In this document: positions 1 to 64,000 of the stretch, one piece after another | Position numbering within the stretch: the first letter of the stretch is position 1 | How the letters are laid out: each line of letters opens with the position of its first letter | Source of the DNA: Candidatus Thioglobus sp. | Lineage (GTDB): Bacteria > Pseudomonadota > Gammaproteobacteria > PS1 > Pseudothioglobaceae | NCBI GenBank assembly: GCA_028345055.1 | Contig: JAOMCO010000007.1 | Span: forward strand, 1 to 64,000 | DNA length: 64,000 nt | Direction: 5' to 3' | Translations under genes and position numbers: made by a program | Notes under the pieces: generated by a model | Told to the model about the DNA's origin: nothing | Databases searched by the model: none | What the model saw: only the letters and a program-made list of their open reading frames with translations

Positions 1-956
1 CTTTAAATACGCCTATTTCTGTTTTCCAAAAATATTCAATCCCTCTTTTTCTTCTAACAATTATCCTTTTAGCTGTTGTATTTCTACCAAGTCCAATTGG
101 TCATTCTGCAAATGGATCAACTAGATGGATCAATTTTGTATACTTTAAATTTCAACCTTCTGAGTTAATGAAACTATCCATGATCTTATTTATGGCAGGT
201 TTTTTGATTCGGCAAGAAAAAGATATCAGAAGGCCCTGGATGGGCTTCTTGAAAACTATTGCTATTATTGGCATAGCGGATGTTTTAATACTTTTTGAGA
301 CAGACTTAGGGGCAACGCTAATTATTTCATTAACCGCTTTAGCTATGCTTTATGCAGCTGGATCATACCTTAAGCAACTGGGGCTTGTAACGCTTGGCAT
401 GTTTGGCCTTATTGGAATTATTATAATTAATTATCCAAATCGCCTTGATCGATTAGTATCTTTTTGGTCAGAAGATTTATGGAGGGATGATGCAAAAATT
501 TATCAAACTCAGCAAGCATTAATTGGAATTGCTAGGGGAGACTGGTTTGGAACTGGGCTAGGTGCTGGCATCCAAAAATATTATTTACTCCCTGAAAGAC
601 ATACTGATATGATTTTTGCAGTTATTGGAGAGGAGTTAGGAGTTTTGGGAATGTTATTTGTGTTATTTTCCTTCCTTTTTATTCTTCTCAAGGGATTCTC
701 GATTTCTAAAGTTGCACTTCAGAAAGGTCGCTTATACAGCTCATATATTGTTTTTGGAATTTGTACATGGTTTGCAATGCAAATTACAGTCAACATCGGA
801 ATGAATCTCGGTCTTCTACCACCTAAAGGTTTTACATTACCATTATTAAGCTATGGTGGTACATCAATGATTTTTTCAATCATTGCCTTAGCAATTGTAT
901 TAAGAGTTGATATGGAAAACAGAACGAAGTACTCTAAACAACGAAACTATGTCTAA
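1..956 (+). CDS. ftsW: Lipid II polymerase / cell division protein FtsW (5' end missing)
   Basis: FtsW is the SEDS-family septal peptidoglycan glycosyltransferase, a polytopic inner-membrane protein working with FtsI. The open frame runs in from the window edge (codon phase begins at base 3), so the N-terminus and about the first third are missing. The first internal ATG, at 168, is not the start: family motifs precede it, including GSTRWIN and FQPSELMK. Other SEDS signatures are the TDLGATL stretch, GTGLGAG, ERHTDMIFAVIGEELG and the C-terminal PLLSYGGTSM. It differs from the second SEDS gene of the window (rodA, 39005) in its ERHTDMIF loop, and it lies next to murG as in the dcw cluster. The stop overlaps the murG start by 8 bases, suggesting translational coupling. 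Confidence 0.93.
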   Translation, partial: LNTPISVFQKYSIPLFLLTIILLAVVFLPSPIGHSANGSTRWINFVYFKFQPSELMKLSMILFMAGFLIRQEKDIRRPWMGFLKTIAIIGIADVLILFETDLGATLIISLTALAMLYAAGSYLKQLGLVTLGMFGLIGIIIINYPNRLDRLVSFWSEDLWRDDAKIYQTQQALIGIARGDWFGTGLGAGIQKYYLLPERHTDMIFAVIGEELGVLGMLFVLFSFLFILLKGFSISKVALQKGRLYSSYIVFGICTWFAMQITVNIGMNLGLLPPKGFTLPLLSYGGTSMIFSIIALAIVLRVDMENRTKYSKQRNYV

Positions 957-1974
957 AAAAATTTTAATTATGGCTGGTGGTACTGGTGGCCATATTTTCC
1001 CAGCATTATCTATCTCTAATGAACTCAAAAAACGTGGAGCAAAATTAGAGTGGCTAGGAGGAAATAATTCGATGGAGAGCGAGTTAGTCCCAGTGCATGG
1101 TATTAAATTTCATGGTGTTTATACAAGTGGAATCAGAGGGAAAAAAATAATCACACTAATCAAAGCTATATTTCTATTAGCTTATGGCCTTATTCAGACC
1201 ACTCTTGTTTTCATAAGATTCCGTCCAAATATGGTAATAGGAATGGGAGGCTATACTTCAGGTATTGGAGGCCTGATTGCAAAAATTTTCTTTGTACCTC
1301 TATTTATTCATGAACAAAATACCGTTCCAGGATCCACAAATAAACTTTTAAGTAAGATTTCAACGAGTTGTTTTCAAGCTTTTGATAATTCATTTGATAA
1401 AAGTGTAAATGCGTTAACAACTGGAAACCCAATTCTATTTGAACCAATTAACAAAAAAGCGCCAAGTGAAATAAGAAATTTACTTGTATTGGGAGGTTCT
1501 TTAGGAGCTAAAAAAATTAATGAAACTATCCCACATATTTCAACATCCTTAGATATTTGGCATCAAACTGGAAAAAATCATTTTGAAGAAGTAAAAAATT
1601 TTTATAAGAATAGCCATCATTCAAAAGCTAAGATAGAACCATTTATTGAAAATATGGCAGAAGCTTATGCTTGGGCAGATATTGTTATTTGTAGAGCTGG
1701 GGCAATGACAGTCTCTGAGCTAATTGCAACTAAAACAATTGGCATACTTATCCCATTTCCATATGCTATAGATAATCACCAAACCCTTAATGCAGAGTAT
1801 TTATCAAAAAATGAAGCAGGAATACTTATTAAAGAATCCAATTTTAGCCCTGAAATAGTTGACAAAGAAATCTCTCAATTAAATTTTGAAAAAATTAATC
1901 GGATGATAAAAAATCTAGATTTGCTTAAAGTACAACATCCTGAGCAATTGATTGCTGATTGTCTTCTGAGTTAA
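949..1974 (+). CDS. murG: UDP-GlcNAc:lipid I N-acetylglucosaminyltransferase MurG
   Basis: MurG converts lipid I to lipid II on the cytoplasmic face of the inner membrane. The protein has 341 aa, close to the family's roughly 355. The N-terminal glycine-rich loop [12 protein letters not shown] begins a few residues after the chosen start. [23 protein letters not shown] and the UDP-GlcNAc site region ([12 protein letters not shown] and [14 protein letters not shown]) follow. I chose ATG 949 over an in-frame TTG at 907, because the extra 14 residues would be unlike MurG and lie inside ftsW. Its 3' end overlaps the convergent bioB gene by 50 bases. MurC, which usually follows in dcw clusters, is not here, so the cluster is broken after murG. 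Confidence 0.95.
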
Positions 1975-2905
1975 TACCTAGACGACTAAAAAGAAGCTTA
2001 TCATTGGCAACAGTGGGATTGTCAGTCGTTAATAATTGCTCACCATAAAAAATTGAATTAGCTCCTGCGAAGAAGCAAAGCGCCTGCATACCCTCGCCCA
2101 TATCAAGTCTTCCAGCTGAAAGTCTAACGACAGCATTAGGCATTAAAATTCTTGCAACCGCAATCGTTCTCACAAATTCACTTTCACTAGGCGGCTTTAC
2201 ATTCTCAAATGGGGTTCCTGGAATTGGAACAAGTAAGTTTATAGGGACACTATCTGGATGTTTATCAAGATTTGCTAGAGATTGAAGCATTGATGCTCGA
2301 TCTGTTTGAGTTTCACCCATTCCCAGAATACCTCCACTACAAACATTTATATTGGCCTCTTTAACCGCTTCTAAGGTATCCAATCTATCTTGAAATTTAC
2401 GAGTCGTTACAACATTTGAATAGTTTTCTTTAGATGTATCAATATTATGATTATAGTAATCAAGACCAGCATCTTTAAGAGCGGAAGCTTGTTTTGGAGA
2501 TAACATTCCTAGTGTTACGCAGGTTTCCATACCCATTGCTTTGACACCTTGAATCATTGGAATCACTTTATCTAGGCTTTTATCAGTAGGATTTCTCCAA
2601 GCAGCTCCCATACAAAAGCGAGTAGCTCCTTTATTCTTTGCATTTTGTGCTTGCTTTAATACTTCATCAATCTCCATTAGTTTTTCACGCTCAAGTCCGG
2701 TATCGTATTTTGAACTTTGTGAACAGTAAGAGCAATCCTCTGGACAAGCACCAGTTTTGATATTTAATAGTGAACTAACTTGGACTTTATTGGGATCAAA
2801 TGTTTCTCTATGGATTGAATGTGCCTTAAATAAAAGGTCATTAAATGGAAGCTCAAATAGGATTTTAATTTCAGCTATTTCCCAATCATTTCTAATTTCA
2901 ATCAT
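1925..2905 (-). CDS. bioB: Biotin synthase BioB
   Basis: BioB is a radical SAM enzyme that inserts sulfur into dethiobiotin. The 326-aa protein has the radical SAM cluster motif [11 protein letters not shown] near residue 54. It also has the YYNHNIDTS segment, [12 protein letters not shown], and the C-terminal RLSAGR and [13 protein letters not shown] segments typical of BioB, including residues around the auxiliary 2Fe-2S cluster. It stands alone here; no bioA, bioF, bioC or bioD is nearby. The last 50 bases overlap the end of murG on the other strand, and both reading frames look genuine to their stops. Confidence 0.95.
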
Positions 2906-2967
2906 CGATATTTTTAAAAATAAATTAATGCTTATTTTAACTTAAACATAAAGTAAAAAAAGATAAT

Positions 2968-2994
2968 AAAAAGCCGCACTTTGTGCGGCTTTTT
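2968..2994 (-). terminator. Rho-independent terminator of glnA
   Basis: A GC-rich stem AAGCCGCAC / GTGCGGCTT with a 3-base loop is flanked by A and T runs. It lies 20 bases past the glnA stop and 60 bases before the bioB start. It fits termination of glnA read on the minus strand. The flanking A run means the hairpin could also act in the other direction. Confidence 0.85.
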
Positions 2995-3014
2995 GAATCT
3001 CCATACTAACTTTA

Positions 3015-4421
3015 TTAACAGCTATAATATAAATCAAATTCAAGCGGCTGTGGAGAAGCTCTCATTGCAGTAACTTCCTGCATCTTTAAGTCAATAAACG
3101 AATCAATCACATCATCAGTAAAGACACCACCCTGCTTCAAAAATTCACGGTCATTATCAAGCTCTTCAAGAGCAATGTGAAGCATTCCACTTACCTTTGG
3201 AATAGAGCTATCATGTTCTTCATAAAGATCTTGATCAGCTGGATCACCTGGATGAATCTTATTTTTAATTCCATCAAGACCAGCCATTAGTAAAGCTGAG
3301 AATGCAAGATAAGGGTTTGCTGTAGAATCTGGGAAGCGAACTTCAATTCTGCGCCCTTTAGGATTTGAAACGAATGGTATTCTTATTGCAGCTGATCGAT
3401 TCTTAGCTGAATAAGCAAGCATCTCTGGAGCTTCAAAACCAGGTACTAATCGCTTGTATGAATTAGTTGAAGGGTTTGTGAATGCATTCAAAGCTCTTGC
3501 ATGCTTAATAATACCTCCAATGTAATAAAGAGCTGTTTCACTCAAATTTCCATAGCCATCACCATCAAATAAATTTTTTCCATCTTTTGAGATCGACATA
3601 TGAACATGCATACCATTTCCGTTATCAACTGCAATTGGTTTTGGCATAAATGTGGCTGTTTTACCATAGAGATGAGCAACGTTATGGACACAATATTTTA
3701 AGATTTGAGTCTCATCAGCCTTTTTAACTAAAGTATTGAACAAAGCACCAATCTCACACTGTCCAGCAGTTCCAACTTCGTGATGATGGACTTCTGTAGT
3801 GACACCCATTTCTTCAATTGCTAAGCACATTTGAGAACGAAGATCATGCAATGAATCTACTGGTGGCACAGGAAAATAACCGCCTTTAATTCTTGGACGG
3901 TGGCCTTTATTACCACCCTCCATATCTTCGCCAGAACTCCATGCAGCCTCTTCAGAGTTAATTTCAAAAAAAGCTTTACCTAGTCCATGACCAGTATCCC
4001 ACTTGACACTATCAAATACAAAAAATTCAGGCTCATTACCAAAATATGCAGTATCGCCAACTCCTGAGTCTTTTAAATAAGCTTCAGCTCTATTCGCAAT
4101 TGAGCGAGGGTCTTTAACATAACCCTTCATATCTGAAGGCTCAACAATATTACAACGGATGTTGAGTGTTACTTCTTCGGTGAATGGGTCAATTATTGAG
4201 GTATCACAGTCAGGCATTAAAATCATGTCAGATTCATTAATGTCTTTCCAGCCCGCTATAGAAGAACCATCAAACATCTGCCCTTCATCAAGTTTATCAG
4301 CGTCAACTGTATGAGCAGGAACACTGACGTGTTGCTCCTTTCCTTTTGTATCTGTAAAGCGGAAATCAATAAACTTAACGCTTTGCTCTTCAATTATTTT
4401 CATTACATCTTTTGCAGACAT
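3015..4421 (-). CDS. glnA: Glutamine synthetase, type I
   Basis: Makes glutamine from glutamate, ammonia and ATP; a cytoplasmic dodecamer. The 468-aa length and sequence fit the GSI-beta class. Visible signatures are [10 protein letters not shown], the NEPEFFVFD metal-site region, the [13 protein letters not shown] segment, [16 protein letters not shown] and NRSAAIRIP. The adenylylation loop after [12 protein letters not shown] contains a tyrosine near residue 400 (DLYEE), the usual target of GlnE. A good ribosome-binding site (AGGGAG) precedes the ATG. No glnB, ntrBC or sigma-54-type promoter was recognised upstream. A strong terminator follows, so it is probably monocistronic. Confidence 0.97.
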
Positions 4422-4497
4422 AGCTATACTCCCTATAAATATTAATAAATTTAAAATTGACAGGCATTGTCAGAAGTCTGCGCCGTTGCAAACGAAA

Positions 4498-4520
4498 TGT
4501 TGTTTCCCAAGAGAACAACA
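4498..4520. repeat. Inverted repeat between hemF and glnA
   Basis: A perfect 7-bp inverted repeat TGTTGTT / AACAACA has a 9-base loop. It lies in the 178-base gap between the hemF stop and the glnA start. It could be a weak hemF terminator (only a short broken T run follows on the minus strand) or an operator in the glnA leader. Nothing further supports either. Confidence 0.35.
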
Positions 4521-4599
4521 AAAGATATTTCAGCTGGGCATTATATCCTAATTTTATTTGCTTTTCACTAAAAATAAATTCAATGAGAGTTGACTTTTA

Positions 4600-5499
4600 T
4601 CAAATCCAATTTCTTGGCTTTAAGTAATAATTAGTTAGTTTTTCTTCTTCGCTATTTGTTTCAATTTTATATTGATATGTCCAATTAGCTAGAGGAGGAA
4701 GCGACATTAAAATTGACTCTGTTCTTCCACCACTTTGAAGTCCAAACAATGTCCCTCTATCTTGTATTAAATTAAATTCAACATATCGCCCTCTTCTGTA
4801 GAGCTGGAAATCTTTATGTTTTTTTGTAAAGGGTGTTCCTTGCCTTTTTTTAACGATTGGCATATAAGCCTTAGTAAAGTGATTCCCAATACTTTTCATA
4901 AACTCGAAACAAGATTCAAATCCACCTTCATTAAGATCATCAAAAAACAACCCTCCTATACCGCGCTGCTCATCCCTATGGCTCAAATAAAAATAGTCAT
5001 CACACCATTTCTTGTATTTATCATAGATTTTATCTCCAAAAGGCTTACAAGCATTATTGGATATCTGATGCCAATGAATTGAGTCCTCTTCAAAACCATA
5101 ATAGGGAGTCAAGTCGAAGCCTCCTCCAAACCACCATAAAGGTTCTTCTTTCTCATTTTCAGCTATAAAGAAGCGAAGATTTGCGTGAGTTGTTGGAATA
5201 AATGGATTTTCAGGGTGAAGAACTAAGGAAATTCCAAGAGCTGTATATCTCCTTCCTTCCAATTCAGGTCTCAATTCTGTAGCTGATTTTGGCATTTTAT
5301 CACCACTAATAATTGAGTAGTTAACGCCGCCTTTTTCGAAAAGACTCCCATTAGAAATTACTCGAGTTATCCCTCTTCCTCGTCCATCATCTCTCTCCCA
5401 GGCATCTTTATCAAAGCTTGACTTTGAGTCTAAGCTTCCAAATTCGTCACAAATATCATTTTGAAGATTTTTTAGATACTTTTCTACTTGTTCTATCAT
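4600..5499 (-). CDS. hemF: Oxygen-dependent coproporphyrinogen III oxidase HemF
   Basis: Catalyses aerobic oxidative decarboxylation of coproporphyrinogen III to protoporphyrinogen IX in haem synthesis. The 299-aa length matches the family. Recognisable stretches are [10 protein letters not shown], the [17 protein letters not shown] block, [14 protein letters not shown], the [11 protein letters not shown] segment and the C-terminal [19 protein letters not shown] block. It is soluble, with no signal peptide. The gene stands between tsaC and glnA on the same strand and is 54 bases downstream of tsaC, so co-transcription with xerC-tsaC is possible. Confidence 0.96.
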
Positions 5500-5553
5500 T
5501 TTTTGTTAAGTTATAAAAAATTACATTTTTTTCATATTTATGGATTTAAGCAA

Positions 5554-6105
5554 TTACCTGATACGCTCGCCAGTGAGCAAATTAATTATTCTAGAAGGTT
5601 CAGAATTATACCGACTCGGAGGTAATGCATAGTCTAGCTGATTACCAAAGTAGTGTTTTAATTCACGCTTAGTTGTAGCCACTTTTTTCCCATTTAAATT
5701 TGCACTTGTAGAAATAAGAGCTGAATCAGTTTTTTCACAAAAAAACTTGATAAGTAAGTTTGAAGTAAGTCTAACTGCTAAAAGCTCATTATCACCTGCT
5801 AATAAAGGTGATAATTCTTCCGACTTTGGCACTAAAAAAGTTGTTGGGGTTTTCAAAGGTAATGATATTTGTTTTAATAGATCTTTACTCATATAAGAAT
5901 CAATATAAGGCAAGAGATAGCCAATATCAGAGGCAAGCAGGATAAAACCTTTGTTTATATCCCTATTTTTTAGTTCAATAATTTTTTGAATTCCAGATGG
6001 GTTATTAGCAAGACAACCAAGGCCATAGATAGTATCAGTAGGATGGGCAATCACTCCAGTTTTCAGATGATGCAATGCTAGTCGAACTCTAGAATTTATT
6101 ATCAT
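5554..6105 (-). CDS. tsaC: Threonylcarbamoyl-AMP synthase TsaC (YrdC family)
   Basis: Forms threonylcarbamoyl-AMP for the t6A modification at position 37 of ANN-decoding tRNAs. The protein has 183 aa, the size of the single-domain TsaC form rather than the longer Sua5. It has the YrdC signature HPTDTIYGLGCLA, the KNRDINKGF segment equivalent to KxR...KP(F/L), and STSAN near residue 130. The start overlaps the xerC stop by 4 bases. Other t6A genes (tsaB, tsaD, tsaE) are not in the window. Confidence 0.92.
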   Translation of the reverse strand: MIINSRVRLALHHLKTGVIAHPTDTIYGLGCLANNPSGIQKIIELKNRDINKGFILLASDIGYLLPYIDSYMSKDLLKQISLPLKTPTTFLVPKSEELSPLLAGDNELLAVRLTSNLLIKFFCEKTDSALISTSANLNGKKVATTKRELKHYFGNQLDYALPPSRYNSEPSRIINLLTGERIR

Positions 6106-7016
6106 TTTTTTGCTCTTGGATGAAACTCATCATAAACTTTGGATAATTCAAGAAAATCCAAGTGTGTATAGACCTGGGTACTCTTTATGCTCTTATGCCC
6201 CAAAAACTCTTGAACTGTTCTTAAATCATGACTAGATTGCAGAAAGTGAGTTGCTGCGGCATGCCTTAACATATGAGGATGCACATTAATTGACACTCCT
6301 ACCTCTAATGCCCTTCTCTTAACTACATTCTGCACTGTTCTGGTTGAAACCCTTGTATTTTTTTTATTTAAAAATAAAGCCTGTGAACTGCAGACTGGTC
6401 TTTGCTTAATATAATCTTTTAGAACACTAGTCGTAGTTTTACCCATAGGAGAAAATCGAGCCTTACCTCCCTTCCCTATTACCTTGACAAAACCTTCACT
6501 CATATCAAAATCAGTTAGATTAATTCCAACCAGCTCTGATACTCTAAGACCACATGAATAAAGCATCTCAATCATTAAAACTGACCTGATTTCTTTATAT
6601 TTTGATGACGTTATTGTCATCATTTTATTTAAATCATCAAAATCAATCGTCTTTGGAAGGACTTTATCAATTTTTGGAGTTTTGACTGAAAGAGCTGGAT
6701 TTATCTTTACTTGATTATTTTCAATTAAGAAATTAAAAAAAACTCGTATCGATGACAAATACCTTTTTAGTGACTTGCCAGAGGTATCTCCGTGCCTTAG
6801 CTCCATGATAAATAGGTTTATAATCTCAGAATCAATTAATATTAAATCATTAACTTTTTTTTTGTCCAAAAAATTTGAAAACTTTACCAGGTCTCTCTCA
6901 TAGGACAAAATTGTATTTGAAGCGTAGTTTTTCTCAACGCCAAGGTATTTAACAAAATCTTCTATTTCTTTACTTAAAAATCTGACTTTGTACTTGTTTT
7001 TTTCATGATTGACCAT
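6102..7016 (-). CDS. xerC: Tyrosine recombinase XerC
   Basis: Site-specific recombinase resolving chromosome dimers at dif together with XerD and FtsK. The 304-aa protein has an N-terminal SAM-like core-binding domain (about residues 12-105) and a catalytic domain. The full set of catalytic residues is visible: R158, K185, H248, R251, H274 and the nucleophile Y283 (in QVYTHLDF). The ending HPRAKK is typical of XerC rather than XerD. It overlaps tsaC by 4 bases and is divergent from htpG, with only 34 bases between starts, so its promoter overlaps or lies within htpG sequence. This reads as a housekeeping copy, not a mobile integrase. Confidence 0.92.
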   Translation of the reverse strand: MVNHEKNKYKVRFLSKEIEDFVKYLGVEKNYASNTILSYERDLVKFSNFLDKKKVNDLILIDSEIINLFIMELRHGDTSGKSLKRYLSSIRVFFNFLIENNQVKINPALSVKTPKIDKVLPKTIDFDDLNKMMTITSSKYKEIRSVLMIEMLYSCGLRVSELVGINLTDFDMSEGFVKVIGKGGKARFSPMGKTTTSVLKDYIKQRPVCSSQALFLNKKNTRVSTRTVQNVVKRRALEVGVSINVHPHMLRHAAATHFLQSSHDLRTVQEFLGHKSIKSTQVYTHLDFLELSKVYDEFHPRAKK

Positions 7017-7050
7017 ATTTATATTTTACTTTAAACGATAGGGGATTTTA

Positions 7051-8907
7051 ATGAGTAAAAAACAAACACATGAATTTCAAACGGAAGTTTCTCAACTTCT
7101 GAATTTGATGATTCATTCTCTTTATTCAAATAAAGAGATTTTTCTCAGAGAGCTAGTTTCAAATGCATCTGATGCAATTGATAAGCTAAAGTTTGAATCA
7201 TTATCAAATGAAAAGCTACTTGAAGGTAAGGAAGATCCAAGTATCCATATTGATGTTGATAAAGATGCTGGAAAAATTACTATTAGAGACAATGGTATTG
7301 GAATGACTCAGGATGAGGTCATGGAAAACATTGGAACCATTGCGAATTCAGGTACTAGAAAGTATCTAGAGAGTCTTGATAAAAATCAAACCCAGGACTC
7401 TAACTTAATTGGTCAATTTGGTGTAGGTTTTTATTCTTCATTTATAGTTTCAAATACTGTAACCCTCTTAAGTAGAAAGGCAGGTGATGATAAGGCAAAT
7501 GGAACTAAGTGGACTTCAAAAGGTAAAGGAGACTATTCTATCGAAACAGTTGAGTTAGAGGATTATGGCACGACAGTAATTCTTGATGTTAAAAAAGCTG
7601 AAAGTGAATTTATTGATAGTTTCCGATTGCGCGGTATTGTCTCCAAGTATTCAGACCACATCACTGTTCCTATTATGATGGTTAAGCCATCTGAAGAAGA
7701 TGAAAGCGAGATTGTTTATGAAACAATCAACAAAGCTACTGCTTTCTGGATGCAGGACAAGAAAGAACTATCACAAAATGATTATGATGAATTTTACAAA
7801 TCATTGACGTATGACTTTGACGGCCCCTTGACTCAGATTCATAATAGAGTAGAAGGAAAGCTGGATTACACTTCTCTGTTATTTATCCCTAAAAAGGCGC
7901 CATTTGATATGTGGGAGCCAAAAAGAAAAGGTGGTGTTAAGCTTTACGCCAAAAGAGTTTTTATTATGGAGGGTAATGAGGAGCTCCTTCCTCAATACCT
8001 TAGATTCATTAAAGGTGTTATCGATACTGCTGATCTATCACTAAACGTCTCTAGGGAGATTCTTCAAGGTAGTAAAGTTGTGGATACAATCAAAAAAGCC
8101 TCTGTAAAGAGAATCCTTTCAGTACTTGAAAAAATGTCAAAAAATAAGCCAGAAGATTATGCAGCTTTTTGGAGTGAATTTGGAATGGTTATCAAAGAGG
8201 GAGTTGTTGAAGATTTTGCGAATAAAGACAAAATCTCAAACCTTCTTAGATTTTCCTCTACAGAAAATGATTCCTCTGATCAAACGGTCTCACTTAAGGA
8301 TTATATTAGCCGAATGAATAAGGACCAAAAGAGCATTTATTATGTTACAGCAGATAGTTATGATGCTGCAAAAGGGTCTCCTCATCTTGAGATTTTTAAG
8401 CAAAAGGATATTGAGGTCTTGTTACTTTCAGATAGAGTTGATGAGTGGCTAGTGGCAAATTTTGGAGAATTCGAAGAACTTTCCTTAAAATCTATTGCCA
8501 AAGGTGATCTTGACGACCTTGATTCAAAAGAAGATAAGAAAAAGAAAGAAAAGACAGTCAAAGACTATGAGAAAGTTATCTCTAAGGCTCAAGAGATTCT
8601 AGATAATCAGGTTAAAGAGGTAAAAGTATCAAGCCGATTAAGTGAATCACCTTCTTGTTTAGTAGCAGATGAGAATGAGTTGGGAGGAAATATGGAGAGA
8701 ATTATGAAGTCACTTGGGCAAGACGTTCCAGAGACAAAACCAATTCTTGAGATAAATCCAAGCCACCCATTAGTTATGAAACTCAAAACAAAGGTTGATG
8801 ATGATATTGTAAAGGTGCTGTTTGACCAAGCAGTCCTCAGTGAAGGTGGACAGATCAAAGAACCTGCGGAATTTGTTAAAAGAATGAATAAACTAATGCT
8901 TGGATAG
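7051..8907 (+). CDS. htpG: Molecular chaperone HtpG (Hsp90)
   Basis: Cytosolic ATP-dependent chaperone, a homodimer. The 618-aa length is normal. The N-terminal GHKL ATPase domain shows ELVSNASDAIDKL, DNGIGMT, GTIANSGT and the GQFGVGFYS lid/glycine loop. The middle domain includes LNVSREILQ and the C-terminal dimerisation region ends in NKLMLG. An AGGGGA ribosome-binding site lies ahead of ATG 7051. The 34-base gap to the divergent xerC start leaves little room for a full heat-shock promoter, so control elements must extend into xerC. A strong hairpin terminator follows. Confidence 0.97.
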   Translation: MSKKQTHEFQTEVSQLLNLMIHSLYSNKEIFLRELVSNASDAIDKLKFESLSNEKLLEGKEDPSIHIDVDKDAGKITIRDNGIGMTQDEVMENIGTIANSGTRKYLESLDKNQTQDSNLIGQFGVGFYSSFIVSNTVTLLSRKAGDDKANGTKWTSKGKGDYSIETVELEDYGTTVILDVKKAESEFIDSFRLRGIVSKYSDHITVPIMMVKPSEEDESEIVYETINKATAFWMQDKKELSQNDYDEFYKSLTYDFDGPLTQIHNRVEGKLDYTSLLFIPKKAPFDMWEPKRKGGVKLYAKRVFIMEGNEELLPQYLRFIKGVIDTADLSLNVSREILQGSKVVDTIKKASVKRILSVLEKMSKNKPEDYAAFWSEFGMVIKEGVVEDFANKDKISNLLRFSSTENDSSDQTVSLKDYISRMNKDQKSIYYVTADSYDAAKGSPHLEIFKQKDIEVLLLSDRVDEWLVANFGEFEELSLKSIAKGDLDDLDSKEDKKKKEKTVKDYEKVISKAQEILDNQVKEVKVSSRLSESPSCLVADENELGGNMERIMKSLGQDVPETKPILEINPSHPLVMKLKTKVDDDIVKVLFDQAVLSEGGQIKEPAEFVKRMNKLMLG

Positions 8908-8926
8908 GATACCTTTAATTTAACCT

Positions 8927-8952
8927 AAAAGCCCGATTTTTCGGGCTTTTTT
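8927..8952. terminator. Bidirectional terminator between htpG and trmJ
   Basis: The sequence AAAAGCCCGA, TTTT, TCGGGCTTTTTT forms a 7-bp GC-containing stem with flanking A and T runs on both sides. It sits 19 bases after the htpG stop and 2 bases before the trmJ stop codon on the opposite strand, so it probably serves both convergent genes. Confidence 0.85.
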
Positions 8953-8954
8953 AA

Positions 8955-9713
8955 TTATTGCTGATAAGGATTTATCTTGTTAAGAATTCCTCTTAATATA
9001 GCAACCTCCTCTTTTTCAGGTTCACTTCTTCCAAATAATCTTCTCATTCTCCTCATTAATAGGCTTTTAGGTTTTTTTGAGTCAAAATAATTTATATGCT
9101 CTAGAACTTGTTCAAGATGCTTATAAAAACTATTTAAATCTTCAAAGCTTGCGATATCCTTGGGAGTGTTATCAAATTTTCCATCAATACTGCTGATAAA
9201 GTTTTGATAGGCAAAAACCTGGATAGCTGATGCAACATTTAAGGAGAAATATTTAGGATTTCCAGGAATAGTCATTAAGATTGAACATAAATCAAGTTCT
9301 TCATTTGTTAAGCCAGAATTTTCTGTGCCAAAAACAACTGCAACATCTTCATCACTCGACACTAATGAAGATTGAATTTGACTGCAAGTATCAATTACAT
9401 CTAACTGTCTCCATTTGATATTACGTTGACGTGCGCTTGCTCCAACAACTAGTTTTACTCCATTTAACGCCTCCTCAAGGGTAGAGCATACTCTTGCATT
9501 CGATAAAATATCATCCGCACCACTTGCCCTGGCCGTTGCAACTGCAGAGGGGAAGTTTGATGGAGATACAAGATAGAGCTGACTAAGCATCATGTTTTTC
9601 ATTGCTCTAGCGGCAGCGCCAATATTGCCTGGCTCAGTCGTATTCACCATGACAATCCTTACTTTATTAAAATTCGTCAAGGTATAATTCGCTTCATTAT
9701 TTAATTGGCTCAT
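8955..9713 (-). CDS. trmJ: tRNA (cytidine/uridine-2'-O-)-methyltransferase TrmJ
   Basis: SPOUT-class methyltransferase modifying the 2'-O of nucleotide 32 in tRNA. The 252-aa protein has the N-terminal VNTTEPGNIGAAARAMKNM motif, the VFGTENSGLTNEE SAM-knot motif and PGNPKYFSLNVASA as motif 3, all typical of TrmJ rather than TrmL or RlmB. The C-terminal extension of about 80 residues (LLMRRMRRLFGR) fits TrmJ dimers. It is divergent from suhB with only 5 bases between the two start codons, an arrangement conserved in spirit with the trmJ/suhB pair of enterobacteria. Confidence 0.93.
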   Translation of the reverse strand: MSQLNNEANYTLTNFNKVRIVMVNTTEPGNIGAAARAMKNMMLSQLYLVSPSNFPSAVATARASGADDILSNARVCSTLEEALNGVKLVVGASARQRNIKWRQLDVIDTCSQIQSSLVSSDEDVAVVFGTENSGLTNEELDLCSILMTIPGNPKYFSLNVASAIQVFAYQNFISSIDGKFDNTPKDIASFEDLNSFYKHLEQVLEHINYFDSKKPKSLLMRRMRRLFGRSEPEKEEVAILRGILNKINPYQQ

Positions 9714-9718
9714 TAAAG

Positions 9719-10519
9719 ATGCATCCTACCGTTAATATTGCAGTTAGAGCTGCCAGAGCAGCTGGTGATATTATTTTAAGGTATCACAATCAAATTGATT
9801 TATTAACTATCGAAAATAAATCTGAAAATGACTTTGTATCAGAGGTTGACAAGTCGGCAGAGATCGCAATCATTAAAGAAATTAAGAAAGCTTTTCCTCA
9901 GCACTCTATCTTAGGTGAAGAGAGTGGAAAGGTGGTTGGTGATAATGATTATCAATGGATTATTGATCCATTAGATGGAACTACGAATTATCTTCATGGC
10001 TTTCCTCAATACGCTGTGTCTATTGCATTATTTGAAAAAGGAATAGTGACCCATGCTGTTATTTATGACCCATTCAAGGAAGAACTATTTACTTCTTCAA
10101 AGGGGGAAGGGTCTTACCTTAATAATGAGAGGATTCGCGTCACTTCAACTAACGGCCTTAAAGATACGCTTATAGGAACTGGCTTTCCATTTAAGCATCC
10201 TCAGCATTTAGACTGTTATATTGAGACATTTAGAGCTATTCATCCTCATGTCTCTGGAATCCGAAGAGCTGGGGCTGCTGCACTGGATCTTGCCTATCTT
10301 GCGGCGGGCAGATTAGATGGATTCTGGGAGATTGGACTTAACTCATGGGATATGGCTGCTGGCGCACTTATGATTAAGGAGGCTGGAGGCTTTATTGGGG
10401 ATTTTTCTGGGAGAGATCAGTATATGGAAACTGGAAATGTTGTTGCTGGAAACCCAGATGTTTACAAACAAATTCTCAAGAAAATTCACCCACACCTAAC
10501 AAAAGATTTACAGAGGTAA
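9719..10519 (+). CDS. suhB: Inositol-1-monophosphatase family protein SuhB
   Basis: Mg-dependent phosphatase; in enterobacteria SuhB also joins the ribosomal RNA antitermination complex with Nus factors. The 266-aa protein carries the metal-binding motifs EESG (near residue 68), WIIDPLDGTTNYLHGFP (near 85) and NSWDMAAGALMIKEAGG (near 220), plus GIRRAGAAALDLAYLAAGRLDGFWE. The position back-to-back with trmJ supports orthology to suhB rather than cysQ. The stop is one base from the stop of the convergent SDR gene. Confidence 0.92.
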   Translation: MHPTVNIAVRAARAAGDIILRYHNQIDLLTIENKSENDFVSEVDKSAEIAIIKEIKKAFPQHSILGEESGKVVGDNDYQWIIDPLDGTTNYLHGFPQYAVSIALFEKGIVTHAVIYDPFKEELFTSSKGEGSYLNNERIRVTSTNGLKDTLIGTGFPFKHPQHLDCYIETFRAIHPHVSGIRRAGAAALDLAYLAAGRLDGFWEIGLNSWDMAAGALMIKEAGGFIGDFSGRDQYMETGNVVAGNPDVYKQILKKIHPHLTKDLQR

Positions 10520-10520
10520 T

Positions 10521-11270
10521 CTAATCTGCAATGCTCAATTGCTCGCCATTAATTTTTGGGCTTAAGCTTGACAACAAGTAAACGATTGCTTGACTTTTCT
10601 CTTCTGGTAAAGGAACTTTAGATGAGTCCTCAGCGGGATATGCCGCCCTTCTCATTTCAGTCCTCATTTTTCCGGGGTTGACTGTGTTAACACTAATGTG
10701 AGTTTTTTCTAGCTCTTCAGAAAGTGTTTTTGCAAAACCTTCAATTCCAAACTTACTTACGCTGTAGGCTCCCCAATAAGCTCTAGCCTCTCTTCCAACA
10801 CTTGAAGACATAAAAATAACTCTAGCATCATTTGATTTTGATAATGCGGGAATAAGGAACTGAGTAAGCATAAATGGGGCACTTAAATTTATCTGTAAAG
10901 TCGAATACCATAATTTAATATCATATTGTTCGATTGGCATTTGAGCTCCTAGTATTGAAGCATTATGAACAACTCCATCCAACTTTCCAAACTGACTTAA
11001 TATGTTGTCTTGAAGCTCTTGATAGTTTTCAGGAGTTGCTCCCTCTAAATCTAGAGGATAGAGAATGGGTTCAGTCAGTCCAGCATCTACTACTGCATCA
11101 TAAGCATACTCAAGTGAGCCCAGATCTCTTCCAAGCATAATAACAGTAGCACCTGCTCTAGCGAGATCCATTGTTATAGCCAAACCAAAACCCCTATTTG
11201 CTCCAGTAATTAATACGATCTTATCTTTAAATTCATCTTTTTTAATAGTGTGATATCTTTCAATTATCAT
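10521..11270 (-). CDS. SDR-family oxidoreductase, YciK-like
   Basis: Short-chain dehydrogenase/reductase of 249 aa. The Rossmann motif TGANRGFG is near residue 21. The NAS motif follows (VVHNASILGA), then the catalytic Ser in SSSVG, the catalytic YSVSK, and NTVNPGKMRTEMR. The fused look of the N-terminus and the size resemble the gammaproteobacterial YciK group, whose substrate is unknown, so I give no symbol. The start overlaps the rmuC stop (ATGA), which implies coupled expression. Nothing in the sequence fixes the substrate. Confidence 0.85.
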   Translation of the reverse strand: MIIERYHTIKKDEFKDKIVLITGANRGFGLAITMDLARAGATVIMLGRDLGSLEYAYDAVVDAGLTEPILYPLDLEGATPENYQELQDNILSQFGKLDGVVHNASILGAQMPIEQYDIKLWYSTLQINLSAPFMLTQFLIPALSKSNDARVIFMSSSVGREARAYWGAYSVSKFGIEGFAKTLSEELEKTHISVNTVNPGKMRTEMRRAAYPAEDSSKVPLPEEKSQAIVYLLSSLSPKINGEQLSIAD

Positions 11271-12406
11271 TCACTAATTTCCTTATTTGACTTAACTCCA
11301 AGGGCTTTAAGTCTTTCTGCTCTGCTAATTAAGTTTCCTTTGCCCGTGGCTAGTTTATTTTTAGCGCTGGTGAAACCGTCCTTCGTTTTATCAAGTTGAT
11401 TTTCTATCTTGTCGAGATCCTCAACAAATAAAGCTAGCTTGTCGTACATCCCTGCAGCTTGCCTAGCAATCTCATCAGCATTTTTATTTTGTTTGTCGGT
11501 CTGCCACATAAAGTTAACAGTCTTGAGACTCATACTTAACATGGATGGTGAGACAAGCATTATGTTTTTCTTCAAGGCATCATCAAATAGACTATGTTTA
11601 TGCTGGAGTGCAAGTAAAAGTGCACCCTCAATTGGAATAAAAACAAAAATAAAGTCAAGGCTTCTTACGCCTTCAAGATTCTCATACTCCTTGATACTAA
11701 TATTTTTTATTTGGTTTTCAATTGATGCAATATGTTTTTTTAACGCCAGCTCATTGGTTTGATCAGCAACATAATCAACATAGTCTTTTAAAGATACCTT
11801 TGAGTCAATAACAACATCCTTGCCTTCAGGCAAATGAAGAATAACATCAGGTTTGAATTTTTCACCTAACTCATTTTTATACTGCTTTTGAAGATCAAAC
11901 TCTACCCCCTCTTGAAAACCATAACTCGAAAGTAAAGAGCTTAGTATTTCCTCCCCCCAGTCACCTTGAATTTTATTATCGTATGTAAGCGCTTCAGTTA
12001 AGTTTTTTGCAGATTGCTGAGTCTCTATATTTGCCTCGTGTAAAGATTTAATTTGTTCTTTCAGGGATGTTCTCTCTTCAACCTGCTCCTTAGTTATTGT
12101 TTCAATTCTCTCTCTAAAGCTTTTGAGCTGAGTATGAAGAGGAGTCAATAAGTCATTATTATCAATCTTTAACTTATCACGATCATTTTTTAATATATCT
12201 GATGCAATATTTTTAAATTCATTATTTACTTGAGTTTTGAGCTGGTCTAGTAGCTGAATCTTCTCTGCATAATTCTTCTCTTTTTCATCTAGCTTTGTCT
12301 CAAGTTGAATATTTTTCTGTGAGATTGCGAACAGTCTCTTGTTGAGAATGTAGAAGCTAATTGCTGCACCAATCAGAAGAGCACCAATACCAATTAAGAT
12401 ATTCAT
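11267..12406 (-). CDS. rmuC: DNA recombination protein RmuC homologue
   Basis: RmuC is a membrane-anchored protein with a PD-(D/E)XK-like core that limits recombination at inverted repeats. The 379-aa protein has an N-terminal membrane segment (residues about 3-22) and a long coiled coil to about residue 145. The RmuC domain follows with KIQGDWGEEILSSLLSSYGF, KPDVILHLPEGKDVVIDSKVSL and the FVFIPIEGALLLAL block. A mixed-charge coiled tail ends the protein. It is the first gene of a two-gene unit with the SDR gene, and a 122-base gap separates it from divergent plsC. Confidence 0.93.
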   Translation of the reverse strand: MNILIGIGALLIGAAISFYILNKRLFAISQKNIQLETKLDEKEKNYAEKIQLLDQLKTQVNNEFKNIASDILKNDRDKLKIDNNDLLTPLHTQLKSFRERIETITKEQVEERTSLKEQIKSLHEANIETQQSAKNLTEALTYDNKIQGDWGEEILSSLLSSYGFQEGVEFDLQKQYKNELGEKFKPDVILHLPEGKDVVIDSKVSLKDYVDYVADQTNELALKKHIASIENQIKNISIKEYENLEGVRSLDFIFVFIPIEGALLLALQHKHSLFDDALKKNIMLVSPSMLSMSLKTVNFMWQTDKQNKNADEIARQAAGMYDKLALFVEDLDKIENQLDKTKDGFTSAKNKLATGKGNLISRAERLKALGVKSNKEISE

Positions 12407-12528
12407 AGAATAGTAATTAGATCAGATATAAACAAGTGTTTTATTGCATTCATAAAATAGATATAACCATGTGCATTAAAGTTAGTAAAATTTTAACTAT
12501 AATTATAACGCTTAGACTGCTATAGGCC

Positions 12529-13233
12529 ATGTTACTTTCAAGATCAATATTGTACTTTGTTGGCTCAATTATTAGTTTAATTTTGATTTCTTTTATTGGA
12601 TTATTTCTCGTCTTTTCAAGCTACAAGATTCGTCAGAAATTTCTCTCCCAATGGGCTATATTTTGTATATGGTGGCTTAAAATTACACTCAATATAAAAA
12701 CTAAAGTAGTAGGAAGAGAGAATGTACTCAAATCACCATGCATCATTGTCTCTAATCATCAATCTACATGGGAGACTCTTGCCTTTCAAACCATCTTTCC
12801 AGCTCATACATGGGTTTTAAAGCGTGAGCTTTTATGGTTGCCCGTTTTTGGCTGGAGTTTAGCTCTTTTAAAACCTATTATCATTAATCGAAGAGATAAG
12901 CTTAACGCCATAAAAAAAGTAATTAGGCAAGGCGAAGATAGGCTCAATAAAGGTATTTCTATTGTTGTATATCCTGAGGGAACGAGACAGCCATATAAAA
13001 AGCTAGGTGATTATCAGAGTGGTGGCAGTGCTATCGCCAAAAAAACAGGTCATAGCATTGTGCCAGTATTTCACAATGCAGGCAAACTTTGGCCAAAAGG
13101 AAGTTTTATTAAAAGGCCTGGTGAAATAACTATAGTAATTGGAAAGGCTATCCCTCAATCCAATTTAAAGCCCTCTGAGGTTACTAAGATAATTAGAGAG
13201 TGGACTTTGAAACAAGAAAAAAAGTTTGATTAA
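12529..13233 (+). CDS. plsC: 1-acyl-sn-glycerol-3-phosphate acyltransferase PlsC
   Basis: Second acylation step of phosphatidic acid synthesis at the inner membrane. The 234-aa protein has an N-terminal hydrophobic anchor (residues about 8-32). Acyltransferase block I is SNHQSTWETL, where the usual Asp of HX4D is Glu, a variant I have seen in proteobacterial members with HQSxWE. Block II includes KRELLWLPVFGW, block III is VYPEGTRQP and block IV is IVPVFHNAG. It appears to be transcribed alone; its gene faces rnt. Confidence 0.92.
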   Translation: MLLSRSILYFVGSIISLILISFIGLFLVFSSYKIRQKFLSQWAIFCIWWLKITLNIKTKVVGRENVLKSPCIIVSNHQSTWETLAFQTIFPAHTWVLKRELLWLPVFGWSLALLKPIIINRRDKLNAIKKVIRQGEDRLNKGISIVVYPEGTRQPYKKLGDYQSGGSAIAKKTGHSIVPVFHNAGKLWPKGSFIKRPGEITIVIGKAIPQSNLKPSEVTKIIREWTLKQEKKFD

Positions 13234-13270
13234 GATTAAATATTTTAGATAAATTTAAAATTTAGAATCC

Positions 13271-13864
13271 TTACTCATCTATTTTCTGTGAATTAAATAT
13301 TTTACAAAAAAGCTCAGATGTTTTTTGCGTGTCATAAAGTGCTGAATGTGCTTCATTATTATCCCACTCAATTCCAATCTTTGAAATCGCTTTAGCAAGA
13401 ACAGTTTCCCCACAATATAGTGCTGATAGACTTACCGTATCTATTGTTGAAAATTGATGAAATGGGCTTTTTAAACCTGTTCTTGTTGTTGCTTCTTTAA
13501 CAAACCCAAGATCAAAGAAAGCATTGTGGCCCACCAATATTGATCGAGCACAGTCCTCAACCTTTAGATCTTCATTAATACGCTCAAAGATTTCAGTGAG
13601 AGCTTTTTTTTCGGTTACAGCAAGCCTAAATGGATTATCAATTTCAATACCATTGAATTTAATCGCTGATGGCTCAATGTTAGCCCCCTGAAAAGGCTTG
13701 ACATGATAATGAAGAGTTGATTTTGGATAAAAAGAGCCCTCAGTATCCATACCTAGTATGATTGCACAAATCTCCAGAATAGCATCAGTTTTGTCATTAA
13801 ATCCGGATGTTTCAATGTCAACTACAACAGGAAGGTATCCACGGATTCTATCTTTAAGTTCCAT
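13271..13864 (-). CDS. rnt: Ribonuclease T
   Basis: DEDDh-family 3'-5' exoribonuclease that trims tRNA CCA ends and stable RNA precursors; acts as a homodimer. The 197-aa protein shows Exo I (VVVDIETSGFN, D and E), Exo II (LVGHNAFFDLGFV) and Exo III (HSALYDTQKTSELF). The RG...LPVVVDIET start is typical of RNase T. It follows the GNAT gene on the same strand with a 30-base gap. Confidence 0.93.
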   Translation of the reverse strand: MELKDRIRGYLPVVVDIETSGFNDKTDAILEICAIILGMDTEGSFYPKSTLHYHVKPFQGANIEPSAIKFNGIEIDNPFRLAVTEKKALTEIFERINEDLKVEDCARSILVGHNAFFDLGFVKEATTRTGLKSPFHQFSTIDTVSLSALYCGETVLAKAISKIGIEWDNNEAHSALYDTQKTSELFCKIFNSQKIDE

Positions 13865-13894
13865 AATTAAGTCTTACTGTAATGTTAATTAAAC

Positions 13895-14317
13895 TCAGAG
13901 ATTCCTTAAAAAAATCGTTGAGTTCCTATCATAATCATAACTCTTTTGCCTCGACTCAGGAAGAGAACTTAAATTAGCCTCAAAAAAATTGAACCTAAAG
14001 AAGAATCTAGCGCCATATTTTGATAGCGCAAAAATTGAGATCAAGTTTTTGCTATAGGCTTTTTTTATTAATAATTCCATGAGTTTTGAGGAAGTATCGG
14101 TATTGTGAAAATTTTTACTGACAACCAGAGCATAAATCTCACCTACCTTTTCATTTTTATATATCTTTAAACCAGCACACGCAATGATTTTATTATTATT
14201 TTCAATAGTAATGAAATCATCGATACTATTACTAATGGTCTTGATGCTTCTTTGAAGAAGCCTACCCTCCTCGACAAATGGCTGCATTAATTCAATAATC
14301 TGCTTAGCTTTTCTCAA
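13895..14317 (-). CDS. Stand-alone GNAT domain resembling the C-terminus of N-acetylglutamate synthase (ArgA)
   Basis: A 140-aa acetyltransferase-fold protein. Its whole length lines up with the C-terminal GNAT domain of ArgA: KAKQIIELMQPFVEEGRLLQRS corresponds in part to the IRPLEQQGILVRRS region, IACAGLKIY to IACAALYPF, VGEIYALVV to IGEMACVAV, and LPESRQKSYDYDRNSTIF to the LPxxKQxLYNYQRxSK ending. The N-terminal amino-acid-kinase domain of classical ArgA is absent. The only usable start is TTG at 14317, preceded by AGGG at good spacing, because an in-frame TAG lies three codons upstream. Thus it is either a short-form NAGS giving N-acetylglutamate for arginine synthesis, or a truncated argA that kept its catalytic part. 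Substrate is inferred, not shown. Confidence 0.7.
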   Translation of the reverse strand: MRKAKQIIELMQPFVEEGRLLQRSIKTISNSIDDFITIENNNKIIACAGLKIYKNEKVGEIYALVVSKNFHNTDTSSKLMELLIKKAYSKNLISIFALSKYGARFFFRFNFFEANLSSLPESRQKSYDYDRNSTIFLRNL

Positions 14318-14330
14318 GTTGTAGCCCTAA

Positions 14331-14359
14331 TTGACTCTAGAAGCGAGTTATTTTAGTCT
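14331..14359 (+). promoter_or_regulatory. Possible sigma-70 promoter of ilvD
   Basis: TTGACT at 14331-14336 and TAGTCT at 14354-14359 are separated by 17 bases, 32 bases ahead of the ilvD ATG. The -35 is a good match; the -10 is only half matched. The gap also separates ilvD from the divergent GNAT gene. Confidence 0.4.
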
Positions 14360-14391
14360 AAAATTTATATTTTTTTGTTAATTTAAAATTA

Positions 14392-16056
14392 ATGTCAAAC
14401 TCTAGAAAATATTCCTCTGTAGTAATTGATGGATATGAGCGTGCTGCATCAAGAGCAATGCTCTATCCAGTTGGCTTCAAAAAAGAAGATTTTAAAAAAC
14501 CCCAAGTTGGCATTGCATCTACCTGGTCAATGGTAACACCTTGTAATATGCATATTAATGACTTAGCTAATCAGGCTGAGAAGGGAGTTAATAGTGCTGG
14601 TGGAAAAGGAGTCATATTTAACACTATAACGATCTCTGATGGTATTTCGATGGGATCTGAAGGGATGAAATATTCCCTAGTATCTAGAGAGGTTATTGCT
14701 GATTCAATAGAAACTGTAACGTCTTGCCAAGGATTTGATGGCATTGTAGCAATTGGTGGTTGTGATAAAAATATGCCAGGCTGCGTTATGGGTCTTGCAA
14801 GGCTTAATCGCCCCTCTGTTTTTGTTTACGGAGGTACTATTCAGCCAGGTGCAAATCATACTGATATTGTTAGTGTTTTTGAAGCTGTTGGTAAAAGAGC
14901 CAATAATGATATTGATGACATAGAACTCGAGCAGATTGAATCCAAAGCGATTCCGGGGCCAGGATCTTGCGGTGGTATGTATACAGCAAATACTATGGCT
15001 TCAGCTATAGAAGCACTTGGAATGAGCCTTCCAAATTCATCAGCTCAAGATGCTATCTCTGATGATAAAAATAATGACTGCACCCGAGCTGGGGAGGCAG
15101 TCCTTAATCTACTTGAGAAGGATATTAAGCCTAGTGATATTATGACCAAAAAAGCTTTTGAAAATGCAATTACTTTGATTATTACATTAGGTGGCTCAAC
15201 TAATGCAGTCCTTCACCTCATTGCAATGGCAGATGCTATTGATGTTGATCTTAGTATTGATGACTTTACGCGAATAGGGGCAAATGTTCCTGTACTAGCA
15301 GATCTTAAGCCCTCTGGTAAATATATGATGAGTGAGCTAGTTCAAATTGGAGGGACACTTCCTCTCATGAAAATGCTCTTAGATGCAGGGATGCTTCATG
15401 GTGACTGCTTAACAGTTACAGGAAAAACTTTGGCTGAAAACTTAAAAAATGTAAAGCCCTATGACGATGATCAAGAAATAATCATGTCATTAGAGAATCC
15501 TATCAAAAAAGACTCCCACTTAAGAATACTCAGAGGAAATCTTGCAACTGAGGGGGCTGTTGCAAAAATTACTGGCAAAGAAGGTCTTACCTTTAAAGGC
15601 AAAGCAAAAACGTTTGCCTGTGAAGAAGATGCACTTCAAGCAGTTCTCAATGATAATATAATTGAGGGAGATGTCATTGTGATTCGTTATGAGGGACCAA
15701 AAGGTGGTCCTGGAATGAGAGAGATGTTAGCCCCTACCTCGGCTGTTATGGGTAAAGGTCTTGGAGGCAAGGTTGCGCTCATTACTGATGGAAGATTCTC
15801 TGGTGGAACTCATGGATTTGTTGTGGGTCATATTACTCCTGAAGCCTATACTGGAGGAGCCTTAGCCATTATTGAGGATGGTGATGAGATTCTAATTGAT
15901 GCTGAAAGAAATCGTCTTGAGTTAATCGTTGATGAATCGATTATTAGTGAAAGGCTATCAAAATGGAAACAACCAAAACCAAGGTACACTAAAGGTGTTT
16001 TAGCTAAATATGGAAAGCTTGCTCAGTCTGCCTCTCGCGGAGCAATTACTGAATAA
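14392..16056 (+). CDS. ilvD: Dihydroxy-acid dehydratase IlvD
   Basis: Iron-sulfur dehydratase of valine, leucine and isoleucine synthesis. The 554-aa protein belongs to the shorter IlvD class. Cluster and Mg ligands are in [11 protein letters not shown] and [14 protein letters not shown]. Other signatures are [11 protein letters not shown], the [12 protein letters not shown] stretch and [17 protein letters not shown]. No other ilv gene is nearby. Only 8 bases separate its stop from that of convergent rnr, with no terminator visible. Confidence 0.96.
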
Positions 16057-16064
16057 ATATAACT

Positions 16065-18176
16065 TTAGGTAGGTACAAACTCTATCTTTCTATCATCAAG
16101 ATTCACTGAGGCAACCTTCACACTAATCAAATCTCCCAGTCGGTAGATTCTCCCTCCTCTCTGCCCCTTGAGTTGATGATGTATATCATCAAAGTTGAAG
16201 TAGTCCTCCTTTAAATCACGAACACTGATTAACCCCTCAACAAATACTTCTGTAAGCTCTACAAATAATCCAAAACCTGCAACACCTGAAATAACCCCGT
16301 TAAAGCTTTCTCCAACCTTGTCTCTCATGTATTCACACTTGAGCCACTGTTCAACGTCTCGAGAAGCGTCATCAGCCCTTCTCTCTGTCATTGAAAGGTG
16401 GGAACCTAATTCAACCATCTTATTAGAGCGTTCGCGATGTTTTTTTGCTAGAACTCTTTTAATCGCTCGATGAACCAAAAGATCTGGATATCGTCGAATT
16501 GGGGAGGTGAAGTGTGCATAGTCTTCAAATGCTAAACCAAAATGCCCTTCATTATTTGGAGTGTAAGTAGCCTGCTTCATTGTCCTTAAGACTACTGTTT
16601 TTATTATATTCTCATCCTCCCTTCCAGCAGCATTCTTTAATAGTTTAGCAAAATCACTCGAGTCTGGCTCTAAGCCCCCTTCCAATCTAAGGTCTATAGC
16701 AGTTAAAAATTGCCTGGTAATCTCTACCTTCTCAGGCGTAGGCTTTGGATGGACTCTGTAAAGGAAATCTTCGTTTTCTTTTTGGAGATACTTTGCAGCT
16801 GCTTGATTTGCCATTAGCATGCACTCTTCAATTAATCTATGTGCATCATTCCTTTTGCGAGCAACAATATTTTCAATTTTTCCTTGGTCATCAAATAGGA
16901 TTTGACTCTCTATTCGGTCAAAATCCATTACCCCTCTTTTTTGTCTCGAAATCCTTAGGGTCTGATAAAGACCATACAAAAAATCAATATTGCTTTCTAT
17001 TTTTTTGTATTTTTTTCTGAGTGTACTTTTTTTATTCTCAAGCATTTCATTAACCTCATTATAGGTTAAGCGGGCATGAGAGAGCATGACTGCTGGATAA
17101 AACTTATATTCAAGGAGTGCACCTAAAGAGTCAATCTCCATTTCACAGGCCATGCAGAGCCTCTCTACTTTCGGATTAAGAGAGCAAAGCCCATTGGATA
17201 TTGCCTCTGGAAGCATTGGAACGACTCGATGTGGAAAGTAAACTGAATTACCCCTTTCTAAAGACTCATGATCAAGATCTGACCCTTCTTTGACATAATG
17301 AGACACATCTGCAATTGCAACGATTAGTTTCCATCCATTTTTAGAGGGAACTGCATAAACTGCATCATCGAAATCTCTAGAGTCTTCACCATCAATCGTA
17401 ACTAGTTCAAAGCCAGTTAAATCAGCCCTGCTCTTTTTATCTTTAGGTAAAACCTTTTTGGGAAGTTTTGCTGACTCTTTAAGAGCAGCATCCCCAAAGA
17501 TAAAAGGGATTTGATGACGATGAATTGCAGAGTCTACCTCTACCCCTTCATCTAGATAATTACCAATAATAGAAGTGACTTTAGCAGTAGCATTTCTCTC
17601 AAGAGTTGGTGAGGATAAGATCTCAACTACTACTACCTGATTATCTAAACAACCCTCTAAAAGCTCAATAATATTGATTTGATGCTTTATTCTTTTATCA
17701 TCAACTACAACATAACATTGATCTTTATTAATATGAAGACGACCAACTAAAGTTTTGACACTCTCTATTACCTGAACAATTTCAGCATCAAGCTTTCGAT
17801 TTAATAGTCGCACCTTAACTTTATCGCCATGAAAAGCCAATTTCATTTGCTGAGATGAAAGCCTTAGGTCTTTTCCACCCTTATCTAGAGCAACAAAGCC
17901 AAAACCTTTTGGATTTGCAATAACAGTTCCAGTTATAAGACCTCTATTGGAAAAAGGACGATACACGCCACTTTTGTTACAGCTTAGCTGCTTATCCCTA
18001 ACCATTGCTCTAAGTCTTCTTTCAAAAGCCTTTTTTTGCTCATCATCTATCGACAAGAGTTCGAAGAGTTGCCTTTTACTTTTGGGTTTTTTTTGGATAA
18101 AACTTAAAATATGCTCTCGAGATGGAATCGGGCTTTCATATTTTTCCGCTTCACGAAGATAGTGAGGGTCTGACAT
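16065..18176 (-). CDS. rnr: Ribonuclease R
   Basis: Processive 3'-5' exoribonuclease acting on structured RNA. The 703-aa protein has an N-terminal winged-helix domain (about 15-75) and cold-shock domains with NPKGFGFVALD near residue 88. The RNB catalytic domain follows (VTIDGEDSRDFDDAVYAV near residue 260 with the metal-binding aspartates; HFTSPIRRYPDLLVHR near 560), then a C-terminal S1 domain (GVISGVAGFGLFVEL). It ends just after S1 and lacks the basic tail of the longer E. coli enzyme (about 810 aa). It is the last gene of the hflK-hflC-hisZ-purA-rnr run, 39 bases after purA. Confidence 0.95.
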   Translation of the reverse strand: MSDPHYLREAEKYESPIPSREHILSFIQKKPKSKRQLFELLSIDDEQKKAFERRLRAMVRDKQLSCNKSGVYRPFSNRGLITGTVIANPKGFGFVALDKGGKDLRLSSQQMKLAFHGDKVKVRLLNRKLDAEIVQVIESVKTLVGRLHINKDQCYVVVDDKRIKHQINIIELLEGCLDNQVVVVEILSSPTLERNATAKVTSIIGNYLDEGVEVDSAIHRHQIPFIFGDAALKESAKLPKKVLPKDKKSRADLTGFELVTIDGEDSRDFDDAVYAVPSKNGWKLIVAIADVSHYVKEGSDLDHESLERGNSVYFPHRVVPMLPEAISNGLCSLNPKVERLCMACEMEIDSLGALLEYKFYPAVMLSHARLTYNEVNEMLENKKSTLRKKYKKIESNIDFLYGLYQTLRISRQKRGVMDFDRIESQILFDDQGKIENIVARKRNDAHRLIEECMLMANQAAAKYLQKENEDFLYRVHPKPTPEKVEITRQFLTAIDLRLEGGLEPDSSDFAKLLKNAAGREDENIIKTVVLRTMKQATYTPNNEGHFGLAFEDYAHFTSPIRRYPDLLVHRAIKRVLAKKHRERSNKMVELGSHLSMTERRADDASRDVEQWLKCEYMRDKVGESFNGVISGVAGFGLFVELTEVFVEGLISVRDLKEDYFNFDDIHHQLKGQRGGRIYRLGDLISVKVASVNLDDRKIEFVPT

Positions 18177-18215
18177 AATGTGCTAAGTATAAAGTATGCT
18201 TAGACTTTTTTAGAA

Positions 18216-20661
<2,446 letters not shown>

Positions 20662-20670
20662 AACCGTGAA

Positions 20671-21528
20671 TTACTTAGTTGGGTTAAAGTAGCGGAAAAA
20701 TTCAGACTCTGGATTAAGTACTAATATATCACCTTGATCACTAAATGATTTCTTATAGGATTCAAGTGAGCGATAGAAGGAATAAAAATCCACATCTTTA
20801 CTGTAAGCTTCAGCATAATTACTTGCAGAAATAGCATCACCCTCACCTCGAATCTTCTCAGAATCACGATAAGCATTTGCCAAAATAATAGTTCTCTCTT
20901 TATCCGCAAACGCTTGGATTTTTTCAGCCTCCTCAGCACCTTCAGAACGGAATTTATTGGCAATACTTTTTCTTTCTGTCTCCATTCGACTATAAACCGA
21001 ATTTCTAACTTCCTGAGCAAGCTCAATTCGCTTAATACGAACGTCTATAACCTCAATACCAAATTCATCTTCAGCAATTGTTTTAAGTTTTCCCTTTACA
21101 CTAGCCATAATTGCTTCACGCTCATCTGAGACTACCTCAATAATAGTTCGCTTAGAAAACTCAGTTCTTAGTGCATCCTGATTATTCTGGGCAAGTCTTA
21201 GGTTTGCTGATGCCATTGCACCACCAGTTGATATGTAAAACTTTTCAGTATCAACGATACGCCATTTCACATATGAATCAACAACAACATTTTTCTTTTC
21301 AACTGTTAAGAAAGATTCTGCTGCGGAATCTAAAGTTTGAATACGTTTATCAAATGAAACTACATTGTTGACAAAAGGAGTTTTAAACTTCAGTCCAGGT
21401 TTATTTTCAACAGAGACAATCTCACCAAGCCTTAATTTAATTGCTACTTGAGTTTCGTTAACAGTATATAAGCTTGATGAAAGAAGAATAGCACCCAATA
21501 CAGCTAATACAATAATAATTTTTTTCAT
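20671..21528 (-). CDS. hflC: HflC, membrane-anchored SPFH protein of the FtsH-modulating complex
   Basis: With HflK it forms a large periplasmic cage around the FtsH protease. The 285-aa protein has one N-terminal membrane segment (residues about 4-22, IIIVLAVLGAILLSSSLYTV). An SPFH/band-7 domain follows (VNETQVAIKLRLGEIV through IDVRIKRIELAQEVRNSVYSRME), then an Ala/Glu-rich coiled region with ERTIILANAYRDSEKIRGEGDA. It overlaps the hflK stop by one base (TAATG), so the two are translationally coupled. Confidence 0.94.
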   Translation of the reverse strand: MKKIIIVLAVLGAILLSSSLYTVNETQVAIKLRLGEIVSVENKPGLKFKTPFVNNVVSFDKRIQTLDSAAESFLTVEKKNVVVDSYVKWRIVDTEKFYISTGGAMASANLRLAQNNQDALRTEFSKRTIIEVVSDEREAIMASVKGKLKTIAEDEFGIEVIDVRIKRIELAQEVRNSVYSRMETERKSIANKFRSEGAEEAEKIQAFADKERTIILANAYRDSEKIRGEGDAISASNYAEAYSKDVDFYSFYRSLESYKKSFSDQGDILVLNPESEFFRYFNPTK

Positions 21529-22658
21529 TATCTATTCTCCCTTGAGCGCAATATACTTTGATCATTTGAACTTCCAGATGGTGTTTGCTGGAAAGAATTG
21601 CTAGTTGAAGAAGATTTAGTTGTTCTTGATGAATTGATTAACTTATCAATAGGTAAATACATCATTGAGTTTGAACTTGAGTCAACAATAACCTTATTCG
21701 TTGAACTAAATACGTCTTCTAAAGTCTCTCTATACAATCGCTCTCTAGTAACATCTGGTGCTTTTGTATATTCAGTAAGAATCTGGTTAAAACGATAAGC
21801 CTCACCCTCAGATTTTGAGACCACTTCAGACTTATATGCCTCTGCCTCTGCGAGAAGTCTTTGGCTAGAACCTCGAGCCTTTGGAACAATGTCATTAGCA
21901 TATGCCCTTGCTTCGTTAATATATCTCTGCTCATCTTCCCTTGCCTTTACAACATCATCAAATGCTGCTTTAAGTTGAACTGGTGGCTGAGCATCCTGCA
22001 TAGTAACTGCGGTAATCATTAAGCCTGCATTGTATTCATTCAGTAATGATTGAGATGCAGTTTTAACATCCTGAGCTACTTGCTCTCTTCCTGTTGTTAG
22101 AACATAATCCATTGTATTGTCACCAACAACTTGTCTTATTACACTTTGCACTACATGACTTAGAGTTAGCTCTGGATTAAAAACATTGAATAGATATGCC
22201 TGAGCATCAGCAATTTTGTACTGAACTGCCAGCTTAACATCGACCATATTTTCATCTTTGGTAAGCATAAGTGATTCTGAGCTTACACCACCACCATAAG
22301 AGTTTTGAACATTTCTAAAGCCAATTTCTGCAGAACGAATCTGTTCAACATTAACCTTATAAACAGATTCTATTGGATAAGGGATATGCCAGTGAGGGCC
22401 CTGAGTTGCTGATGTTTGAAATGCACCAAATCTCAACACGACCCCCCTTTCAGCAGGGTCAACAATATATATACCAGTTGCAAGCCATACAATAAACGCA
22501 AGAATAATAACGTACTTAAAGCTACCTTTTGCTGTCTTACTCGCACCAGAATTGCCGGATGATTTACCACCAAAGGCTGTGTTAAATTTATTTTTAAAAT
22601 CTTTAATAACTTCATCTAATTCTGGAGGAGTTTGATTATTGTTATCATTCCAAGCCAT
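21528..22658 (-). CDS. hflK: HflK, partner of HflC in FtsH regulation
   Basis: A 376-aa SPFH protein. A cytoplasmic Gly/Asn-rich N-terminus begins MAWNDNNNQTPPELDEVI and is followed by one membrane segment (about residues 45-66). The band-7 domain has IVDPAERGVVLRFGAF, QYKIADAQAYLFNV and MQDAQPPVQLKAAFDDVVKAREDEQR. A Ser-rich tail follows. The open frame extends 29 codons further upstream, but the ATG at 22658 has GGAG at the right distance and gives the usual MAW(N) family N-terminus, so I use it. It is the first gene of the minus-strand run down to rnr; the divergent lptD start is 272 bases away. Confidence 0.92.
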   Translation of the reverse strand: MAWNDNNNQTPPELDEVIKDFKNKFNTAFGGKSSGNSGASKTAKGSFKYVIILAFIVWLATGIYIVDPAERGVVLRFGAFQTSATQGPHWHIPYPIESVYKVNVEQIRSAEIGFRNVQNSYGGGVSSESLMLTKDENMVDVKLAVQYKIADAQAYLFNVFNPELTLSHVVQSVIRQVVGDNTMDYVLTTGREQVAQDVKTASQSLLNEYNAGLMITAVTMQDAQPPVQLKAAFDDVVKAREDEQRYINEARAYANDIVPKARGSSQRLLAEAEAYKSEVVSKSEGEAYRFNQILTEYTKAPDVTRERLYRETLEDVFSSTNKVIVDSSSNSMMYLPIDKLINSSRTTKSSSTSNSFQQTPSGSSNDQSILRSRENR

Positions 22659-22930
22659 TTGGGCTCCATTTTTATTGTTACTCACGAAAAATCCTTTAAT
22701 AAAATATAATAGAAGATAAGATATGGTCATTTTTGAAAAAAACAAGTATTTTGAAAATCAATCTTAATTCATAAAAAAAATATAATACTTTTTTTCAAAA
22801 TTGGATGTTATTTTACCAAATATAAGGACTAAAAAAGTCAATTTTAAAGGGAAATAAAGTTTCATAATCTGTCTAATTTGTAAGAAGGATATGATGATAA
22901 AATATCACTTTTCTTTTTTCTCTAATTTAA

Positions 22931-25516
22931 ATGAAAAAATACTTAATTTTTATCATCTTAATATTAAGCAATTTATCAATTCATGCAGAGACAATTAGAC
23001 TCAGTTGTTCGCCACCATTATCTGATTCCAAATTAATACTCAAGGCTATAAATTATGATCTCTATGACAAAATAGAATTTAGTGGAAATCAGGCTCTTAA
23101 TTCTAATATACCAAGTTATGAAAAAGAGCTTGGCAATAGGCAAGAATTGATTGGGGCGCTTAAAAGAGTTGAGGCTCTTTTTAAAAGTGATCTTGAAAAA
23201 CTTTCTGATAGCGAGTTAATACTAAAAGCTATAGATTCTGGATACTACACTAGAATTGTATTTGTTGGAAGTCAGGCTCTTAATCCTGATGTACCAAGTT
23301 ATGAAAAAGAGCTTGGCAATAGGCAAGAATTGATTAATTTGCTTGACATTTATAAGAATAGTGAACTTAAAAAAATGTGTGATTACAACAATTGTCCAGA
23401 ATATCTAACTTTATTTCCTATCCAAAAGCTTTCTTCAAATACAAGTGGTCTTGAAGTAGAGGCTGATGAAAGTGAAATACTTGATGGAAATTATTTACTA
23501 TCTGGAAATGTAGAAGTAACTTCTGAAAAGTTGTTTCTTTCTGGAGACAATATGGAGGTATCAACTTCCGATGACACAATATTAGCCAAAGGAAATGTTA
23601 AATTTCAAGACAGTTTATATTTAATTTCAGGAGAATCTCTATCTGCTGAAAAAAAGAATAATAATATTACTGCAATTGCAACAAATGCAAATTATCAAGA
23701 TTATTCAGTAGGCTATGGTGCTAATGGATATACTGAATTTATTGAAAAAACACCTACTTACGTCCTATTAAATAATAGCACTTACAGTCTCTGTCCAATT
23801 AATAAGAGTGACTGGCTAATAGAAGCTAGTCAAATAAAGCTAGATACAGATAAAAATAGAGGGGTTGCTAATAATGCTCTTCTTAAATTTTATGGTGTTC
23901 CAATTTTATATACTCCAAAATATAGCTGGGTACTCTCTGGTCGAGGCTCAGGCTTTTTATCACCCGATTATTCAAGTTATAGAGAATCTGGAAAACAAAA
24001 TTCTGAGACTAGATTAAGATTACCATATTATTTTAATTTAGCCCCTGATCGTGACTTACTAACTGCCTTAACATTTATGTCAAGTAGAGGTATTGTATAT
24101 GAGGGAAAGTATCGACAACTTCTTAATAGTACTTCAGACTTTGAAATTGAAGCAAAATATTTACCAGAAGATAAAATAACTAACTTAAAGAGATGGCTAA
24201 TTGACTTTTCTGAAGAGCTTGACTTATCTAATAAAGTCAATTTAAGTTCAAGATTTTATCGTGTTTCTGACCCTAAGTACTTTGAAGAAATTGATAAAGC
24301 AAATAATGATGTCAAAAAACTTACGTCTTTCCTAAAATACTCCTATAAAGATACAGAAAACAATTTATCTTTATCAGTTCTTACTGAAAATGAACAAATT
24401 GTTAATAAGGGAACCCCAGCATACAATCGGGATTTAGAAGGCTCATTTTCTAAGATCTTTAATGCCAATAGCAAAATGCCATTTCAAGTTGATTTATTGA
24501 GTACTCAATTTAGTCATGATGATTCAACAAAAAATTCTGGCACTAGAACTCATGGAGACTTTAGAATTTCTAGAGAACTAAATATTGAATATCCAATCGT
24601 AACTCCACATGCTAGCACTTCTATAACAAATTACTCTTTAAAAAATAGTCCAAATATTAATCGTGTAATTTTTGGCACCGGCTTTAATATAGATTTTACT
24701 ACTTCTAATAAAACTAATTTATTTGGCTTTAATGTCAACCATAAACTTAGCCCATTAATTAGCTACAACTACAGAGCAAAAAAGGTGCAGGGAAATATTC
24801 CATTATTTGATAGCACTGATAAATACGATGACATAATTAGTTTTGCTGACCTAACGTCCGGAGAAAGATACACTGGCCTAGACAGAATTACAAATGCGAA
24901 TGACATTAATCTAAGCCTTGTTTCAAGCTATAGAAAGGTTGATGCCCTAGAAGATGATAAAGATCTCCTCAGTATGAAAATTGCTCAAACATACTTCACT
25001 GATGATGAGGTTGTTAGTGATTCATTAAATACTAACTATGAAACTAGAAAGTCTTACTCCGATATTGTAGCCTCAATAGATATTGCATTAAATAAGTTTT
25101 CTTTAAGCTCAGCTTTACAATATAATCCAAAAAAATCTGAAATTGCAAAGAAAGAAAATACTATTACATATAATCCTGCTTCAAAGAAATTTATTTCACT
25201 TAAATTTATTGATGATGGCGCCGAAGAAACTGAAAAATTTTATGGTGCCTACCCAATTACAGGCTCTGTTCATGTTTTTGGAGGTTTAGATAGAACAACC
25301 TCAAGTGGAAAAACAAATTCACAAACAACTGGAATTGCCTATGAATCCTGTTGCTGGGCTTTTAGATTGGCCCATTTTAAGGATGACAACTCTTCTGGAG
25401 GCTATAACTATACCACTGGAATGGAATTGATTTTTTCAGGTCTGGGATCATCTGACACAAATCTTCAAAATAAAATAGAGAATAAAATACCTGGATATTT
25501 AACTAACTTAAGATAA
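22931..25516 (+). CDS. lptD: LPS-assembly outer-membrane protein LptD
   Basis: Outer-membrane beta-barrel that inserts lipopolysaccharide with LptE. The 861-aa protein has a signal peptide (MKKYLIFIILILSNLSIHA). The OstA-like periplasmic domain lies at about residues 170-290 (VEADESEILDGNYLLSGNVE) and the barrel at about 320-850 (KYSWVLSGRGSGFLSPDYS). The adjacent cysteines at 807-808 (ESCCWAF) are those that make disulfides to the N-terminal domain in other LptDs; partners here could be C26, C150 or C155. Between signal peptide and OstA there is an unusual duplicated segment of about 44 residues (see the repeat entry). A one-base overlap with surA links it to outer-membrane biogenesis. Confidence 0.93.
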   Translation: MKKYLIFIILILSNLSIHAETIRLSCSPPLSDSKLILKAINYDLYDKIEFSGNQALNSNIPSYEKELGNRQELIGALKRVEALFKSDLEKLSDSELILKAIDSGYYTRIVFVGSQALNPDVPSYEKELGNRQELINLLDIYKNSELKKMCDYNNCPEYLTLFPIQKLSSNTSGLEVEADESEILDGNYLLSGNVEVTSEKLFLSGDNMEVSTSDDTILAKGNVKFQDSLYLISGESLSAEKKNNNITAIATNANYQDYSVGYGANGYTEFIEKTPTYVLLNNSTYSLCPINKSDWLIEASQIKLDTDKNRGVANNALLKFYGVPILYTPKYSWVLSGRGSGFLSPDYSSYRESGKQNSETRLRLPYYFNLAPDRDLLTALTFMSSRGIVYEGKYRQLLNSTSDFEIEAKYLPEDKITNLKRWLIDFSEELDLSNKVNLSSRFYRVSDPKYFEEIDKANNDVKKLTSFLKYSYKDTENNLSLSVLTENEQIVNKGTPAYNRDLEGSFSKIFNANSKMPFQVDLLSTQFSHDDSTKNSGTRTHGDFRISRELNIEYPIVTPHASTSITNYSLKNSPNINRVIFGTGFNIDFTTSNKTNLFGFNVNHKLSPLISYNYRAKKVQGNIPLFDSTDKYDDIISFADLTSGERYTGLDRITNANDINLSLVSSYRKVDALEDDKDLLSMKIAQTYFTDDEVVSDSLNTNYETRKSYSDIVASIDIALNKFSLSSALQYNPKKSEIAKKENTITYNPASKKFISLKFIDDGAEETEKFYGAYPITGSVHVFGGLDRTTSSGKTNSQTTGIAYESCCWAFRLAHFKDDNSSGGYNYTTGMELIFSGLGSSDTNLQNKIENKIPGYLTNLR
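23021..23335 (+). repeat. Tandem duplication inside the N-terminus of LptD
   Basis: Residues 31-74 and 92-135 are two copies of one 44-residue unit, offset by 61 residues. Both start SDS(K/E)LILKAI, include (G)(N/S)QALN, and end PSYEKELGNRQELI. At DNA level the last 44 bases (ending at 23152 and 23335) are identical, 183 bases apart. Such identity suggests recent duplication or gene conversion. Confidence 0.9.
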
Positions 25517-26394
25517 TGAAAAAAATCTTAGTTCTTTTCCTTGTATTTATATCAGGAAATGTCTTTTCAGAAAACACTATTATTGCAATAGTAAACTATA
25601 ACCCAATTCTCCTTAGTTCATTGCAAAATGAATTATTAAGTGCAAACTCTAAAAAAGAAAAAATTGAAGTTTTAAATACTCAAATTGATACTACTCTGCA
25701 GCTACAAAAAGTAAATGAGTATAATTTAAATCCGACAAAGAAAGATATTCAGTCTGTTATCGTTGTTATTGCTAAAAATAACAATATTACAGTTGATGAA
25801 TTGATTAATTTCGATGAAATTGATTTAATAAAAAAAGAGATTTCTGATAAGTTATCTATATTAAATCTTCAAAGATACATTACTAAAGATATTGAGTATT
25901 CAAAGGAAGAAGTCCTTTCTAAATGCTTAAATAGTAATTTTGTCAAAGATCAAAAACAGATTAGGATTGCTCAAATAATTATTTCAGAAATTGACTCTGA
26001 TATAAAAGATCCTGATCAAAAAATTAAATTAATCAAATCTTTTCTAAATAAACTTTCAAAACATATTTCTAATGGTGCTTCCTTTGAAGCTTTTGCAAAA
26101 CTTCATTCTCAACATCCTAGCTATAAAGATGGTGGATTAACTGAATGGCTAACAGTTAATAATCCAACTTTAGAAATGCTTGATTCACTTAATAAAAATG
26201 AAGTTTCAAAAATCTATTCAACTATTTTTGGTTTAGCTATAGCAATTAAGATTGATGAGAAGTTTATTAGTAGTAAACTAAAAGAATGTGAAGAACAGAT
26301 AGTTTTTAAAAATGCTGAAAAATATTATTCTGATTGGCTTAAAAATTTAAGAGATTCTGCCTTTATAGAAATTTATTATGACAAACTAATTTAA
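25516..26394 (+). CDS. surA: SurA-like periplasmic peptidyl-prolyl isomerase/chaperone, single parvulin domain
   Basis: Chaperone for outer-membrane proteins. The 292-aa protein has a signal peptide (MKKILVLFLVFISGNVFS) and an N-terminal SurA-N type helical domain (residues about 20-130). One parvulin domain follows (about 145-250: QIRIAQIIIS, then FEAFAKLHSQHPSYKDGGLTEW) with a C-terminal helix. E. coli SurA has about 430 residues and two parvulin domains, so one is missing here. The position directly after lptD and before the RNA methylase matches the surA neighbourhood. I infer the name from context plus domain order. Confidence 0.82.
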   Translation: MKKILVLFLVFISGNVFSENTIIAIVNYNPILLSSLQNELLSANSKKEKIEVLNTQIDTTLQLQKVNEYNLNPTKKDIQSVIVVIAKNNNITVDELINFDEIDLIKKEISDKLSILNLQRYITKDIEYSKEEVLSKCLNSNFVKDQKQIRIAQIIISEIDSDIKDPDQKIKLIKSFLNKLSKHISNGASFEAFAKLHSQHPSYKDGGLTEWLTVNNPTLEMLDSLNKNEVSKIYSTIFGLAIAIKIDEKFISSKLKECEEQIVFKNAEKYYSDWLKNLRDSAFIEIYYDKLI

Positions 26395-26401
26395 TTTTTT
26401 T

Positions 26402-27148
26402 ATGTCTAAAACTATTAATATTTTTGGCTTTCATGGCATTGAAAGTTTAATTCAAAATAATCCTAAATTAGTATTAAAAGTTTTAATTCAAAAAGGAAGA
26501 AAAGACAAGAGAATTATTGACTTAAAAAAAATACTATCTTCTAACAAAATCTCCTTTTCAATAGCTGATAAAGATAGTATGGATAAGATTTCAGAAGGTG
26601 AGACTCATCATGGGATAATTTCTGAAGTAATCCCTCCCCCACTTCTAAATGAGGATTCTTTGTTAGATTCAATTAGCAGACTTAATCAAGATCCATTAAT
26701 TTTGATATTAGACTCTATCCAAGACCCAAGGAATATGGGTGCTTGTCTTCGAAGTGCTAATGCAGCTGGCGTTAGCCAAGTAATAATAAACAAAGATGGT
26801 TCTTCACCAATTAATGCTTCTGTTCATAAAACTTCTGCTGGAGCAATTAATAACCTTCAAATCTTCTATGTAACTAATCTTTCAAGAACCATTAAAGAAA
26901 TTCAAAAGAGAGGTATTTGGGTAGTAGGATTAGATGGTAGTAGTAAAACTTCATTATATAACATCAATTTAACTGGCTCTATTGCAATTGTTGTTGGCTC
27001 AGAGGGTAAAGGAATTAGGCAACTAATTAAAAAAAATTGTGATCAAATAGCCTCAATACCGATGACTGGAAATATAGAAAGTTTAAATGTTTCTGTAGCA
27101 GCAGCTATTTCACTTTTTGAGACTAAGAGACAAAAAGAAAGCACTTAA
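26402..27148 (+). CDS. rlmB: 23S rRNA (guanosine-2'-O-)-methyltransferase RlmB
   Basis: SpoU/TrmH-type SPOUT enzyme that methylates G2251 of 23S rRNA. The 248-aa protein has the N-terminal L30e-like substrate-binding domain with FGFHGIESLI near its start. SPOUT motif 1 is LDSIQDPRNMGACLRSANAAG, motif 2 is VVGSEGKGIR and motif 3 is IPMTGNIESLNVSVAAAISLFE. The G-H-H region (GETHHGIISE) is typical of RlmB. It is 7 bases after surA. In many relatives rlmB follows rnr; here it is on the other strand about 8 kb away. Confidence 0.9.
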   Translation: MSKTINIFGFHGIESLIQNNPKLVLKVLIQKGRKDKRIIDLKKILSSNKISFSIADKDSMDKISEGETHHGIISEVIPPPLLNEDSLLDSISRLNQDPLILILDSIQDPRNMGACLRSANAAGVSQVIINKDGSSPINASVHKTSAGAINNLQIFYVTNLSRTIKEIQKRGIWVVGLDGSSKTSLYNINLTGSIAIVVGSEGKGIRQLIKKNCDQIASIPMTGNIESLNVSVAAAISLFETKRQKEST

Positions 27149-27173
27149 CATTCATTTAACTATTCGGTATAAT
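27145..27173 (+). promoter_or_regulatory. Sigma-70 promoter of the yceD-rpmF-plsX-fabH operon
   Basis: TTAACA at 27145-27150 and a perfect TATAAT at 27168-27173 are separated by 17 bases, ending 22 bases before the yceD ATG. The -35 overlaps the rlmB stop codon. It is the best promoter match I saw in the window, giving the downstream genes their own transcription start. Confidence 0.72.
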
Positions 27174-27195
27174 TTTCGGCTTTAGAAATTAGATA

Positions 27196-27720
27196 ATGAA
27201 AAAGGTTAATCAGCTACCTAAAACAATTAAATTATTTAACTTTGCTAAGAAAGAAGTCAAACTTCATGGTCAATTTATAATTGCCAACATGTCAAGGCTC
27301 TCTGAGATAGCAAGAAATGATAATGATAATGTTGATTTTGATTTGTCATTTCATCTAGAAAATGGAAAAACCCCTTGTGTTAAGGGGATAATTAACCTTA
27401 AGCTAGTTTTAGATTGTCAACGATGCTTAGATGCTCTTGAAATGGATTTGAAAGTCCCTTTTAACATCGCATTTATAAGGCATGAGTCACAGGGTGATGG
27501 ACTTGATAAAAAATATGAGATTTATCAAATTGGAGAAAATGAGGACTTAGAGACTATTGACCTTATTACTGATGAAATTCTTTTATCAATTCCTATGGCT
27601 CCATCTCATGAATTTGCATGTGGAATTAAGGTAGAAACAAATAAAGAAAGTGAAGAAAATCGCAAACATCCCTTTGATGTTTTAAAAAATATAAAAATAG
27701 CCGATTTTGGCAAGGAGTAA
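27196..27720 (+). CDS. yceD: YceD/DUF177 family protein (large-ribosomal-subunit RNA accumulation)
   Basis: The 174-aa protein belongs to the DUF177 family encoded just upstream of rpmF in many bacteria and plastids; family members help 23S rRNA accumulate, but the mechanism is not settled. Visible family features are LVLDCQRCLDALEMDLKVPF in the middle (with the two cysteines), an acidic stretch (ENEDLETIDLITDEILLSIPMAPSHE) and the ending NRKHPFDVLKNI. It is 3 bases ahead of rpmF. Confidence 0.88.
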   Translation: MKKVNQLPKTIKLFNFAKKEVKLHGQFIIANMSRLSEIARNDNDNVDFDLSFHLENGKTPCVKGIINLKLVLDCQRCLDALEMDLKVPFNIAFIRHESQGDGLDKKYEIYQIGENEDLETIDLITDEILLSIPMAPSHEFACGIKVETNKESEENRKHPFDVLKNIKIADFGKE

Positions 27721-27723
27721 AAA

Positions 27724-27924
27724 ATGGCAGTTCAAAAAAGTAGAAAGACCCCTTCTAAGAGAGGAATGCGTCGCTCACATAATGCACTAAAAAATCCTGC
27801 GTTATCTGAAGATCAAGAAACTGGAGAAACTCATCTTAGACATCATATAACTGCAGATGGTTACTACAGAGGTAAGCAAGTTATTAAAAATGAAATTGAT
27901 GATATTGAAGAGGTTGAAACCTAA
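27724..27924 (+). CDS. rpmF: 50S ribosomal protein L32
   Basis: The 66-aa protein starts [22 protein letters not shown], the classic L32 N-terminus, and has [14 protein letters not shown] in the second half. It is of the cysteine-free type, without a zinc ribbon. The ending DDIEEVET is more acidic than usual. It lies between yceD and plsX, the conserved order. Confidence 0.96.
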
Positions 27925-27931
27925 TTAAATC

Positions 27932-28954
27932 ATGTCAATAAAGGTATCAATAGATGCCTCAGGTGGTGATTTCGGATTTCCTGTTACCATTAATGCTGGT
28001 ATCAATGCTCTAATTGTTTTCGATGATCTTTTAGTTAATTTCGTAGGTGACAAAACTGGGATTGTAAAAGAGTTGAATAATAACTCTTTATATCCTAAAT
28101 TCTCTGATCGAATATTTATTACTCATGCTAATGAAGTTATCAAGATGGATGACTCTCCCTCTGAAGCACTCAGACACAAAAAAGACTCATCAATGAGAGT
28201 TGCTATTAACCTTGTGAAAAATGGTGAAGCTGATGCGTGCGTAAGTGCTGGAAATACTGGCGCATTAATGTCAATTGCTAGATTTGTGCTCAAAACAATT
28301 TCTGGAGTTGATAGGCCAGCTATCATGTCTGCAGTTCCAACGCTAAAAGGTCCGACACATGTTCTTGATTTAGGCGCTAATATAGATTCAAAACCTGGTA
28401 CTTTACTTCAATTTGCTATCATGGGCTCTATTGCTGTTCAAAATACTGAAAATATTGATAATCCCTCTGTTGGTCTCTTAAATGTTGGAACAGAGGAGCT
28501 TAAAGGTAATGAAAAAAGTCAACATACATCTGAGCTTTTAAAAAATTCATCGCTCAATTATGTTGGCTTTGTAGAAGGTGATGATATTTATAAAGGGAAT
28601 ATAGATGTTATAGTTTGTGACGGTTTTGAAGGTAATATTGCACTCAAAGCAAGTGAGGGTGTTGCTAAGATGTTTTCATACTTTATCAGAAAATCTTTTT
28701 CTAAAAATTTATTTACTCAATTAGTCGCGCTTCTTGCAAAACCTGTTATGAGAGACTTTAGGTCCAAAGTAGACCCAGGTAAATACAATGGAGCTAGTTT
28801 GCTTGGATTGAAAGGTGTCGTTGTTAAAAGTCATGGAAATGCAGATATTGATTCTTTCCAGCAAGCAATTAAGGAAGCTTATCTTGAGGCTCATGCTAAA
28901 ATTACAGATAAAATTTCTGAGCAGCTAACGCGCGAACTAGAAGAACATAAATAA
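27932..28954 (+). CDS. plsX: Phosphate acyltransferase PlsX
   Basis: Makes acyl-phosphate from acyl-ACP for phospholipid synthesis; a peripheral membrane protein. The 340-aa protein begins with the usual DASGGDFG motif and shows DDSPSEALRHKKDSSM, ADACVSAGNTGALMS, VLDLGANIDSKP, NVGTEELKGNE, the VEGDDIYKG segment and CDGFEGNIALKASEG. The stop overlaps the fabH start by one base (TAATG). Confidence 0.95.
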   Translation: MSIKVSIDASGGDFGFPVTINAGINALIVFDDLLVNFVGDKTGIVKELNNNSLYPKFSDRIFITHANEVIKMDDSPSEALRHKKDSSMRVAINLVKNGEADACVSAGNTGALMSIARFVLKTISGVDRPAIMSAVPTLKGPTHVLDLGANIDSKPGTLLQFAIMGSIAVQNTENIDNPSVGLLNVGTEELKGNEKSQHTSELLKNSSLNYVGFVEGDDIYKGNIDVIVCDGFEGNIALKASEGVAKMFSYFIRKSFSKNLFTQLVALLAKPVMRDFRSKVDPGKYNGASLLGLKGVVVKSHGNADIDSFQQAIKEAYLEAHAKITDKISEQLTRELEEHK

Positions 28955-29898
28955 TGAAAAAATTTGCAAGAATTATCGGAACAGGAAGTTATCTTCCACC
29001 AAAAATTGTAACTAATTTTGATCTTGAAAAAACACTTGATACAACAGATGATTGGATTAAAGCAAGAACTGGAATAAAAGAAAGAAGAATTGTTACAAGT
29101 GAAAACACCTGTGATCTTGCATTGGAAGCCAGTATTAATGCATTATCTATGTCAGAGCTTAAACCACAAGATATTGATCTCATTATTCTTTCAACAACAA
29201 CTCCAGATAAAATTTTTCCTGCAACTGCAACTATACTTCAACAGCGTCTTGGTGCATCATGTCCAGCTTTTGACGTGCAAGCAGTATGTGCTGGCTTTGT
29301 TTTTGCTCTAAATACTGCTCAACAATATATTGAAAATGGGAGTGCTAAAAATATTCTAGTTATCGGAAGCGAAACAATGTCAAAAATTGTTGATTGGAAT
29401 GATCGCTCAACTGCTATTTTATTTGCTGATGGAGCTGGTGCAGTAGTTCTTAGTGATGACAAAGATACGGGAATAAAACATTCCAAAATTTACAGTGATG
29501 GAAATTACCTTTCTTCTCTTCATGTAAACAATAATCGAATTAACGAATTAGGAACTATAAAAATGGAAGGTAATGAGGTTTTCAAAATTGCAGTTAATAA
29601 ATTATCTGAACTTGCTGAAGAGACCCTTAAAGAATGTAATATGACCTCAGATGATATTGACTGGTTGGTGCCTCATCAAGCAAATATTCGTATTCTTAGT
29701 GCCGTTGCTAAGAGAATAAATCTTTCAATGGACAAGGTCATACTAACTCTTGATAGGCATGGCAATACCTCTGCTGCCTCTATACCTCTTGCGCTAGATG
29801 AGGGTGTGCGTGATGGAAGAATCAAAGAAGGTGATAATTTACTTTTTGAAGGTATTGGTGGTGGTTTTAGTTGGGGAAGTGTTTTAGCAGAATTCTAA
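28954..29898 (+). CDS. fabH: 3-oxoacyl-[ACP] synthase III FabH
   Basis: Starts fatty-acid elongation by condensing acetyl-CoA with malonyl-ACP. The 314-aa protein has the catalytic Cys at residue 112 (DVQAVCAGFVFAL), His in VPHQANIRIL and Asn in GNTSAASIPLAL. The N-terminal GTGSYLPP and DWIKARTGIKERR are typical of FabH. The rest of the fab cluster (fabD, fabG, acpP) is not downstream; the next gene, ispA, is convergent, with stops overlapping by 4 bases. Confidence 0.95.
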   Translation: MKKFARIIGTGSYLPPKIVTNFDLEKTLDTTDDWIKARTGIKERRIVTSENTCDLALEASINALSMSELKPQDIDLIILSTTTPDKIFPATATILQQRLGASCPAFDVQAVCAGFVFALNTAQQYIENGSAKNILVIGSETMSKIVDWNDRSTAILFADGAGAVVLSDDKDTGIKHSKIYSDGNYLSSLHVNNNRINELGTIKMEGNEVFKIAVNKLSELAEETLKECNMTSDDIDWLVPHQANIRILSAVAKRINLSMDKVILTLDRHGNTSAASIPLALDEGVRDGRIKEGDNLLFEGIGGGFSWGSVLAEF

Positions 29899-30797
29899 TA
29901 AGAACGACTCATCAACTTTTTGGTTATCAATCTTAATGGCTCTGCATCAACACTTAATTGAGATAACTCATCTATAGCATTATCATAAAGACTTTCAAAG
30001 ATTTTTATTGATTCATCTATACCAATTATTGATGGATATGAAGGCTTATTTTTCGATGAATCTGAGTTTTGGCGTTTACCCAAAATTTTATCTGAAGTTG
30101 TAACGTCTAGAACATCATCCTGAACTTGATATGCAAGACCTATTTGGCTTGAGAAAAAACTTAATATTGACAAGTCTTTATCACTTATATGATCATTTAG
30201 AAGGGCCCCAAATTTAATTGCGCAGTTTAAAAGAGCTCCGGTTTTCTTTTTGTGCATATTATTTAAAATCTCTAAATCAACATTATGAGAGACTATTGAT
30301 AAATCAATTGATTGTCCTTCTGCCATAGAATAAGATGACGCAGATAGTAAACTTAGCAATTTTATTTTCATAGATGAATGAATCAAAGGGTCATTACAAA
30401 TAATGCCAAATGCCAAGGCCTGGAGACCATCTCCAGCAAGAATTGCTTGAGCCTCCCCAAAAACTTTATGGCTTGAAGGCTGATTGTGGCGGACATCATC
30501 ATCATCCATTGAGGGCAAGTCATCATGAATTAGAGAGTAAATATGAATTAACTCAATTGCGCAAGCACATGAATCAACCTTTTCAAGCCTGACATCGAAA
30601 AGATTTGCAACTGTATAGGTTAGGATCGGTCTAAATCGCTTTCCTCTAGCTAAAGCACTATACTTGATAATTTCTTTAAGCTGATTATTGGTAAAGTTAG
30701 TCGATACTAAAGAGCTTAAAAATAAATCTAACTGGGAGTTCACTCGCTCCCTATATAAATCATGGGATTCCAAATGGTTTTTCTTCATTATATTCAT
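29895..30797 (-). CDS. ispA: (2E,6E)-farnesyl diphosphate synthase IspA
   Basis: Short-chain prenyl transferase giving farnesyl diphosphate for quinone and bactoprenol synthesis. The protein has about 300 aa. The first aspartate-rich motif is in SLIHDDLPSMDDDD and the second in YQVQDDVLDVT. Chain-length and substrate regions GKRFRPIL and AILAGDGLQALAF are present. Three starts are possible (GTG 30806, ATG 30797, ATG 30788), all inside xseB; I took the middle one for its GAG ahead, without certainty. dxs, the usual third gene, is absent here. Confidence 0.92.
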   Translation of the reverse strand: MNIMKKNHLESHDLYRERVNSQLDLFLSSLVSTNFTNNQLKEIIKYSALARGKRFRPILTYTVANLFDVRLEKVDSCACAIELIHIYSLIHDDLPSMDDDDVRHNQPSSHKVFGEAQAILAGDGLQALAFGIICNDPLIHSSMKIKLLSLLSASSYSMAEGQSIDLSIVSHNVDLEILNNMHKKKTGALLNCAIKFGALLNDHISDKDLSILSFFSSQIGLAYQVQDDVLDVTTSDKILGKRQNSDSSKNKPSYPSIIGIDESIKIFESLYDNAIDELSQLSVDAEPLRLITKKLMSRSY

Positions 30798-30984
30798 CAC
30801 TCTCACTTAAGATTCTTATTCGCTGTTCAGCATCTTTTAAGGCTGAATGGCATTGCCTATGAATCTTAACTCCCTCTTCAAAAAATTTTAGGGAATCTTC
30901 TAGGCTTAAGTCTCCAGAATCCATTTTATTAATAATTTCCTCTAGCTTGGATAAGCCTTTATTAAAATTAAATTTTTCAGCCAT
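30760..30984 (-). CDS. xseB: Exodeoxyribonuclease VII small subunit
   Basis: The 74-aa protein has the XseB pattern FNKGLSKLEEIINKMDSGDLSLEDSLKFFEEGVKI, an amphipathic two-helix protein that stabilises XseA. It overlaps the ispA start region by some 38 bases, the typical xseB-ispA coupling. XseA is not in the window. Confidence 0.92.
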   Translation of the reverse strand: MAEKFNFNKGLSKLEEIINKMDSGDLSLEDSLKFFEEGVKIHRQCHSALKDAEQRIRILSESDEYNEEKPFGIP

Positions 30985-31002
30985 CTTATTTCTACCTTGA
31001 AT

Positions 31003-31836
31003 TTAAGATTTATTAAGGATATTATCCATCAATTTACTAGGCAATATGTTGTCTAACAATGCAAATAATTTGGTTGGAAAGGTTACTCGGTAATAGTTTT
31101 TTGGTGAATCTGATTCTAAAGCATGGATTGTGCACTTTAAAACAGCCTCAGGTGGCAAAGTGAATTTAACATTTGTGCCTGATTTAAGCCTTTCAATCAT
31201 TGATTCATATTGATTTAAATAATAGCTACTAGAAATATCAACATTTTCTTTAAAAGCCTTGTAGGCATTTTCTCTGAATTTTGATTCTATTGGACCTGGC
31301 TGAATTACAGAAAACTTTATATTTGTGTCAACTAGTTCAAGTCTTAAGGTACTTACAAGGCCTTCAATTGCAAACTTTGATGCAATATATGACCCTCTAA
31401 AGGGCATTGCTACAAAGCCTAATACAGAGCTGATATATATAACTCTACCTGAGTTTAATTCTCTCATTTTTGGAAGAATTAAATTGGTAAGCTCATGCCA
31501 CCCAAAAACATTAGACTGAAATTGCTTATCTAATGTTGATCTAGATATATCTTCAAGAGCTCCTACCTGGCCATATGCACCATTATTAATTAATGCATAA
31601 ATAGTATCAGTTTTCTTATATAGATTGAAAATTGCAGTTTTTATTGAATCTGATGAGGATAAATCTAGAAGAAGTGCCTCAAAGCCAGAATCTTGAAGAT
31701 TATTGACATCTTTAAGTGTTCTTGCAGTTGGGAAAACTCGATAACCTCTTCTCTTTAGCCCTTTGGCTATGCAGAGACCTATTCCACTTGAGCATCCAGT
31801 AATTAAAACTGACTTCACTTCTGAATGTTTGTCCAA
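31003..31836 (-). CDS. SDR-family oxidoreductase of unknown substrate
   Basis: A 277-aa classical short-chain dehydrogenase. Residues visible are the NAD(P) loop ITGCSSGIGLCIA, the NNGAYG motif, Ser in ISSVLG, the catalytic YIASK and VIQPGPIESKF. An Arg in FPTARTL after strand two favours NADP. The C-terminal part (FPTKLFALLDNILPSKL) is hydrophobic and may touch the membrane or bind lipid. It overlaps the end of pcnB by 22 bases and lies 18 bases before xseB. I do not recognise the substrate. Confidence 0.83.
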   Translation of the reverse strand: MDKHSEVKSVLITGCSSGIGLCIAKGLKRRGYRVFPTARTLKDVNNLQDSGFEALLLDLSSSDSIKTAIFNLYKKTDTIYALINNGAYGQVGALEDISRSTLDKQFQSNVFGWHELTNLILPKMRELNSGRVIYISSVLGFVAMPFRGSYIASKFAIEGLVSTLRLELVDTNIKFSVIQPGPIESKFRENAYKAFKENVDISSSYYLNQYESMIERLKSGTNVKFTLPPEAVLKCTIHALESDSPKNYYRVTFPTKLFALLDNILPSKLMDNILNKS

Positions 31837-32957
31837 TATTCTGCCTTAACTCTTAATTGTTTATCAATACTTCGAGAGCGTAATAGAAAAAAATCATAGG
31901 CCATTCTAAATCTAGGATTGCTTATTAAATCTTTAGACTTTTTGGAATTATAATTTTCTAAACGATGCTGCATTAACCATATATCTTTTACCCGGGCTGA
32001 TAACCATCTTGGCATCATGACCTGTTGAACTTGTTTTTTAATAACCTTCTCAGAGGCCATAATCATTAATTCAGCACGAGTCATTTTTTTCTTTTTAAGC
32101 TCATTAAAGCAATTATTTTGAGCTGACCAAAGAAAAACAGCAAAAAGAAACACTGGCGAAACAGAACTTCCTATTTTTATTCTTTCTGATGTATTAACAA
32201 GATAAGCAGCAATAAATGAATCCTCTTGAGTTTGAGAAAAAAGATACTTAAGGATACCTAAATTTGATAGTTCACTAAAAACCTCAATTGAATTTTCATT
32301 GTGAAACAACTTAATAACTTCTTCATAAAGTCTAGCTGGTGGAACATTTGAAATTAGATATGCATTTTTAACAATTATATTATATAGATTTGAATCAATT
32401 GTCGCTTTTAATTTAACCTTAAAACGCACTGCACGAATCATTCTAACTGGATCTTCCTCAAATCTCTCTGAAGGATTACCAATCATATTAATTTTTAATT
32501 CTTTAAGGTCATTAAGCCCATCAACATAATCAATTACTTCAGATTTTTTTATATCAAAGTAAAGGCAGTTAACTGTAAAGTCTCTTCTAAGAACATCATC
32601 CTTTAGAGATCCATAATAGTTATCTCTAAGCACCATACCTTTAGTTGAAGTTTTATTACTTTTACTAGAACGGAAAGTTGCAACTTCAATAAATTTTCGT
32701 GCTGAAAACATGACATGAACTAACTTAAAGCGTCTACCTATAATTCTTGAGCGTTTAAAAAGTTCTTTAATTTGTTCTGGAGTTGCATTTGTAGCAATAT
32801 CAAAATCTTTTGGCTCGTAGCCAAGAAGTAAGTCTCTGATACATCCACCAACCAAGTAAGCTTCATAACCTGACTTATTTATTTTTTTAACTGTCTTTAT
32901 AGCATCAGGATCAAGAAATTTTTTGTCAAATTGAACTCTTTGACGAATTAGATTCAT
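31815..32957 (-). CDS. pcnB: Poly(A) polymerase I
   Basis: Adds 3' poly(A) tails that promote RNA decay. The 380-aa protein of the class II nucleotidyltransferase/CCA-adding fold has LVGGCIRDLLLG, the catalytic PKDFDIATNATPE (two Asp) and GRRFKLVHVMF, which distinguishes PcnB from CCA enzymes. It also has LRRDFTVNCLYFD and EDPVRMIRAVRF. It is shorter than the roughly 455-residue E. coli enzyme and lacks most of the basic C-terminal tail. The ATG overlaps the stop of the small frameshifted gene ahead of it. Confidence 0.92.
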   Translation of the reverse strand: MNLIRQRVQFDKKFLDPDAIKTVKKINKSGYEAYLVGGCIRDLLLGYEPKDFDIATNATPEQIKELFKRSRIIGRRFKLVHVMFSARKFIEVATFRSSKSNKTSTKGMVLRDNYYGSLKDDVLRRDFTVNCLYFDIKKSEVIDYVDGLNDLKELKINMIGNPSERFEEDPVRMIRAVRFKVKLKATIDSNLYNIIVKNAYLISNVPPARLYEEVIKLFHNENSIEVFSELSNLGILKYLFSQTQEDSFIAAYLVNTSERIKIGSSVSPVFLFAVFLWSAQNNCFNELKKKKMTRAELMIMASEKVIKKQVQQVMMPRWLSARVKDIWLMQHRLENYNSKKSKDLISNPRFRMAYDFFLLRSRSIDKQLRVKAEYWTNIQK

Positions 32958-33143
32958 AGACTAACTTCTTCTCTTGAAATCCATCCTTTTTTTCTGTATT
33001 CAATCAACATTGCTAAAGACTCCAACTCTAACATTAAAAACTACTTTCAGCCCAAGAAACCTTTGCTTCATAGCACCTACAAAGTCTGTTTCAACATTTG
33101 GATTATCAAAAACTTCTAAAATTTTACTTGGAGAGCTAAACAT
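32954..33143 (-). pseudogene. Small frameshifted gene between lptF and pcnB
   Basis: Read on the minus strand, ATG 33143 opens a 47-codon frame (MFSSPSKILEVFDNPNVETD...) that stops at 33000. A second frame, one base ahead, gives MLELESLAMLIEYRKKGWIS... and ends in a TGA that overlaps the pcnB ATG (ATGA). The two join naturally if one T is dropped from the T5 run near 33035-33039, giving a 62-aa protein with a coding look throughout. Either one gene carries a real or sequencing frameshift, or two tiny overlapping genes exist. I do not recognise the product. Confidence 0.45.
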
Positions 33144-33160
33144 AATTTTTCTCAAGCTTG

Positions 33161-34306
33161 TTATAAAGATTGTATTTTATCAATAAAAGAAGATACTTTT
33201 CCCTGTCTGAACTGATAGAAAATTATCATAAATAAAATTAAGGTCAAATGGATAGACCATAAACCTAAAAATGGATTTAAGCTTCCATTCTCTATTGAAT
33301 TTTTTCCTACCAATAATCCGTTGTAATAAAACATGAAAATTATCACACCAATCAATACATTTACCCCTTTTCCAGTTCTTGGTGAGGTCTTACCTAAAAG
33401 CACACCAATGATTGAGAGAATTAATATTGAAATTGGTTGTGACAAACGCCATTGCATCTCTGCATTAGACCTTAACCCTCCATCTAAAATTAAATCAATA
33501 GACTTTTTCTCCTCAATTTCAGTAAAGTTTGATAGAGTTTGCTGGACTTCTCCTGAAACTATTTCTAAATCATATCTATCAAAATTCAAAATATTTACAT
33601 TTTCATTTCCAGGTAATCCTTCATAACGAATCCCATCTCTTAGTCTCAAATAAATACTATCGTTTATTGATTCAGTATACTTAGTAGCTTGAGATGCCAA
33701 TACTATGATAGGCCTATCGTCTTTTGAAATATATATAAAAATCTCCTCCATATTTTGCAGATTAGAATTGTTAATAATTGATGAATCTGAAGCATAGAAA
33801 ACTATCTCTCCATTCTTAAAACTCTCAAACTTCCCCTCTGTTATAAAAGAGAATTCTGATGCATTTATAGTCTCATTTTCTGTAGAACTTCTTTGTTGTT
33901 TAGCCCAAGGAACAGCATAAATTGTTAAGATGAAAACTATAATAAATAAAAAAATAACAATGGGCTGAATAAGATGGATAAACTTTTTATCACCAATACC
34001 AATTGAGTTCATTACAATTGCCTCAGAACTATTATAAAGTTGAGAAATAGAAATTATTATTGATAAAAAAAGTGAAAGTGAAAGAATTACTGGTAAGTCA
34101 CGCAGCATATTAAAAAAAATAATTGGCATTAATTCTTGAAAAGGAATGCCATGTTCAACACTCTTTTGAACAGTAAATACAAATTGATTTCCAAAAACAA
34201 TTAATCCAATAACAATAACAATAGATAAAAATATTATTACTAAATTTTTTAGTAAATATCTTGAAATTATTGTTTTAGGATAGTTTAAAGTTTTGAGTAT
34301 CATCAA
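33161..34306 (-). CDS. lptF: LPS export ABC transporter permease LptF
   Basis: Inner-membrane permease that, with LptG and LptB, extracts LPS for transport. The 381-aa YjgP/YjgQ family protein has membrane helices at about residues 18-40, 65-95 and 110-132, and three more after residue 285. A periplasmic beta-jellyroll lies between them (ASEFSFITEGKFESFKNGEIVFYA). The coupling region near LYNSSEAIVMNSIGIG fits LptF more than LptG. LptG normally follows; it is not in this window. It is 37 bases downstream of rho. Confidence 0.87.
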   Translation of the reverse strand: MMILKTLNYPKTIISRYLLKNLVIIFLSIVIVIGLIVFGNQFVFTVQKSVEHGIPFQELMPIIFFNMLRDLPVILSLSLFLSIIISISQLYNSSEAIVMNSIGIGDKKFIHLIQPIVIFLFIIVFILTIYAVPWAKQQRSSTENETINASEFSFITEGKFESFKNGEIVFYASDSSIINNSNLQNMEEIFIYISKDDRPIIVLASQATKYTESINDSIYLRLRDGIRYEGLPGNENVNILNFDRYDLEIVSGEVQQTLSNFTEIEEKKSIDLILDGGLRSNAEMQWRLSQPISILILSIIGVLLGKTSPRTGKGVNVLIGVIIFMFYYNGLLVGKNSIENGSLNPFLGLWSIHLTLILFMIIFYQFRQGKVSSFIDKIQSL

Positions 34307-34343
34307 GCTAATTATAAAATACTCTTACTCTAAAGCGAATTAT

Positions 34344-35606
34344 TTACTTCTTTTGTTTCATTGAGTCAAAAAACTCATTATTCGTCTTAGTAAATCTTAA
34401 TCTTTCGATTAAGAACTCTGCAGCTTCAACTGTATCCATTGGGTGGAGAATTTTTCTCAAAATCCACATTTTTTGAAGTTCTTGTTCATCAGTTATTAGC
34501 TCTTCACGTCTTGTTCCTGATGCATTAATATTAATTGCTGGAAATATACGTTTTTCAGAAAGCCTTCTTTCAAGATGAAGCTCCATATTGCCTGTACCTT
34601 TAAATTCTTGATATATAACCTCATCCATTTTAGATCCAGTTTCAATAAGAGCTGTTGCAATAATTGTTATACTGCCACCATTTTCAATGTTTCGTGCTGC
34701 TCCAAAAAAACGTTTTGGCCTTTGAAGAGCATTTGCATCAACTCCACCTGTCAAAACCTTACCTGAAGAGGGAGCAACAGTGTTATATGCTCTAGCTAAA
34801 CGAGTGATTGAGTCAAGTAAAATAATAACATCTTTACCTTGTTCAGCCCTTCTTTTAGCCTTTTCAATAACTATCTCTGCTACCTGTACATGCCTTTTTG
34901 CAGGCTCATCAAAGGTTGATGAAATAACCTCCCCACGAACAGTTCTGACCATTTCCGTAACCTCTTCTGGTCTCTCATCAATCAATAGAACAATAAGTTC
35001 GCATTCAGGATGATTGACAGCAATAGAGGAGGCTATATTTTGCATAATCATAGTCTTTCCAGCCTTTGGAGGAGCAACTAAAAGACCTCTTTGACCCTTT
35101 CCAAAAGGTGCAACTAAATCAATAACTCTTGCTGTAATGTCTTCAGTTCCACCATTACCTAACTCAAGCCCAAGTCTTTCATTTGGATGAAGCGGAGTCA
35201 ATGAAGAGAAAGGAATTCTATTTCTTATATTTTCAGGTGAGTCACCATTTACCTCTGATACTTTAATAAGAGCAAAATACTTTTCTCCTTTTTTAGGTGC
35301 TCGAATTTTTCCTATTACTACATCTCCAGTTGATAGATTAAAGCGCCTAATTTGATTTGGAGAAACATAAATATCATCAGGACCTGAAACATAAGAATCA
35401 TTTGATGACCTCAAAAAACCATAGCCTTCTTGCAAAATATCTAGAACACCGTCACCAAGAACCTCCTCATCATTGTCAGCTTTATGTTTTAGAATTGCAA
35501 AAATAAGAGTTTGTTTTTTTGCTCTTGAAATATTTTCGATACCAAGAGATTGAGCATGATCAAGAAGCTCTGCAGGTGTTTTAATTTTTAATTCTGATAG
35601 TTTCAT
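34344..35606 (-). CDS. rho: Transcription termination factor Rho
   Basis: Hexameric RNA helicase ending transcription. The 420-aa length is that of the compact gammaproteobacterial form, without a large insert. It has the N-terminal helical domain and the RNA-binding CSD ([29 protein letters not shown]). The Walker A is [15 protein letters not shown], Walker B is [16 protein letters not shown] and the Q-loop area is [15 protein letters not shown]. Its separation from trxA (115 bases) matches the common trxA-rho order. Confidence 0.97.
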
Positions 35607-35721
35607 TTGGATTTTATTATAGTTTTATGAAATTGGCGTAAAGCCTGAAAATTGAAGCAAACAATTGATATATGTTTGTTTTAGGATGAATTTAGTTTTT
35701 AATTTTTATTTTTTTGTTAAA

Positions 35722-36048
35722 TTAGATATTTGAATCTAAAAAAGCATTTAGATTCGCCTTAGATAGTGCTCCAACTTTAGTTGCTTGAACAGCTCCATCT
35801 TTAAATAAGAGCATAGTTGGTATTCCCCTGATACCATACTTTGGAGGCAGCTGAACATTTTCATCAACATTAACTTTTGCAATAGTAATCTTTCCATCGT
35901 ACTCATCAGCTATTTCATCAAGAATAGGAGCTAGTGCCTTACAAGGACCACACCATTCGGCCCAAAAATCTACTAAAACAGGTTCTGAGGAATTAACAAC
36001 ATCAGCCTCAAAAGAGGCGTCACTGACTACTTTAATTTTGTCGTTCAT
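35722..36048 (-). CDS. trxA: Thioredoxin 1
   Basis: A 108-aa cytoplasmic thioredoxin with the active site [20 protein letters not shown] and the cis-proline loop [11 protein letters not shown]. It lies directly upstream of rho as in many gammaproteobacteria. The 109 bases upstream hold an AT-rich presumed promoter. Confidence 0.96.
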
Positions 36049-36157
36049 TTAATAAATAGTGGAATTTTCTTAATTGAGCTGATTTAGCTATTAGTATGAT
36101 TATATCACTTCTTTTAAACATTTCGGTTTTTTTATGAAGATTAATTTAAAGTAAGAT

Positions 36158-37099
36158 TTAGGCAATAAAAGAAAGTAATAAAGGAATCGTAATAAAAGAT
36201 AGGACTACTTGAGTAGTCAGAATTCCCCTCATAAGCCGATCATCTGCTCCAAATTGCTTGGCAAATGTATAGGACATGGTTGCAGTAGGAACTGAAGAAA
36301 AGATCACTGCAACAATTATTTCAGTTTTGCTTAAATCTAAGTAAACAGCTACAAAATATACAGCTGCAGGAAGTATTAACAGCTTTAGCGAGTTTGAAAT
36401 TATAATTGGAGTTACTTGTAATGTTAAGTCTTTTAGTTTTATTTTTGCACCAATCGTTAAAAGCATTATTGGAAGCGCAGCTGAGCCAAGAAGCTTAGTT
36501 GTTTCAATAATGATACTCATATCTTTTAAATCAAAAAAAGAAAATAGTAACCCTGCAATCATTGCCAAAATAAAAGGATTTTTAAAGATTTCACTAAAAA
36601 TATTTAGAAGATTTTTTTTTGAATCCTTTTGATCTGCTTTCTTCAGGCTAATTACCATTATCGTTATAATGATAATGTTTATTGATGGAACATAAATAAA
36701 AGTAAAAAGTGATGCAATTTTTAAACCTTCATCACCATAGAAGCTACCAGCTATAGCAAGTGCAATAAATGCATTCTGCCTCATTGAGCCTTGAAGAATT
36801 GATGTCCAAACTTCAGGAGAGTAACCGAGAAGTTTTCCTAAAATTAATACAAAAATAAAAGAAATAAAAAATCCAGTAAATATTAATGCTGAATAACTAT
36901 AGAGCATCTCAGAGGATAAATTAACCTGAGAGATAAAGTGAAACAATAATGCTGGTATTAATACCCAATAGCACAACTTGTCATTTACCTCCCAAAAAGA
37001 AAGATCTGGCACCTTTATTCTTCTAAGAATATTTCCTAATATAATGAGAAGAAATACTGGAGATATTAATAGAAATATTTGAAAAAAATTAGAGATCAC
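36158..37099 (-). CDS. AEC-family (auxin efflux carrier-like) membrane transporter
   Basis: The 313-aa, highly hydrophobic protein has about ten predicted membrane helices in two five-helix halves. The second half begins near residue 175 after a short charged loop (KKADQKDSKKN). Family features include the first helix pair around FLLIILGNILRR, the mid-membrane RQNAFIALAIAG stretch and SVPTATMSYTFAKQFG near the C-terminus. AEC proteins move small organic acids or malonate; nothing here tells which. The gene is 16 bases after gltX on the same strand. Confidence 0.85.
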   Translation of the reverse strand: MISNFFQIFLLISPVFLLIILGNILRRIKVPDLSFWEVNDKLCYWVLIPALLFHFISQVNLSSEMLYSYSALIFTGFFISFIFVLILGKLLGYSPEVWTSILQGSMRQNAFIALAIAGSFYGDEGLKIASLFTFIYVPSINIIIITIMVISLKKADQKDSKKNLLNIFSEIFKNPFILAMIAGLLFSFFDLKDMSIIIETTKLLGSAALPIMLLTIGAKIKLKDLTLQVTPIIISNSLKLLILPAAVYFVAVYLDLSKTEIIVAVIFSSVPTATMSYTFAKQFGADDRLMRGILTTQVVLSFITIPLLLSFIA

Positions 37100-37115
37100 T
37101 TATTTAGCTATTAGA

Positions 37116-38504
37116 TCAATTATTTTGGATATTTATCCAATTGATTGCCATTTTTAATCTGTTTAAAGTTCTTTCTTTGCCAACAAATTGTGCACTTTTG
37201 TCTATACTACCTGATTTTCCATCTCCACTAAGTGCAAGCCTGAAGGGTTGACCTACTTTTCCAAAACCTATACCTCTAGACTCACAAATCGATTCAATTG
37301 CAAGATGAATATTTCTAGCACTCCAATCATTGACAAGGCTAAGCTGGCTTAGCAAGTCCTCCAATACTTCTTTTGAGTTTGTTTTAAAGGTTTTGCTTGC
37401 CTGATTTTCATCAAACCCATCAAAATCTTCATAAAACATTTCACAGCTTTTAGCCATGTCAACTAATGACTTTGACCTTTCTCTAAGAAATTCAACAAGA
37501 TCATTAAGAATGGGGCCATTTTCTAAATTAATCTCAAGCCTATTAAGATGCCAACCTAAGTGACCAACTAATTGATTTATAGAAATGTTTTTAATATAGC
37601 TTTGATTAATCCAATCAAGCTTTTCTTGGTTAAAACTTGCAGGAGATTTATTAATATTTTCAAGCTCAAAAAGCTCAATCATTTCATCAATTGAAAAAAT
37701 TTCCTGATCTCCATTAGACCATCCTAGCCTCACAAGGTAATTAAGAAGCGCTTCAGGCAAAAATCCTTCTTCTCTATAGGACAAAAGATTCAGTGCGCCA
37801 TGTCTTTTTGATAAACGCGAGCCGTCTGATCCCAAAATCATTGGAACGTGGGCAAATTTAGGAATGCTCCATCCTAAAACTCTATAGAGGTTGATTTGTT
37901 TTGGAGTATTGTTTATGTGGTCATCACCTCTAATGATGCACTCAATATTCATATCATGGTCATCAACAACGACTGTTAAGTTGTATGTTGGAGCTCCATC
38001 AGACCTTGAGATAACTAAATCATCTAGTTCAGAATTAGCAATACTTACCTTACCTTTTACATAGTCATAAAAACTAACGCTTCCAGTATCTGGATTAAGA
38101 AATCGAATAACACCACTTTTTAAAGATTTATGACGACAACATCCGTCGTATTTTGGTTTTTCTTTTTTGGCAATTTGAATCTCTCTCATTTTTTCTAAAC
38201 GCTCTTTAGAACAGTCACAATAATAAGCTTGACCTTTTGAAAGTAAATCTTGAATTACTTCATTGTATCTATCATATCGATCACTCTGGAAGAAAGGGCC
38301 TTCATCATAATCAAGGCAAAGCCAATCTAAACCATCCAGAATTGCATCTACAGAAGCCTGAGTTGAACGCTCTTTATCAGTATCTTCAATTCTCAGAACA
38401 AAGTTACTCTTATTTTTTTTTGCCCATAGCCATGCAAAAAGAGCTGTTCTAGCACCGCCAATATGAAGAAAACCTGTGGGTGAGGGAGCAAATCTTGATT
38501 TCAT
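37116..38504 (-). CDS. gltX: Glutamyl-tRNA synthetase
   Basis: Class Ib synthetase of 462 aa. The HIGH motif is in SPTGFLHIGGARTALFAW and the KMSKS equivalent is KLSKRHGA. The zinc-binding insert (YYCDCSKERLEKM...YDGCCRH) is present, as in the E. coli-type enzyme. The anticodon-binding C-terminal half is of normal length and ends with NRLKMAINWI. It is one of a run of minus-strand genes, and the 141-base gap to the next (plus-strand) gene holds its promoter. Confidence 0.95.
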   Translation of the reverse strand: MKSRFAPSPTGFLHIGGARTALFAWLWAKKNKSNFVLRIEDTDKERSTQASVDAILDGLDWLCLDYDEGPFFQSDRYDRYNEVIQDLLSKGQAYYCDCSKERLEKMREIQIAKKEKPKYDGCCRHKSLKSGVIRFLNPDTGSVSFYDYVKGKVSIANSELDDLVISRSDGAPTYNLTVVVDDHDMNIECIIRGDDHINNTPKQINLYRVLGWSIPKFAHVPMILGSDGSRLSKRHGALNLLSYREEGFLPEALLNYLVRLGWSNGDQEIFSIDEMIELFELENINKSPASFNQEKLDWINQSYIKNISINQLVGHLGWHLNRLEINLENGPILNDLVEFLRERSKSLVDMAKSCEMFYEDFDGFDENQASKTFKTNSKEVLEDLLSQLSLVNDWSARNIHLAIESICESRGIGFGKVGQPFRLALSGDGKSGSIDKSAQFVGKERTLNRLKMAINWINIQNN

Positions 38505-38645
38505 CTATTACTCTCTATAATAAAAATAATTGAAAGTTTAATCTGAAGCTTGATTTAAAAATTATTTATTTGAAGTTCAATTAAATAATTGCCAATTTTA
38601 CACTGTTATAATATTCTACTTAACCCCTAATGTGCATGTAAATTA

Positions 38646-39008
38646 ATGGAATTCACTCAGCAAAATGCAAATACAAATAGTATTATTTCATTTGATGAAT
38701 CCTCATTGTCACTTTCACATGTTAAATTAAGTAAGCCATGTTTTATCTCTAGCACCTCCTTTAAAGAAATTTCTATTTCTGATATTAAAGATATTAGTTC
38801 AGAATTTTTATTTCCTTTAACAACTATGGATTCAGTAGATTTATTAATTATAGGAACTGGACACTCTACAATATTTCTTTCTCACAAACAACTAATTGAG
38901 CTCTCAAATATTGGGCTTGGGGTTGAATGCATGAATAATACATCAGCCTGCTCAAGCTTTAATCTTCTTCTTGGAGACTTAAGAAAAGTTGGATTGCTGT
39001 TAATATGA
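38646..39008 (+). CDS. Mth938-like domain protein (DUF498 family)
   Basis: A 120-aa single-domain protein whose second half shows the Mth938 pattern: VDLLIIGTGHSTIFLS, GLGVECMNNTSACSSFNLLLGD. This family includes a human mitochondrial respiratory assembly factor, but bacterial members have no settled function. The stop overlaps the rodA start (ATGA), so it is probably co-translated with rodA. Confidence 0.85.
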   Translation: MEFTQQNANTNSIISFDESSLSLSHVKLSKPCFISSTSFKEISISDIKDISSEFLFPLTTMDSVDLLIIGTGHSTIFLSHKQLIELSNIGLGVECMNNTSACSSFNLLLGDLRKVGLLLI

Positions 39009-40141
39009 TTTCATATTTATTTAAAAAGCTTATAATTTTTTATAAATTTTTCAAGATCGATACCCCTCTTTTCATACTTCTCATCCTGCTCGCATCTCTT
39101 GGCTTATTAATCTTATATAGTAGCTCTGGAGGGTCATTCAACTTAGTTTATAGGCAGGCAATTCATCTTGGATTAGCGACTTCTGTCATGCTTGTAATAG
39201 CTCAAATACCACCAATTATTATGCTAAGAGCTGTCCCAATATTAATTATTCTAGGAATCTTCCAGTTAATTCTTGTTCTATTTTTTGGCAGCTCTGGTGG
39301 TGGTGCTCAAAGATGGCTTGATCTAGGCATTGTGAGATTCCAGCCATCAGAATTAATGAAAATTATTGTGCCAATGACAATTGCAGCCATCCTTAGTGAG
39401 AAAACGCTACCACCTAGAGCTTTCCCAGTTATTATTTCATTGTTAACTATTGGTATTGTTGTTCTTCTTATAGCAAGGCAACCAGATCTTGGAACTTCAT
39501 TATTAATTGGAGCATCAGGAGTTTATGTTCTATTTTTTTCAGGTTTTAGAGTGATGCTTGTTAAAAATATTTGGCTAAATCTATTGATCTTAATGATTAT
39601 GCTTTCAGGATCACTATATTTCGCTTGGAATTACTTATTAATCGCTTATCAAAAAAAACGAATATTAACTCTCTTTAATCCTGAGTCTGACCCACTCGGA
39701 TCAGGCTACCATATTATTCAATCAAAAATTGCTATCGGATCAGGAGGATTTACAGGAAAAGGAATTGCTAATGGATCTCAGTCTCAACTTGATTTTGTTC
39801 CAGAGCAATCAACTGATTTCATTTTCTCTGTTTTAGCTGAAGAACTTGGGTTTATTGGATTTTTATTTCTCGTTATTATTTATGGACTTATCATCTATAG
39901 ATGCATGAGTTTGTCACTTCGCTGTGAGGAAAACTTTTCTAGGCTTTTAGGTGCTAGCCTTACTTTTGTATTTTTTACCTACATTTTTGTAAACATAGGT
40001 ATGGTTTCTGGCCTTGTACCAGTTGTTGGGGTGCCTCTTCCTTTAATAAGCTATGGTGGTTCTTCTTTAATTACCCTTATGGCTAGCTTTGGAATTATTA
40101 TGTCGATTCATAAACATAAAAGTCCAAGATATTTACAGTAA
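39005..40141 (+). CDS. rodA: Rod-shape peptidoglycan polymerase RodA (MrdB)
   Basis: SEDS glycosyltransferase of the elongasome, partner of PBP2. The 378-aa protein has about ten membrane helices. Signatures are QRWLDLGIVRFQPSELMKI, the RQPDLGTSLLIGASG segment with the catalytic Asp, DPLGSGYHIIQSKIAIGSGG, FVPEQSTDFIFSVLAEELG, and VPLPLISYGGSSL. The FVPEQSTDFIF loop and GSGYHIIQS separate it from FtsW at the window's start. It is followed by a D,D-carboxypeptidase, forming a wall-growth group. Confidence 0.93.
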   Translation: MISYLFKKLIIFYKFFKIDTPLFILLILLASLGLLILYSSSGGSFNLVYRQAIHLGLATSVMLVIAQIPPIIMLRAVPILIILGIFQLILVLFFGSSGGGAQRWLDLGIVRFQPSELMKIIVPMTIAAILSEKTLPPRAFPVIISLLTIGIVVLLIARQPDLGTSLLIGASGVYVLFFSGFRVMLVKNIWLNLLILMIMLSGSLYFAWNYLLIAYQKKRILTLFNPESDPLGSGYHIIQSKIAIGSGGFTGKGIANGSQSQLDFVPEQSTDFIFSVLAEELGFIGFLFLVIIYGLIIYRCMSLSLRCEENFSRLLGASLTFVFFTYIFVNIGMVSGLVPVVGVPLPLISYGGSSLITLMASFGIIMSIHKHKSPRYLQ

Positions 40142-40223
40142 GTCGTTATAATCAAACTTTGTTTAAATCTACTTAATTTAAAGTCTTATCTTTAATAAAC
40201 TCATTTAGGACAAATAATATTTC

Positions 40224-41366
40224 ATGAAATCAAATATTCTCAATTTTTTAAAAACATTTTTTTTAGTACTTGTTTTCTCAAATCTAAACGCTGAAGAGCC
40301 CCGCTTTTATATCCCAGATTCTCCTCCAATTGCAGCTAAGGCCTATGTTCTTATGGATCATAACTCTGGAAAAATTCTTGCTGCAGAAAATGAAAATGAG
40401 AGAAGAGCGCCTGCTAGTTTGACAAAAATAATGACCTCTTATGTAGTTTTTAAGCGCCTCAAAGAAGAGTTTATTTCTCTTGATGACGAAGTAAAAATCA
40501 GTGAAAAAGCTTGGAAAACAGGGGGCTCTAGAAGTTTTATTGAGGTTGGCAAAATGATTAAGCTAGAAGATCTTCTAAAAGGAATGATAATTCAATCAGG
40601 AAATGACGCCTCAGTTGCATTAGCTGAGCATGTTGCTGGATCAGAAGGAACATTTGTTCTTTTTATGAATGACTATGCTCAGGAAATTGGAATGATTAAT
40701 ACGCGCTTTGAAAATTCGTCAGGTCTACCTCATAAGGATCAGTATACGACTGCAAAAGATATGGCGATACTCTCTTCTGTAATCATAAAAGAGTTTCCAG
40801 TTTTGTATGAGTGGTATGGTCAAAAAGAGTTTACATATAATGATATTAAGCAAATAAATCGAAATAAACTCCTCTTTAATGATTCTACTGTTGATGGCCT
40901 AAAAACAGGGTGGACTGAAAAAGCAGGATACTGTCTTGCTACAAGTGCAAACCGTGTAGGTATGAGGTTGATTTCAATTGTACTTGGATCTTCAAGCCCA
41001 GCGATTAGAACTGCTGAAACAGAAAAACTTCTTGATTATGGTTTCCGCTTCTTTGAAACCCAATCTGTCAATGATATATCTCATCAAGTTCCAGTCTTCA
41101 AATCAAAGAAAGGAAATATGAAAGTTGGAGTTGCAGACTCTAGCTACTTGACCCTTCCCAGAAACCAATTTAAATATACAACTCAAACTATTGAGCTATC
41201 AGGTGACTTAATTGCCCCTATAAATCAAGGTGACCAAGTTGGAACTCTTGCAATCAGCTTTAATGATGAAGATATCGCAACACTTCCTCTTATTGCTCTT
41301 GAAAATGCTGATGAGGCAGGCTTTGTAACAAAGATGATTGATACAGTCAAACTTATGTTTAGATAA
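40224..41366 (+). CDS. dacA: D-alanyl-D-alanine carboxypeptidase (PBP5/6 family)
   Basis: Removes the terminal D-Ala from peptidoglycan pentapeptides in the periplasm. The 380-aa protein has a signal peptide (cut likely after SNLNA) and the penicillin-binding motifs SLTK (S65, K68), SGN (125-127) and KTG (227-229, in DGLKTGWT). A C-terminal PBP5-type beta domain and an amphipathic anchor helix (FVTKMIDTVKLMFR) follow. It sits between rodA and a D-amino acid transaminase gene that starts only 2 bases after its stop. dacA versus dacC cannot be told apart here. Confidence 0.93.
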   Translation: MKSNILNFLKTFFLVLVFSNLNAEEPRFYIPDSPPIAAKAYVLMDHNSGKILAAENENERRAPASLTKIMTSYVVFKRLKEEFISLDDEVKISEKAWKTGGSRSFIEVGKMIKLEDLLKGMIIQSGNDASVALAEHVAGSEGTFVLFMNDYAQEIGMINTRFENSSGLPHKDQYTTAKDMAILSSVIIKEFPVLYEWYGQKEFTYNDIKQINRNKLLFNDSTVDGLKTGWTEKAGYCLATSANRVGMRLISIVLGSSSPAIRTAETEKLLDYGFRFFETQSVNDISHQVPVFKSKKGNMKVGVADSSYLTLPRNQFKYTTQTIELSGDLIAPINQGDQVGTLAISFNDEDIATLPLIALENADEAGFVTKMIDTVKLMFR

Positions 41367-41368
41367 TC

Positions 41369-42199
41369 TTGGTTTATTTGAATGGAAACTTTATAGAAAA
41401 AGATCAAGCTTATGTATCAGTAATGGACCGAGGTTTTCTTTTTGGTGATGGTATTTATGAAGTCTTTCCAGCATACAACAGAAAAATTATTGGACTAGAT
41501 TCTCATTTAAATCGCTTACAAGATGGTCTTGATGCAATCAGTATAAAGAATCCTCACAGTAAAGATGAGTGGAAAAATTTAATCAACAAAATTATATCTT
41601 TTGACTCTATTAACGAAAACCAGGCAGTCTATTTACAAATTTCTAGGGGTAGTGATAAGAATAGAAAGCATACTTATGGAGAATTAAAACCAACAGTATT
41701 TATTCAATCAAGTGTCATCAAGTTAAGAGAAAAAAGCACCCTTTTAAATGGACTTTCAGCTATTACAAGAGAAGACATCAGATGGCTTAAAAGTGATACT
41801 AAGGCAACATCTATTCTAGCAAATACCCTTTATGCTCAGGAAGCCAAAAATAATGATGCAGAAGAAACTATTCTTTACCGAGATGGAATAGTAACTGAGG
41901 CATCAAGTTCTAATGTATTTATGGTTAAAGATAAGTGTCTATTTACTCATCCTAAAGGGCCTAATATCCTTCCAGGAGTTACCAGAAAAAAGACTATTGA
42001 ATGCGCAAAAGCAAGTAATTTAAAGGTGGTTGAATCTAGATTTACCAAGCAGCAGTTAATGGAGGCCGATGAGGTATGGGTTACAAGCTCAACAAGAGAA
42101 ATTCTTCCAATCACCTCTATTGATGGTATTGAAATTTCAAATGGATGTGCTGGACCAATTTGGTCATTGGTTTATGATCAATACCAATTGCTTAAATAA
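41369..42199 (+). CDS. D-amino-acid transaminase (PLP fold type IV)
   Basis: The 276-aa class IV aminotransferase resembles D-alanine aminotransferase: VYLNGNFIEKDQAYVSVMDRGFLFGDGIYEV, the likely PLP lysine K145 in SDTKATSIL, EETILYRDGIVTEASSSNVF and VTSSTREILPITSIDG. The start is TTG at 41369: an in-frame TAG lies just upstream and the first ATG (codon 19) would remove the first strand. It starts 2 bases after the D,D-carboxypeptidase gene and is presumably coupled to it, suggesting use or recycling of D-Ala or D-Glu. Branched-chain aminotransferase is less likely. Confidence 0.85.
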   Translation: MVYLNGNFIEKDQAYVSVMDRGFLFGDGIYEVFPAYNRKIIGLDSHLNRLQDGLDAISIKNPHSKDEWKNLINKIISFDSINENQAVYLQISRGSDKNRKHTYGELKPTVFIQSSVIKLREKSTLLNGLSAITREDIRWLKSDTKATSILANTLYAQEAKNNDAEETILYRDGIVTEASSSNVFMVKDKCLFTHPKGPNILPGVTRKKTIECAKASNLKVVESRFTKQQLMEADEVWVTSSTREILPITSIDGIEISNGCAGPIWSLVYDQYQLLK

Positions 42200-42266
42200 T
42201 AAAAAATCTTATTTAATCATTTAATATTGAATAATTAGAATAATCATTTCAAGTAAAATCTTTAGT

Positions 42267-42369
42267 AGTGTCGAGGGTAAACCGACAATAAATAGTTATG
42301 AACCCCGCCAGGCCTGGAAGGGAGCAACGGTAATAATTTTTTTATGTGTTGGATTCTATTCTCGGCACT
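42267..42369 (+). ncRNA. ffs: 4.5S / small bacterial SRP RNA
   Basis: The sequence around 42317-42346 has the conserved SRP domain IV hairpin with CCAGGCCTGGAAGGGAGCAA. The ends pair over 9 bases (AGTGTCGAG with CTCGGCACT, one G-U pair), giving a roughly 103-base rod of the gammaproteobacterial kind. A TAAAAT box at 42254-42259 is placed 7 bases before the 5' end. The RNA works with Ffh in co-translational membrane targeting. It lies 26 bases before dnaX, a common location. Confidence 0.93.
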
Positions 42370-42395
42370 ACCTTTATTCAAAAATCTGAAAAGTA

Positions 42396-44009
42396 ATGAG
42401 CAAACACTACGAAGTTTTAGCTAGAAAATATAGGCCTCATAATTTCAAAGAACTTGTAGGTCAAACTCACACTATTAGAACACTGGTTAATGCTTTAGAT
42501 AATAATAATCTTCACCATGGCTTTTTATTTACTGGAACCCGTGGTGTTGGAAAAACTACAATTGCGAGAATCTTTGCTAAAGCAGTTAACTGTGAAGAAG
42601 GAGTTAGTTCTAATCCATGCGGCAAATGCCCAACCTGCCTTGAGATTGACAAAGGTCATTCTGTTGATTTAATAGAGCTAGATGCAGCCTCTAATACTCA
42701 AGTAGATAAAATGCGTGATCTACTTGAAAATGCTCAGTACACTCCAACAAAAAATTTATACAAAATTTACCTAATTGATGAGGTACATATGCTTTCAAAA
42801 AGTAGCTTTAATGCTCTTTTGAAAACTCTAGAAGAGCCGCCTGCTCATATCAAATTTTTATTAGCCACAACTGATCCAAAAAAATTGCCAATCACTGTTC
42901 TTTCAAGATGTCTTCAGTTCAATCTAAATAAGCTTTCACATGAGGAAATTTTGAACCATCTTAAGTTTATCATGAATGAAGAAAAACTTAAGTTTGATGA
43001 AAGTGCTCTATCAAAAATTGCAGAATTTGGAAATGGTTCTATGAGAGATGCTTTAAGCCTCCTGGATCAATCTATCTCTTATGGAAATGGAAGTATTAAG
43101 GAAAAAGATATTAAAGAGATGCTTGGACTAGTTAATCATGATGAAATTATTAATCTTGCATCATTAATCAATGATAGAAACGCTGAGGAAATTTTGTCAT
43201 TTGTAAAGGATTTGGCACATAAAGGTGAGAATTTATCCAATGCATTGAGGGACTTAACATCCCTTTTTCATCAAATATCTTTAGCACAAATCATCCAAGA
43301 TAAAACTCAAATTTCGCCTGATATTACCAAACTTGCAAGTAGCTTCTCTTCCCGAGACTTGCAGCTTTATTACCAGATTGCAATTAATGGCCAAAAAGAT
43401 ATGTACCTTTCCCCTAGTGAACAAATTGGTTTCGAGATGACGCTTATTAGAATGATTGCCTTTCATCAAGATTATGAGAATATTGAAAAAAAAAATCTAA
43501 AACTCTCTCCAACTAAAAGCTCAATATTAGAAGATATCCCAACCCCAAAACACTCTCCTAGGTCAGAATCTAATCAACAATTAGCTGAAAAGGATGTAGG
43601 TCAACTAAATATTAAAAATCAAAAAGAGTGGGAAGGCATTATAAAAACTTTTGATTTCAATGGTGCAGCAAAAATGCTAGTGAAAAATTCAGTATTCAAA
43701 TCACTTGAGGATCAAACATTAGTGTTAACATTAAGCTCAGATTTTGTAAATCTTCTGACGCCAAAAACAGAAGAATCACTAAGAAATGGACTTAATAAAG
43801 AATACCCTTCAGTAGAGTTAATTTTTGAGCCAGGAGAAACTAATGGTGACTCTTTATCTCAAAAGGAATTTGCTACGAGAGAGCAAGAGCGTAAAGAGAC
43901 AGAAAGCCAATTTTTAAGTAATGATGGATTAAAGGAGCTTCAAGAAGTATTCAATTCAAAGGTCGATCTTAAATCTATCAAATCAATCAAGGAGTCAGAC
44001 AATGTTTAA
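42396..44009 (+). CDS. dnaX: DNA polymerase III subunit tau/gamma
   Basis: Clamp-loader ATPase. The 537-aa protein has YRPHNFKELVGQ, the Walker A GTRGVGKTTIAR, the zinc-binding CEEG...CGKCPTC module, Walker B IYLIDEVHML, sensor 1 LATTDPKKLP and the collar domain to about residue 360. A tau-specific part with a DnaX-C like domain (about 415-480) follows. At codons 364-367 there is a run of ten A that could give a gamma-like short form (see separate entry). It is a compact tau compared with E. coli (643 aa). The stop overlaps the ybaB start by 8 bases. Confidence 0.95.
   Translation: MSKHYEVLARKYRPHNFKELVGQTHTIRTLVNALDNNNLHHGFLFTGTRGVGKTTIARIFAKAVNCEEGVSSNPCGKCPTCLEIDKGHSVDLIELDAASNTQVDKMRDLLENAQYTPTKNLYKIYLIDEVHMLSKSSFNALLKTLEEPPAHIKFLLATTDPKKLPITVLSRCLQFNLNKLSHEEILNHLKFIMNEEKLKFDESALSKIAEFGNGSMRDALSLLDQSISYGNGSIKEKDIKEMLGLVNHDEIINLASLINDRNAEEILSFVKDLAHKGENLSNALRDLTSLFHQISLAQIIQDKTQISPDITKLASSFSSRDLQLYYQIAINGQKDMYLSPSEQIGFEMTLIRMIAFHQDYENIEKKNLKLSPTKSSILEDIPTPKHSPRSESNQQLAEKDVGQLNIKNQKEWEGIIKTFDFNGAAKMLVKNSVFKSLEDQTLVLTLSSDFVNLLTPKTEESLRNGLNKEYPSVELIFEPGETNGDSLSQKEFATREQERKETESQFLSNDGLKELQEVFNSKVDLKSIKSIKESDNV
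43486..43495 (+). other. dnaX: A10 slippage tract in dnaX at the gamma/tau boundary
   Basis: Ten consecutive A follow GAA 364's G. Slipping by minus one gives seven further codons then TAA (about 373 aa). Slipping by plus one gives ATC then TAA (about 367 aa). Both products end just after the clamp-loader domains and lack the tau part, as gamma does. Confidence 0.6.
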
Positions 44010-44307
44010 AGGTGGAATGGCAGGAATGATGCAAAAAGCAAAACAAATGCAGGAAGATATGGAGGTTGCTCAAAAAGAGATTAAGTCCCTCAACTGCTTG
44101 GGCATTGCAGCTTCAGGTTCACTAAAAGTTGAAATGAACGGAGACTATAAGGTTACTAATATATATATAGATGAATCGCTTACTTCAGATAAAGAGATGT
44201 TAGAAGACTTAATAATAATTGCTGTCAACGATGCCTCTTCAAGGATTAATTCAATTTCTAAAGAGAAAATGAAAAATGTGACAGGTGGCCTTAACCTGCC
44301 ATTCTAA
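44002..44307 (+). CDS. ybaB: Nucleoid-associated protein YbaB/EbfC
   Basis: A 101-aa DNA-binding protein with MFKGGMAGMMQKAKQMQEDME at the start, then GSLKVEMNGDYKV and the C-terminal MKNVTGGLNLPF, all typical of YbaB. The order dnaX-ybaB-recR is strongly conserved. The gene overlaps the dnaX end by 8 bases. Confidence 0.95.
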   Translation: MFKGGMAGMMQKAKQMQEDMEVAQKEIKSLNCLGIAASGSLKVEMNGDYKVTNIYIDESLTSDKEMLEDLIIIAVNDASSRINSISKEKMKNVTGGLNLPF

Positions 44308-44327
44308 TTAACTATTTCTAATTAAAA

Positions 44328-44915
44328 ATGATTGAAAAATTAAATAAAGCTTTTAGTAAACTACCAGGAGTAGGCTCTAAAACTGCTCAAAGATTTATTT
44401 ATCATCTTCTCGAGAGAGATAGGTTAGGTGGGCTAGAGCTTGCAAAAGCACTCAAAAATGCGATGGAAAATGTCAAAAACTGTGAAAAATGCCGCACTTT
44501 AACTGAAAAAAATATTTGTGAAATTTGCTCTAATATCTCTAGAGACAACTCACAAATATGTATCGTCGAAACTCCCTCTGATATTCATGTAATTGAACAA
44601 AGTGGTGTATACAGGGGAAAGTATTTTGTTTTAAGTGGATACCTATCGCCAATAGACGGAATTGGAGCCTCTGAACTTGGTCTTGATGAGCTTGAAGTTT
44701 TATTAAAATATCAAGAGGTAAATGAAATCATTCTAGCAACAAATGCTACTATCGAAGGTGAGGTTACTGCTCACTATATCCATAATTTAGCAAAAAAGTA
44801 TCAAATAAAAACTACTAGAATAGCCCATGGAATTCCTCTAGGTGGCGAGTTAGAATATACAGATATTAATACAATTGCTCATGCTTTATCAGGGAGAAAA
44901 GATTACGATCAGTAA
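44328..44915 (+). CDS. recR: Recombination mediator RecR
   Basis: Works with RecF and RecO in loading RecA at gaps. The 195-aa protein has the N-terminal helix-hairpin-helix (FSKLPGVGSKTAQRFIYHLL), a zinc finger (CEKCRTLTEKNICEIC) and a Toprim domain (ICIVETPSDIHVIE...). The GIPLGGELEYTD C-terminal motif follows. It is 20 bases after ybaB. Confidence 0.96.
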   Translation: MIEKLNKAFSKLPGVGSKTAQRFIYHLLERDRLGGLELAKALKNAMENVKNCEKCRTLTEKNICEICSNISRDNSQICIVETPSDIHVIEQSGVYRGKYFVLSGYLSPIDGIGASELGLDELEVLLKYQEVNEIILATNATIEGEVTAHYIHNLAKKYQIKTTRIAHGIPLGGELEYTDINTIAHALSGRKDYDQ

Positions 44916-44950
44916 CCTTCAAAGGCTTATTCTAGTTATTGTAGTTATTG

Positions 44951-44956
44951 TATAAT
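44951..44956 (+). promoter_or_regulatory. Possible -10 box of valS
   Basis: A perfect TATAAT lies 30 bases ahead of the valS ATG, in the 70-base gap after recR. No convincing -35 is seen at 16-18 bases upstream, so this is tentative. Confidence 0.35.
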
Positions 44957-44985
44957 GTGACAGCTTTATCCGACACCTCGCCTAC

Positions 44986-47733
44986 ATGGAAAAAACATAT
45001 AACCCAGAACTTATCGAACAAAAGTATCGTGATTTATGGGAGAAAGGTGATCACTTCTCTTCAGGTGCTAATTCATCAAGCAAAGATTCTTTTAGTATAG
45101 TCCTTCCTCCGCCAAATGTCACTGGAAGTCTGCACATGGGTCATGCCTTTCAGCATACGATTATGGACGTTTACACACGATACAACAGAAGTAAGGGTAA
45201 TCAAACTCTTTGGCAACCTGGAACAGATCATGCTGGAATAGCAACTCAAATGGTTGTTGAAAGACAACTTAGCTTGGAAAATATCTCTAGACACGACTTG
45301 GGTAGAGAAAAATTTACTGAAAAGGTTTGGGAATGGAAATCAAAGTCTGGCGGAACAATTTCCTCTCAGATGAGACGACTTGGGACATCAGTAGACTGGA
45401 ATAGAGAGCGCTTCACGATGGATGAATCCCTCTCACTAGCAGTAAGAAAAGTCTTTATTGAGCTTTATAACGAAGGACTCATTTACCGTGGAAAAAGACT
45501 TGTAAATTGGGACCCAGAACTATTAACAGCTGTCTCCGATCTAGAAGTTATTAGTAAAGAAGAAAGTGGATATTTATGGCATATCAAGTATCAAGTTGAT
45601 AACTCTGACAAAACATTGGTCGTCGCAACAACAAGACCAGAAACTATGCTCGGAGACTCCGCTGTTGCTGTGCATCCAGATGATCAGCGCTATCAACATT
45701 TGGTTGGACAATTTATTAACCTACCGCTCTCAAATAGAAAAATTCCAATTATTGCTGATGATTATGTTGATATGGAGTTTGGGACTGGTTGCGTAAAAAT
45801 AACTCCTGCACATGACTTTAATGACTATGAAATTGGACAAAGACACGGCTTAGAGATCATAAATGTTCTGACTAATGATGCCAAAATAAATTCAAATGCT
45901 CCTTCTAAATATCAAGATTTAGATCGGTTTGAAGCAAGAAAAATAATTGTCGCTGATTTAGAAAAGCAAAACTTAATTGATAAAATTGATTCACATATGC
46001 TAATGGTTCCTAGAGGTGATAGGACAAATAGTATTATTGAGCCCTACATGACAGATCAGTGGTTCGTCAAAGTTAAGCCACTGGCTGACCCTGCAATTGA
46101 TGCTGTTAAAAATGGAAGCATTCGTTTTGTTCCTGAAAACTGGGAAAAAACCTACTTTAATTGGATGGAAAACATTGAGGATTGGTGCATTTCTCGTCAA
46201 ATTTGGTGGGGACATAGAATTCCAGCCTGGTACGATAAAGATGGTAATTATTTCGTCGCAGATAGCCTTGAAGATGCCCAAATTCAAGCTGGTAAAAATA
46301 TTGAACTTACTCAAGATGATGATGTTTTAGACACATGGTTCTCCTCTGCCTTATGGCCTTTCTCAACACTAGGATGGCCTGAAGAGACAACTGAGTTATC
46401 ACGATTTTATCCAACAAGCGTTCTTGTAACTGGCTTTGATATCATATTTTTCTGGGTAGCTAGAATGATCATGTTTGGTCTGAAATTTACTGGTGATGTT
46501 CCTTTTAGAGATATTTATATTACTGGACTAATCAAGGATGGTAATGGCCAAAAAATGAGTAAATCCAAAGGCAATGTACTTGACCCAATAGACCTTATTG
46601 ATGGAATTAATCTTGAAGAACTTTTAGAAAAAAGAACCCAAGGCATGATGCAGCCAAAACTAGCTGAAAAAATTAAAAATCAAACTAAAAAAGAGTTTCC
46701 AAATGGTATTCCATCCTTTGGAACAGATGCTATTAGATTTACTTTTACGGCTTTAGCTTCATTTGGTCGTGATATTAAATTTGACTTAAAGCGAGTAGAA
46801 GGTTACAGAAACTTTTGTAATAAGTTATGGAATGCATCTCGCTTCGTATTAATGAACCTAGAATCTAAAAAAATTGATGATAATGCAGAATTATCTAATC
46901 AAGATAAGTGGATTTTATCTAGACTTCAGCATTTAAAGATTCAGGTCCAAAAATACCTCTCAGACTATCGATTAGATTTGATGAGTCAAGCCTTGTATGA
47001 ATTTGTTTGGCATGACTATTGTGATTGGTATCTTGAATTTTCTAAACCTCTTCTTGAAAATAGTCAAACTAAAGATGGATGCGAGCTAACTTTAATTAAA
47101 GTACTAAATGAGACTTTAATTCTTTTGCACCCAATCATCCCTTTCATTACTGAAGAGATATTTGAACAATCTCAAAAAATACAATCAAAATCTAATGATA
47201 AATTGATTTCTCAGCCATTTCCAGAGTCTCAGGATGAGCTCTTTGATGATAATGCTGAAGTAGAGATAAATTGGCTCAAGGACTTTATTCTTGGCATCAG
47301 GAAAATTAGAGGTGAGATGAACATATCTCCTAAAAAGCCTCTACCCTGCTTTATCAAAAATTTTAGTATTCAAGATAAGGGTTTTATAAATAGTAATACT
47401 TTAACTTTATCAACGATTGCCAAATTAGACTCTATTGACTTACTATCCCTTGATGATGAGGAAGACGAGTCTGCAATTGCTCTAGTTGGAGAAATGAAAA
47501 TACTGATACCACTGGCTGGCCTAATTGACAAAAGAGCTGAACAAGAAAGACTTAATAAAGAAATTGAAAAACTACTGAAACTAAAATCTCAATTTTCAGC
47601 AAAACTTGGTAATGAGAAATTTGTTAATGGTGCTCCTGAAGAAGTTGTAAGAAATGAAAAAGAAAAACTTGCATCTACTGAGAGTACTTTGAATGATTTA
47701 GAGCAACAGCTTAAGAAAATTTCCAATCTTTAA
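44986..47733 (+). CDS. valS: Valyl-tRNA synthetase
   Basis: Class I synthetase of 915 aa. The HIGH motif is in PPPNVTGSLHMGHAF and the KMSKS loop in GQKMSKSKGNVLDP. The editing domain is in the CP1 insert (VVATTRPETMLGDSAVAVHP). The GTDHAGIATQMVVER and DVLDTWFSSALWPFS segments are standard. A C-terminal coiled coil begins near residue 845 (EQERLNKEIEKLLKLKSQF). Length and motifs are normal. Confidence 0.97.
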   Translation: MEKTYNPELIEQKYRDLWEKGDHFSSGANSSSKDSFSIVLPPPNVTGSLHMGHAFQHTIMDVYTRYNRSKGNQTLWQPGTDHAGIATQMVVERQLSLENISRHDLGREKFTEKVWEWKSKSGGTISSQMRRLGTSVDWNRERFTMDESLSLAVRKVFIELYNEGLIYRGKRLVNWDPELLTAVSDLEVISKEESGYLWHIKYQVDNSDKTLVVATTRPETMLGDSAVAVHPDDQRYQHLVGQFINLPLSNRKIPIIADDYVDMEFGTGCVKITPAHDFNDYEIGQRHGLEIINVLTNDAKINSNAPSKYQDLDRFEARKIIVADLEKQNLIDKIDSHMLMVPRGDRTNSIIEPYMTDQWFVKVKPLADPAIDAVKNGSIRFVPENWEKTYFNWMENIEDWCISRQIWWGHRIPAWYDKDGNYFVADSLEDAQIQAGKNIELTQDDDVLDTWFSSALWPFSTLGWPEETTELSRFYPTSVLVTGFDIIFFWVARMIMFGLKFTGDVPFRDIYITGLIKDGNGQKMSKSKGNVLDPIDLIDGINLEELLEKRTQGMMQPKLAEKIKNQTKKEFPNGIPSFGTDAIRFTFTALASFGRDIKFDLKRVEGYRNFCNKLWNASRFVLMNLESKKIDDNAELSNQDKWILSRLQHLKIQVQKYLSDYRLDLMSQALYEFVWHDYCDWYLEFSKPLLENSQTKDGCELTLIKVLNETLILLHPIIPFITEEIFEQSQKIQSKSNDKLISQPFPESQDELFDDNAEVEINWLKDFILGIRKIRGEMNISPKKPLPCFIKNFSIQDKGFINSNTLTLSTIAKLDSIDLLSLDDEEDESAIALVGEMKILIPLAGLIDKRAEQERLNKEIEKLLKLKSQFSAKLGNEKFVNGAPEEVVRNEKEKLASTESTLNDLEQQLKKISNL

Positions 47734-47804
47734 GGAAATCTGTAATTCATTGAAAAAACACATAAAATTAATATTAAATTTCAAATATCAAGATACAATA
47801 GATT

Positions 47805-48455
47805 ATGACTAAACTTAAGATTCTTTCAATTGCATTATTATTCATAACATTTAAGGTCAGTGCTGAGTCTTTTGTCTATATAACTGATGAGCTTGACCTC
47901 CCAATTAGGTCTGATAAAAATTTTGGAAACAATATAATCCGCCTTCTACCATCTGGGACAGAGTTATCTTTATTACAAAGTACTGAAGATGGATGGGCTC
48001 AAATAAAGTTTGATGATACGATTGGATGGATTAAATCATTCTACTTATCACCAGATCCATCCTCGAGAGAGAAACTGAAAAAATTAACACGGTCATACAA
48101 CGCTAATAAACTTCTAATTTCAAAGCTGAGTGAAGAGAAGGAATCTCTAGAAAAGCAATTACAATCCTTAAAAGAAGAAAATACAGATTTACTTGTTCAA
48201 AGTTCAAAATCACAAGCGGAAAAGGAACATATAGAGCAAATTTATCAAGATGCCCTTAAGCTAGAACATGAAAATGACAAGCTTACTCAAGAAAAATTAC
48301 AACTTAAAACAGAACTTCAACTTTCAGAAAATAATACTCAAATTCAAAAAGATACAAGCTCAAGAAATTGGTTCATTGTCGGCGCAATTGTTCTTTTCTT
48401 TGGAATGATGATTGGATTTATCGTCCCAAATCTTCTTAAGAGAAAACGATTTTAA
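47805..48455 (+). CDS. SH3-domain membrane protein, YgiM-like family
   Basis: The 216-aa protein has a signal peptide (to about residue 20, FKVSAES). A bacterial SH3 domain (residues 22-86, with ITDELDLPIRSD and EDGWAQIKFDDTIGWIKSFYL) is followed by a long coiled coil (about 95-180) and a C-terminal membrane helix with a basic tail (FIVGAIVLFFGMMIGFIVPNLLKRKRF). The layout is that of gammaproteobacterial YgiM proteins, thought to have an envelope role that is poorly known. It ends 15 bases before guaB. Confidence 0.85.
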   Translation: MTKLKILSIALLFITFKVSAESFVYITDELDLPIRSDKNFGNNIIRLLPSGTELSLLQSTEDGWAQIKFDDTIGWIKSFYLSPDPSSREKLKKLTRSYNANKLLISKLSEEKESLEKQLQSLKEENTDLLVQSSKSQAEKEHIEQIYQDALKLEHENDKLTQEKLQLKTELQLSENNTQIQKDTSSRNWFIVGAIVLFFGMMIGFIVPNLLKRKRF

Positions 48456-49931
<1,476 letters not shown>

Positions 49932-49940
49932 ATTGAAATA

Positions 49941-51203
49941 TCACATAAAACGATTAATTGAAAATAAACTACTCACTGATAAATTCTGATCATCTGTTAA
50001 CAAATCACACACTAATTTAGCTGAAGTTGCTGCGTGAGTCAGGCCATAATGACCATGCCCACAATTATAAAACACTCTATTCATTTTTCGAGATTTAGAA
50101 ATTACCGGCAATGAGTCTGGCATCGAGGGTCGACTGCCCATCCAAAAATTTGCTCCTTCAACACTTAAACTAGGAAATAATTCTTGACTAATACGAGTAA
50201 TGGAATCGAAATAAGCTTGATTTGCTGGACGTCTAGGATTTGCATATTCAGCCCATCCTCCAATGCGAAGACCACTTCTCAAACTTGTTGCTACGATACC
50301 TCGATCAGCAAAAACAATTGGGATATCTATTTGAATATTTGGGGAAGGTATGGTTAGGTTATATCCTCTTTCTGCTGTCATTGGTAAAAAGTCACCTAAA
50401 GATTTTGCAAATGAAATTGAATCAATTCCAGCAGCTATAATTACTGCATCATATTTAAAACTTCCATTTTCGGCATCAATTAAAACAGAATTCAAACTTT
50501 CACTAATTCCATTAACTTTATTTTTGTAAAAAACAACTCCTCTCCCTTGAGCTGCGTTAGAAAGACTCTCGACTATATCTAATGGCTCAGTTACTTTTCC
50601 CCATTCATGAGATAAAAAGGCATGCTTAAATTTATTATTAACAGCTGGAGTAATTTTAGCGATTGATTCTTCATTTAATGATTCACTAGAAAAGCCTCTT
50701 TTACTTCTTTCATCCCAACTTTTCTTACTTGAATTAAAGCTTTTTTTGCTATCGTAGATAAATGCACAACCTCCATAGTCAACCATCTCACCAAGATCAT
50801 ATGAGTCTAATAGCGTTTTAGTATCCTTTAGAGAATTTTTACCAAGAAAACTTATGGCATCTGTTGCTTTTTGAAAACGACTTCCATGAGAAGTTAGTAA
50901 AAATTTCCAAAACCATGGAATTTGAGACCAAAAATCTTTAAATGGAACCTTTAATGGTGCATCAGAATCCATTAACATTTTCAATGCTTTAAAGTAAATA
51001 CCTGGAACACTAAGAGGAAAAATATCCGAAGCCCCAATATGGCCTGCATTAGCTTTTGATGCACCACTAATGCCAGGACTTGAAGGGTCATAAATGCTTA
51101 CATGGTAGCCTTTTTGATTCAAAGCACAGGCGCTCGAAATACCTACAATGCCAGCCCCAATTATTGCTACTGAAGATCCCAAAGGAATATTTGATGTCAA
51201 CAT
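49941..51203 (-). CDS. DadA-like FAD D-amino acid dehydrogenase, probably for cis-4-hydroxy-D-proline
   Basis: The 420-aa DAO-family flavoprotein has the FAD-binding VAIIGAGIVGISSACALNQKG near residue 12, the SGASKANAGHI segment, and the C-terminal FWMGSRPSMPDSLPVI and NCGHGHYGLTHAATS motifs of DadA-type dehydrogenases. It is the last gene of a five-gene minus-strand operon, 8 bases after a proline-racemase-family gene. That context points to oxidation of the D-hydroxyproline formed by the epimerase to pyrroline-4-hydroxy-2-carboxylate. D-proline or another D-amino acid remains possible. Electrons would go to the quinone pool as in other members; this is inferred. Confidence 0.8.
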   Translation of the reverse strand: MLTSNIPLGSSVAIIGAGIVGISSACALNQKGYHVSIYDPSSPGISGASKANAGHIGASDIFPLSVPGIYFKALKMLMDSDAPLKVPFKDFWSQIPWFWKFLLTSHGSRFQKATDAISFLGKNSLKDTKTLLDSYDLGEMVDYGGCAFIYDSKKSFNSSKKSWDERSKRGFSSESLNEESIAKITPAVNNKFKHAFLSHEWGKVTEPLDIVESLSNAAQGRGVVFYKNKVNGISESLNSVLIDAENGSFKYDAVIIAAGIDSISFAKSLGDFLPMTAERGYNLTIPSPNIQIDIPIVFADRGIVATSLRSGLRIGGWAEYANPRRPANQAYFDSITRISQELFPSLSVEGANFWMGSRPSMPDSLPVISKSRKMNRVFYNCGHGHYGLTHAATSAKLVCDLLTDDQNLSVSSLFSINRFM

Positions 51204-51211
51204 TTTTAAAA

Positions 51212-52246
51212 CTAACTTAGTAAGTCAAATGCATCACCCCAACAATCTGCAACTTTATAACCTAAAGGGTACGGATCACTCGGATCAACTCCAATTTGAT
51301 GAACTCCATGAATCCACCCTCGACCAGAAACTCTTGGAGTTATTCCAGATTTACCAGCAATAGTTTTTTTCTCTAGTATTTCTACTTTGAACTCGCTATC
51401 TATTATTGATCTAGCAATAAAACTCTGGCCAACTTCAGCCTGACCTTTTGCCTCCATTACTGCTAGACGCGCAGAATTACCAGTTCCACAGGGAGAACGA
51501 TCAATTCGACCAGGTGGGAGGATTGTTGCTCCCTTCATAACTCCATCACTATCATGACCAACAAACATTGTATATGAAATACCTTTTAAACCTTTAATCT
51601 GTGGATGTTTTATATCAACCTGATTATTGATGGCCCTATGAACTTTAGTCCCAATATCAACGAGTTTTCGAGCATTTTCAGGCAAGATTTTTAAGTTGAA
51701 TTGTGATGGATCAATTAATGCATAAAAAATACCTCCAAAGGCTATATCAACTATAACTTCTCCAAGCCCTTCAACTTCAATAATTGTATCAAGCTGGTCA
51801 GCATATGATGGAGTCATATCTAATGTCACTCGTTCACATTTTCCATTTTTACAACTAGCAACAGCTCGAACCAGTCCTGCTGGCGTATCTAGTGTTACAA
51901 CCGTTTTAGGTTCTATCATCTTAATCCTTCCAGTTTCGAGCAAAACAGTAACTAAACAAATACTATTTGAACCAGACATTGCATGTGCCTTATCACCTTG
52001 TAGAATTAAAAAACCTATATCAGCTTCTTTATGAATAGGCTCAAAAATTAGATTTGTTGACATCTGTGCATATCCACGGGGCTCAAACACCAAAAAACGT
52101 CGTAAACTATCATCAACTTGATTTATATAGTTCATTTTTTCTAGCATAGTCTTGCCAGGAATATCATTGGCAACACTAGTAACTATTCGTCCAACCTCAC
52201 CCTCTGCATGAGCCTCCACCATCGTTATAGTTTTTTTCCAGTGCAT
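51212..52246 (-). CDS. Proline racemase superfamily protein B (hydroxyproline epimerase or dehydratase), Ser/Cys type
   Basis: The 344-aa protein has the proline racemase fold motifs AHAEGEVGRIV at the start, MSGSNSIC near residue 90 and [12 protein letters not shown] near 250. In the classical racemase two cysteines act as the base pair; here the first is Ser91 while Cys253 is kept. Ser/Cys members are known in the superfamily, as are Thr/Cys trans-3-hydroxy-L-proline dehydratases. So activity could be 4-hydroxyproline 2-epimerisation, 3-hydroxyproline epimerisation or dehydration. It has a paralogue directly upstream (27-base gap) that shares the same replacement. Confidence 0.82.
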   Translation of the reverse strand: MHWKKTITMVEAHAEGEVGRIVTSVANDIPGKTMLEKMNYINQVDDSLRRFLVFEPRGYAQMSTNLIFEPIHKEADIGFLILQGDKAHAMSGSNSICLVTVLLETGRIKMIEPKTVVTLDTPAGLVRAVASCKNGKCERVTLDMTPSYADQLDTIIEVEGLGEVIVDIAFGGIFYALIDPSQFNLKILPENARKLVDIGTKVHRAINNQVDIKHPQIKGLKGISYTMFVGHDSDGVMKGATILPPGRIDRSPCGTGNSARLAVMEAKGQAEVGQSFIARSIIDSEFKVEILEKKTIAGKSGITPRVSGRGWIHGVHQIGVDPSDPYPLGYKVADCWGDAFDLLS

Positions 52247-52273
52247 TATTTCAAAATCTTAATTAAATGAACT

Positions 52274-53305
52274 TCATTGCTTTATTGGCCATGTATCTGA
52301 AAGACGATATCCATCTGGCCATGGATCTTCGGGGTCGAGCATTAATTGGTGAGTCCCAGTAATCCATGCCCTTCCACGAATTGAAGGGATAATAGCTTTC
52401 TTGTCACCCACCATAGTCTCATCAACTATGCTGCAGTCAAAACGGGAATTAATAATCGAACGACCTATCATCCGATCGCCTTTTTTTAGCTCTCCTTTTG
52501 CATAGAGAAGTGCCATCCGAGCAGAGCATCCAGTGCCACAAGGAGAGCGGTCTAATTTTCCAGGATCAATTACAACAGTATTTTTACTAATTTTAATGCC
52601 CTCCTCTTCAAATATAGGGAGTGTCATTTGGCAAAAAGAAATATGACTCCATTCAGAATTAGTTGGATGGGTAAAATTTAATTGCTGATTTGCAGCTGCG
52701 GTTATTTTTGAACCAATATCAGATATATCTTTAGCTTCATCAGGTTTAATTTCAAATCCAAGATCTTGCGCATTAATAAATACAAAACTATCCCCACCAT
52801 AGGCAGTGTCTACTTTGAGAGTACCTAATCCTTCAACTTCAATACTAATATTAAGCTGATCTGCAAAAGAGGCTACGTTATTGACCTCTATACTTTTAGC
52901 TTTTCCATCTTCACAGTATGCCTTAACTGGAACAAGTCCCCCAGGAGCCTCAAGAATAAATTCTGTTATTGGCTCATTCATCTCAATCAAACCAGTATCA
53001 AGCAAAACAGTCGAAACACAAATGGAGTTAGAGCCAGACATTGGTGGAGTATGTTCCGGCTCCATAACAATAAAACCTTGTTGAGCCTTTGGATTTTGGG
53101 CTGGTACTAGAAGATTTATGTGTTTAAAAACGCCTCCCCTTGGCTCATTTAAAACAAATTGCCTTAATTTTTGATCTTGGTCAATCCACCTAGCCTTCTC
53201 CCAGAGGCTATCTCCTTTTGGCGCCGCAACACCTCCAATAATTACATTGCCTACTTCACCCTCTGCATGGCATGAGACAATATGAATCAACTTATTGCTA
53301 TTCAT
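52274..53305 (-). CDS. Proline racemase superfamily protein A (hydroxyproline epimerase or dehydratase), Ser/Cys type
   Basis: A 343-aa paralogue of the following gene. Motifs are [11 protein letters not shown] at the start, [12 protein letters not shown] (Ser90 in the first catalytic position) and [12 protein letters not shown] (Cys256). The remainder also aligns by eye, including [18 protein letters not shown] and [24 protein letters not shown] at the end. The start codon overlaps the aldehyde dehydrogenase stop by one base (TAATG). Which of the two paralogues is the 4-hydroxyproline 2-epimerase cannot be told from sequence alone; retaining both suggests different substrates, such as 4- and 3-hydroxyproline. 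Confidence 0.82.
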
Positions 53306-54813
53306 TAAATATCTTCACTAATATCAATCCAAAGCGTTTTAGTTTCAGTATATTGATCATGCGCCATGAGTGAATTATCACGACCCCCAAAACCTGATAA
53401 TTTGTAACCTCCAAATGGAGTTGATATATCTCCCTCACCATAACAATTGACTGATACAGTTCCAGCCTGAAGAGCACGACCATATTTATGGGCCTTAGTA
53501 ACACTCGAAGTAAATAAAGAGGCTTGAAGTCCATAAGAGGTATCATTTGCAAGCTTAATGGCGTCTTCATCAGTCTCTACAACCATCATAGCAAATACAG
53601 GACCAAAAATTTCCTCCTTAGCAATGACCATATCTGAATTAACACCTGAAAATAATGTCGGCTCAATAAATAAACCATCACCTGAAGCAATTGAGTTACC
53701 GCCAGCAATAACTTCAGCGCCCTGCTCTTTAGCACTTTCAATATAACTTAAAATCTTATCATACTGCTCACGTGAAATAATCGCTCCAAGTTGATTTTCT
53801 GGATCCAATGGGTCACCGGTATGCCAGTCTGCCATTTTTTCCTTAACCTTTGAAAGCATCTTATCTTTAAGATTTTTATGAACAATTAATCTTGAATTAG
53901 CAGTACAATTCTGACCCATATTCCAAAGAGCCGCAAATACTGCATGCTCTGCAACACCATCTAGATTAGTAGCATCTGAAAGCACTACTGCAGGATTTTT
54001 TCCACCACATTCAAGTATAATTTTTTTCAAATTGCTTTGTCCAGAGAACTCTAGGAATAGCCTTCCAACCTCAGTAGAACCCGTAAAAGAAATCGCATCA
54101 ATGTCATGGTGACGACCCATTGGCTCTCCTACATCTGGACCCTCTCCTGGAAGCACGTTCAAAACGCCTGCAGGAATTCCTGCTTCACTAGCAAGCTCTG
54201 CAACACGCAGAGCTGTCATTGAGGTCTGTTCAGCTGGTTTAACTATAACACTATTCCCTCCAGCCAATGCTGGAGCAATTTTCCATGCTAACATCATCAG
54301 AGGAAAGTTCCAAGGCAGTACGCAACCCACGACACCTAATGGTTCACGAGTAATTAAACCTACTGCATCTGCATTTGCAGGAGAAACCTGATCATAAATC
54401 TTGTCTATAGCCTCAGCATGCCACTTAATAGTAACAATTGTTTCTGGAAGGTCAGTTAGCACGCACTCGCTAATTGGTTTTCCACTCTCTAAACTTTCAA
54501 GAACTGCAAGCTCTAATTGATTTTTCTCTATAAGTTCTGCTAACTTCAGCAACAACTCCTTTCGCTCGCTCGGATGTTTAGTAGACCACTCACCAGAATT
54601 AAATGCTTCTCTGGATACTTCTACAGCATAATCAACATCCTTATTATCACAGGCAGATACATTGGCTAAAACTGAGCCATCTGCAGGATTAATAGTTTCC
54701 ATAGTATTTCCAGCTTTTGTTTTTTGAAACTTACCATTTATAAAAGGATCAATTGGAAATTTTATTTTTGCAGCAATATCTGCATATTCATCTTTACTAA
54801 GAAGATCTGACAT
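53305..54813 (-). CDS. Aldehyde dehydrogenase, probably 2-oxoglutarate semialdehyde dehydrogenase
   Basis: The 502-aa NAD(P)-dependent aldehyde dehydrogenase has the [18 protein letters not shown] motif, FTGSTEVG cofactor loop, general base E268 (ILECGGKNP) and nucleophile C303 ([10 protein letters not shown]). EEIFGPVFA and the C-terminal [11 protein letters not shown] are typical. Sequence style is closest to the broad betaine/gamma-glutamyl-aminobutyraldehyde group. Position between the DapA-like gene and the two racemase-family genes makes 2-oxoglutarate semialdehyde, the last intermediate of hydroxyproline breakdown, the best guess. It starts 13 bases after the DapA-like gene. Confidence 0.85.
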
Positions 54814-54826
54814 TTATATACTCCTG

Positions 54827-55726
54827 TTAATTTAAAATTGAATGAAGTGAGGATCGAGTCTTATCTATAACTCCAATCATTTCCTTTCGAAGTGAGTCCT
54901 CAATAGGAAGTAATGGGAGCCTAACTTTTCCGGAAGGACGACCTTGCTGCTCACATCCTAATTTAACACATTGTAAAAACTTACCGCCCTGCTCTAAAGC
55001 CTTCATGAGAGGCATAAATGCAGCCATAAGGCGCCTTCCCTTTTCAAAGTCAGACTGCTTTCCTAGTATATCCATTAACTGGACACACTCTGATGGAAAG
55101 AAATTTGCTGTTGCACAAACCCAGGACTTTGCCCCCCAGGCTGCAAATTCAAGCACTTGTTCTTCTCCACCAACTGCAAGCTCAATTGAAGAATAGTTAT
55201 TAGACAGTAAAGGTAATCTAGAGTAATCACCACTAGACTCTTTGATAGCAGCAATCAAAGGATTATTGGCGACAATATCTAAAAAGTTTTCACCCATCTC
55301 AACTCCTGTTCTTCCAGGATAGTTATAAAGCATTATAGGTAAATCAGTTTTATTAGCTATCTCAAGCACGTGGTTAGCCAGCTCTTCTTCTGATGGCAAT
55401 GAATAAGGAGGAGCAGCTACTAAAAGTGATTTGGCTCCTGCATCAACTGCAGCTGATGAGATTTGTAGACATTCATCAACTCTAATATCATTTACTCCCG
55501 CCATAAATTCGACTCTACTGTTTATTCGCTCAGCTGCAAACTCAAATTGCTGAATTCGCTCCTCTTTAGAAAGAGCATAAAATTCTCCAGTTGAACCACC
55601 AACAATAATTCCAGCAACCCCATTCTCAATTTGCCAATCAATAACCTCTGCGTACATATCCCAATCAATTTCACCACTATCCATGAAAGGGGTAATAATA
55701 GGCGTATAAATTCCTTCAAATCTCAT
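54827..55726 (-). CDS. DapA-family lyase, probably pyrroline-4-hydroxy-2-carboxylate deaminase
   Basis: The 299-aa class I aldolase-fold protein has the family residues GGSTGE (43-48), Y136 in LYNYPGRTG and the Schiff-base lysine K162 in AAIKESSGD. It leads the minus-strand operon after a 228-base control region. Family members include dihydrodipicolinate synthase and the hydroxyproline-pathway deaminase; the operon partners favour the latter, giving 2-oxoglutarate semialdehyde plus ammonia. A lysine-biosynthetic role is less likely because no lysine genes are nearby. Confidence 0.82.
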   Translation of the reverse strand: MRFEGIYTPIITPFMDSGEIDWDMYAEVIDWQIENGVAGIIVGGSTGEFYALSKEERIQQFEFAAERINSRVEFMAGVNDIRVDECLQISSAAVDAGAKSLLVAAPPYSLPSEEELANHVLEIANKTDLPIMLYNYPGRTGVEMGENFLDIVANNPLIAAIKESSGDYSRLPLLSNNYSSIELAVGGEEQVLEFAAWGAKSWVCATANFFPSECVQLMDILGKQSDFEKGRRLMAAFMPLMKALEQGGKFLQCVKLGCEQQGRPSGKVRLPLLPIEDSLRKEMIGVIDKTRSSLHSILN

Positions 55727-55877
55727 TTATATTCTCCAATTAGAAATCTTTTAAAATGAAAATAATATACTAAATTAAGCTTTTAACGGGACTTTGTATT
55801 CAATTTAAGCTACTAAAATCTTTAAAGTTTATTTTATATAATTATCTAAAAAATTGAACTTTCATTTTTTGATTAAA

Positions 55878-55899
55878 AGTGATAAGATATCTCATCACT
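55878..55899. promoter_or_regulatory. 22-bp palindrome, candidate operator of the divergent hydroxyproline operons
   Basis: The halves AGTGATAAGAT and ATCTCATCACT are reverse complements apart from one position. It sits between the two divergent starts (dapA-like at 55726, binding protein at 55955), 56 bases ahead of the plus-strand gene. Length and symmetry suit a dimeric repressor such as a GntR-type protein, but no regulator gene is in the window. Confidence 0.6.
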
Positions 55900-55926
55900 G
55901 AATCAAGCTAATTAAAGTATTCAGTG
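55896..55926. repeat. Second inverted repeat in the divergent control region
   Basis: CACTGAAT (55896-55903) and ATTCAGTG (55919-55926) are perfect reverse complements with a 15-base spacer, ending 28 bases before the binding-protein ATG. It shares its first four bases with the end of the palindrome. It could be a leader hairpin or a second operator; the sequence does not decide. Confidence 0.5.
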
Positions 55927-55954
55927 TTTTGTTTAAACTTAATAGGAGAAATAA

Positions 55955-56770
55955 ATGAAGATGTTTTCTAAAACATTAGTGTCGCTTTTTGCAGCAGTAG
56001 TTATGCTCACTGGATCGTCAACTGCTTTTGCAGATAAGCTAGATGATGTAATTGATGCAGGTGTCTTAAGATGTGGAGTAGTTCTTGATTTTCCACCTAT
56101 TGGATATCGAGATGCAAATAATGAGCCAGCAGGTTTTGATGTTGAATACTGTAAAGACCTTGCAGCAGCTCTAGAAGTTGATTATGAAATTATTGCTGTG
56201 ACTTGGGCTGAACGCCTTCCATTAATTGTTACTAATCGTGGTGATGTTGTTTTTGGAGGTACTTCTGATACTCTATCCCGTGCTAAGACAGTTGGCTTTA
56301 CAATACCTTATGCAATTTATTATGCTCAGGCAGTTGTTGGTGCTGATAGTGGTATTGTTACTGTTGAAGATATGTACGATAAAAAAGTTGCTGCAGCTGT
56401 AGGAACTGTCCCTGAACAGGAATGGCTAAAAATTGCTGAAGAACTAGGAATTGAAGGCAATTATCAAGGCTATCAATCTGAGAATGAAGTGTTCTTAGCA
56501 GTAGCTCAAGGTAAAGCTCATGCAGGTATAACAACTAACACAACGGTATTGCCAATTACTCAGCAGTTTGATACGGTTATCGCTGGTCCACGTATGCCAT
56601 GGGGCACTGACTATACTTCTGTAGTCGGTCCACGTATGGATGTTACTTGGCTAAACTATCTTAACCTTTTTGTAACGCAGCAAGTTCGTTCTGGTCGTTA
56701 TCAAGAGCTTTGGGGTAAGTTTGTTGGTGGCGAAGCACCTGAATTACGCATTCCTGGTGTTTACTACTAA
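55955..56770 (+). CDS. ABC transporter substrate-binding protein (polar amino acid family)
   Basis: The 271-aa periplasmic protein has a signal peptide (cut likely after SSTAFA). The SBP_bac_3 domain starts DVIDAGVLRCGVVLDFPPIGYRD, then has GFDVEYCKDLAAAL and the GDVVFGGTSDTLSRAKTVGFTIPY segment that lines the amino acid pocket. A strong AGGAG ribosome-binding site lies ahead of the ATG. It leads the plus-strand operon and faces the hydroxyproline-type catabolic operon, so hydroxyproline or a related imino acid is the likely ligand. It is followed by a strong hairpin before the permease genes. Confidence 0.9.
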   Translation: MKMFSKTLVSLFAAVVMLTGSSTAFADKLDDVIDAGVLRCGVVLDFPPIGYRDANNEPAGFDVEYCKDLAAALEVDYEIIAVTWAERLPLIVTNRGDVVFGGTSDTLSRAKTVGFTIPYAIYYAQAVVGADSGIVTVEDMYDKKVAAAVGTVPEQEWLKIAEELGIEGNYQGYQSENEVFLAVAQGKAHAGITTNTTVLPITQQFDTVIAGPRMPWGTDYTSVVGPRMDVTWLNYLNLFVTQQVRSGRYQELWGKFVGGEAPELRIPGVYY

Positions 56771-56784
56771 TAGTTAATTTCTAT

Positions 56785-56812
56785 ATGGCCGGCTTGCCGG
56801 CCATTTTTTTTT
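56785..56812 (+). terminator. Terminator/attenuator between the binding-protein and permease genes
   Basis: ATGGCCGGC and GCCGGCCAT form a perfect 9-bp stem with a 2-base apical gap, then nine T. It lies 14 bases after the binding-protein stop. In ABC operons such hairpins raise binding-protein mRNA over the permeases by partial termination or 3'-end protection; that role is inferred here. Confidence 0.88.
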
Positions 56813-56821
56813 AAATCATTT

Positions 56822-57481
56822 ATGGATTATAACTTCCATTGGAGACCAGTATTTAAATCTCTCCCTGATCTCTTAGAGTCAGCATTATTAACGTTGGAGG
56901 TCGCAATCCTTTCGATGATATTAGGTATATTATTTGGTCTTGCACTCTCTCTAATTAGAATTAAAATGACAGGGCCTTTAAAATGGTTTGCTGTCTCATG
57001 GATTGAGCTTGCTCGAAATACACCAGCCCTATTACAATTATTTTTCTTTGGCTTTGGACTTGGTGCATTTGGTATTCACTTTAGTCCTTTTCTTATTGTA
57101 TTATTAGGCTTAACCTTTAACAACTCAGGCTACTTAGCTGAAAACTTTCGAGGTGGATTTAATTCTATTCCAGAGACCCAAATTAGAGCTTCTCTGAGCC
57201 TAGGAATGAATAGCTTCCAAACCTACACAAGAATAATAATTCCACAAGTCTTAAGGGTTGTATATCACCCAATGACTAATCAAATGGTTTGGGCTGTTTT
57301 AATGTCTTCTTTAGGGATGCTAGTTGGCTTCCGTGAACTCTCAGGTGAAACTCAATTTTTTGCATCTAAAACATATCGTATTTTTGAGTATTTTGCTGCA
57401 ACTGCAATAATTTACTACGTGATAGTCAAAATTATTCTTGGTCTTTCAAGATTAATGGCTTCACGACTATTTAAGTATTAG
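56822..57481 (+). CDS. Amino acid ABC transporter permease 1 (HisM/GlnP family)
   Basis: The 219-aa inner-membrane protein has about five helices. The N-terminus has SLPDLLESALLTLEVAILSMILG. The family signature region SWIELARNTPALLQLFFFGFGLGAFG is followed by the EAA-like loop (ETQIRASLSLGMNSFQTYTRIIIPQVLRVV) that docks on the ATPase. No clear ribosome-binding site precedes the ATG, which lies 9 bases after the T run of the terminator. It pairs with the next permease gene. Confidence 0.88.
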   Translation: MDYNFHWRPVFKSLPDLLESALLTLEVAILSMILGILFGLALSLIRIKMTGPLKWFAVSWIELARNTPALLQLFFFGFGLGAFGIHFSPFLIVLLGLTFNNSGYLAENFRGGFNSIPETQIRASLSLGMNSFQTYTRIIIPQVLRVVYHPMTNQMVWAVLMSSLGMLVGFRELSGETQFFASKTYRIFEYFAATAIIYYVIVKIILGLSRLMASRLFKY

Positions 57482-57491
57482 GAGAATCTTT

Positions 57492-58151
57492 ATGGAATCA
57501 GCTTCTACATACTTTTCAGGATTTAATATTAATGATTTATTGTATCTTGGTGAAGCTGCCTTAAGAACTCTATGGATCTCATTCTGGGCTATCAGTATTG
57601 GATCTTTTATTGGAATTTTTTTAGGATTAGCACTTAGCATTTCTAGGGTTATAGCATATACACTTGGGGCAGTTTTAGATGTATTTCGGTCTGTTCCACT
57701 AATTATTCAGCTAGTATTATTTTTTAATTTTGCCCCTATTATTGGTCTCAGACTTAACCCATTTGAAGCTGGCTTAATTGTACTTATTGTCTATACTTCA
57801 GCTTATGTTGCCAATGTTGCAAGAGGAGGAATTGAAGCTGTTGGAGACCCGATGAGAAGAGCTGCAAGAAGCTTAGGAATGACTTATTGGCAAGATTTAC
57901 GTTATGTTGTATGGCCAATTGGACTTCGTGCTGTATTTCCTGCTTGGGTGGGAGTTGCTTTAGGAGTTCTAAAGGATAGTGCATTGGTTTCAATACTTGG
58001 ATATATTGAGCTTTTAAAAGCTTCTCAAATACTTATGACTCGAACACAAGAGGCAATCTTAATATTATCAATTGCTGGTGCATTCTATTTTGCTTTATCT
58101 TATCCAATTTCTTATTATGCAACTCGACTTGAACAAAGGTGGTCTGAATGA
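57492..58151 (+). CDS. Amino acid ABC transporter permease 2 (HisQ family)
   Basis: The 219-aa partner permease has LYLGEAALRTLWISFWAISIG at the N-terminus, the VFRSVPLIIQLVLFFNFAPIIG signature, and the EAA loop DPMRRAARSLGMTYWQDLRYVVWPIGLRAV. The start follows an AGGAG ribosome-binding site 10 bases after permease 1, and the stop overlaps the ATPase start by 4 bases. Confidence 0.88.
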   Translation: MESASTYFSGFNINDLLYLGEAALRTLWISFWAISIGSFIGIFLGLALSISRVIAYTLGAVLDVFRSVPLIIQLVLFFNFAPIIGLRLNPFEAGLIVLIVYTSAYVANVARGGIEAVGDPMRRAARSLGMTYWQDLRYVVWPIGLRAVFPAWVGVALGVLKDSALVSILGYIELLKASQILMTRTQEAILILSIAGAFYFALSYPISYYATRLEQRWSE

Positions 58152-58873
58152 TTAAAATTACAAACCTACATAAACAATATGGTGAACTTGAAGTCTTAAA
58201 GGGTATTGACCTTGACGTTCCAAAAGGAGAAGTGTTAAGTGTTATAGGATCTTCCGGCTCAGGAAAATCAACATTACTATATTGTATTAATGGCCTGGAG
58301 CCAATCCAAAAAGGTCAAATTATTGTAGATGATATTGATGTTCATGCTAGTGATACAAACCTTAACTCAGTTCGCCAAAATATGGGAATGGTTTTTCAAC
58401 AGTGGAATAGCTTTCCTCATTTAACAGTTCTTGAAAATGTAGCGCTAGCACCAAAAATCGTTAGTAAACTTTCAAAGAAAGAAGCGCTAGAAGTTGCAGA
58501 AAAACAACTGCTTCATGTTGGACTTGGAGATAAACTTACTCAATATCCCTCTGCACTTTCAGGTGGGCAGCAGCAGCGTCTAGCTATTGCTCGAGCTTTG
58601 GCAATGGAACCAAAATGTATGCTGTTTGATGAAGCCACATCTGCTCTAGACCCTGAACTTGTTGGGGAAGTTCTTGATACAATTAGACTTTTAGCTGATG
58701 AGGGTATGACTATGATTTGTGTTACTCATGAGATGGGATTTGCTAGAGAAGTTTCTGATAGAGTGGCTTTTTTTCATGAAGGTAAAATTGAAGAAATTAA
58801 CCAACCAGAAGAATTATTTGGCTCTGCTAAATCTAAGTATTTACAAAAATTTCTATCAAAAGTTAAAACATAG
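58148..58873 (+). CDS. Amino acid ABC transporter ATP-binding protein
   Basis: The 241-aa ATPase has Walker A GSSGSGKST, a Q-loop in MVFQQWNSFPHLTVLENV, signature LSGGQQQRLAIARALA, Walker B CMLFDEATSALDPE and the H-loop MICVTHEMGFARE, as in GlnQ/HisP. It overlaps permease 2 by 4 bases (ATGA) and precedes the aconitase X gene by 29 bases. Confidence 0.93.
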   Translation: MIKITNLHKQYGELEVLKGIDLDVPKGEVLSVIGSSGSGKSTLLYCINGLEPIQKGQIIVDDIDVHASDTNLNSVRQNMGMVFQQWNSFPHLTVLENVALAPKIVSKLSKKEALEVAEKQLLHVGLGDKLTQYPSALSGGQQQRLAIARALAMEPKCMLFDEATSALDPELVGEVLDTIRLLADEGMTMICVTHEMGFAREVSDRVAFFHEGKIEEINQPEELFGSAKSKYLQKFLSKVKT

Positions 58874-58902
58874 GGCTATTAACTACTTACTGGAGTTTAG
58901 CT

Positions 58903-60603
58903 ATGGGAAAACTTTCAAATAATGAAGCCATTATCTTTGTACAAAATAATGTGGAAGGTGATATTGTAGTTTGTGATGAAGGGGTTAGTTTCTGGGGGGG
59001 TGTTGATCCTGACTCAGGAATAATTATTGATATTCATCATCCTAATTGTGGAGAGCAGCTTTCTGGAAAAATTGTACTTATGCCAACTTCTCGTGGCTCA
59101 TGCAGTGGAAGTGGGGTATTACTGCAGCTTGCGCAAAATGGAAATGCACCAGCCGCACTTATATTTAGAGAAAATGAAGAGATCTTAACTCTTGGAGCTA
59201 TGATTGCTGAAAGACTCTTTAACAAAAAAATTGCTATATTACGTCTTAAGCCTAACATTTATAATTTATTATCTTTAGAGAAATCTGCAAAAATTGATAA
59301 TCTCAAATTATATTTCTCAAGTATCTTAATTAATTTATATCAGCCTGATTTAAGTAGAATTTACTTGAATAATTCAGATAAAAAAATGTTGGCTGGCAAT
59401 CATGGTAAAGCCACAAAAATTGCAATGGAAATATTATGTTTGATGGCTGCTTCTCAAAATGCAGATAAATTAATCGATGTTTCTAGAGGTCATATTGATG
59501 GTTGTATTTTGGCACATGATGCTAATCTCAATTTTGCAGAAAAAATGCTTGATATGGGCGCGCGTGTTATTATTCCAACTACAATTAATGCAATTTCAGT
59601 AGATAGGGATAATTGGAAGTCGCAAGCTGTTGCTCCTGAACTGGGTGATAAAGCTAGCCGACTTGCTGATGCATATGTCAAAATGGGTGCTCATCCTACA
59701 TTTACATGTGCGCCTTATCTTTTAAGTGAAAAACCAACTAAAGATGAAGTTATTGGATGGTCTGAGTCAAATGCTGTTATTTATGCAAATTCTGTAATTG
59801 GAGCTCGAACTCAGAAGCATCCAGATTATTTAGATTTGTTCATAGCCATGACTGGGCGAACTCCAAATACTGGTGTTTATTTAGAAGAGAATCGAAAGCC
59901 TAGCTGCGAAATTAGAATATCGTTACCTTTGAAATTTGATGAGTCTATTTGGCCAATGATAGGTTGGTTGGCTGGCTATAAATCACCAAATGGAATTCCA
60001 GTGTTAATTGGTCTTGAAGATATTTCACTGAGTAATGATGATTTAAAAGCTTTATGTGCAGCATTTGGTACAACATCTGCATCTCCAATGTTGCATATTA
60101 AAGGGCATACACCAGAAGGTGAGCTCTCGAGCACTCAAGATGCTATTACTTCAACTATAAGGCCCAATGATTTATTAAATTTGTGGCAACAATTCAATTC
60201 TGGCAATAACAAGATAGATCTAGTTGCTATTGGGAGTCCACATGCATCTCCTGCTGAGTGTATGAAGTTTTTGAAATTGTTATTGGAAAAAAATCAAACT
60301 GTTGTTATTCCAACTATTTTGACTGTTGGGCGAGAAACTCTTACAAAATTAAGAGATCATGGGAATTTAAATCAACTTTCCAAATTAGGAGTTCAAATTA
60401 TTCCTGATATTTGTTGGTGCTCAATAACTGAACCAGTTTTTCCCTCAAAGACACAATCATTAATTACTAATTCTGGTAAATACGCTCACTATGGTGAGGG
60501 TTTGACTGGGCGAAATATACGGTTTGGAAGTTTAAGCGACTGTGCGATCGCTGCTTTAACTGGTTTTGTTAATGATGAGCCTCCTAATTGGATGAATTCC
60601 TAG
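58903..60603 (+). CDS. Fused aconitase X, probable cis-3-hydroxy-L-proline dehydratase
   Basis: The 566-aa protein joins the small AcnX domain (DUF126, residues about 1-140, with GVDPDSGIIID, HHPNCGEQLSGKIVLMPTSR and GSCSGSGVLLQLA) to the large one (DUF521, about 160-560, with GNHGKATKIAMEIL, SRGHIDGC, MGAHPTFTCAPYL, ANSVIGARTQ and HASPAECMKFL). Candidate Fe-S ligand cysteines are in these motifs. Characterised bacterial AcnX enzymes dehydrate cis-3-hydroxy-L-proline to pyrroline-2-carboxylate; archaeal relatives act on phosphomevalonate. The operon with an amino acid importer opposite hydroxyproline genes favours the first. The start has GGAG 10 bases ahead. No pyrroline-2-carboxylate reductase is in the window. 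Confidence 0.85.
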   Translation: MGKLSNNEAIIFVQNNVEGDIVVCDEGVSFWGGVDPDSGIIIDIHHPNCGEQLSGKIVLMPTSRGSCSGSGVLLQLAQNGNAPAALIFRENEEILTLGAMIAERLFNKKIAILRLKPNIYNLLSLEKSAKIDNLKLYFSSILINLYQPDLSRIYLNNSDKKMLAGNHGKATKIAMEILCLMAASQNADKLIDVSRGHIDGCILAHDANLNFAEKMLDMGARVIIPTTINAISVDRDNWKSQAVAPELGDKASRLADAYVKMGAHPTFTCAPYLLSEKPTKDEVIGWSESNAVIYANSVIGARTQKHPDYLDLFIAMTGRTPNTGVYLEENRKPSCEIRISLPLKFDESIWPMIGWLAGYKSPNGIPVLIGLEDISLSNDDLKALCAAFGTTSASPMLHIKGHTPEGELSSTQDAITSTIRPNDLLNLWQQFNSGNNKIDLVAIGSPHASPAECMKFLKLLLEKNQTVVIPTILTVGRETLTKLRDHGNLNQLSKLGVQIIPDICWCSITEPVFPSKTQSLITNSGKYAHYGEGLTGRNIRFGSLSDCAIAALTGFVNDEPPNWMNS

Positions 60604-60628
60604 ACTTAAAATGTTATTTGAAATCTGA

Positions 60629-60766
60629 AAGATCTATATTAAGCTAAATGATATATCAAGTGGTGCTCCAACTCGAGTGAATGGCAAGATGACTGCTTCA
60701 AACCTTCCAGAACTTGGGATTGAACCAAACTTTGATATGCTTGGAGATACAGTTCTTTCTTTTTAA
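60629..60766 (+). pseudogene. C-terminal remnant of an enolase-superfamily (mandelate racemase/MLE-like) protein
   Basis: After an in-frame TGA at 60626, an open frame of 45 codons without a credible start ends in TAA at 60764-60766. Its residues include [28 protein letters not shown] and the ending DTVLSF. This matches the extreme C-terminus of enolase-superfamily enzymes (pattern NG..T.P..PGLGIE.D...LG.PV). The barrel with all catalytic residues is gone. It lies 25 bases after aconitase X. Confidence 0.65.
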
Positions 60767-60781
60767 AAAAATTATTAATCT

Positions 60782-61609
60782 CTAATTTAATTTTCCAAAA
60801 AATGTCATTCTAGCTGATTCAGATAGCTGGACACCTGGACTTGAATTGTATGCTAAGACTGATAATATTCTAGTCTTACGCCCAATGGTTGGAGTGACGC
60901 GATGAATAGCATCCTTCCCTCTAAAAAGAACCAGTGATCCATTTTCCATAGCGAGTTTTTTTGGTTGGCTTTGCCCATTAATCAAGTCCAAAACTTGATC
61001 ATAGTTATTGTCATTATTTTTTGAGTTTCTGAAATCTCTTATATATTCAAATTCACCTCCTGCCTCAGGCTTCTGTATAAGCAAGGTGATTGCAAAAGAT
61101 GAGTTATCAAAGTGCCAACCAAGCTCCTGTCCCTCATTTGCATAATGAATGTTGATTGAAGATAGGTTGTCATAATATTTATAAAGCGCCTTCTCGTTAA
61201 GAACTGAACAAAGAAAATCTTTAAACTCTTCTGAATCATAAAGAGTTCTTAATGGTGAGAGAATAGGCACTTGATTATCGGTAATACAGCCCTTTGAAGA
61301 AACCACTGTTCTATTGCGTGCATGATTTAATGGGTATGATTTATCTAAAGGTTCTAAATAAACATTATGATTGTTGATGCAGTAATATGCATGATGTTCT
61401 TGATCAATTGCTTCAGATAATATCGACTCAATAGCACTAGAGTGAAGAAAATCTTTGAGAACTAAAACACCCTCTAATTCAAGAATTTTTTTGCATTCTA
61501 ATCTATAACTTTCATTTTCAATTGGATGCTTTAAATCATCAATCACACTAGATAATTTAATTGGAATTTTATTTGCACTATTAGTCATGACAAAGTTAAT
61601 TATATACAT
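60782..61609 (-). CDS. Predicted Fe(II)/2-oxoglutarate-dependent oxygenase of unknown substrate
   Basis: The 275-aa protein has a double-stranded beta-helix pattern. The iron triad appears as H166-x-D168 (GWHFDNSSFAITLL) and H236 (DAIHRVTP), with R244 or R247 for 2-oxoglutarate. The GGEFEYIRDFR stretch after the first strand pair recalls a family containing amino acid hydroxylases and halogenases; the intact Asp argues for hydroxylation. A second ATG at 61588 is an alternative start; neither has a ribosome-binding site I can see. It is divergent from the RoxA gene with 73 bases between, and its stop is 15 bases from the enolase remnant. Substrate not known. Confidence 0.75.
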   Translation of the reverse strand: MYIINFVMTNSANKIPIKLSSVIDDLKHPIENESYRLECKKILELEGVLVLKDFLHSSAIESILSEAIDQEHHAYYCINNHNVYLEPLDKSYPLNHARNRTVVSSKGCITDNQVPILSPLRTLYDSEEFKDFLCSVLNEKALYKYYDNLSSINIHYANEGQELGWHFDNSSFAITLLIQKPEAGGEFEYIRDFRNSKNNDNNYDQVLDLINGQSQPKKLAMENGSLVLFRGKDAIHRVTPTIGRKTRILSVLAYNSSPGVQLSESARMTFFGKLN

Positions 61610-61682
61610 TTAAAAAAATCATATTTTGAATGCGCTTAACAAGATCATCATAGATAATAAACTAATTAATTAAAAAATAGTT

Positions 61683-62789
61683 ATGATTCATTTTGGAAAT
61701 ATTTCTCAAAAACAATTTCTTCAAGAGTACTGGCAAAAACAGCCACTTCTAATAAAGAATGCTCTGCCAAATTTTATCTGCCCATTGACTCCAGAAGAAC
61801 TAGCTGGATTATCTTGTGAAGAAGAGTTTGAGTCCAGACTTGTTATTGGATCAACAAATAACAATAAATGGAAAATCACGAATGGACCTTTTGATGAAGC
61901 TTCATTTTCTAAGTTACCAAAAAAAGATTGGACTCTTCTAGTACAAGGCGTTGACCGATATATTGAAGATATCTATCAGCTAGTTAACGAATTTGATTTT
62001 ATACCTCGTTGGCGATTCGATGATGTAATGATCTCGTATGCTTCATCAGGTGGAAGTGTTGGTCCACATTATGATCATTATGATGTTTTTTTGCTTCAAG
62101 GTTTGGGCAAAAGGCGGTGGATGATAAGCACAAAAGACTGCAATTTAGAAAATTATTTAAGTGATAATCCGCTAAGAATAATGAAGCACTTTAATGAAGA
62201 GCTCGAATGGGATGTTGAACCAGGAGATATTGTTTATATTCCCCCTAAAATTGCGCATCATGGAGTTAGTCTTGATGATCGATGCTTAACTCTTTCAATT
62301 GGATACCGATCCTATTCAATTAATGAAATGTATGAAGCACTAGACATGCCTCAAAAAAGTGAATCCAACATATATTTTAAAGATCCAATATGGGATTTAA
62401 ATCAACATTCTGCTGAAATACCTCAAATAGCAATTGATGCAGTTAAGACTTTTTTAAAAACCAAAATTCTTCCTGATGATTACTTTGGGTGCTTTGTCAC
62501 CAAGCTGGACTCTGAAGATCACAAAAAATTTAATCAGATAATTGCATCATATAAACAAGATCAAATATATACTGGTGTTACTTATGAACTAAAGCCTCTG
62601 TGCAGAATTGCCTACCAACATTCTAATGAAGGATTATTAGTGTTTGTTAATGGTGAAGTTTTTAACAACAGCAATATTGAGGATAAAATAATGATTGATT
62701 TTTGTAATACAAAAAAAATATCAACTAATAAAACAAATTGGATTTTAGCAAACAGACTTTCGTCACTTTTTCTTATTCAAGAACTTTAA
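61683..62789 (+). CDS. roxA: Ribosomal oxygenase RoxA (YcfD), L16 arginine hydroxylase
   Basis: JmjC/cupin-type 2-oxoglutarate oxygenase that hydroxylates an arginine of ribosomal protein L16 in E. coli. The 368-aa protein starts with FLQEYWQKQPLLIKNALP, has WRFDDVMISYASSGGSVGPHYDHYDVFLLQGLGKRRW in pieces that give H129 and D131, and PGDIVYIPPKIAHHGV giving the distal H192. The C-terminal half is the winged-helix-type dimer region of about 150 residues. Motifs and length fit YcfD well. Confidence 0.9.
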   Translation: MIHFGNISQKQFLQEYWQKQPLLIKNALPNFICPLTPEELAGLSCEEEFESRLVIGSTNNNKWKITNGPFDEASFSKLPKKDWTLLVQGVDRYIEDIYQLVNEFDFIPRWRFDDVMISYASSGGSVGPHYDHYDVFLLQGLGKRRWMISTKDCNLENYLSDNPLRIMKHFNEELEWDVEPGDIVYIPPKIAHHGVSLDDRCLTLSIGYRSYSINEMYEALDMPQKSESNIYFKDPIWDLNQHSAEIPQIAIDAVKTFLKTKILPDDYFGCFVTKLDSEDHKKFNQIIASYKQDQIYTGVTYELKPLCRIAYQHSNEGLLVFVNGEVFNNSNIEDKIMIDFCNTKKISTNKTNWILANRLSSLFLIQEL

Positions 62790-62799
62790 CTTTAAATAA

Positions 62800-64000
62800 C
62801 TAAAACAGGCTGGCTAATAACTTTGACAATGAATCGATCAACAACTTTGCATTTTCCTGAGTAAAGACCAAAGGAGGTTTAATTTTAATAACATTATTAT
62901 GTGGCCCATCAGTACTGAGAAGTATGCCAAGTTCTTTCAGTTTATTGGTAATCAACTTTGCCTTTTCTGTTGCTGGTTCCAGAGTTTTACTGTCTTCAAC
63001 CAATTCAATTCCAATAAATAATCCAGCACCTCGAACATCACCAATCAATGAAAATTTATCTTTTAATAAACACAACTCTGAGGTCAAATAATTCCCTACA
63101 TTCAGGGCATTCTGCTGTAAACTCTCCTGTTCGATTACATTGAGAACAGAGAGTCCAACTGCACAAGAAACTGGGTTTCCACCAAAAGAATTGAAATACT
63201 CCATGCCATTATTAAAGAAGCTTGCTATTTCATCAGTAGTTACAACGGCAGCTATAGGATGGCCGTTACCAAGTGGTTTGCCAATTGTGACGATATCAGG
63301 GATAACTTCTTGCATCTCAAAACCCCAATAGGCAGAGCCTACTCTGCCAAGACCCACCTGTACCTCATCACTGATACAAACTCCAGATGATGCTCTTACA
63401 TATTTATAAGATTCTGCTAAAAAATCATTAGGTAACGGGATTTGTCCACCACAACCTAAAATCGACTCAGCTATAAAGGTTGAGCCTCCACCAAACTTAT
63501 TAATTGCCTTCTGAACCGCTTGGGCATATTTTTTCCCCGCAGTTTTTGGGTTATTAAATTCTCCTCTGAATAAGTCTGGAATCGTAACAACTTCAACATG
63601 TTTTGACTTTCCCTGACCACCCTTACTATTAAATTTATAAGGACTGATATTGATTAGAGAGTCGGTATTTCCGTGGTAAGCATGATCTAGAACAATTGTG
63701 CTGTCGTTACCTGTATATGCTCTAGCCATCCTTAAAGCCAGCTCATTCGCCTCACTACCCGAATTTACAAAATGACAAATGGACAAGGTTTTGGGTAATT
63801 TTCTGCAAAGCTTCTCAGCCAACTCAACAATATTATCATGCAGGTAGCGAGTGTTAGTATTTAAAAGTTGATTCTGCTCGTGAGCCGCCTGAATAACATC
63901 AGGATGGCAATGCCCAACATGACTGATATTATTAACACAGTCCAAATACTCCTTCCCTTTTTCATCATATAAATATTGCCCCTTCCCCCTGAGTATTTTT
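62800..64000 (-). CDS. Class III aminotransferase / phospholyase (5' end beyond the window)
   Basis: PLP-dependent fold type I enzyme. The frame is open to the window edge; upstream of an internal TTG at 63945 it continues with [21 protein letters not shown], so the N-terminus is missing. Motifs are [62 protein letters not shown] and the PLP lysine in [15 protein letters not shown]. The LDHAYHGNT...SPYKFN pattern and VQVGLGR resemble the ethanolamine-phosphate / phosphohydroxylysine phospholyase group more than GABA or ornithine aminotransferase. In some bacteria such domains are fused after a kinase domain; that would lie beyond the edge. Confidence 0.8.

What the first reader, a model, noticed from the sequence alone, without database searches (positions are those of the whole stretch)
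49941..60603. Two divergent operons make a complete 4-hydroxyproline uptake and degradation locus, with a 3-hydroxyproline branch
The minus-strand operon has, in order, a DapA-family lyase, an aldehyde dehydrogenase, two proline-racemase-superfamily proteins and a DadA-like dehydrogenase. These cover epimerisation of trans-4-hydroxy-L-proline, oxidation of the D-isomer, deamination, and oxidation of the semialdehyde to 2-oxoglutarate. The plus-strand operon has a polar amino acid importer and aconitase X, whose bacterial members dehydrate cis-3-hydroxy-L-proline. In a streamlined, otherwise housekeeping region this is an ecologically informative accessory island, perhaps for use of algal or animal structural protein.
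Basis: partly seen in the sequence, partly recalled or inferred. Interest (0 to 1): 0.72.

Follow-up and report, generated by a model that had tools for sequence, protein, structure and literature searches.

The report
Hydroxyproline-use island with swapped enzyme
A small marine bacterium carries a gene kit for eating the unusual amino acid hydroxyproline; the kit is of a known kind, but it still shows the scar where one enzyme was replaced by an unrelated enzyme for the same predicted job, and some of its genes appear to move between species on their own.

Summary
Window 49941-60603 is an L-hydroxyproline cluster of a known kind, in a 74%-complete 1.31-Mb genome whose genus includes a record named Candidatus Thioglobus. 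Two corrections. (1) The two proline-racemase-like proteins differ: 51212-52246 is best read as the 4-hydroxyproline epimerase, 52274-53305 as a trans-3-hydroxyproline dehydratase, which in relatives stands alone beside a candidate pyrroline-2-carboxylate reductase. (2) That reductase is not in this locus; its usual neighbours are also missing from the assembly, so the 3-hydroxyproline branch cannot be completed here. New: behind aconitase X lies a 38-codon remnant (60647-60760) of the unrelated enolase-type cis-3-hydroxyproline dehydratase. One relative keeps the whole enzyme in that slot, so aconitase X seems to have displaced an enzyme of the same predicted function. Aconitase X and a neighbouring kinase/phospholyase pair (possibly for hydroxylysine) keep 68-84% fourfold-site identity with other species, where the median gene has 42-43% (two genomes measured): recent spread between species is the simplest reading. 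All functions are inferred; nothing was assayed.

The parts
49941..51203 (-). DadA-like FAD dehydrogenase, predicted cis-4-hydroxy-D-proline dehydrogenase
   Evidence: Pfam DAO 5e-50; no NCBIfam cut-off passed; place beside PRS2 in 7 of 7 genomes where both were read (G012 excluded, contig ends)
51212..52246 (-). PRS2, predicted trans-4-hydroxy-L-proline 2-epimerase, Ser/Cys pair
   Evidence: Pro_racemase 2e-116; nearest solved structures 4q2h and 4lb0 with the same Ser/Cys pair; no NCBIfam cut-off passed
52274..53305 (-). [quoted passage not shown]
   Evidence: NF047722 596 vs 550; nearest solved 4k7g; lone PRS1 beside Ldh_2 in relatives
53305..54813 (-). aldehyde dehydrogenase, predicted 2-oxoglutarate semialdehyde dehydrogenase
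   Evidence: Aldedh 1e-166; substrate inferred from context
54827..55726 (-). DapA-like lyase, predicted pyrroline-4-hydroxy-2-carboxylate deaminase
   Evidence: DHDPS 6e-56; substrate inferred from context
55955..56770 (+). family-3 solute-binding protein of the importer
   Evidence: SBP_bac_3 4e-25; specificity inferred
56822..57481 (+). importer permease 1
   Evidence: BPD_transp_1 7e-15
57492..58151 (+). importer permease 2
   Evidence: BPD_transp_1 2e-15
58148..58873 (+). importer ATPase
   Evidence: ABC_tran 1e-35
58903..60603 (+). [quoted passage not shown]
   Evidence: NF051439 831 vs 700; 51% identity to 7cnp, 12 of 13 active-site residues identical, Thr72 to Ser
60647..60760 (+). [quoted passage not shown]
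   Evidence: tblastn 74% over 38 aa, E 5e-15; NF043002 E 2e-8; 76% to the G028 enzyme, 41-48% over 27-28 aa to a second enolase subfamily of the genus
62800..64000 (-). class III aminotransferase-fold phospholyase (AT3), gene continues beyond the window to base 64080 of the contig; kinase gene (APH) follows at contig 64084-65133
   Evidence: Aminotran_3 3e-79, APH 1e-22; match the two ends of PRK06148

Best explanation
The locus is an accessory L-hydroxyproline catabolic island between guaB and a HalD-like oxygenase gene. The importer brings in hydroxyprolines (inferred). trans-4-Hydroxy-L-proline is epimerised by PRS2, oxidised by the DadA-like flavoenzyme, deaminated by the DapA-like lyase, and the resulting semialdehyde is oxidised to 2-oxoglutarate (all inferred from families and context). 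trans-3-Hydroxy-L-proline is dehydrated by PRS1 and cis-3-hydroxy-L-proline by aconitase X, both to pyrroline-2-carboxylate, which an Ldh_2-family reductase encoded elsewhere would turn into L-proline (inferred). In this operon aconitase X displaced an older, unrelated enolase-type enzyme of the same predicted function and left its tail behind (the remnant is shown; the order of events is inferred). Aconitase X and the nearby kinase/phospholyase pair have spread between species more recently than most of the island (inferred from measured fourfold-site identity).
For: Families and cut-offs. PRS1 alone beside an Ldh_2 gene in five genomes that hold no other racemase-family protein. Ser90 in 80 of 80 PRS1 homologues, second residue C 40, T 39, S 1 (3 of the 80 are of this genus, all C). 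Ldh2 goes with PRS1 or AcnX: 11 of 12 genomes against 3 of 17, Fisher p 1e-4, not corrected for relatedness. AcnX active site. Enolase-type enzyme in the AcnX slot of G028 (714 vs 500); its remnant behind AcnX in G000, G003, G010, G020. Fourfold-site identity against a background of 44 and 52 genes and in further genomes. In 77 named loci outside the genus AcnX (26) always lies with the full importer, and never with the enolase type (3).
Against: Nothing was assayed. PRS2, DadA-like, DapA-like and aldehyde dehydrogenase pass no curated cut-off. PRS1 has Cys where the solved relatives have Thr, and its Pseudomonas relative may also epimerise (PMC5144071). No reductase was found in G000. G015 has the reductase locus but no PRS1 or AcnX. 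With G003, AcnX (84%) is hardly above SBP (83%) and ATPase (81%), and the whole island is above the core genes, so the whole island may have moved in that pair. G002, whose contig ends about 200 bases after AcnX, shows no remnant.
Confidence: 0.75

Rival explanations
1. One reading: both racemase-family proteins serve the 4-hydroxyproline route, and only aconitase X serves 3-hydroxyproline.
For: Both carry a Ser/Cys pair, and a Ser/Cys member is a proven 4-hydroxyproline epimerase (PMC4113996, passages). The cluster that includes Ser/Thr PRS1 relatives is reported as functionally mixed, some members promiscuous (section 13).
Against: NF047722 cut-off passed by PRS1 only. Lone PRS1 lies beside an Ldh_2 gene in five genomes with no other racemase-family protein. 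The second acid/base residue is not conserved in the family.
Confidence: 0.12
2. PRS1 is bifunctional: dehydratase and 2-epimerase of trans-3-hydroxyproline, perhaps with side activity on 4-hydroxyproline.
For: PA1255 of P. aeruginosa is reported so (PMC5144071); that it is of the PRS1 type is my inference from cluster position. Cys256 could act as the second base.
Against: 39 of 80 relatives have Thr and 1 has Ser there. The epimerised product would have no known fate in the genomes with PRS1 and Ldh_2 only.
Confidence: 0.35
3. The high fourfold-site identity of AcnX, APH and AT3 reflects selection on synonymous sites, not transfer.
For: The SBP, a highly expressed type of gene, is also high (58-69%, 83% with G003).
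Against: Fourfold base composition is like that of guaB and pnp and predicts only 30-37% identity by chance. AcnX in G009 and APH-AT3 in most genomes lie at unrelated places. In G008 the pair lies between a tRNA-Ser gene and a copy of its 3' end.
Confidence: 0.1
4. The kinase/phospholyase pair degrades phosphoethanolamine or another amino alcohol and has nothing to do with hydroxylated amino acids.
For: Best solved relative is ethanolamine-phosphate phospho-lyase 6tor. The pair lies near PRS1 in 1 of 77 named loci outside the genus. In the genus 9 of 29 genomes have it, three of them with AcnX.
Against: AcnX is its direct neighbour in G009 and two genes away in G000; all three stand out by the same measure. 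Recalled, from no call: vertebrate homologues of such a pair are 5-hydroxylysine kinase and 5-phosphohydroxylysine phospholyase.
Confidence: 0.45

Closest known systems
L-hydroxyproline gene clusters of Pseudomonas and Rhizobiales (LhpA-L; PMC5144071, PMC4113996)
   Same: Same set of functions: epimerase, D-hydroxyproline dehydrogenase, deaminase, semialdehyde dehydrogenase, AcnX, trans-3 dehydratase, ABC importer. 32 of 77 named loci outside the genus hold the same importer near PRS1, 26 of them with AcnX.
   Different: The epimerase is a Ser/Cys protein; in the Pseudomonas loci read it was a Cys/Cys type. Other gene order, no regulator gene seen in the island, no reductase in the locus.
Aconitase X type I, 7cnp (PMC8184944)
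   Same: 51% identity over 553 residues, 12 of 13 named active-site residues.
   Different: Thr72 is Ser.
[quoted passage not shown]
   Same: PRS1 passes the cut-off; 63% identity to 4k7g; same catalytic Ser with Asn three residues on.
   Different: Cys256 instead of Thr, as in half of the homologues.
[quoted passage not shown]
   Same: Whole gene in the AcnX slot of G028.
   Different: Only a 38-codon tail is left in the window.
PRK06148, kinase and aminotransferase-fold fusion
   Same: APH matches model positions 4-328, AT3 584-1010 of 1015.
   Different: Two separate genes; the middle part is absent; neither reaches the cut-off for the whole model.

Membership tests
L-Hyp gene cluster | Genes of the four families of the 4-hydroxyproline route | tested here: met
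   substrates not proven, no cut-off passed by four of the proteins
L-Hyp gene cluster | Importer of the type found with AcnX in other clusters | tested here: met
   32 of 77 named loci hold all four importer genes
L-Hyp gene cluster | Pyrroline-2-carboxylate reductase gene for the 3-hydroxyproline branch | tested here: inconclusive
   not in the locus; not found in the 74%-complete assembly; usual neighbours missing too (no positive control in those calls); present in G002, G003, G010, G012, G028
[quoted passage not shown]
   831 vs 700; 12 of 13 residues, Thr72 to Ser
[quoted passage not shown]
   PRS1 596 vs 550; PRS2 372, not met
[quoted passage not shown]
   Ser/Cys; but the second residue varies in the family, C 40, T 39, S 1 of 80
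4-hydroxyproline epimerase | NCBIfam 4-hydroxyproline epimerase cut-offs | tested here: not met
   PRS2 245 vs 376 and lower for the other two models; it is filed as working like an epimerase, by nearest structure and context only
4-hydroxyproline epimerase | Two acid/base residues | tested here: met
   Ser/Cys as in 4lb0 and 4q2h
hydroxylysine kinase and phosphohydroxylysine phospholyase | Activity on 5-hydroxy-L-lysine and its phosphate | not testable with these tools
   homology only

The most novel reading that the evidence does not exclude
In this genus the use of hydroxylated amino acids is carried by small gene units that spread between species on their own: aconitase X, which displaced an older enzyme of the same function inside the operon, and a kinase/phospholyase pair that can enter beside tRNA and tmRNA genes. 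Together they would let a streamlined cell use both hydroxyproline and hydroxylysine, for example from diatom wall proteins or animal collagen.
Probability: 0.25. Interest if true: 0.6.

Novelty: new member of a known kind. Interest (0 to 1): 0.4.

Why it matters
The catabolic kit itself is known. Worth keeping are: a visible scar of one enzyme replaced by an unrelated enzyme of the same predicted function in the same operon slot, which supports both assignments without an assay; a comparative argument that separates a dehydratase from an epimerase in a family whose names are often interchanged; and a few genes of a streamlined marine lineage that stand far outside the background divergence, so that gene-by-gene transfer can be followed.

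Tried and rejected
Rejected: that PRS1 and PRS2 are interchangeable copies. That the whole island is a recent arrival throughout the genus: outside the close pair with G003 its genes other than AcnX and SBP are at 31-56% fourfold identity, near background. That the reductase is truly absent from this species: its neighbours are missing from the assembly too. That the HalD-like gene 60782-61609 belongs to the island: it is in 24 of 29 genus genomes at 61% identity or more, and in eight genomes whose site was read it lies beside guaB without the island. That the remnant 60647-60760 comes from the genus's other enolase subfamily.

Led nowhere: Rfam gave only the SRP RNA; sigma-70-like sites were fewer than in shuffles and terminator-like sites about as many. 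No paper held both Thioglobus and hydroxyproline, or HypA2 with hydroxyproline and dehydratase, in the one library searched. Reading motifs by pattern missed many loci and was replaced by alignment.

Rows dropped: genes under 55% identity or 60% coverage were left out before the medians, the ORFs were mechanical, and only parts of G028 and G009 were fetched; the background was measured for G000 against these two only, not for the other pairs. In one search hits under 50% identity or half the length. In one search three loci of the genus itself (L134-L136) and weak ATPase, SBP and permease hits. In the count, Ldh_2 hits of 33-55% identity were taken as other paralogues, and G001's hits were not compared (G001 has neither PRS1 nor AcnX).

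Not done: no structure was predicted; DadA, DapA and PRS2 were not searched by protein across all genus genomes; gene trees of AcnX, APH and AT3 were not built; PA1255 itself was not fetched.
Full report
What is there. The window is part of contig C52 (71,044 bases) of a 1.31-Mb, 54-contig, 74%-complete genome. Contigs of the same genus are identical to public records: G012:C26 to a contig titled Candidatus Thioglobus sp. PW4, G010:C47 to an uncultured gammaproteobacterium MAG, and G004:C11, in the 14 kb compared, to AG-319-D09.

The 4-hydroxyproline route. DapA-like, aldehyde dehydrogenase, PRS1, PRS2 and DadA-like genes run in one direction with gaps of at most 27 bases. These are the families of the known route: epimerase, D-amino-acid-oxidase family, DHDPS family, aldehyde dehydrogenase (PMC4113996, sections 8 and 9 read). 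The DadA-like, DapA-like and aldehyde dehydrogenase proteins reach none of the curated cut-offs shown, so their substrates are inferred.

Which racemase-family protein does what. PRS2 is nearest, among solved structures, to 4q2h and 4lb0, which share its Ser/Cys pair. A Ser/Cys member is a proven 4-hydroxyproline epimerase (PMC4113996, passages; that 4lb0 is that protein is my inference). PRS1 passes NF047722 (596 vs 550) and is nearest to 4k7g, deposited as 3-hydroxyproline dehydratase. Its second catalytic residue is Cys, where 4k7g, 4k8l and 1tm0 have Thr. Over the 80 homologues returned (the best 80 of more than 538), the first residue is Ser in 80 and the second Cys in 40, Thr in 39, Ser in 1; three of the 40 are of this genus. 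An epimerase needs two acid/base residues and a dehydratase one, so this fits a dehydratase. The P. aeruginosa protein PA1255 is reported as dehydratase and 2-epimerase on trans-3-hydroxyproline (PMC5144071, results section read; that PA1255 is of the PRS1 type is inferred from cluster position).

The lone PRS1 locus. In G004, G006, G011 and G025 a single PRS1 lies between an Ldh_2-family gene and a saccharopine-dehydrogenase-like gene; in G023 a PRS1 cut by the contig end lies beside the Ldh_2 gene. No other Pro_racemase protein was found in those five genomes. Ldh_2-family (MLD2) enzymes can reduce the proline ketimine (PMC4113996, section 13). The same locus lacks PRS1 in G003, G010 and G015, and holds a 32-residue PRS1 piece in G012. 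G003, G010 and G012 carry PRS1 in the island; G015 (67% complete) has none, which does not fit a simple exchange. Island and lone PRS1 proteins fall into two groups, each 100/99 (7 island and 4 lone proteins). Of 29 genus genomes, 11 of the 12 with a true Ldh2 orthologue have PRS1 or AcnX, against 3 of 17 without (Fisher p 1e-4, not corrected for relatedness). The three are G000 and G020, both incomplete, and G026, which has an ornithine-cyclodeaminase-family gene. Ldh_2 hits of 33-55% identity were taken as other paralogues.

The 3-hydroxyproline branch here. AcnX passes NF051439 (831 vs 700), is 51% identical to Agrobacterium AcnX 7cnp over 553 residues, and keeps 12 of the 13 active-site residues named in PMC8184944 (passages). 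The reductase is not in the locus. G000 has one Ldh_2 hit, a 38%-identical paralogue, and only a weak OCD hit. The two neighbours of the usual Ldh2 locus were not found either (these searches had no positive control of their own), so an assembly gap is the simplest reading. A proline dehydrogenase is present at a contig end.

A displaced enzyme. [quoted passage not shown] It is the only one of 29 genus genomes over that cut-off. In the window 38 codons from the end of such a gene lie between AcnX and HalD: 74% identity, E 5e-15, found again by the NF043002 scan at 60647-60760. The piece is 76% identical to the G028 enzyme and 64-67% to enolase-type genes of two named Ancylobacter loci, but 41-48% over 27-28 residues to a second enolase subfamily of the genus. 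Pieces lie behind AcnX also in G003, G010 (with a stop and a frame break) and G020. In G012 the model's last 33 positions lie at a contig start, where an intact gene cannot be excluded. G002's contig ends about 200 bases after AcnX and shows none; G009's AcnX is elsewhere and shows none. I read this as displacement of one enzyme by an unrelated one of the same predicted function. In 77 named loci outside the genus AcnX occurs in 26, always with the full importer, the enolase type in 3 (one only 43% identical), and never both.

Recent transfer. At fourfold-degenerate sites G000 and G009 agree at a median of 42.2% over 44 genes; AcnX (80.3%), APH (83.8%) and AT3 (74.1%) are the three highest, the next 57.7%. 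G000 and G028: median 43.2% over 52 genes; APH 74.7%, SBP 68.6%, AT3 68.4%, next 51.9%. AcnX is 80-84% in the four comparisons of G000 (G002, G003, G009, G010), against 38-59% for valS, guaB, pnp and aceE in G002, G003 and G009 (not measured for G010). Other island genes are at 31-56% in G002, G010, G012, G026 and G028, SBP at 58-69%; with G003 they are all higher, 59-83%, also above the core genes, so AcnX is no outlier there. Between all pairs, AcnX is 80-91%, APH 66-95%, AT3 68-97%, but the background of the pairs without G000 was not measured. The high-identity block ends at the gene limits on both sides for AcnX in G009 and for APH-AT3 in six genomes; in G026, where the pair has the same site as in G000, it is sharp on one side only. 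In G008 the pair lies between a tRNA-Ser gene and a partial copy of its 3' end: a 22-base exact repeat, against at most 11 in 100 shuffles. A tmRNA gene lies near the pair in G009, G022 and G028; no tRNA or tmRNA was found in the stretches of G000, G020, G023, G024 and G026. No repeat above the shuffles was seen in the seven other genomes tested. In HalD, identity of G000 to G003 and G020 falls from about 90% to 61-66% near 61200, as if a recombination end lay inside that gene.

The kinase/phospholyase pair. AT3 and APH match the two ends of PRK06148. AT3 is nearest to ethanolamine-phosphate phospho-lyase 6tor. That vertebrate homologues act on 5-hydroxylysine and its phosphate is recalled, from no call. 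In G009 AcnX and the pair are neighbours. Against a link: 1 of 77 named loci has the pair near PRS1 (Shinella L158), and in the genus it is in 9 genomes at 87% identity or more, three of them with AcnX (G005 has a 44-residue piece and a distant fusion protein). Diatom walls contain 3,4-dihydroxyproline and trimethyl-hydroxylysine (PMC4557024, passages), so diatom protein is as good a guess for the source as collagen; the authors of the AcnX paper argue for peptide antibiotics rather than collagen (PMC5144071). None of these was tested.

Verdict. A member of a known kind of catabolic cluster, correctly spotted, with one enzyme reassigned, one step missing from the locus, and two evolutionary observations that go beyond the finding.

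Noticed in passing
60782-61609 (-): HalD-like 2OG-Fe(II) oxygenase (Pfam HalD 2e-17), weakly like lysine halogenase structures but with His-x-Asp where they have His-x-Gly (that this marks a hydroxylase is recalled). Core in the genus, 24 of 29; substrate unknown.
   Followed up: partly
61683-62789 (+): JmjC_2 protein of very uneven similarity: 89% to G012 but 54-64% to others, as if replaced by recombination.
   Followed up: no
56785-56804 (+): Terminator-like hairpin of 8 pairs and a T run between the solute-binding protein and the permeases; terminator-like sites as a whole are not more than in shuffles.
   Followed up: no
L046:3221-3233 and G028:C1:149629-151107: G028 lacks the aldehyde dehydrogenase in its island; its nearest copy elsewhere is 51% identical with one in-frame stop.
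   Followed up: partly
G000:C34:38863-39961: A broken copy of a second enolase subfamily (two pieces, stops) in the window's own genome.
   Followed up: no
L040:17145-17732; L123 behind AT3: A CIA30-domain protein gene follows the APH-AT3 pair in G009, and nearly the same sequence follows it in G022; a tmRNA gene is next in both.
   Followed up: no
L124 behind AT3 (G023): A stretch that looks like the 3' end of a tmRNA gene lies behind the pair (by eye; ARAGORN found no tmRNA there).
   Followed up: no
L158: Shinella daejeonensis: AT3- and APH-like genes (52% and 27%) near PRS1, importer and Ldh_2 genes.
   Followed up: no

Follow-up and report, generated by a model that had tools for sequence, protein, structure and literature searches.

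Non-orthologous displacement of one enzyme by another is usually inferred from patchy distributions, with its steps guessed. The question raised by the present locus is whether a short, unannotated frame lying behind a gene can be read as the remains of such a displacement and, if so, what it tells of the order and manner of events. The window, a stretch of 64,000 nucleotides, belongs to a genome of Candidatus Pseudothioglobus (SUP05 cluster, Gammaproteobacteria), here called G000, whose assembly is a 74% complete MAG of 1.31 Mb in 54 contigs. Within it an orphan frame of 45 codons (60629-60763, its stop codon ending at 60766) starts 25 bases past the stop codon of an aconitase X gene at 60603. 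The sequence-only reading of this DNA had taken the frame for the ending of an MLE-type enzyme of the enolase superfamily, and suggested that it records the swap of one non-homologous dehydratase for another. Our comparison covered 28 other Pseudothioglobus species (29 genomes with that of the window) and 54 further members of the family, mostly MAGs; a contig end interrupts G012, and G020 is incomplete. No literature on hydroxyproline use in Pseudothioglobus or Thioglobus was found. The features of the locus are collected in Table 1.

Table 1. Features at and around the short frame (positions in the window)
Feature	Position	Strand	Basis
Two proline-racemase-family genes (trans-3-hydroxyproline dehydratase / hydroxyproline epimerase types)	51212..53305	-	PF05544
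Aldehyde dehydrogenase (53305-54813) and DHDPS-family lyase (54827-55726)	53305..55726	-	Role from context
Polar-amino-acid-type ABC transporter	55955..58151	+	Binding protein 55955-56770; permeases 56822-57481, 57492-58151
ABC transporter ATPase, left flank	58148..58873	+	91-100% amino-acid identity, same place in G003, G002, G010, G028, G032
Leader between ATPase stop and aconitase X start	58874..58902	+	Sequence comparison; ~29 bases
Aconitase X	58903..60603	+	NF051439, 831 bits; PDB 7CNP/7CNQ; ligand and catalytic residues; dN/dS
3' tail of aconitase X block, fused to remnant; opens the 45-codon frame	60604..60649	+	Common to G003, G010, G020, G002, L115
Enolase-type dehydratase remnant	60650..60766	+	74% identity to intact G028 gene; NF043002 match; profile match
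Convergent Fe(II)/2-oxoglutarate (2OG) oxygenase-like gene, right flank	60782..61609	-	PF23169, E=2e-17; PF13640 just under its cut-off

Identity of the short frame

The enolase-type portion of the frame is 38 codons long and begins at about 60650. It matches NF043002 alone (E=1.2e-9; 37.6 bits against a cut-off of 500; profile positions 328-365 of 366), the NCBIfam equivalog for the cis-3-hydroxyproline dehydratase of enolase type, so that the profile comparison points to this particular dehydratase and not merely to the superfamily. The 45 amino acids gave no match in a Pfam search, since MR_MLE_C ends about where the remnant begins. When a profile was built from genes outside the genus, the remnant was the single significant match among 1579 six-frame segments of the window, with E=2e-11 when G032 was included and 5e-10 when it was not, the next best segment standing at E ~1-2. 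Comparison by tblastn of the intact G028 gene with the window yielded 62 bits (E=5e-13) over the 38 codons, a figure that may be compared to 20.8 bits for the best of 500 codon-shuffled copies. The identity of 74% to the G028 gene contrasts with 37-50% to paralogues.

An origin from a paralogue of about 40% identity, carried by G001, G010, G019 and other congeners, was considered and rejected: the remnant is 37-45% identical to it, against 71-75% to the enolase gene belonging to this site or its remnants in G003 and G012. Intact copies of this paralogue in other species score 346-356 bits, under the NF043002 cut-off. In the window genome its counterpart, about 40% identical to the enolase dehydratase (L075:8864-9968, on G000:C34), is split over two frames, reflecting a frameshift, a pseudogene or a sequencing error.

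The first seven codons of the frame, KIYIKLN (60629-60649), are not of enolase origin, since the same tail trails aconitase X in G002 and L115 (a MAG contig binned as Rhodospirillales), where no remnant is seen behind the first ~45 tail bases. What the sequence-only reading had said of the frame, its position and its enolase C-terminus is thus borne out, with the exception of these seven codons. The remnant starts at enolase codon 329, past all the catalytic lysines and metal ligands, and retains no active-site residue; to judge from its residues it is a fossil and not a working enzyme. A terminator that could explain its being kept was sought in vain, and phage records gave no match.

It is highly improbable that the frame is instead a chance open frame or a working small protein gene. 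Its 45 open codons and an open frame of equal length in G020 are what such a reading can call upon, but the frame is broken in both G003 and G010, the G003 and G020 remnants show no third-position excess (see below), and the profile match and the recurrence of the same sequence at the same position in relatives refute a chance origin.

Two enzymes with one predicted activity

The aconitase X of the window holds PF01989 and PF04412 within one chain of 566 amino acids, and its closest structures are PDB 7CNP/7CNQ (E ~1e-189). The cluster cysteines and catalytic residues of the family have been described for the Agrobacterium tumefaciens enzyme (PMC8184944), and by comparison with that enzyme the [2Fe-2S] ligands C269, C504 and C506 are kept, together with S66, C67, D199, E288, S289, K526 and Y530, of which S66, D199, E288, K526 and Y530 are catalytic; T72 of AtAcnX corresponds to S68. 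The intact enolase of G028 scores 714 bits on NF043002 and aligns end-to-end with its best solved structure, PDB 4MGG (E=2e-207); the K163-type KxK motif region, D193, E218, D241 and K265 are present by motif position. Values of dN/dS are low for both genes, ~0.15-0.2 for aconitase X and ~0.03 for the enolase (G028-G032), and each working gene is therefore kept by selection where it is intact.

According to Watanabe et al. (2016, PMC5144071, where Zhang et al. 2015 is cited for the enolase enzyme of Labrenzia aggregata), the two types of dehydratase are evolutionarily unrelated, Labrenzia having one type 'instead of' the other. The earlier statement that aconitase X performs the same reaction by an unrelated fold holds at the level of predicted activity: NF051439, the equivalog for the aconitase X type of cis-3-hydroxyproline dehydratase activity, is matched with 831 bits against a cut-off of 700. 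Both intact enzymes pass the NCBIfam equivalog cut-offs for the same activity, and both would be expected to dehydrate cis-3-hydroxy-L-proline to pyrroline-2-carboxylate in vivo.

Among the neighbouring genes, the aldehyde dehydrogenase and the DHDPS-family lyase are, from their context, candidates for 4-hydroxyproline breakdown. The former, which in the window and other congeners lies between the racemase-family and DHDPS-family genes, is absent from G028 (L069:7721-7733). A Pfam match to HalD (halogenase D) is seen for the 2OG-oxygenase-like protein, which however carries HFD at a place where halogenases are without the acid; it therefore reads as a hydroxylase, and may act on a free amino acid.

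The same site in relatives

A full enolase-superfamily gene stands at this position in two relatives. In G028, a single-contig genome of the same genus, the binding protein, two permeases and ATPase are followed after 11 bp by an intact enolase gene of 367 amino acids, then by an Ldh2-family gene and the convergent 2OG gene, and two proline-racemase-family genes lie 4 kb upstream, placed as in the window. In G032, from another genus of the family, the order is ATPase, intact enolase gene and convergent 2OG gene, with no Ldh2 gene. Neither of these intact loci contains aconitase X. In G012, whose contig begins inside the gene, the last 35 enolase codons (86% identical to G028) adjoin the 2OG gene.

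The Ldh2-family gene beside the G028 enolase (L069:12907-13914) encodes a possible pyrroline-2-carboxylate reductase. Five congeners (L099, L100, L102, L103 and L104) have a gene 82-88% identical to it, in divergent orientation next to a gene of trans-3-hydroxyproline-dehydratase type; the 64 kb window has no Ldh2-family gene of this kind.

In the window genome, and likewise in G003, G010 and G020, the order is aconitase X, remnant and 2OG gene. The 3' end of the 2OG gene abuts the remnant in these four genomes and the enolase gene in G032, and so fixes the site in relatives. The G010 remnant is longer and frameshifted, with codons 316-335 in one frame and 339-367 in another, and this piece, as its sequence reads, is a second stage of decay. 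In G002 aconitase X lies behind the same ATPase, the contig past the tail being other DNA and the 2OG gene being elsewhere. In G009 it stands alone at another place, followed by an aldo-keto reductase gene. In that same assembly rpoB is read in three frames (G009:C4:424370-428418), which suggests frameshift errors.

That the junction in the window is an artefact of a chimeric contig is scarcely credible. A MAG of 54 contigs and 74% completeness might invite the suspicion, but the succession of aconitase X, tail, remnant and 2OG gene occurs in four separate assemblies, three of them with the same junction.

Direction and co-occurrence

A search with aconitase X against the enolase loci of G028, G032 and G012 found no trace of it, the best match (E=0.19) falling in an unrelated stretch. 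Since these loci are free of aconitase X, and the enolase remnant lies behind aconitase X in the others, the enolase came first at this site and aconitase X later.

The carriers of aconitase X are without an intact gene of NF043002 type, and G028, G012 and G032 are without aconitase X; among the 29 Pseudothioglobus genomes and 54 further family members, none has both aconitase X and an intact enolase gene. This bears upon a turnover in two steps, in which aconitase X would have settled beside an intact enolase gene, both would have worked for a while and the redundant enolase would later have been deleted. Such is the usual model of non-orthologous displacement, redundancy being held to be required for essential genes (PMC2964296), and further deletion clearly did happen in the G000/G003/G020 lineage. 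We nevertheless regard it as a possible but doubtful account here, given the lack of any genome with both intact genes in that sample and the position of aconitase X, which lies directly behind the ATPase in the 5' place of the enolase, so that each lineage would have had to lose ~950 bases of the 5' end in a separate deletion.

Movement of aconitase X between lineages

Divergence was assessed through dS along the locus. For aconitase X it is 0.20 between G000 and G003, and 0.17-0.26 among the tested pairs of G000, G003, G010 and G002. The transporter genes, by comparison, yield 0.6-2.2 between G000/G003 and G010/G002 (0.9-2.2 for G000-G010), and for G000-G010 the genes from racemase to lyase yield 1.2-1.6, while the 2OG gene is saturated. 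Sliding identity between G000 and G010 reaches 88-98% within aconitase X and drops on both sides of the block, to 74-88% across the ATPase gene and to 64-79% past the other end. A tree based on RpoB and XerC together with two neighbouring proteins divides the carriers between two clades (G002, G009 and G010; G000 and G003) separated by non-carriers, and in the aconitase X tree G009 lies outside G010, followed by G002 and then by G000/G020/G003. The low aconitase X dS relative to the flanks and the mismatch of the trees together indicate transfer of aconitase X from lineage to lineage.

Beyond Pseudothioglobus, the closest aconitase X sequences are found in L115 (92%), in alphaproteobacterium HTCC2255 (80%) and in a Rhodobacteraceae bin (78%), and most further matches are from marine Rhodobacteraceae; an alphaproteobacterial source is likely on this evidence. 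As to L115, the contig could have been a recent recipient in its own right, or could have been binned wrongly. It is 8 kb long (L115:1-8034) and carries an aconitase X with a dS of 0.07 from that of G009, a tail typical of the genus, a small secreted-protein gene and a repeat, a pattern that reflects either recent transfer across classes or misbinning.

The aconitase X tail of G010 and G002 enters a ~46 bp repeat (L066:11733-11780; end of L065; L231-L250) containing the inverted repeat TTGGACT-AA-AGTCCAA. All 29 Pseudothioglobus genomes contain matches to it, 2-31 per genome; these frequently lie in clusters and point the same way, and frequently a gene for a small secreted protein (ATGAAAAAACTA...) follows closely. 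The repeat may aid recombination. Because the tail runs into a repeat found in all these genomes, an integron-cassette route was weighed for aconitase X. It was rejected in view of the many repeat copies just upstream of small secreted-protein genes and of the lack of an integron integrase: in the 29 genomes TIGR02249 gave sub-cut-off matches only (at most 78 bits against 265), mainly to two frames per genome, of ~295 and 305-340 amino acids, which we read as XerC/XerD.

Recurrence

In the codons that can be aligned, 14 sites distinguish the G000 remnant from that of G010, and 12 of the 14 are third positions (p=8e-5); the two enolase alleles therefore diverged under selection, before each was cut. 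The G003 and G020 remnants, which split later, show 8, 3 and 2 differences by codon position and hence no third-position excess. These comparisons favour at least two displacements, in lineages with different enolase alleles, although 14 differences carry the case for recurrence and part of the pattern could also arise if the flanks recombined repeatedly.

A single displacement in one ancestor, the locus then being inherited and decaying to different lengths in each lineage, is unlikely by our assessment. It would account for the left junction and first 45 tail bases common to the ATPase-side aconitase X loci, and the right junction of G000/G003/G020 is derivable by deletion from a longer one like that of G010. 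However, the G000-G010 dS of ~0.2 for aconitase X is far under that of both flanks (~1 or more), the carriers do not form one clade, and the G000 and G010 remnants differ in the manner of selected genes and not of a shared pseudogene.

Junctions and mode of replacement

The left junction, consisting of the ATPase stop codon and the ~29-base leader, is the same wherever aconitase X lies beside the ATPase (G000, G002, G003 and G010), the leader replacing the short enolase leader of G028/G032. Three right junctions are seen, at enolase codon 316 (G010), at codon 329 (G000, G003 and G020) and in unrelated DNA (G002). Third-position divergence in the ATPase gene falls towards aconitase X from 0.38 to 0.0 for G010-G002, which agrees with a role of the ATPase end as homology arm; for G000-G010 the gradient is weak (0.50 to 0.23) and the boundary sharp, so that such an arm shows as a clear gradient in the G010-G002 pair alone. 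The ATPase gene is a probable homology arm. At the right end the junctions lie at different points and were formed without homology. Homology on the left combined with illegitimate joining on the right is what homology-facilitated illegitimate recombination would leave, a mechanism put forward to explain how T6SS effectors in Vibrio displaced one another in series (PMC5361080).

In such a process the 3' portion of the ATPase gene would have provided the pairing site for the incoming DNA, the right end of which would have been joined illegitimately within or beyond the enolase gene, a single step both delivering aconitase X and destroying its predecessor. This would have taken place in at least two lineages holding different enolase alleles, and the remnant would then have decayed without selection. 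An unrelated gene of the same predicted function occupies the same site in relatives, with the direction known, and we consider it very probable that the locus represents an in situ non-orthologous displacement of the enolase by aconitase X, which was probably recurrent and would have come about through one-step homology-facilitated illegitimate recombination. The swap proposed from the sequence alone is supported by the intact enolase gene at the site in G028 and G032 and by the specific profile match; beyond it, replacement was apparently recurrent, and aconitase X spread as a block of its own. With modest confidence we lean towards a broader picture in which an aconitase X block of ~1.8 kb sweeps Pseudothioglobus and lands repeatedly behind the same ATPase gene, each time truncating and replacing the enolase in one step with no redundant intermediate.

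Significance and comparison with known systems

The phenomenon is known, but is here unusually well resolved and likely to be recurrent and one-step in mode. Among near relatives one can see the old gene, the new gene, the junctions and the remains at two stages of decay, as well as the direction, and the order of events is therefore testable. A short unannotated frame can in this way date and orient an enzyme replacement, and the case bears on whether coexistence of the two enzymes is a necessary stage of such a swap. A physiological question is posed as well, namely why an ocean bacterium should trade a Mg-dependent enzyme for an iron-sulfur one. A possible reason lies in the side reaction of the enolase type, which also epimerises its substrate, aconitase X being reported without such activity (PMC5144071).

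The closest parallel is the alternation of LhpI and LhpJ (PMC5144071), which involves the same two unrelated enzymes, each in hydroxyproline gene clusters, with LhpJ present in Labrenzia 'instead of' LhpI. There the contrast is between distant genera, whereas here it is found within one genus and at one site, with remains of the old gene and a direction. Phosphoglycerate mutases (PMC2964296) similarly present non-homologous isofunctional enzymes that swap by lateral transfer and loss; in their case this was inferred from patchy distribution, with redundancy first for essential genes, while the present junctions point to an in-place swap that involved no stage of redundancy. The displacement of T6SS effectors in Vibrio cholerae (PMC5361080) shares the conserved upstream anchor, the variable downstream end and the 3' remains of the displaced gene, but concerns rapidly evolving effector-immunity modules, unlike the present replacement of a metabolic enzyme by an unrelated one with the same predicted reaction.
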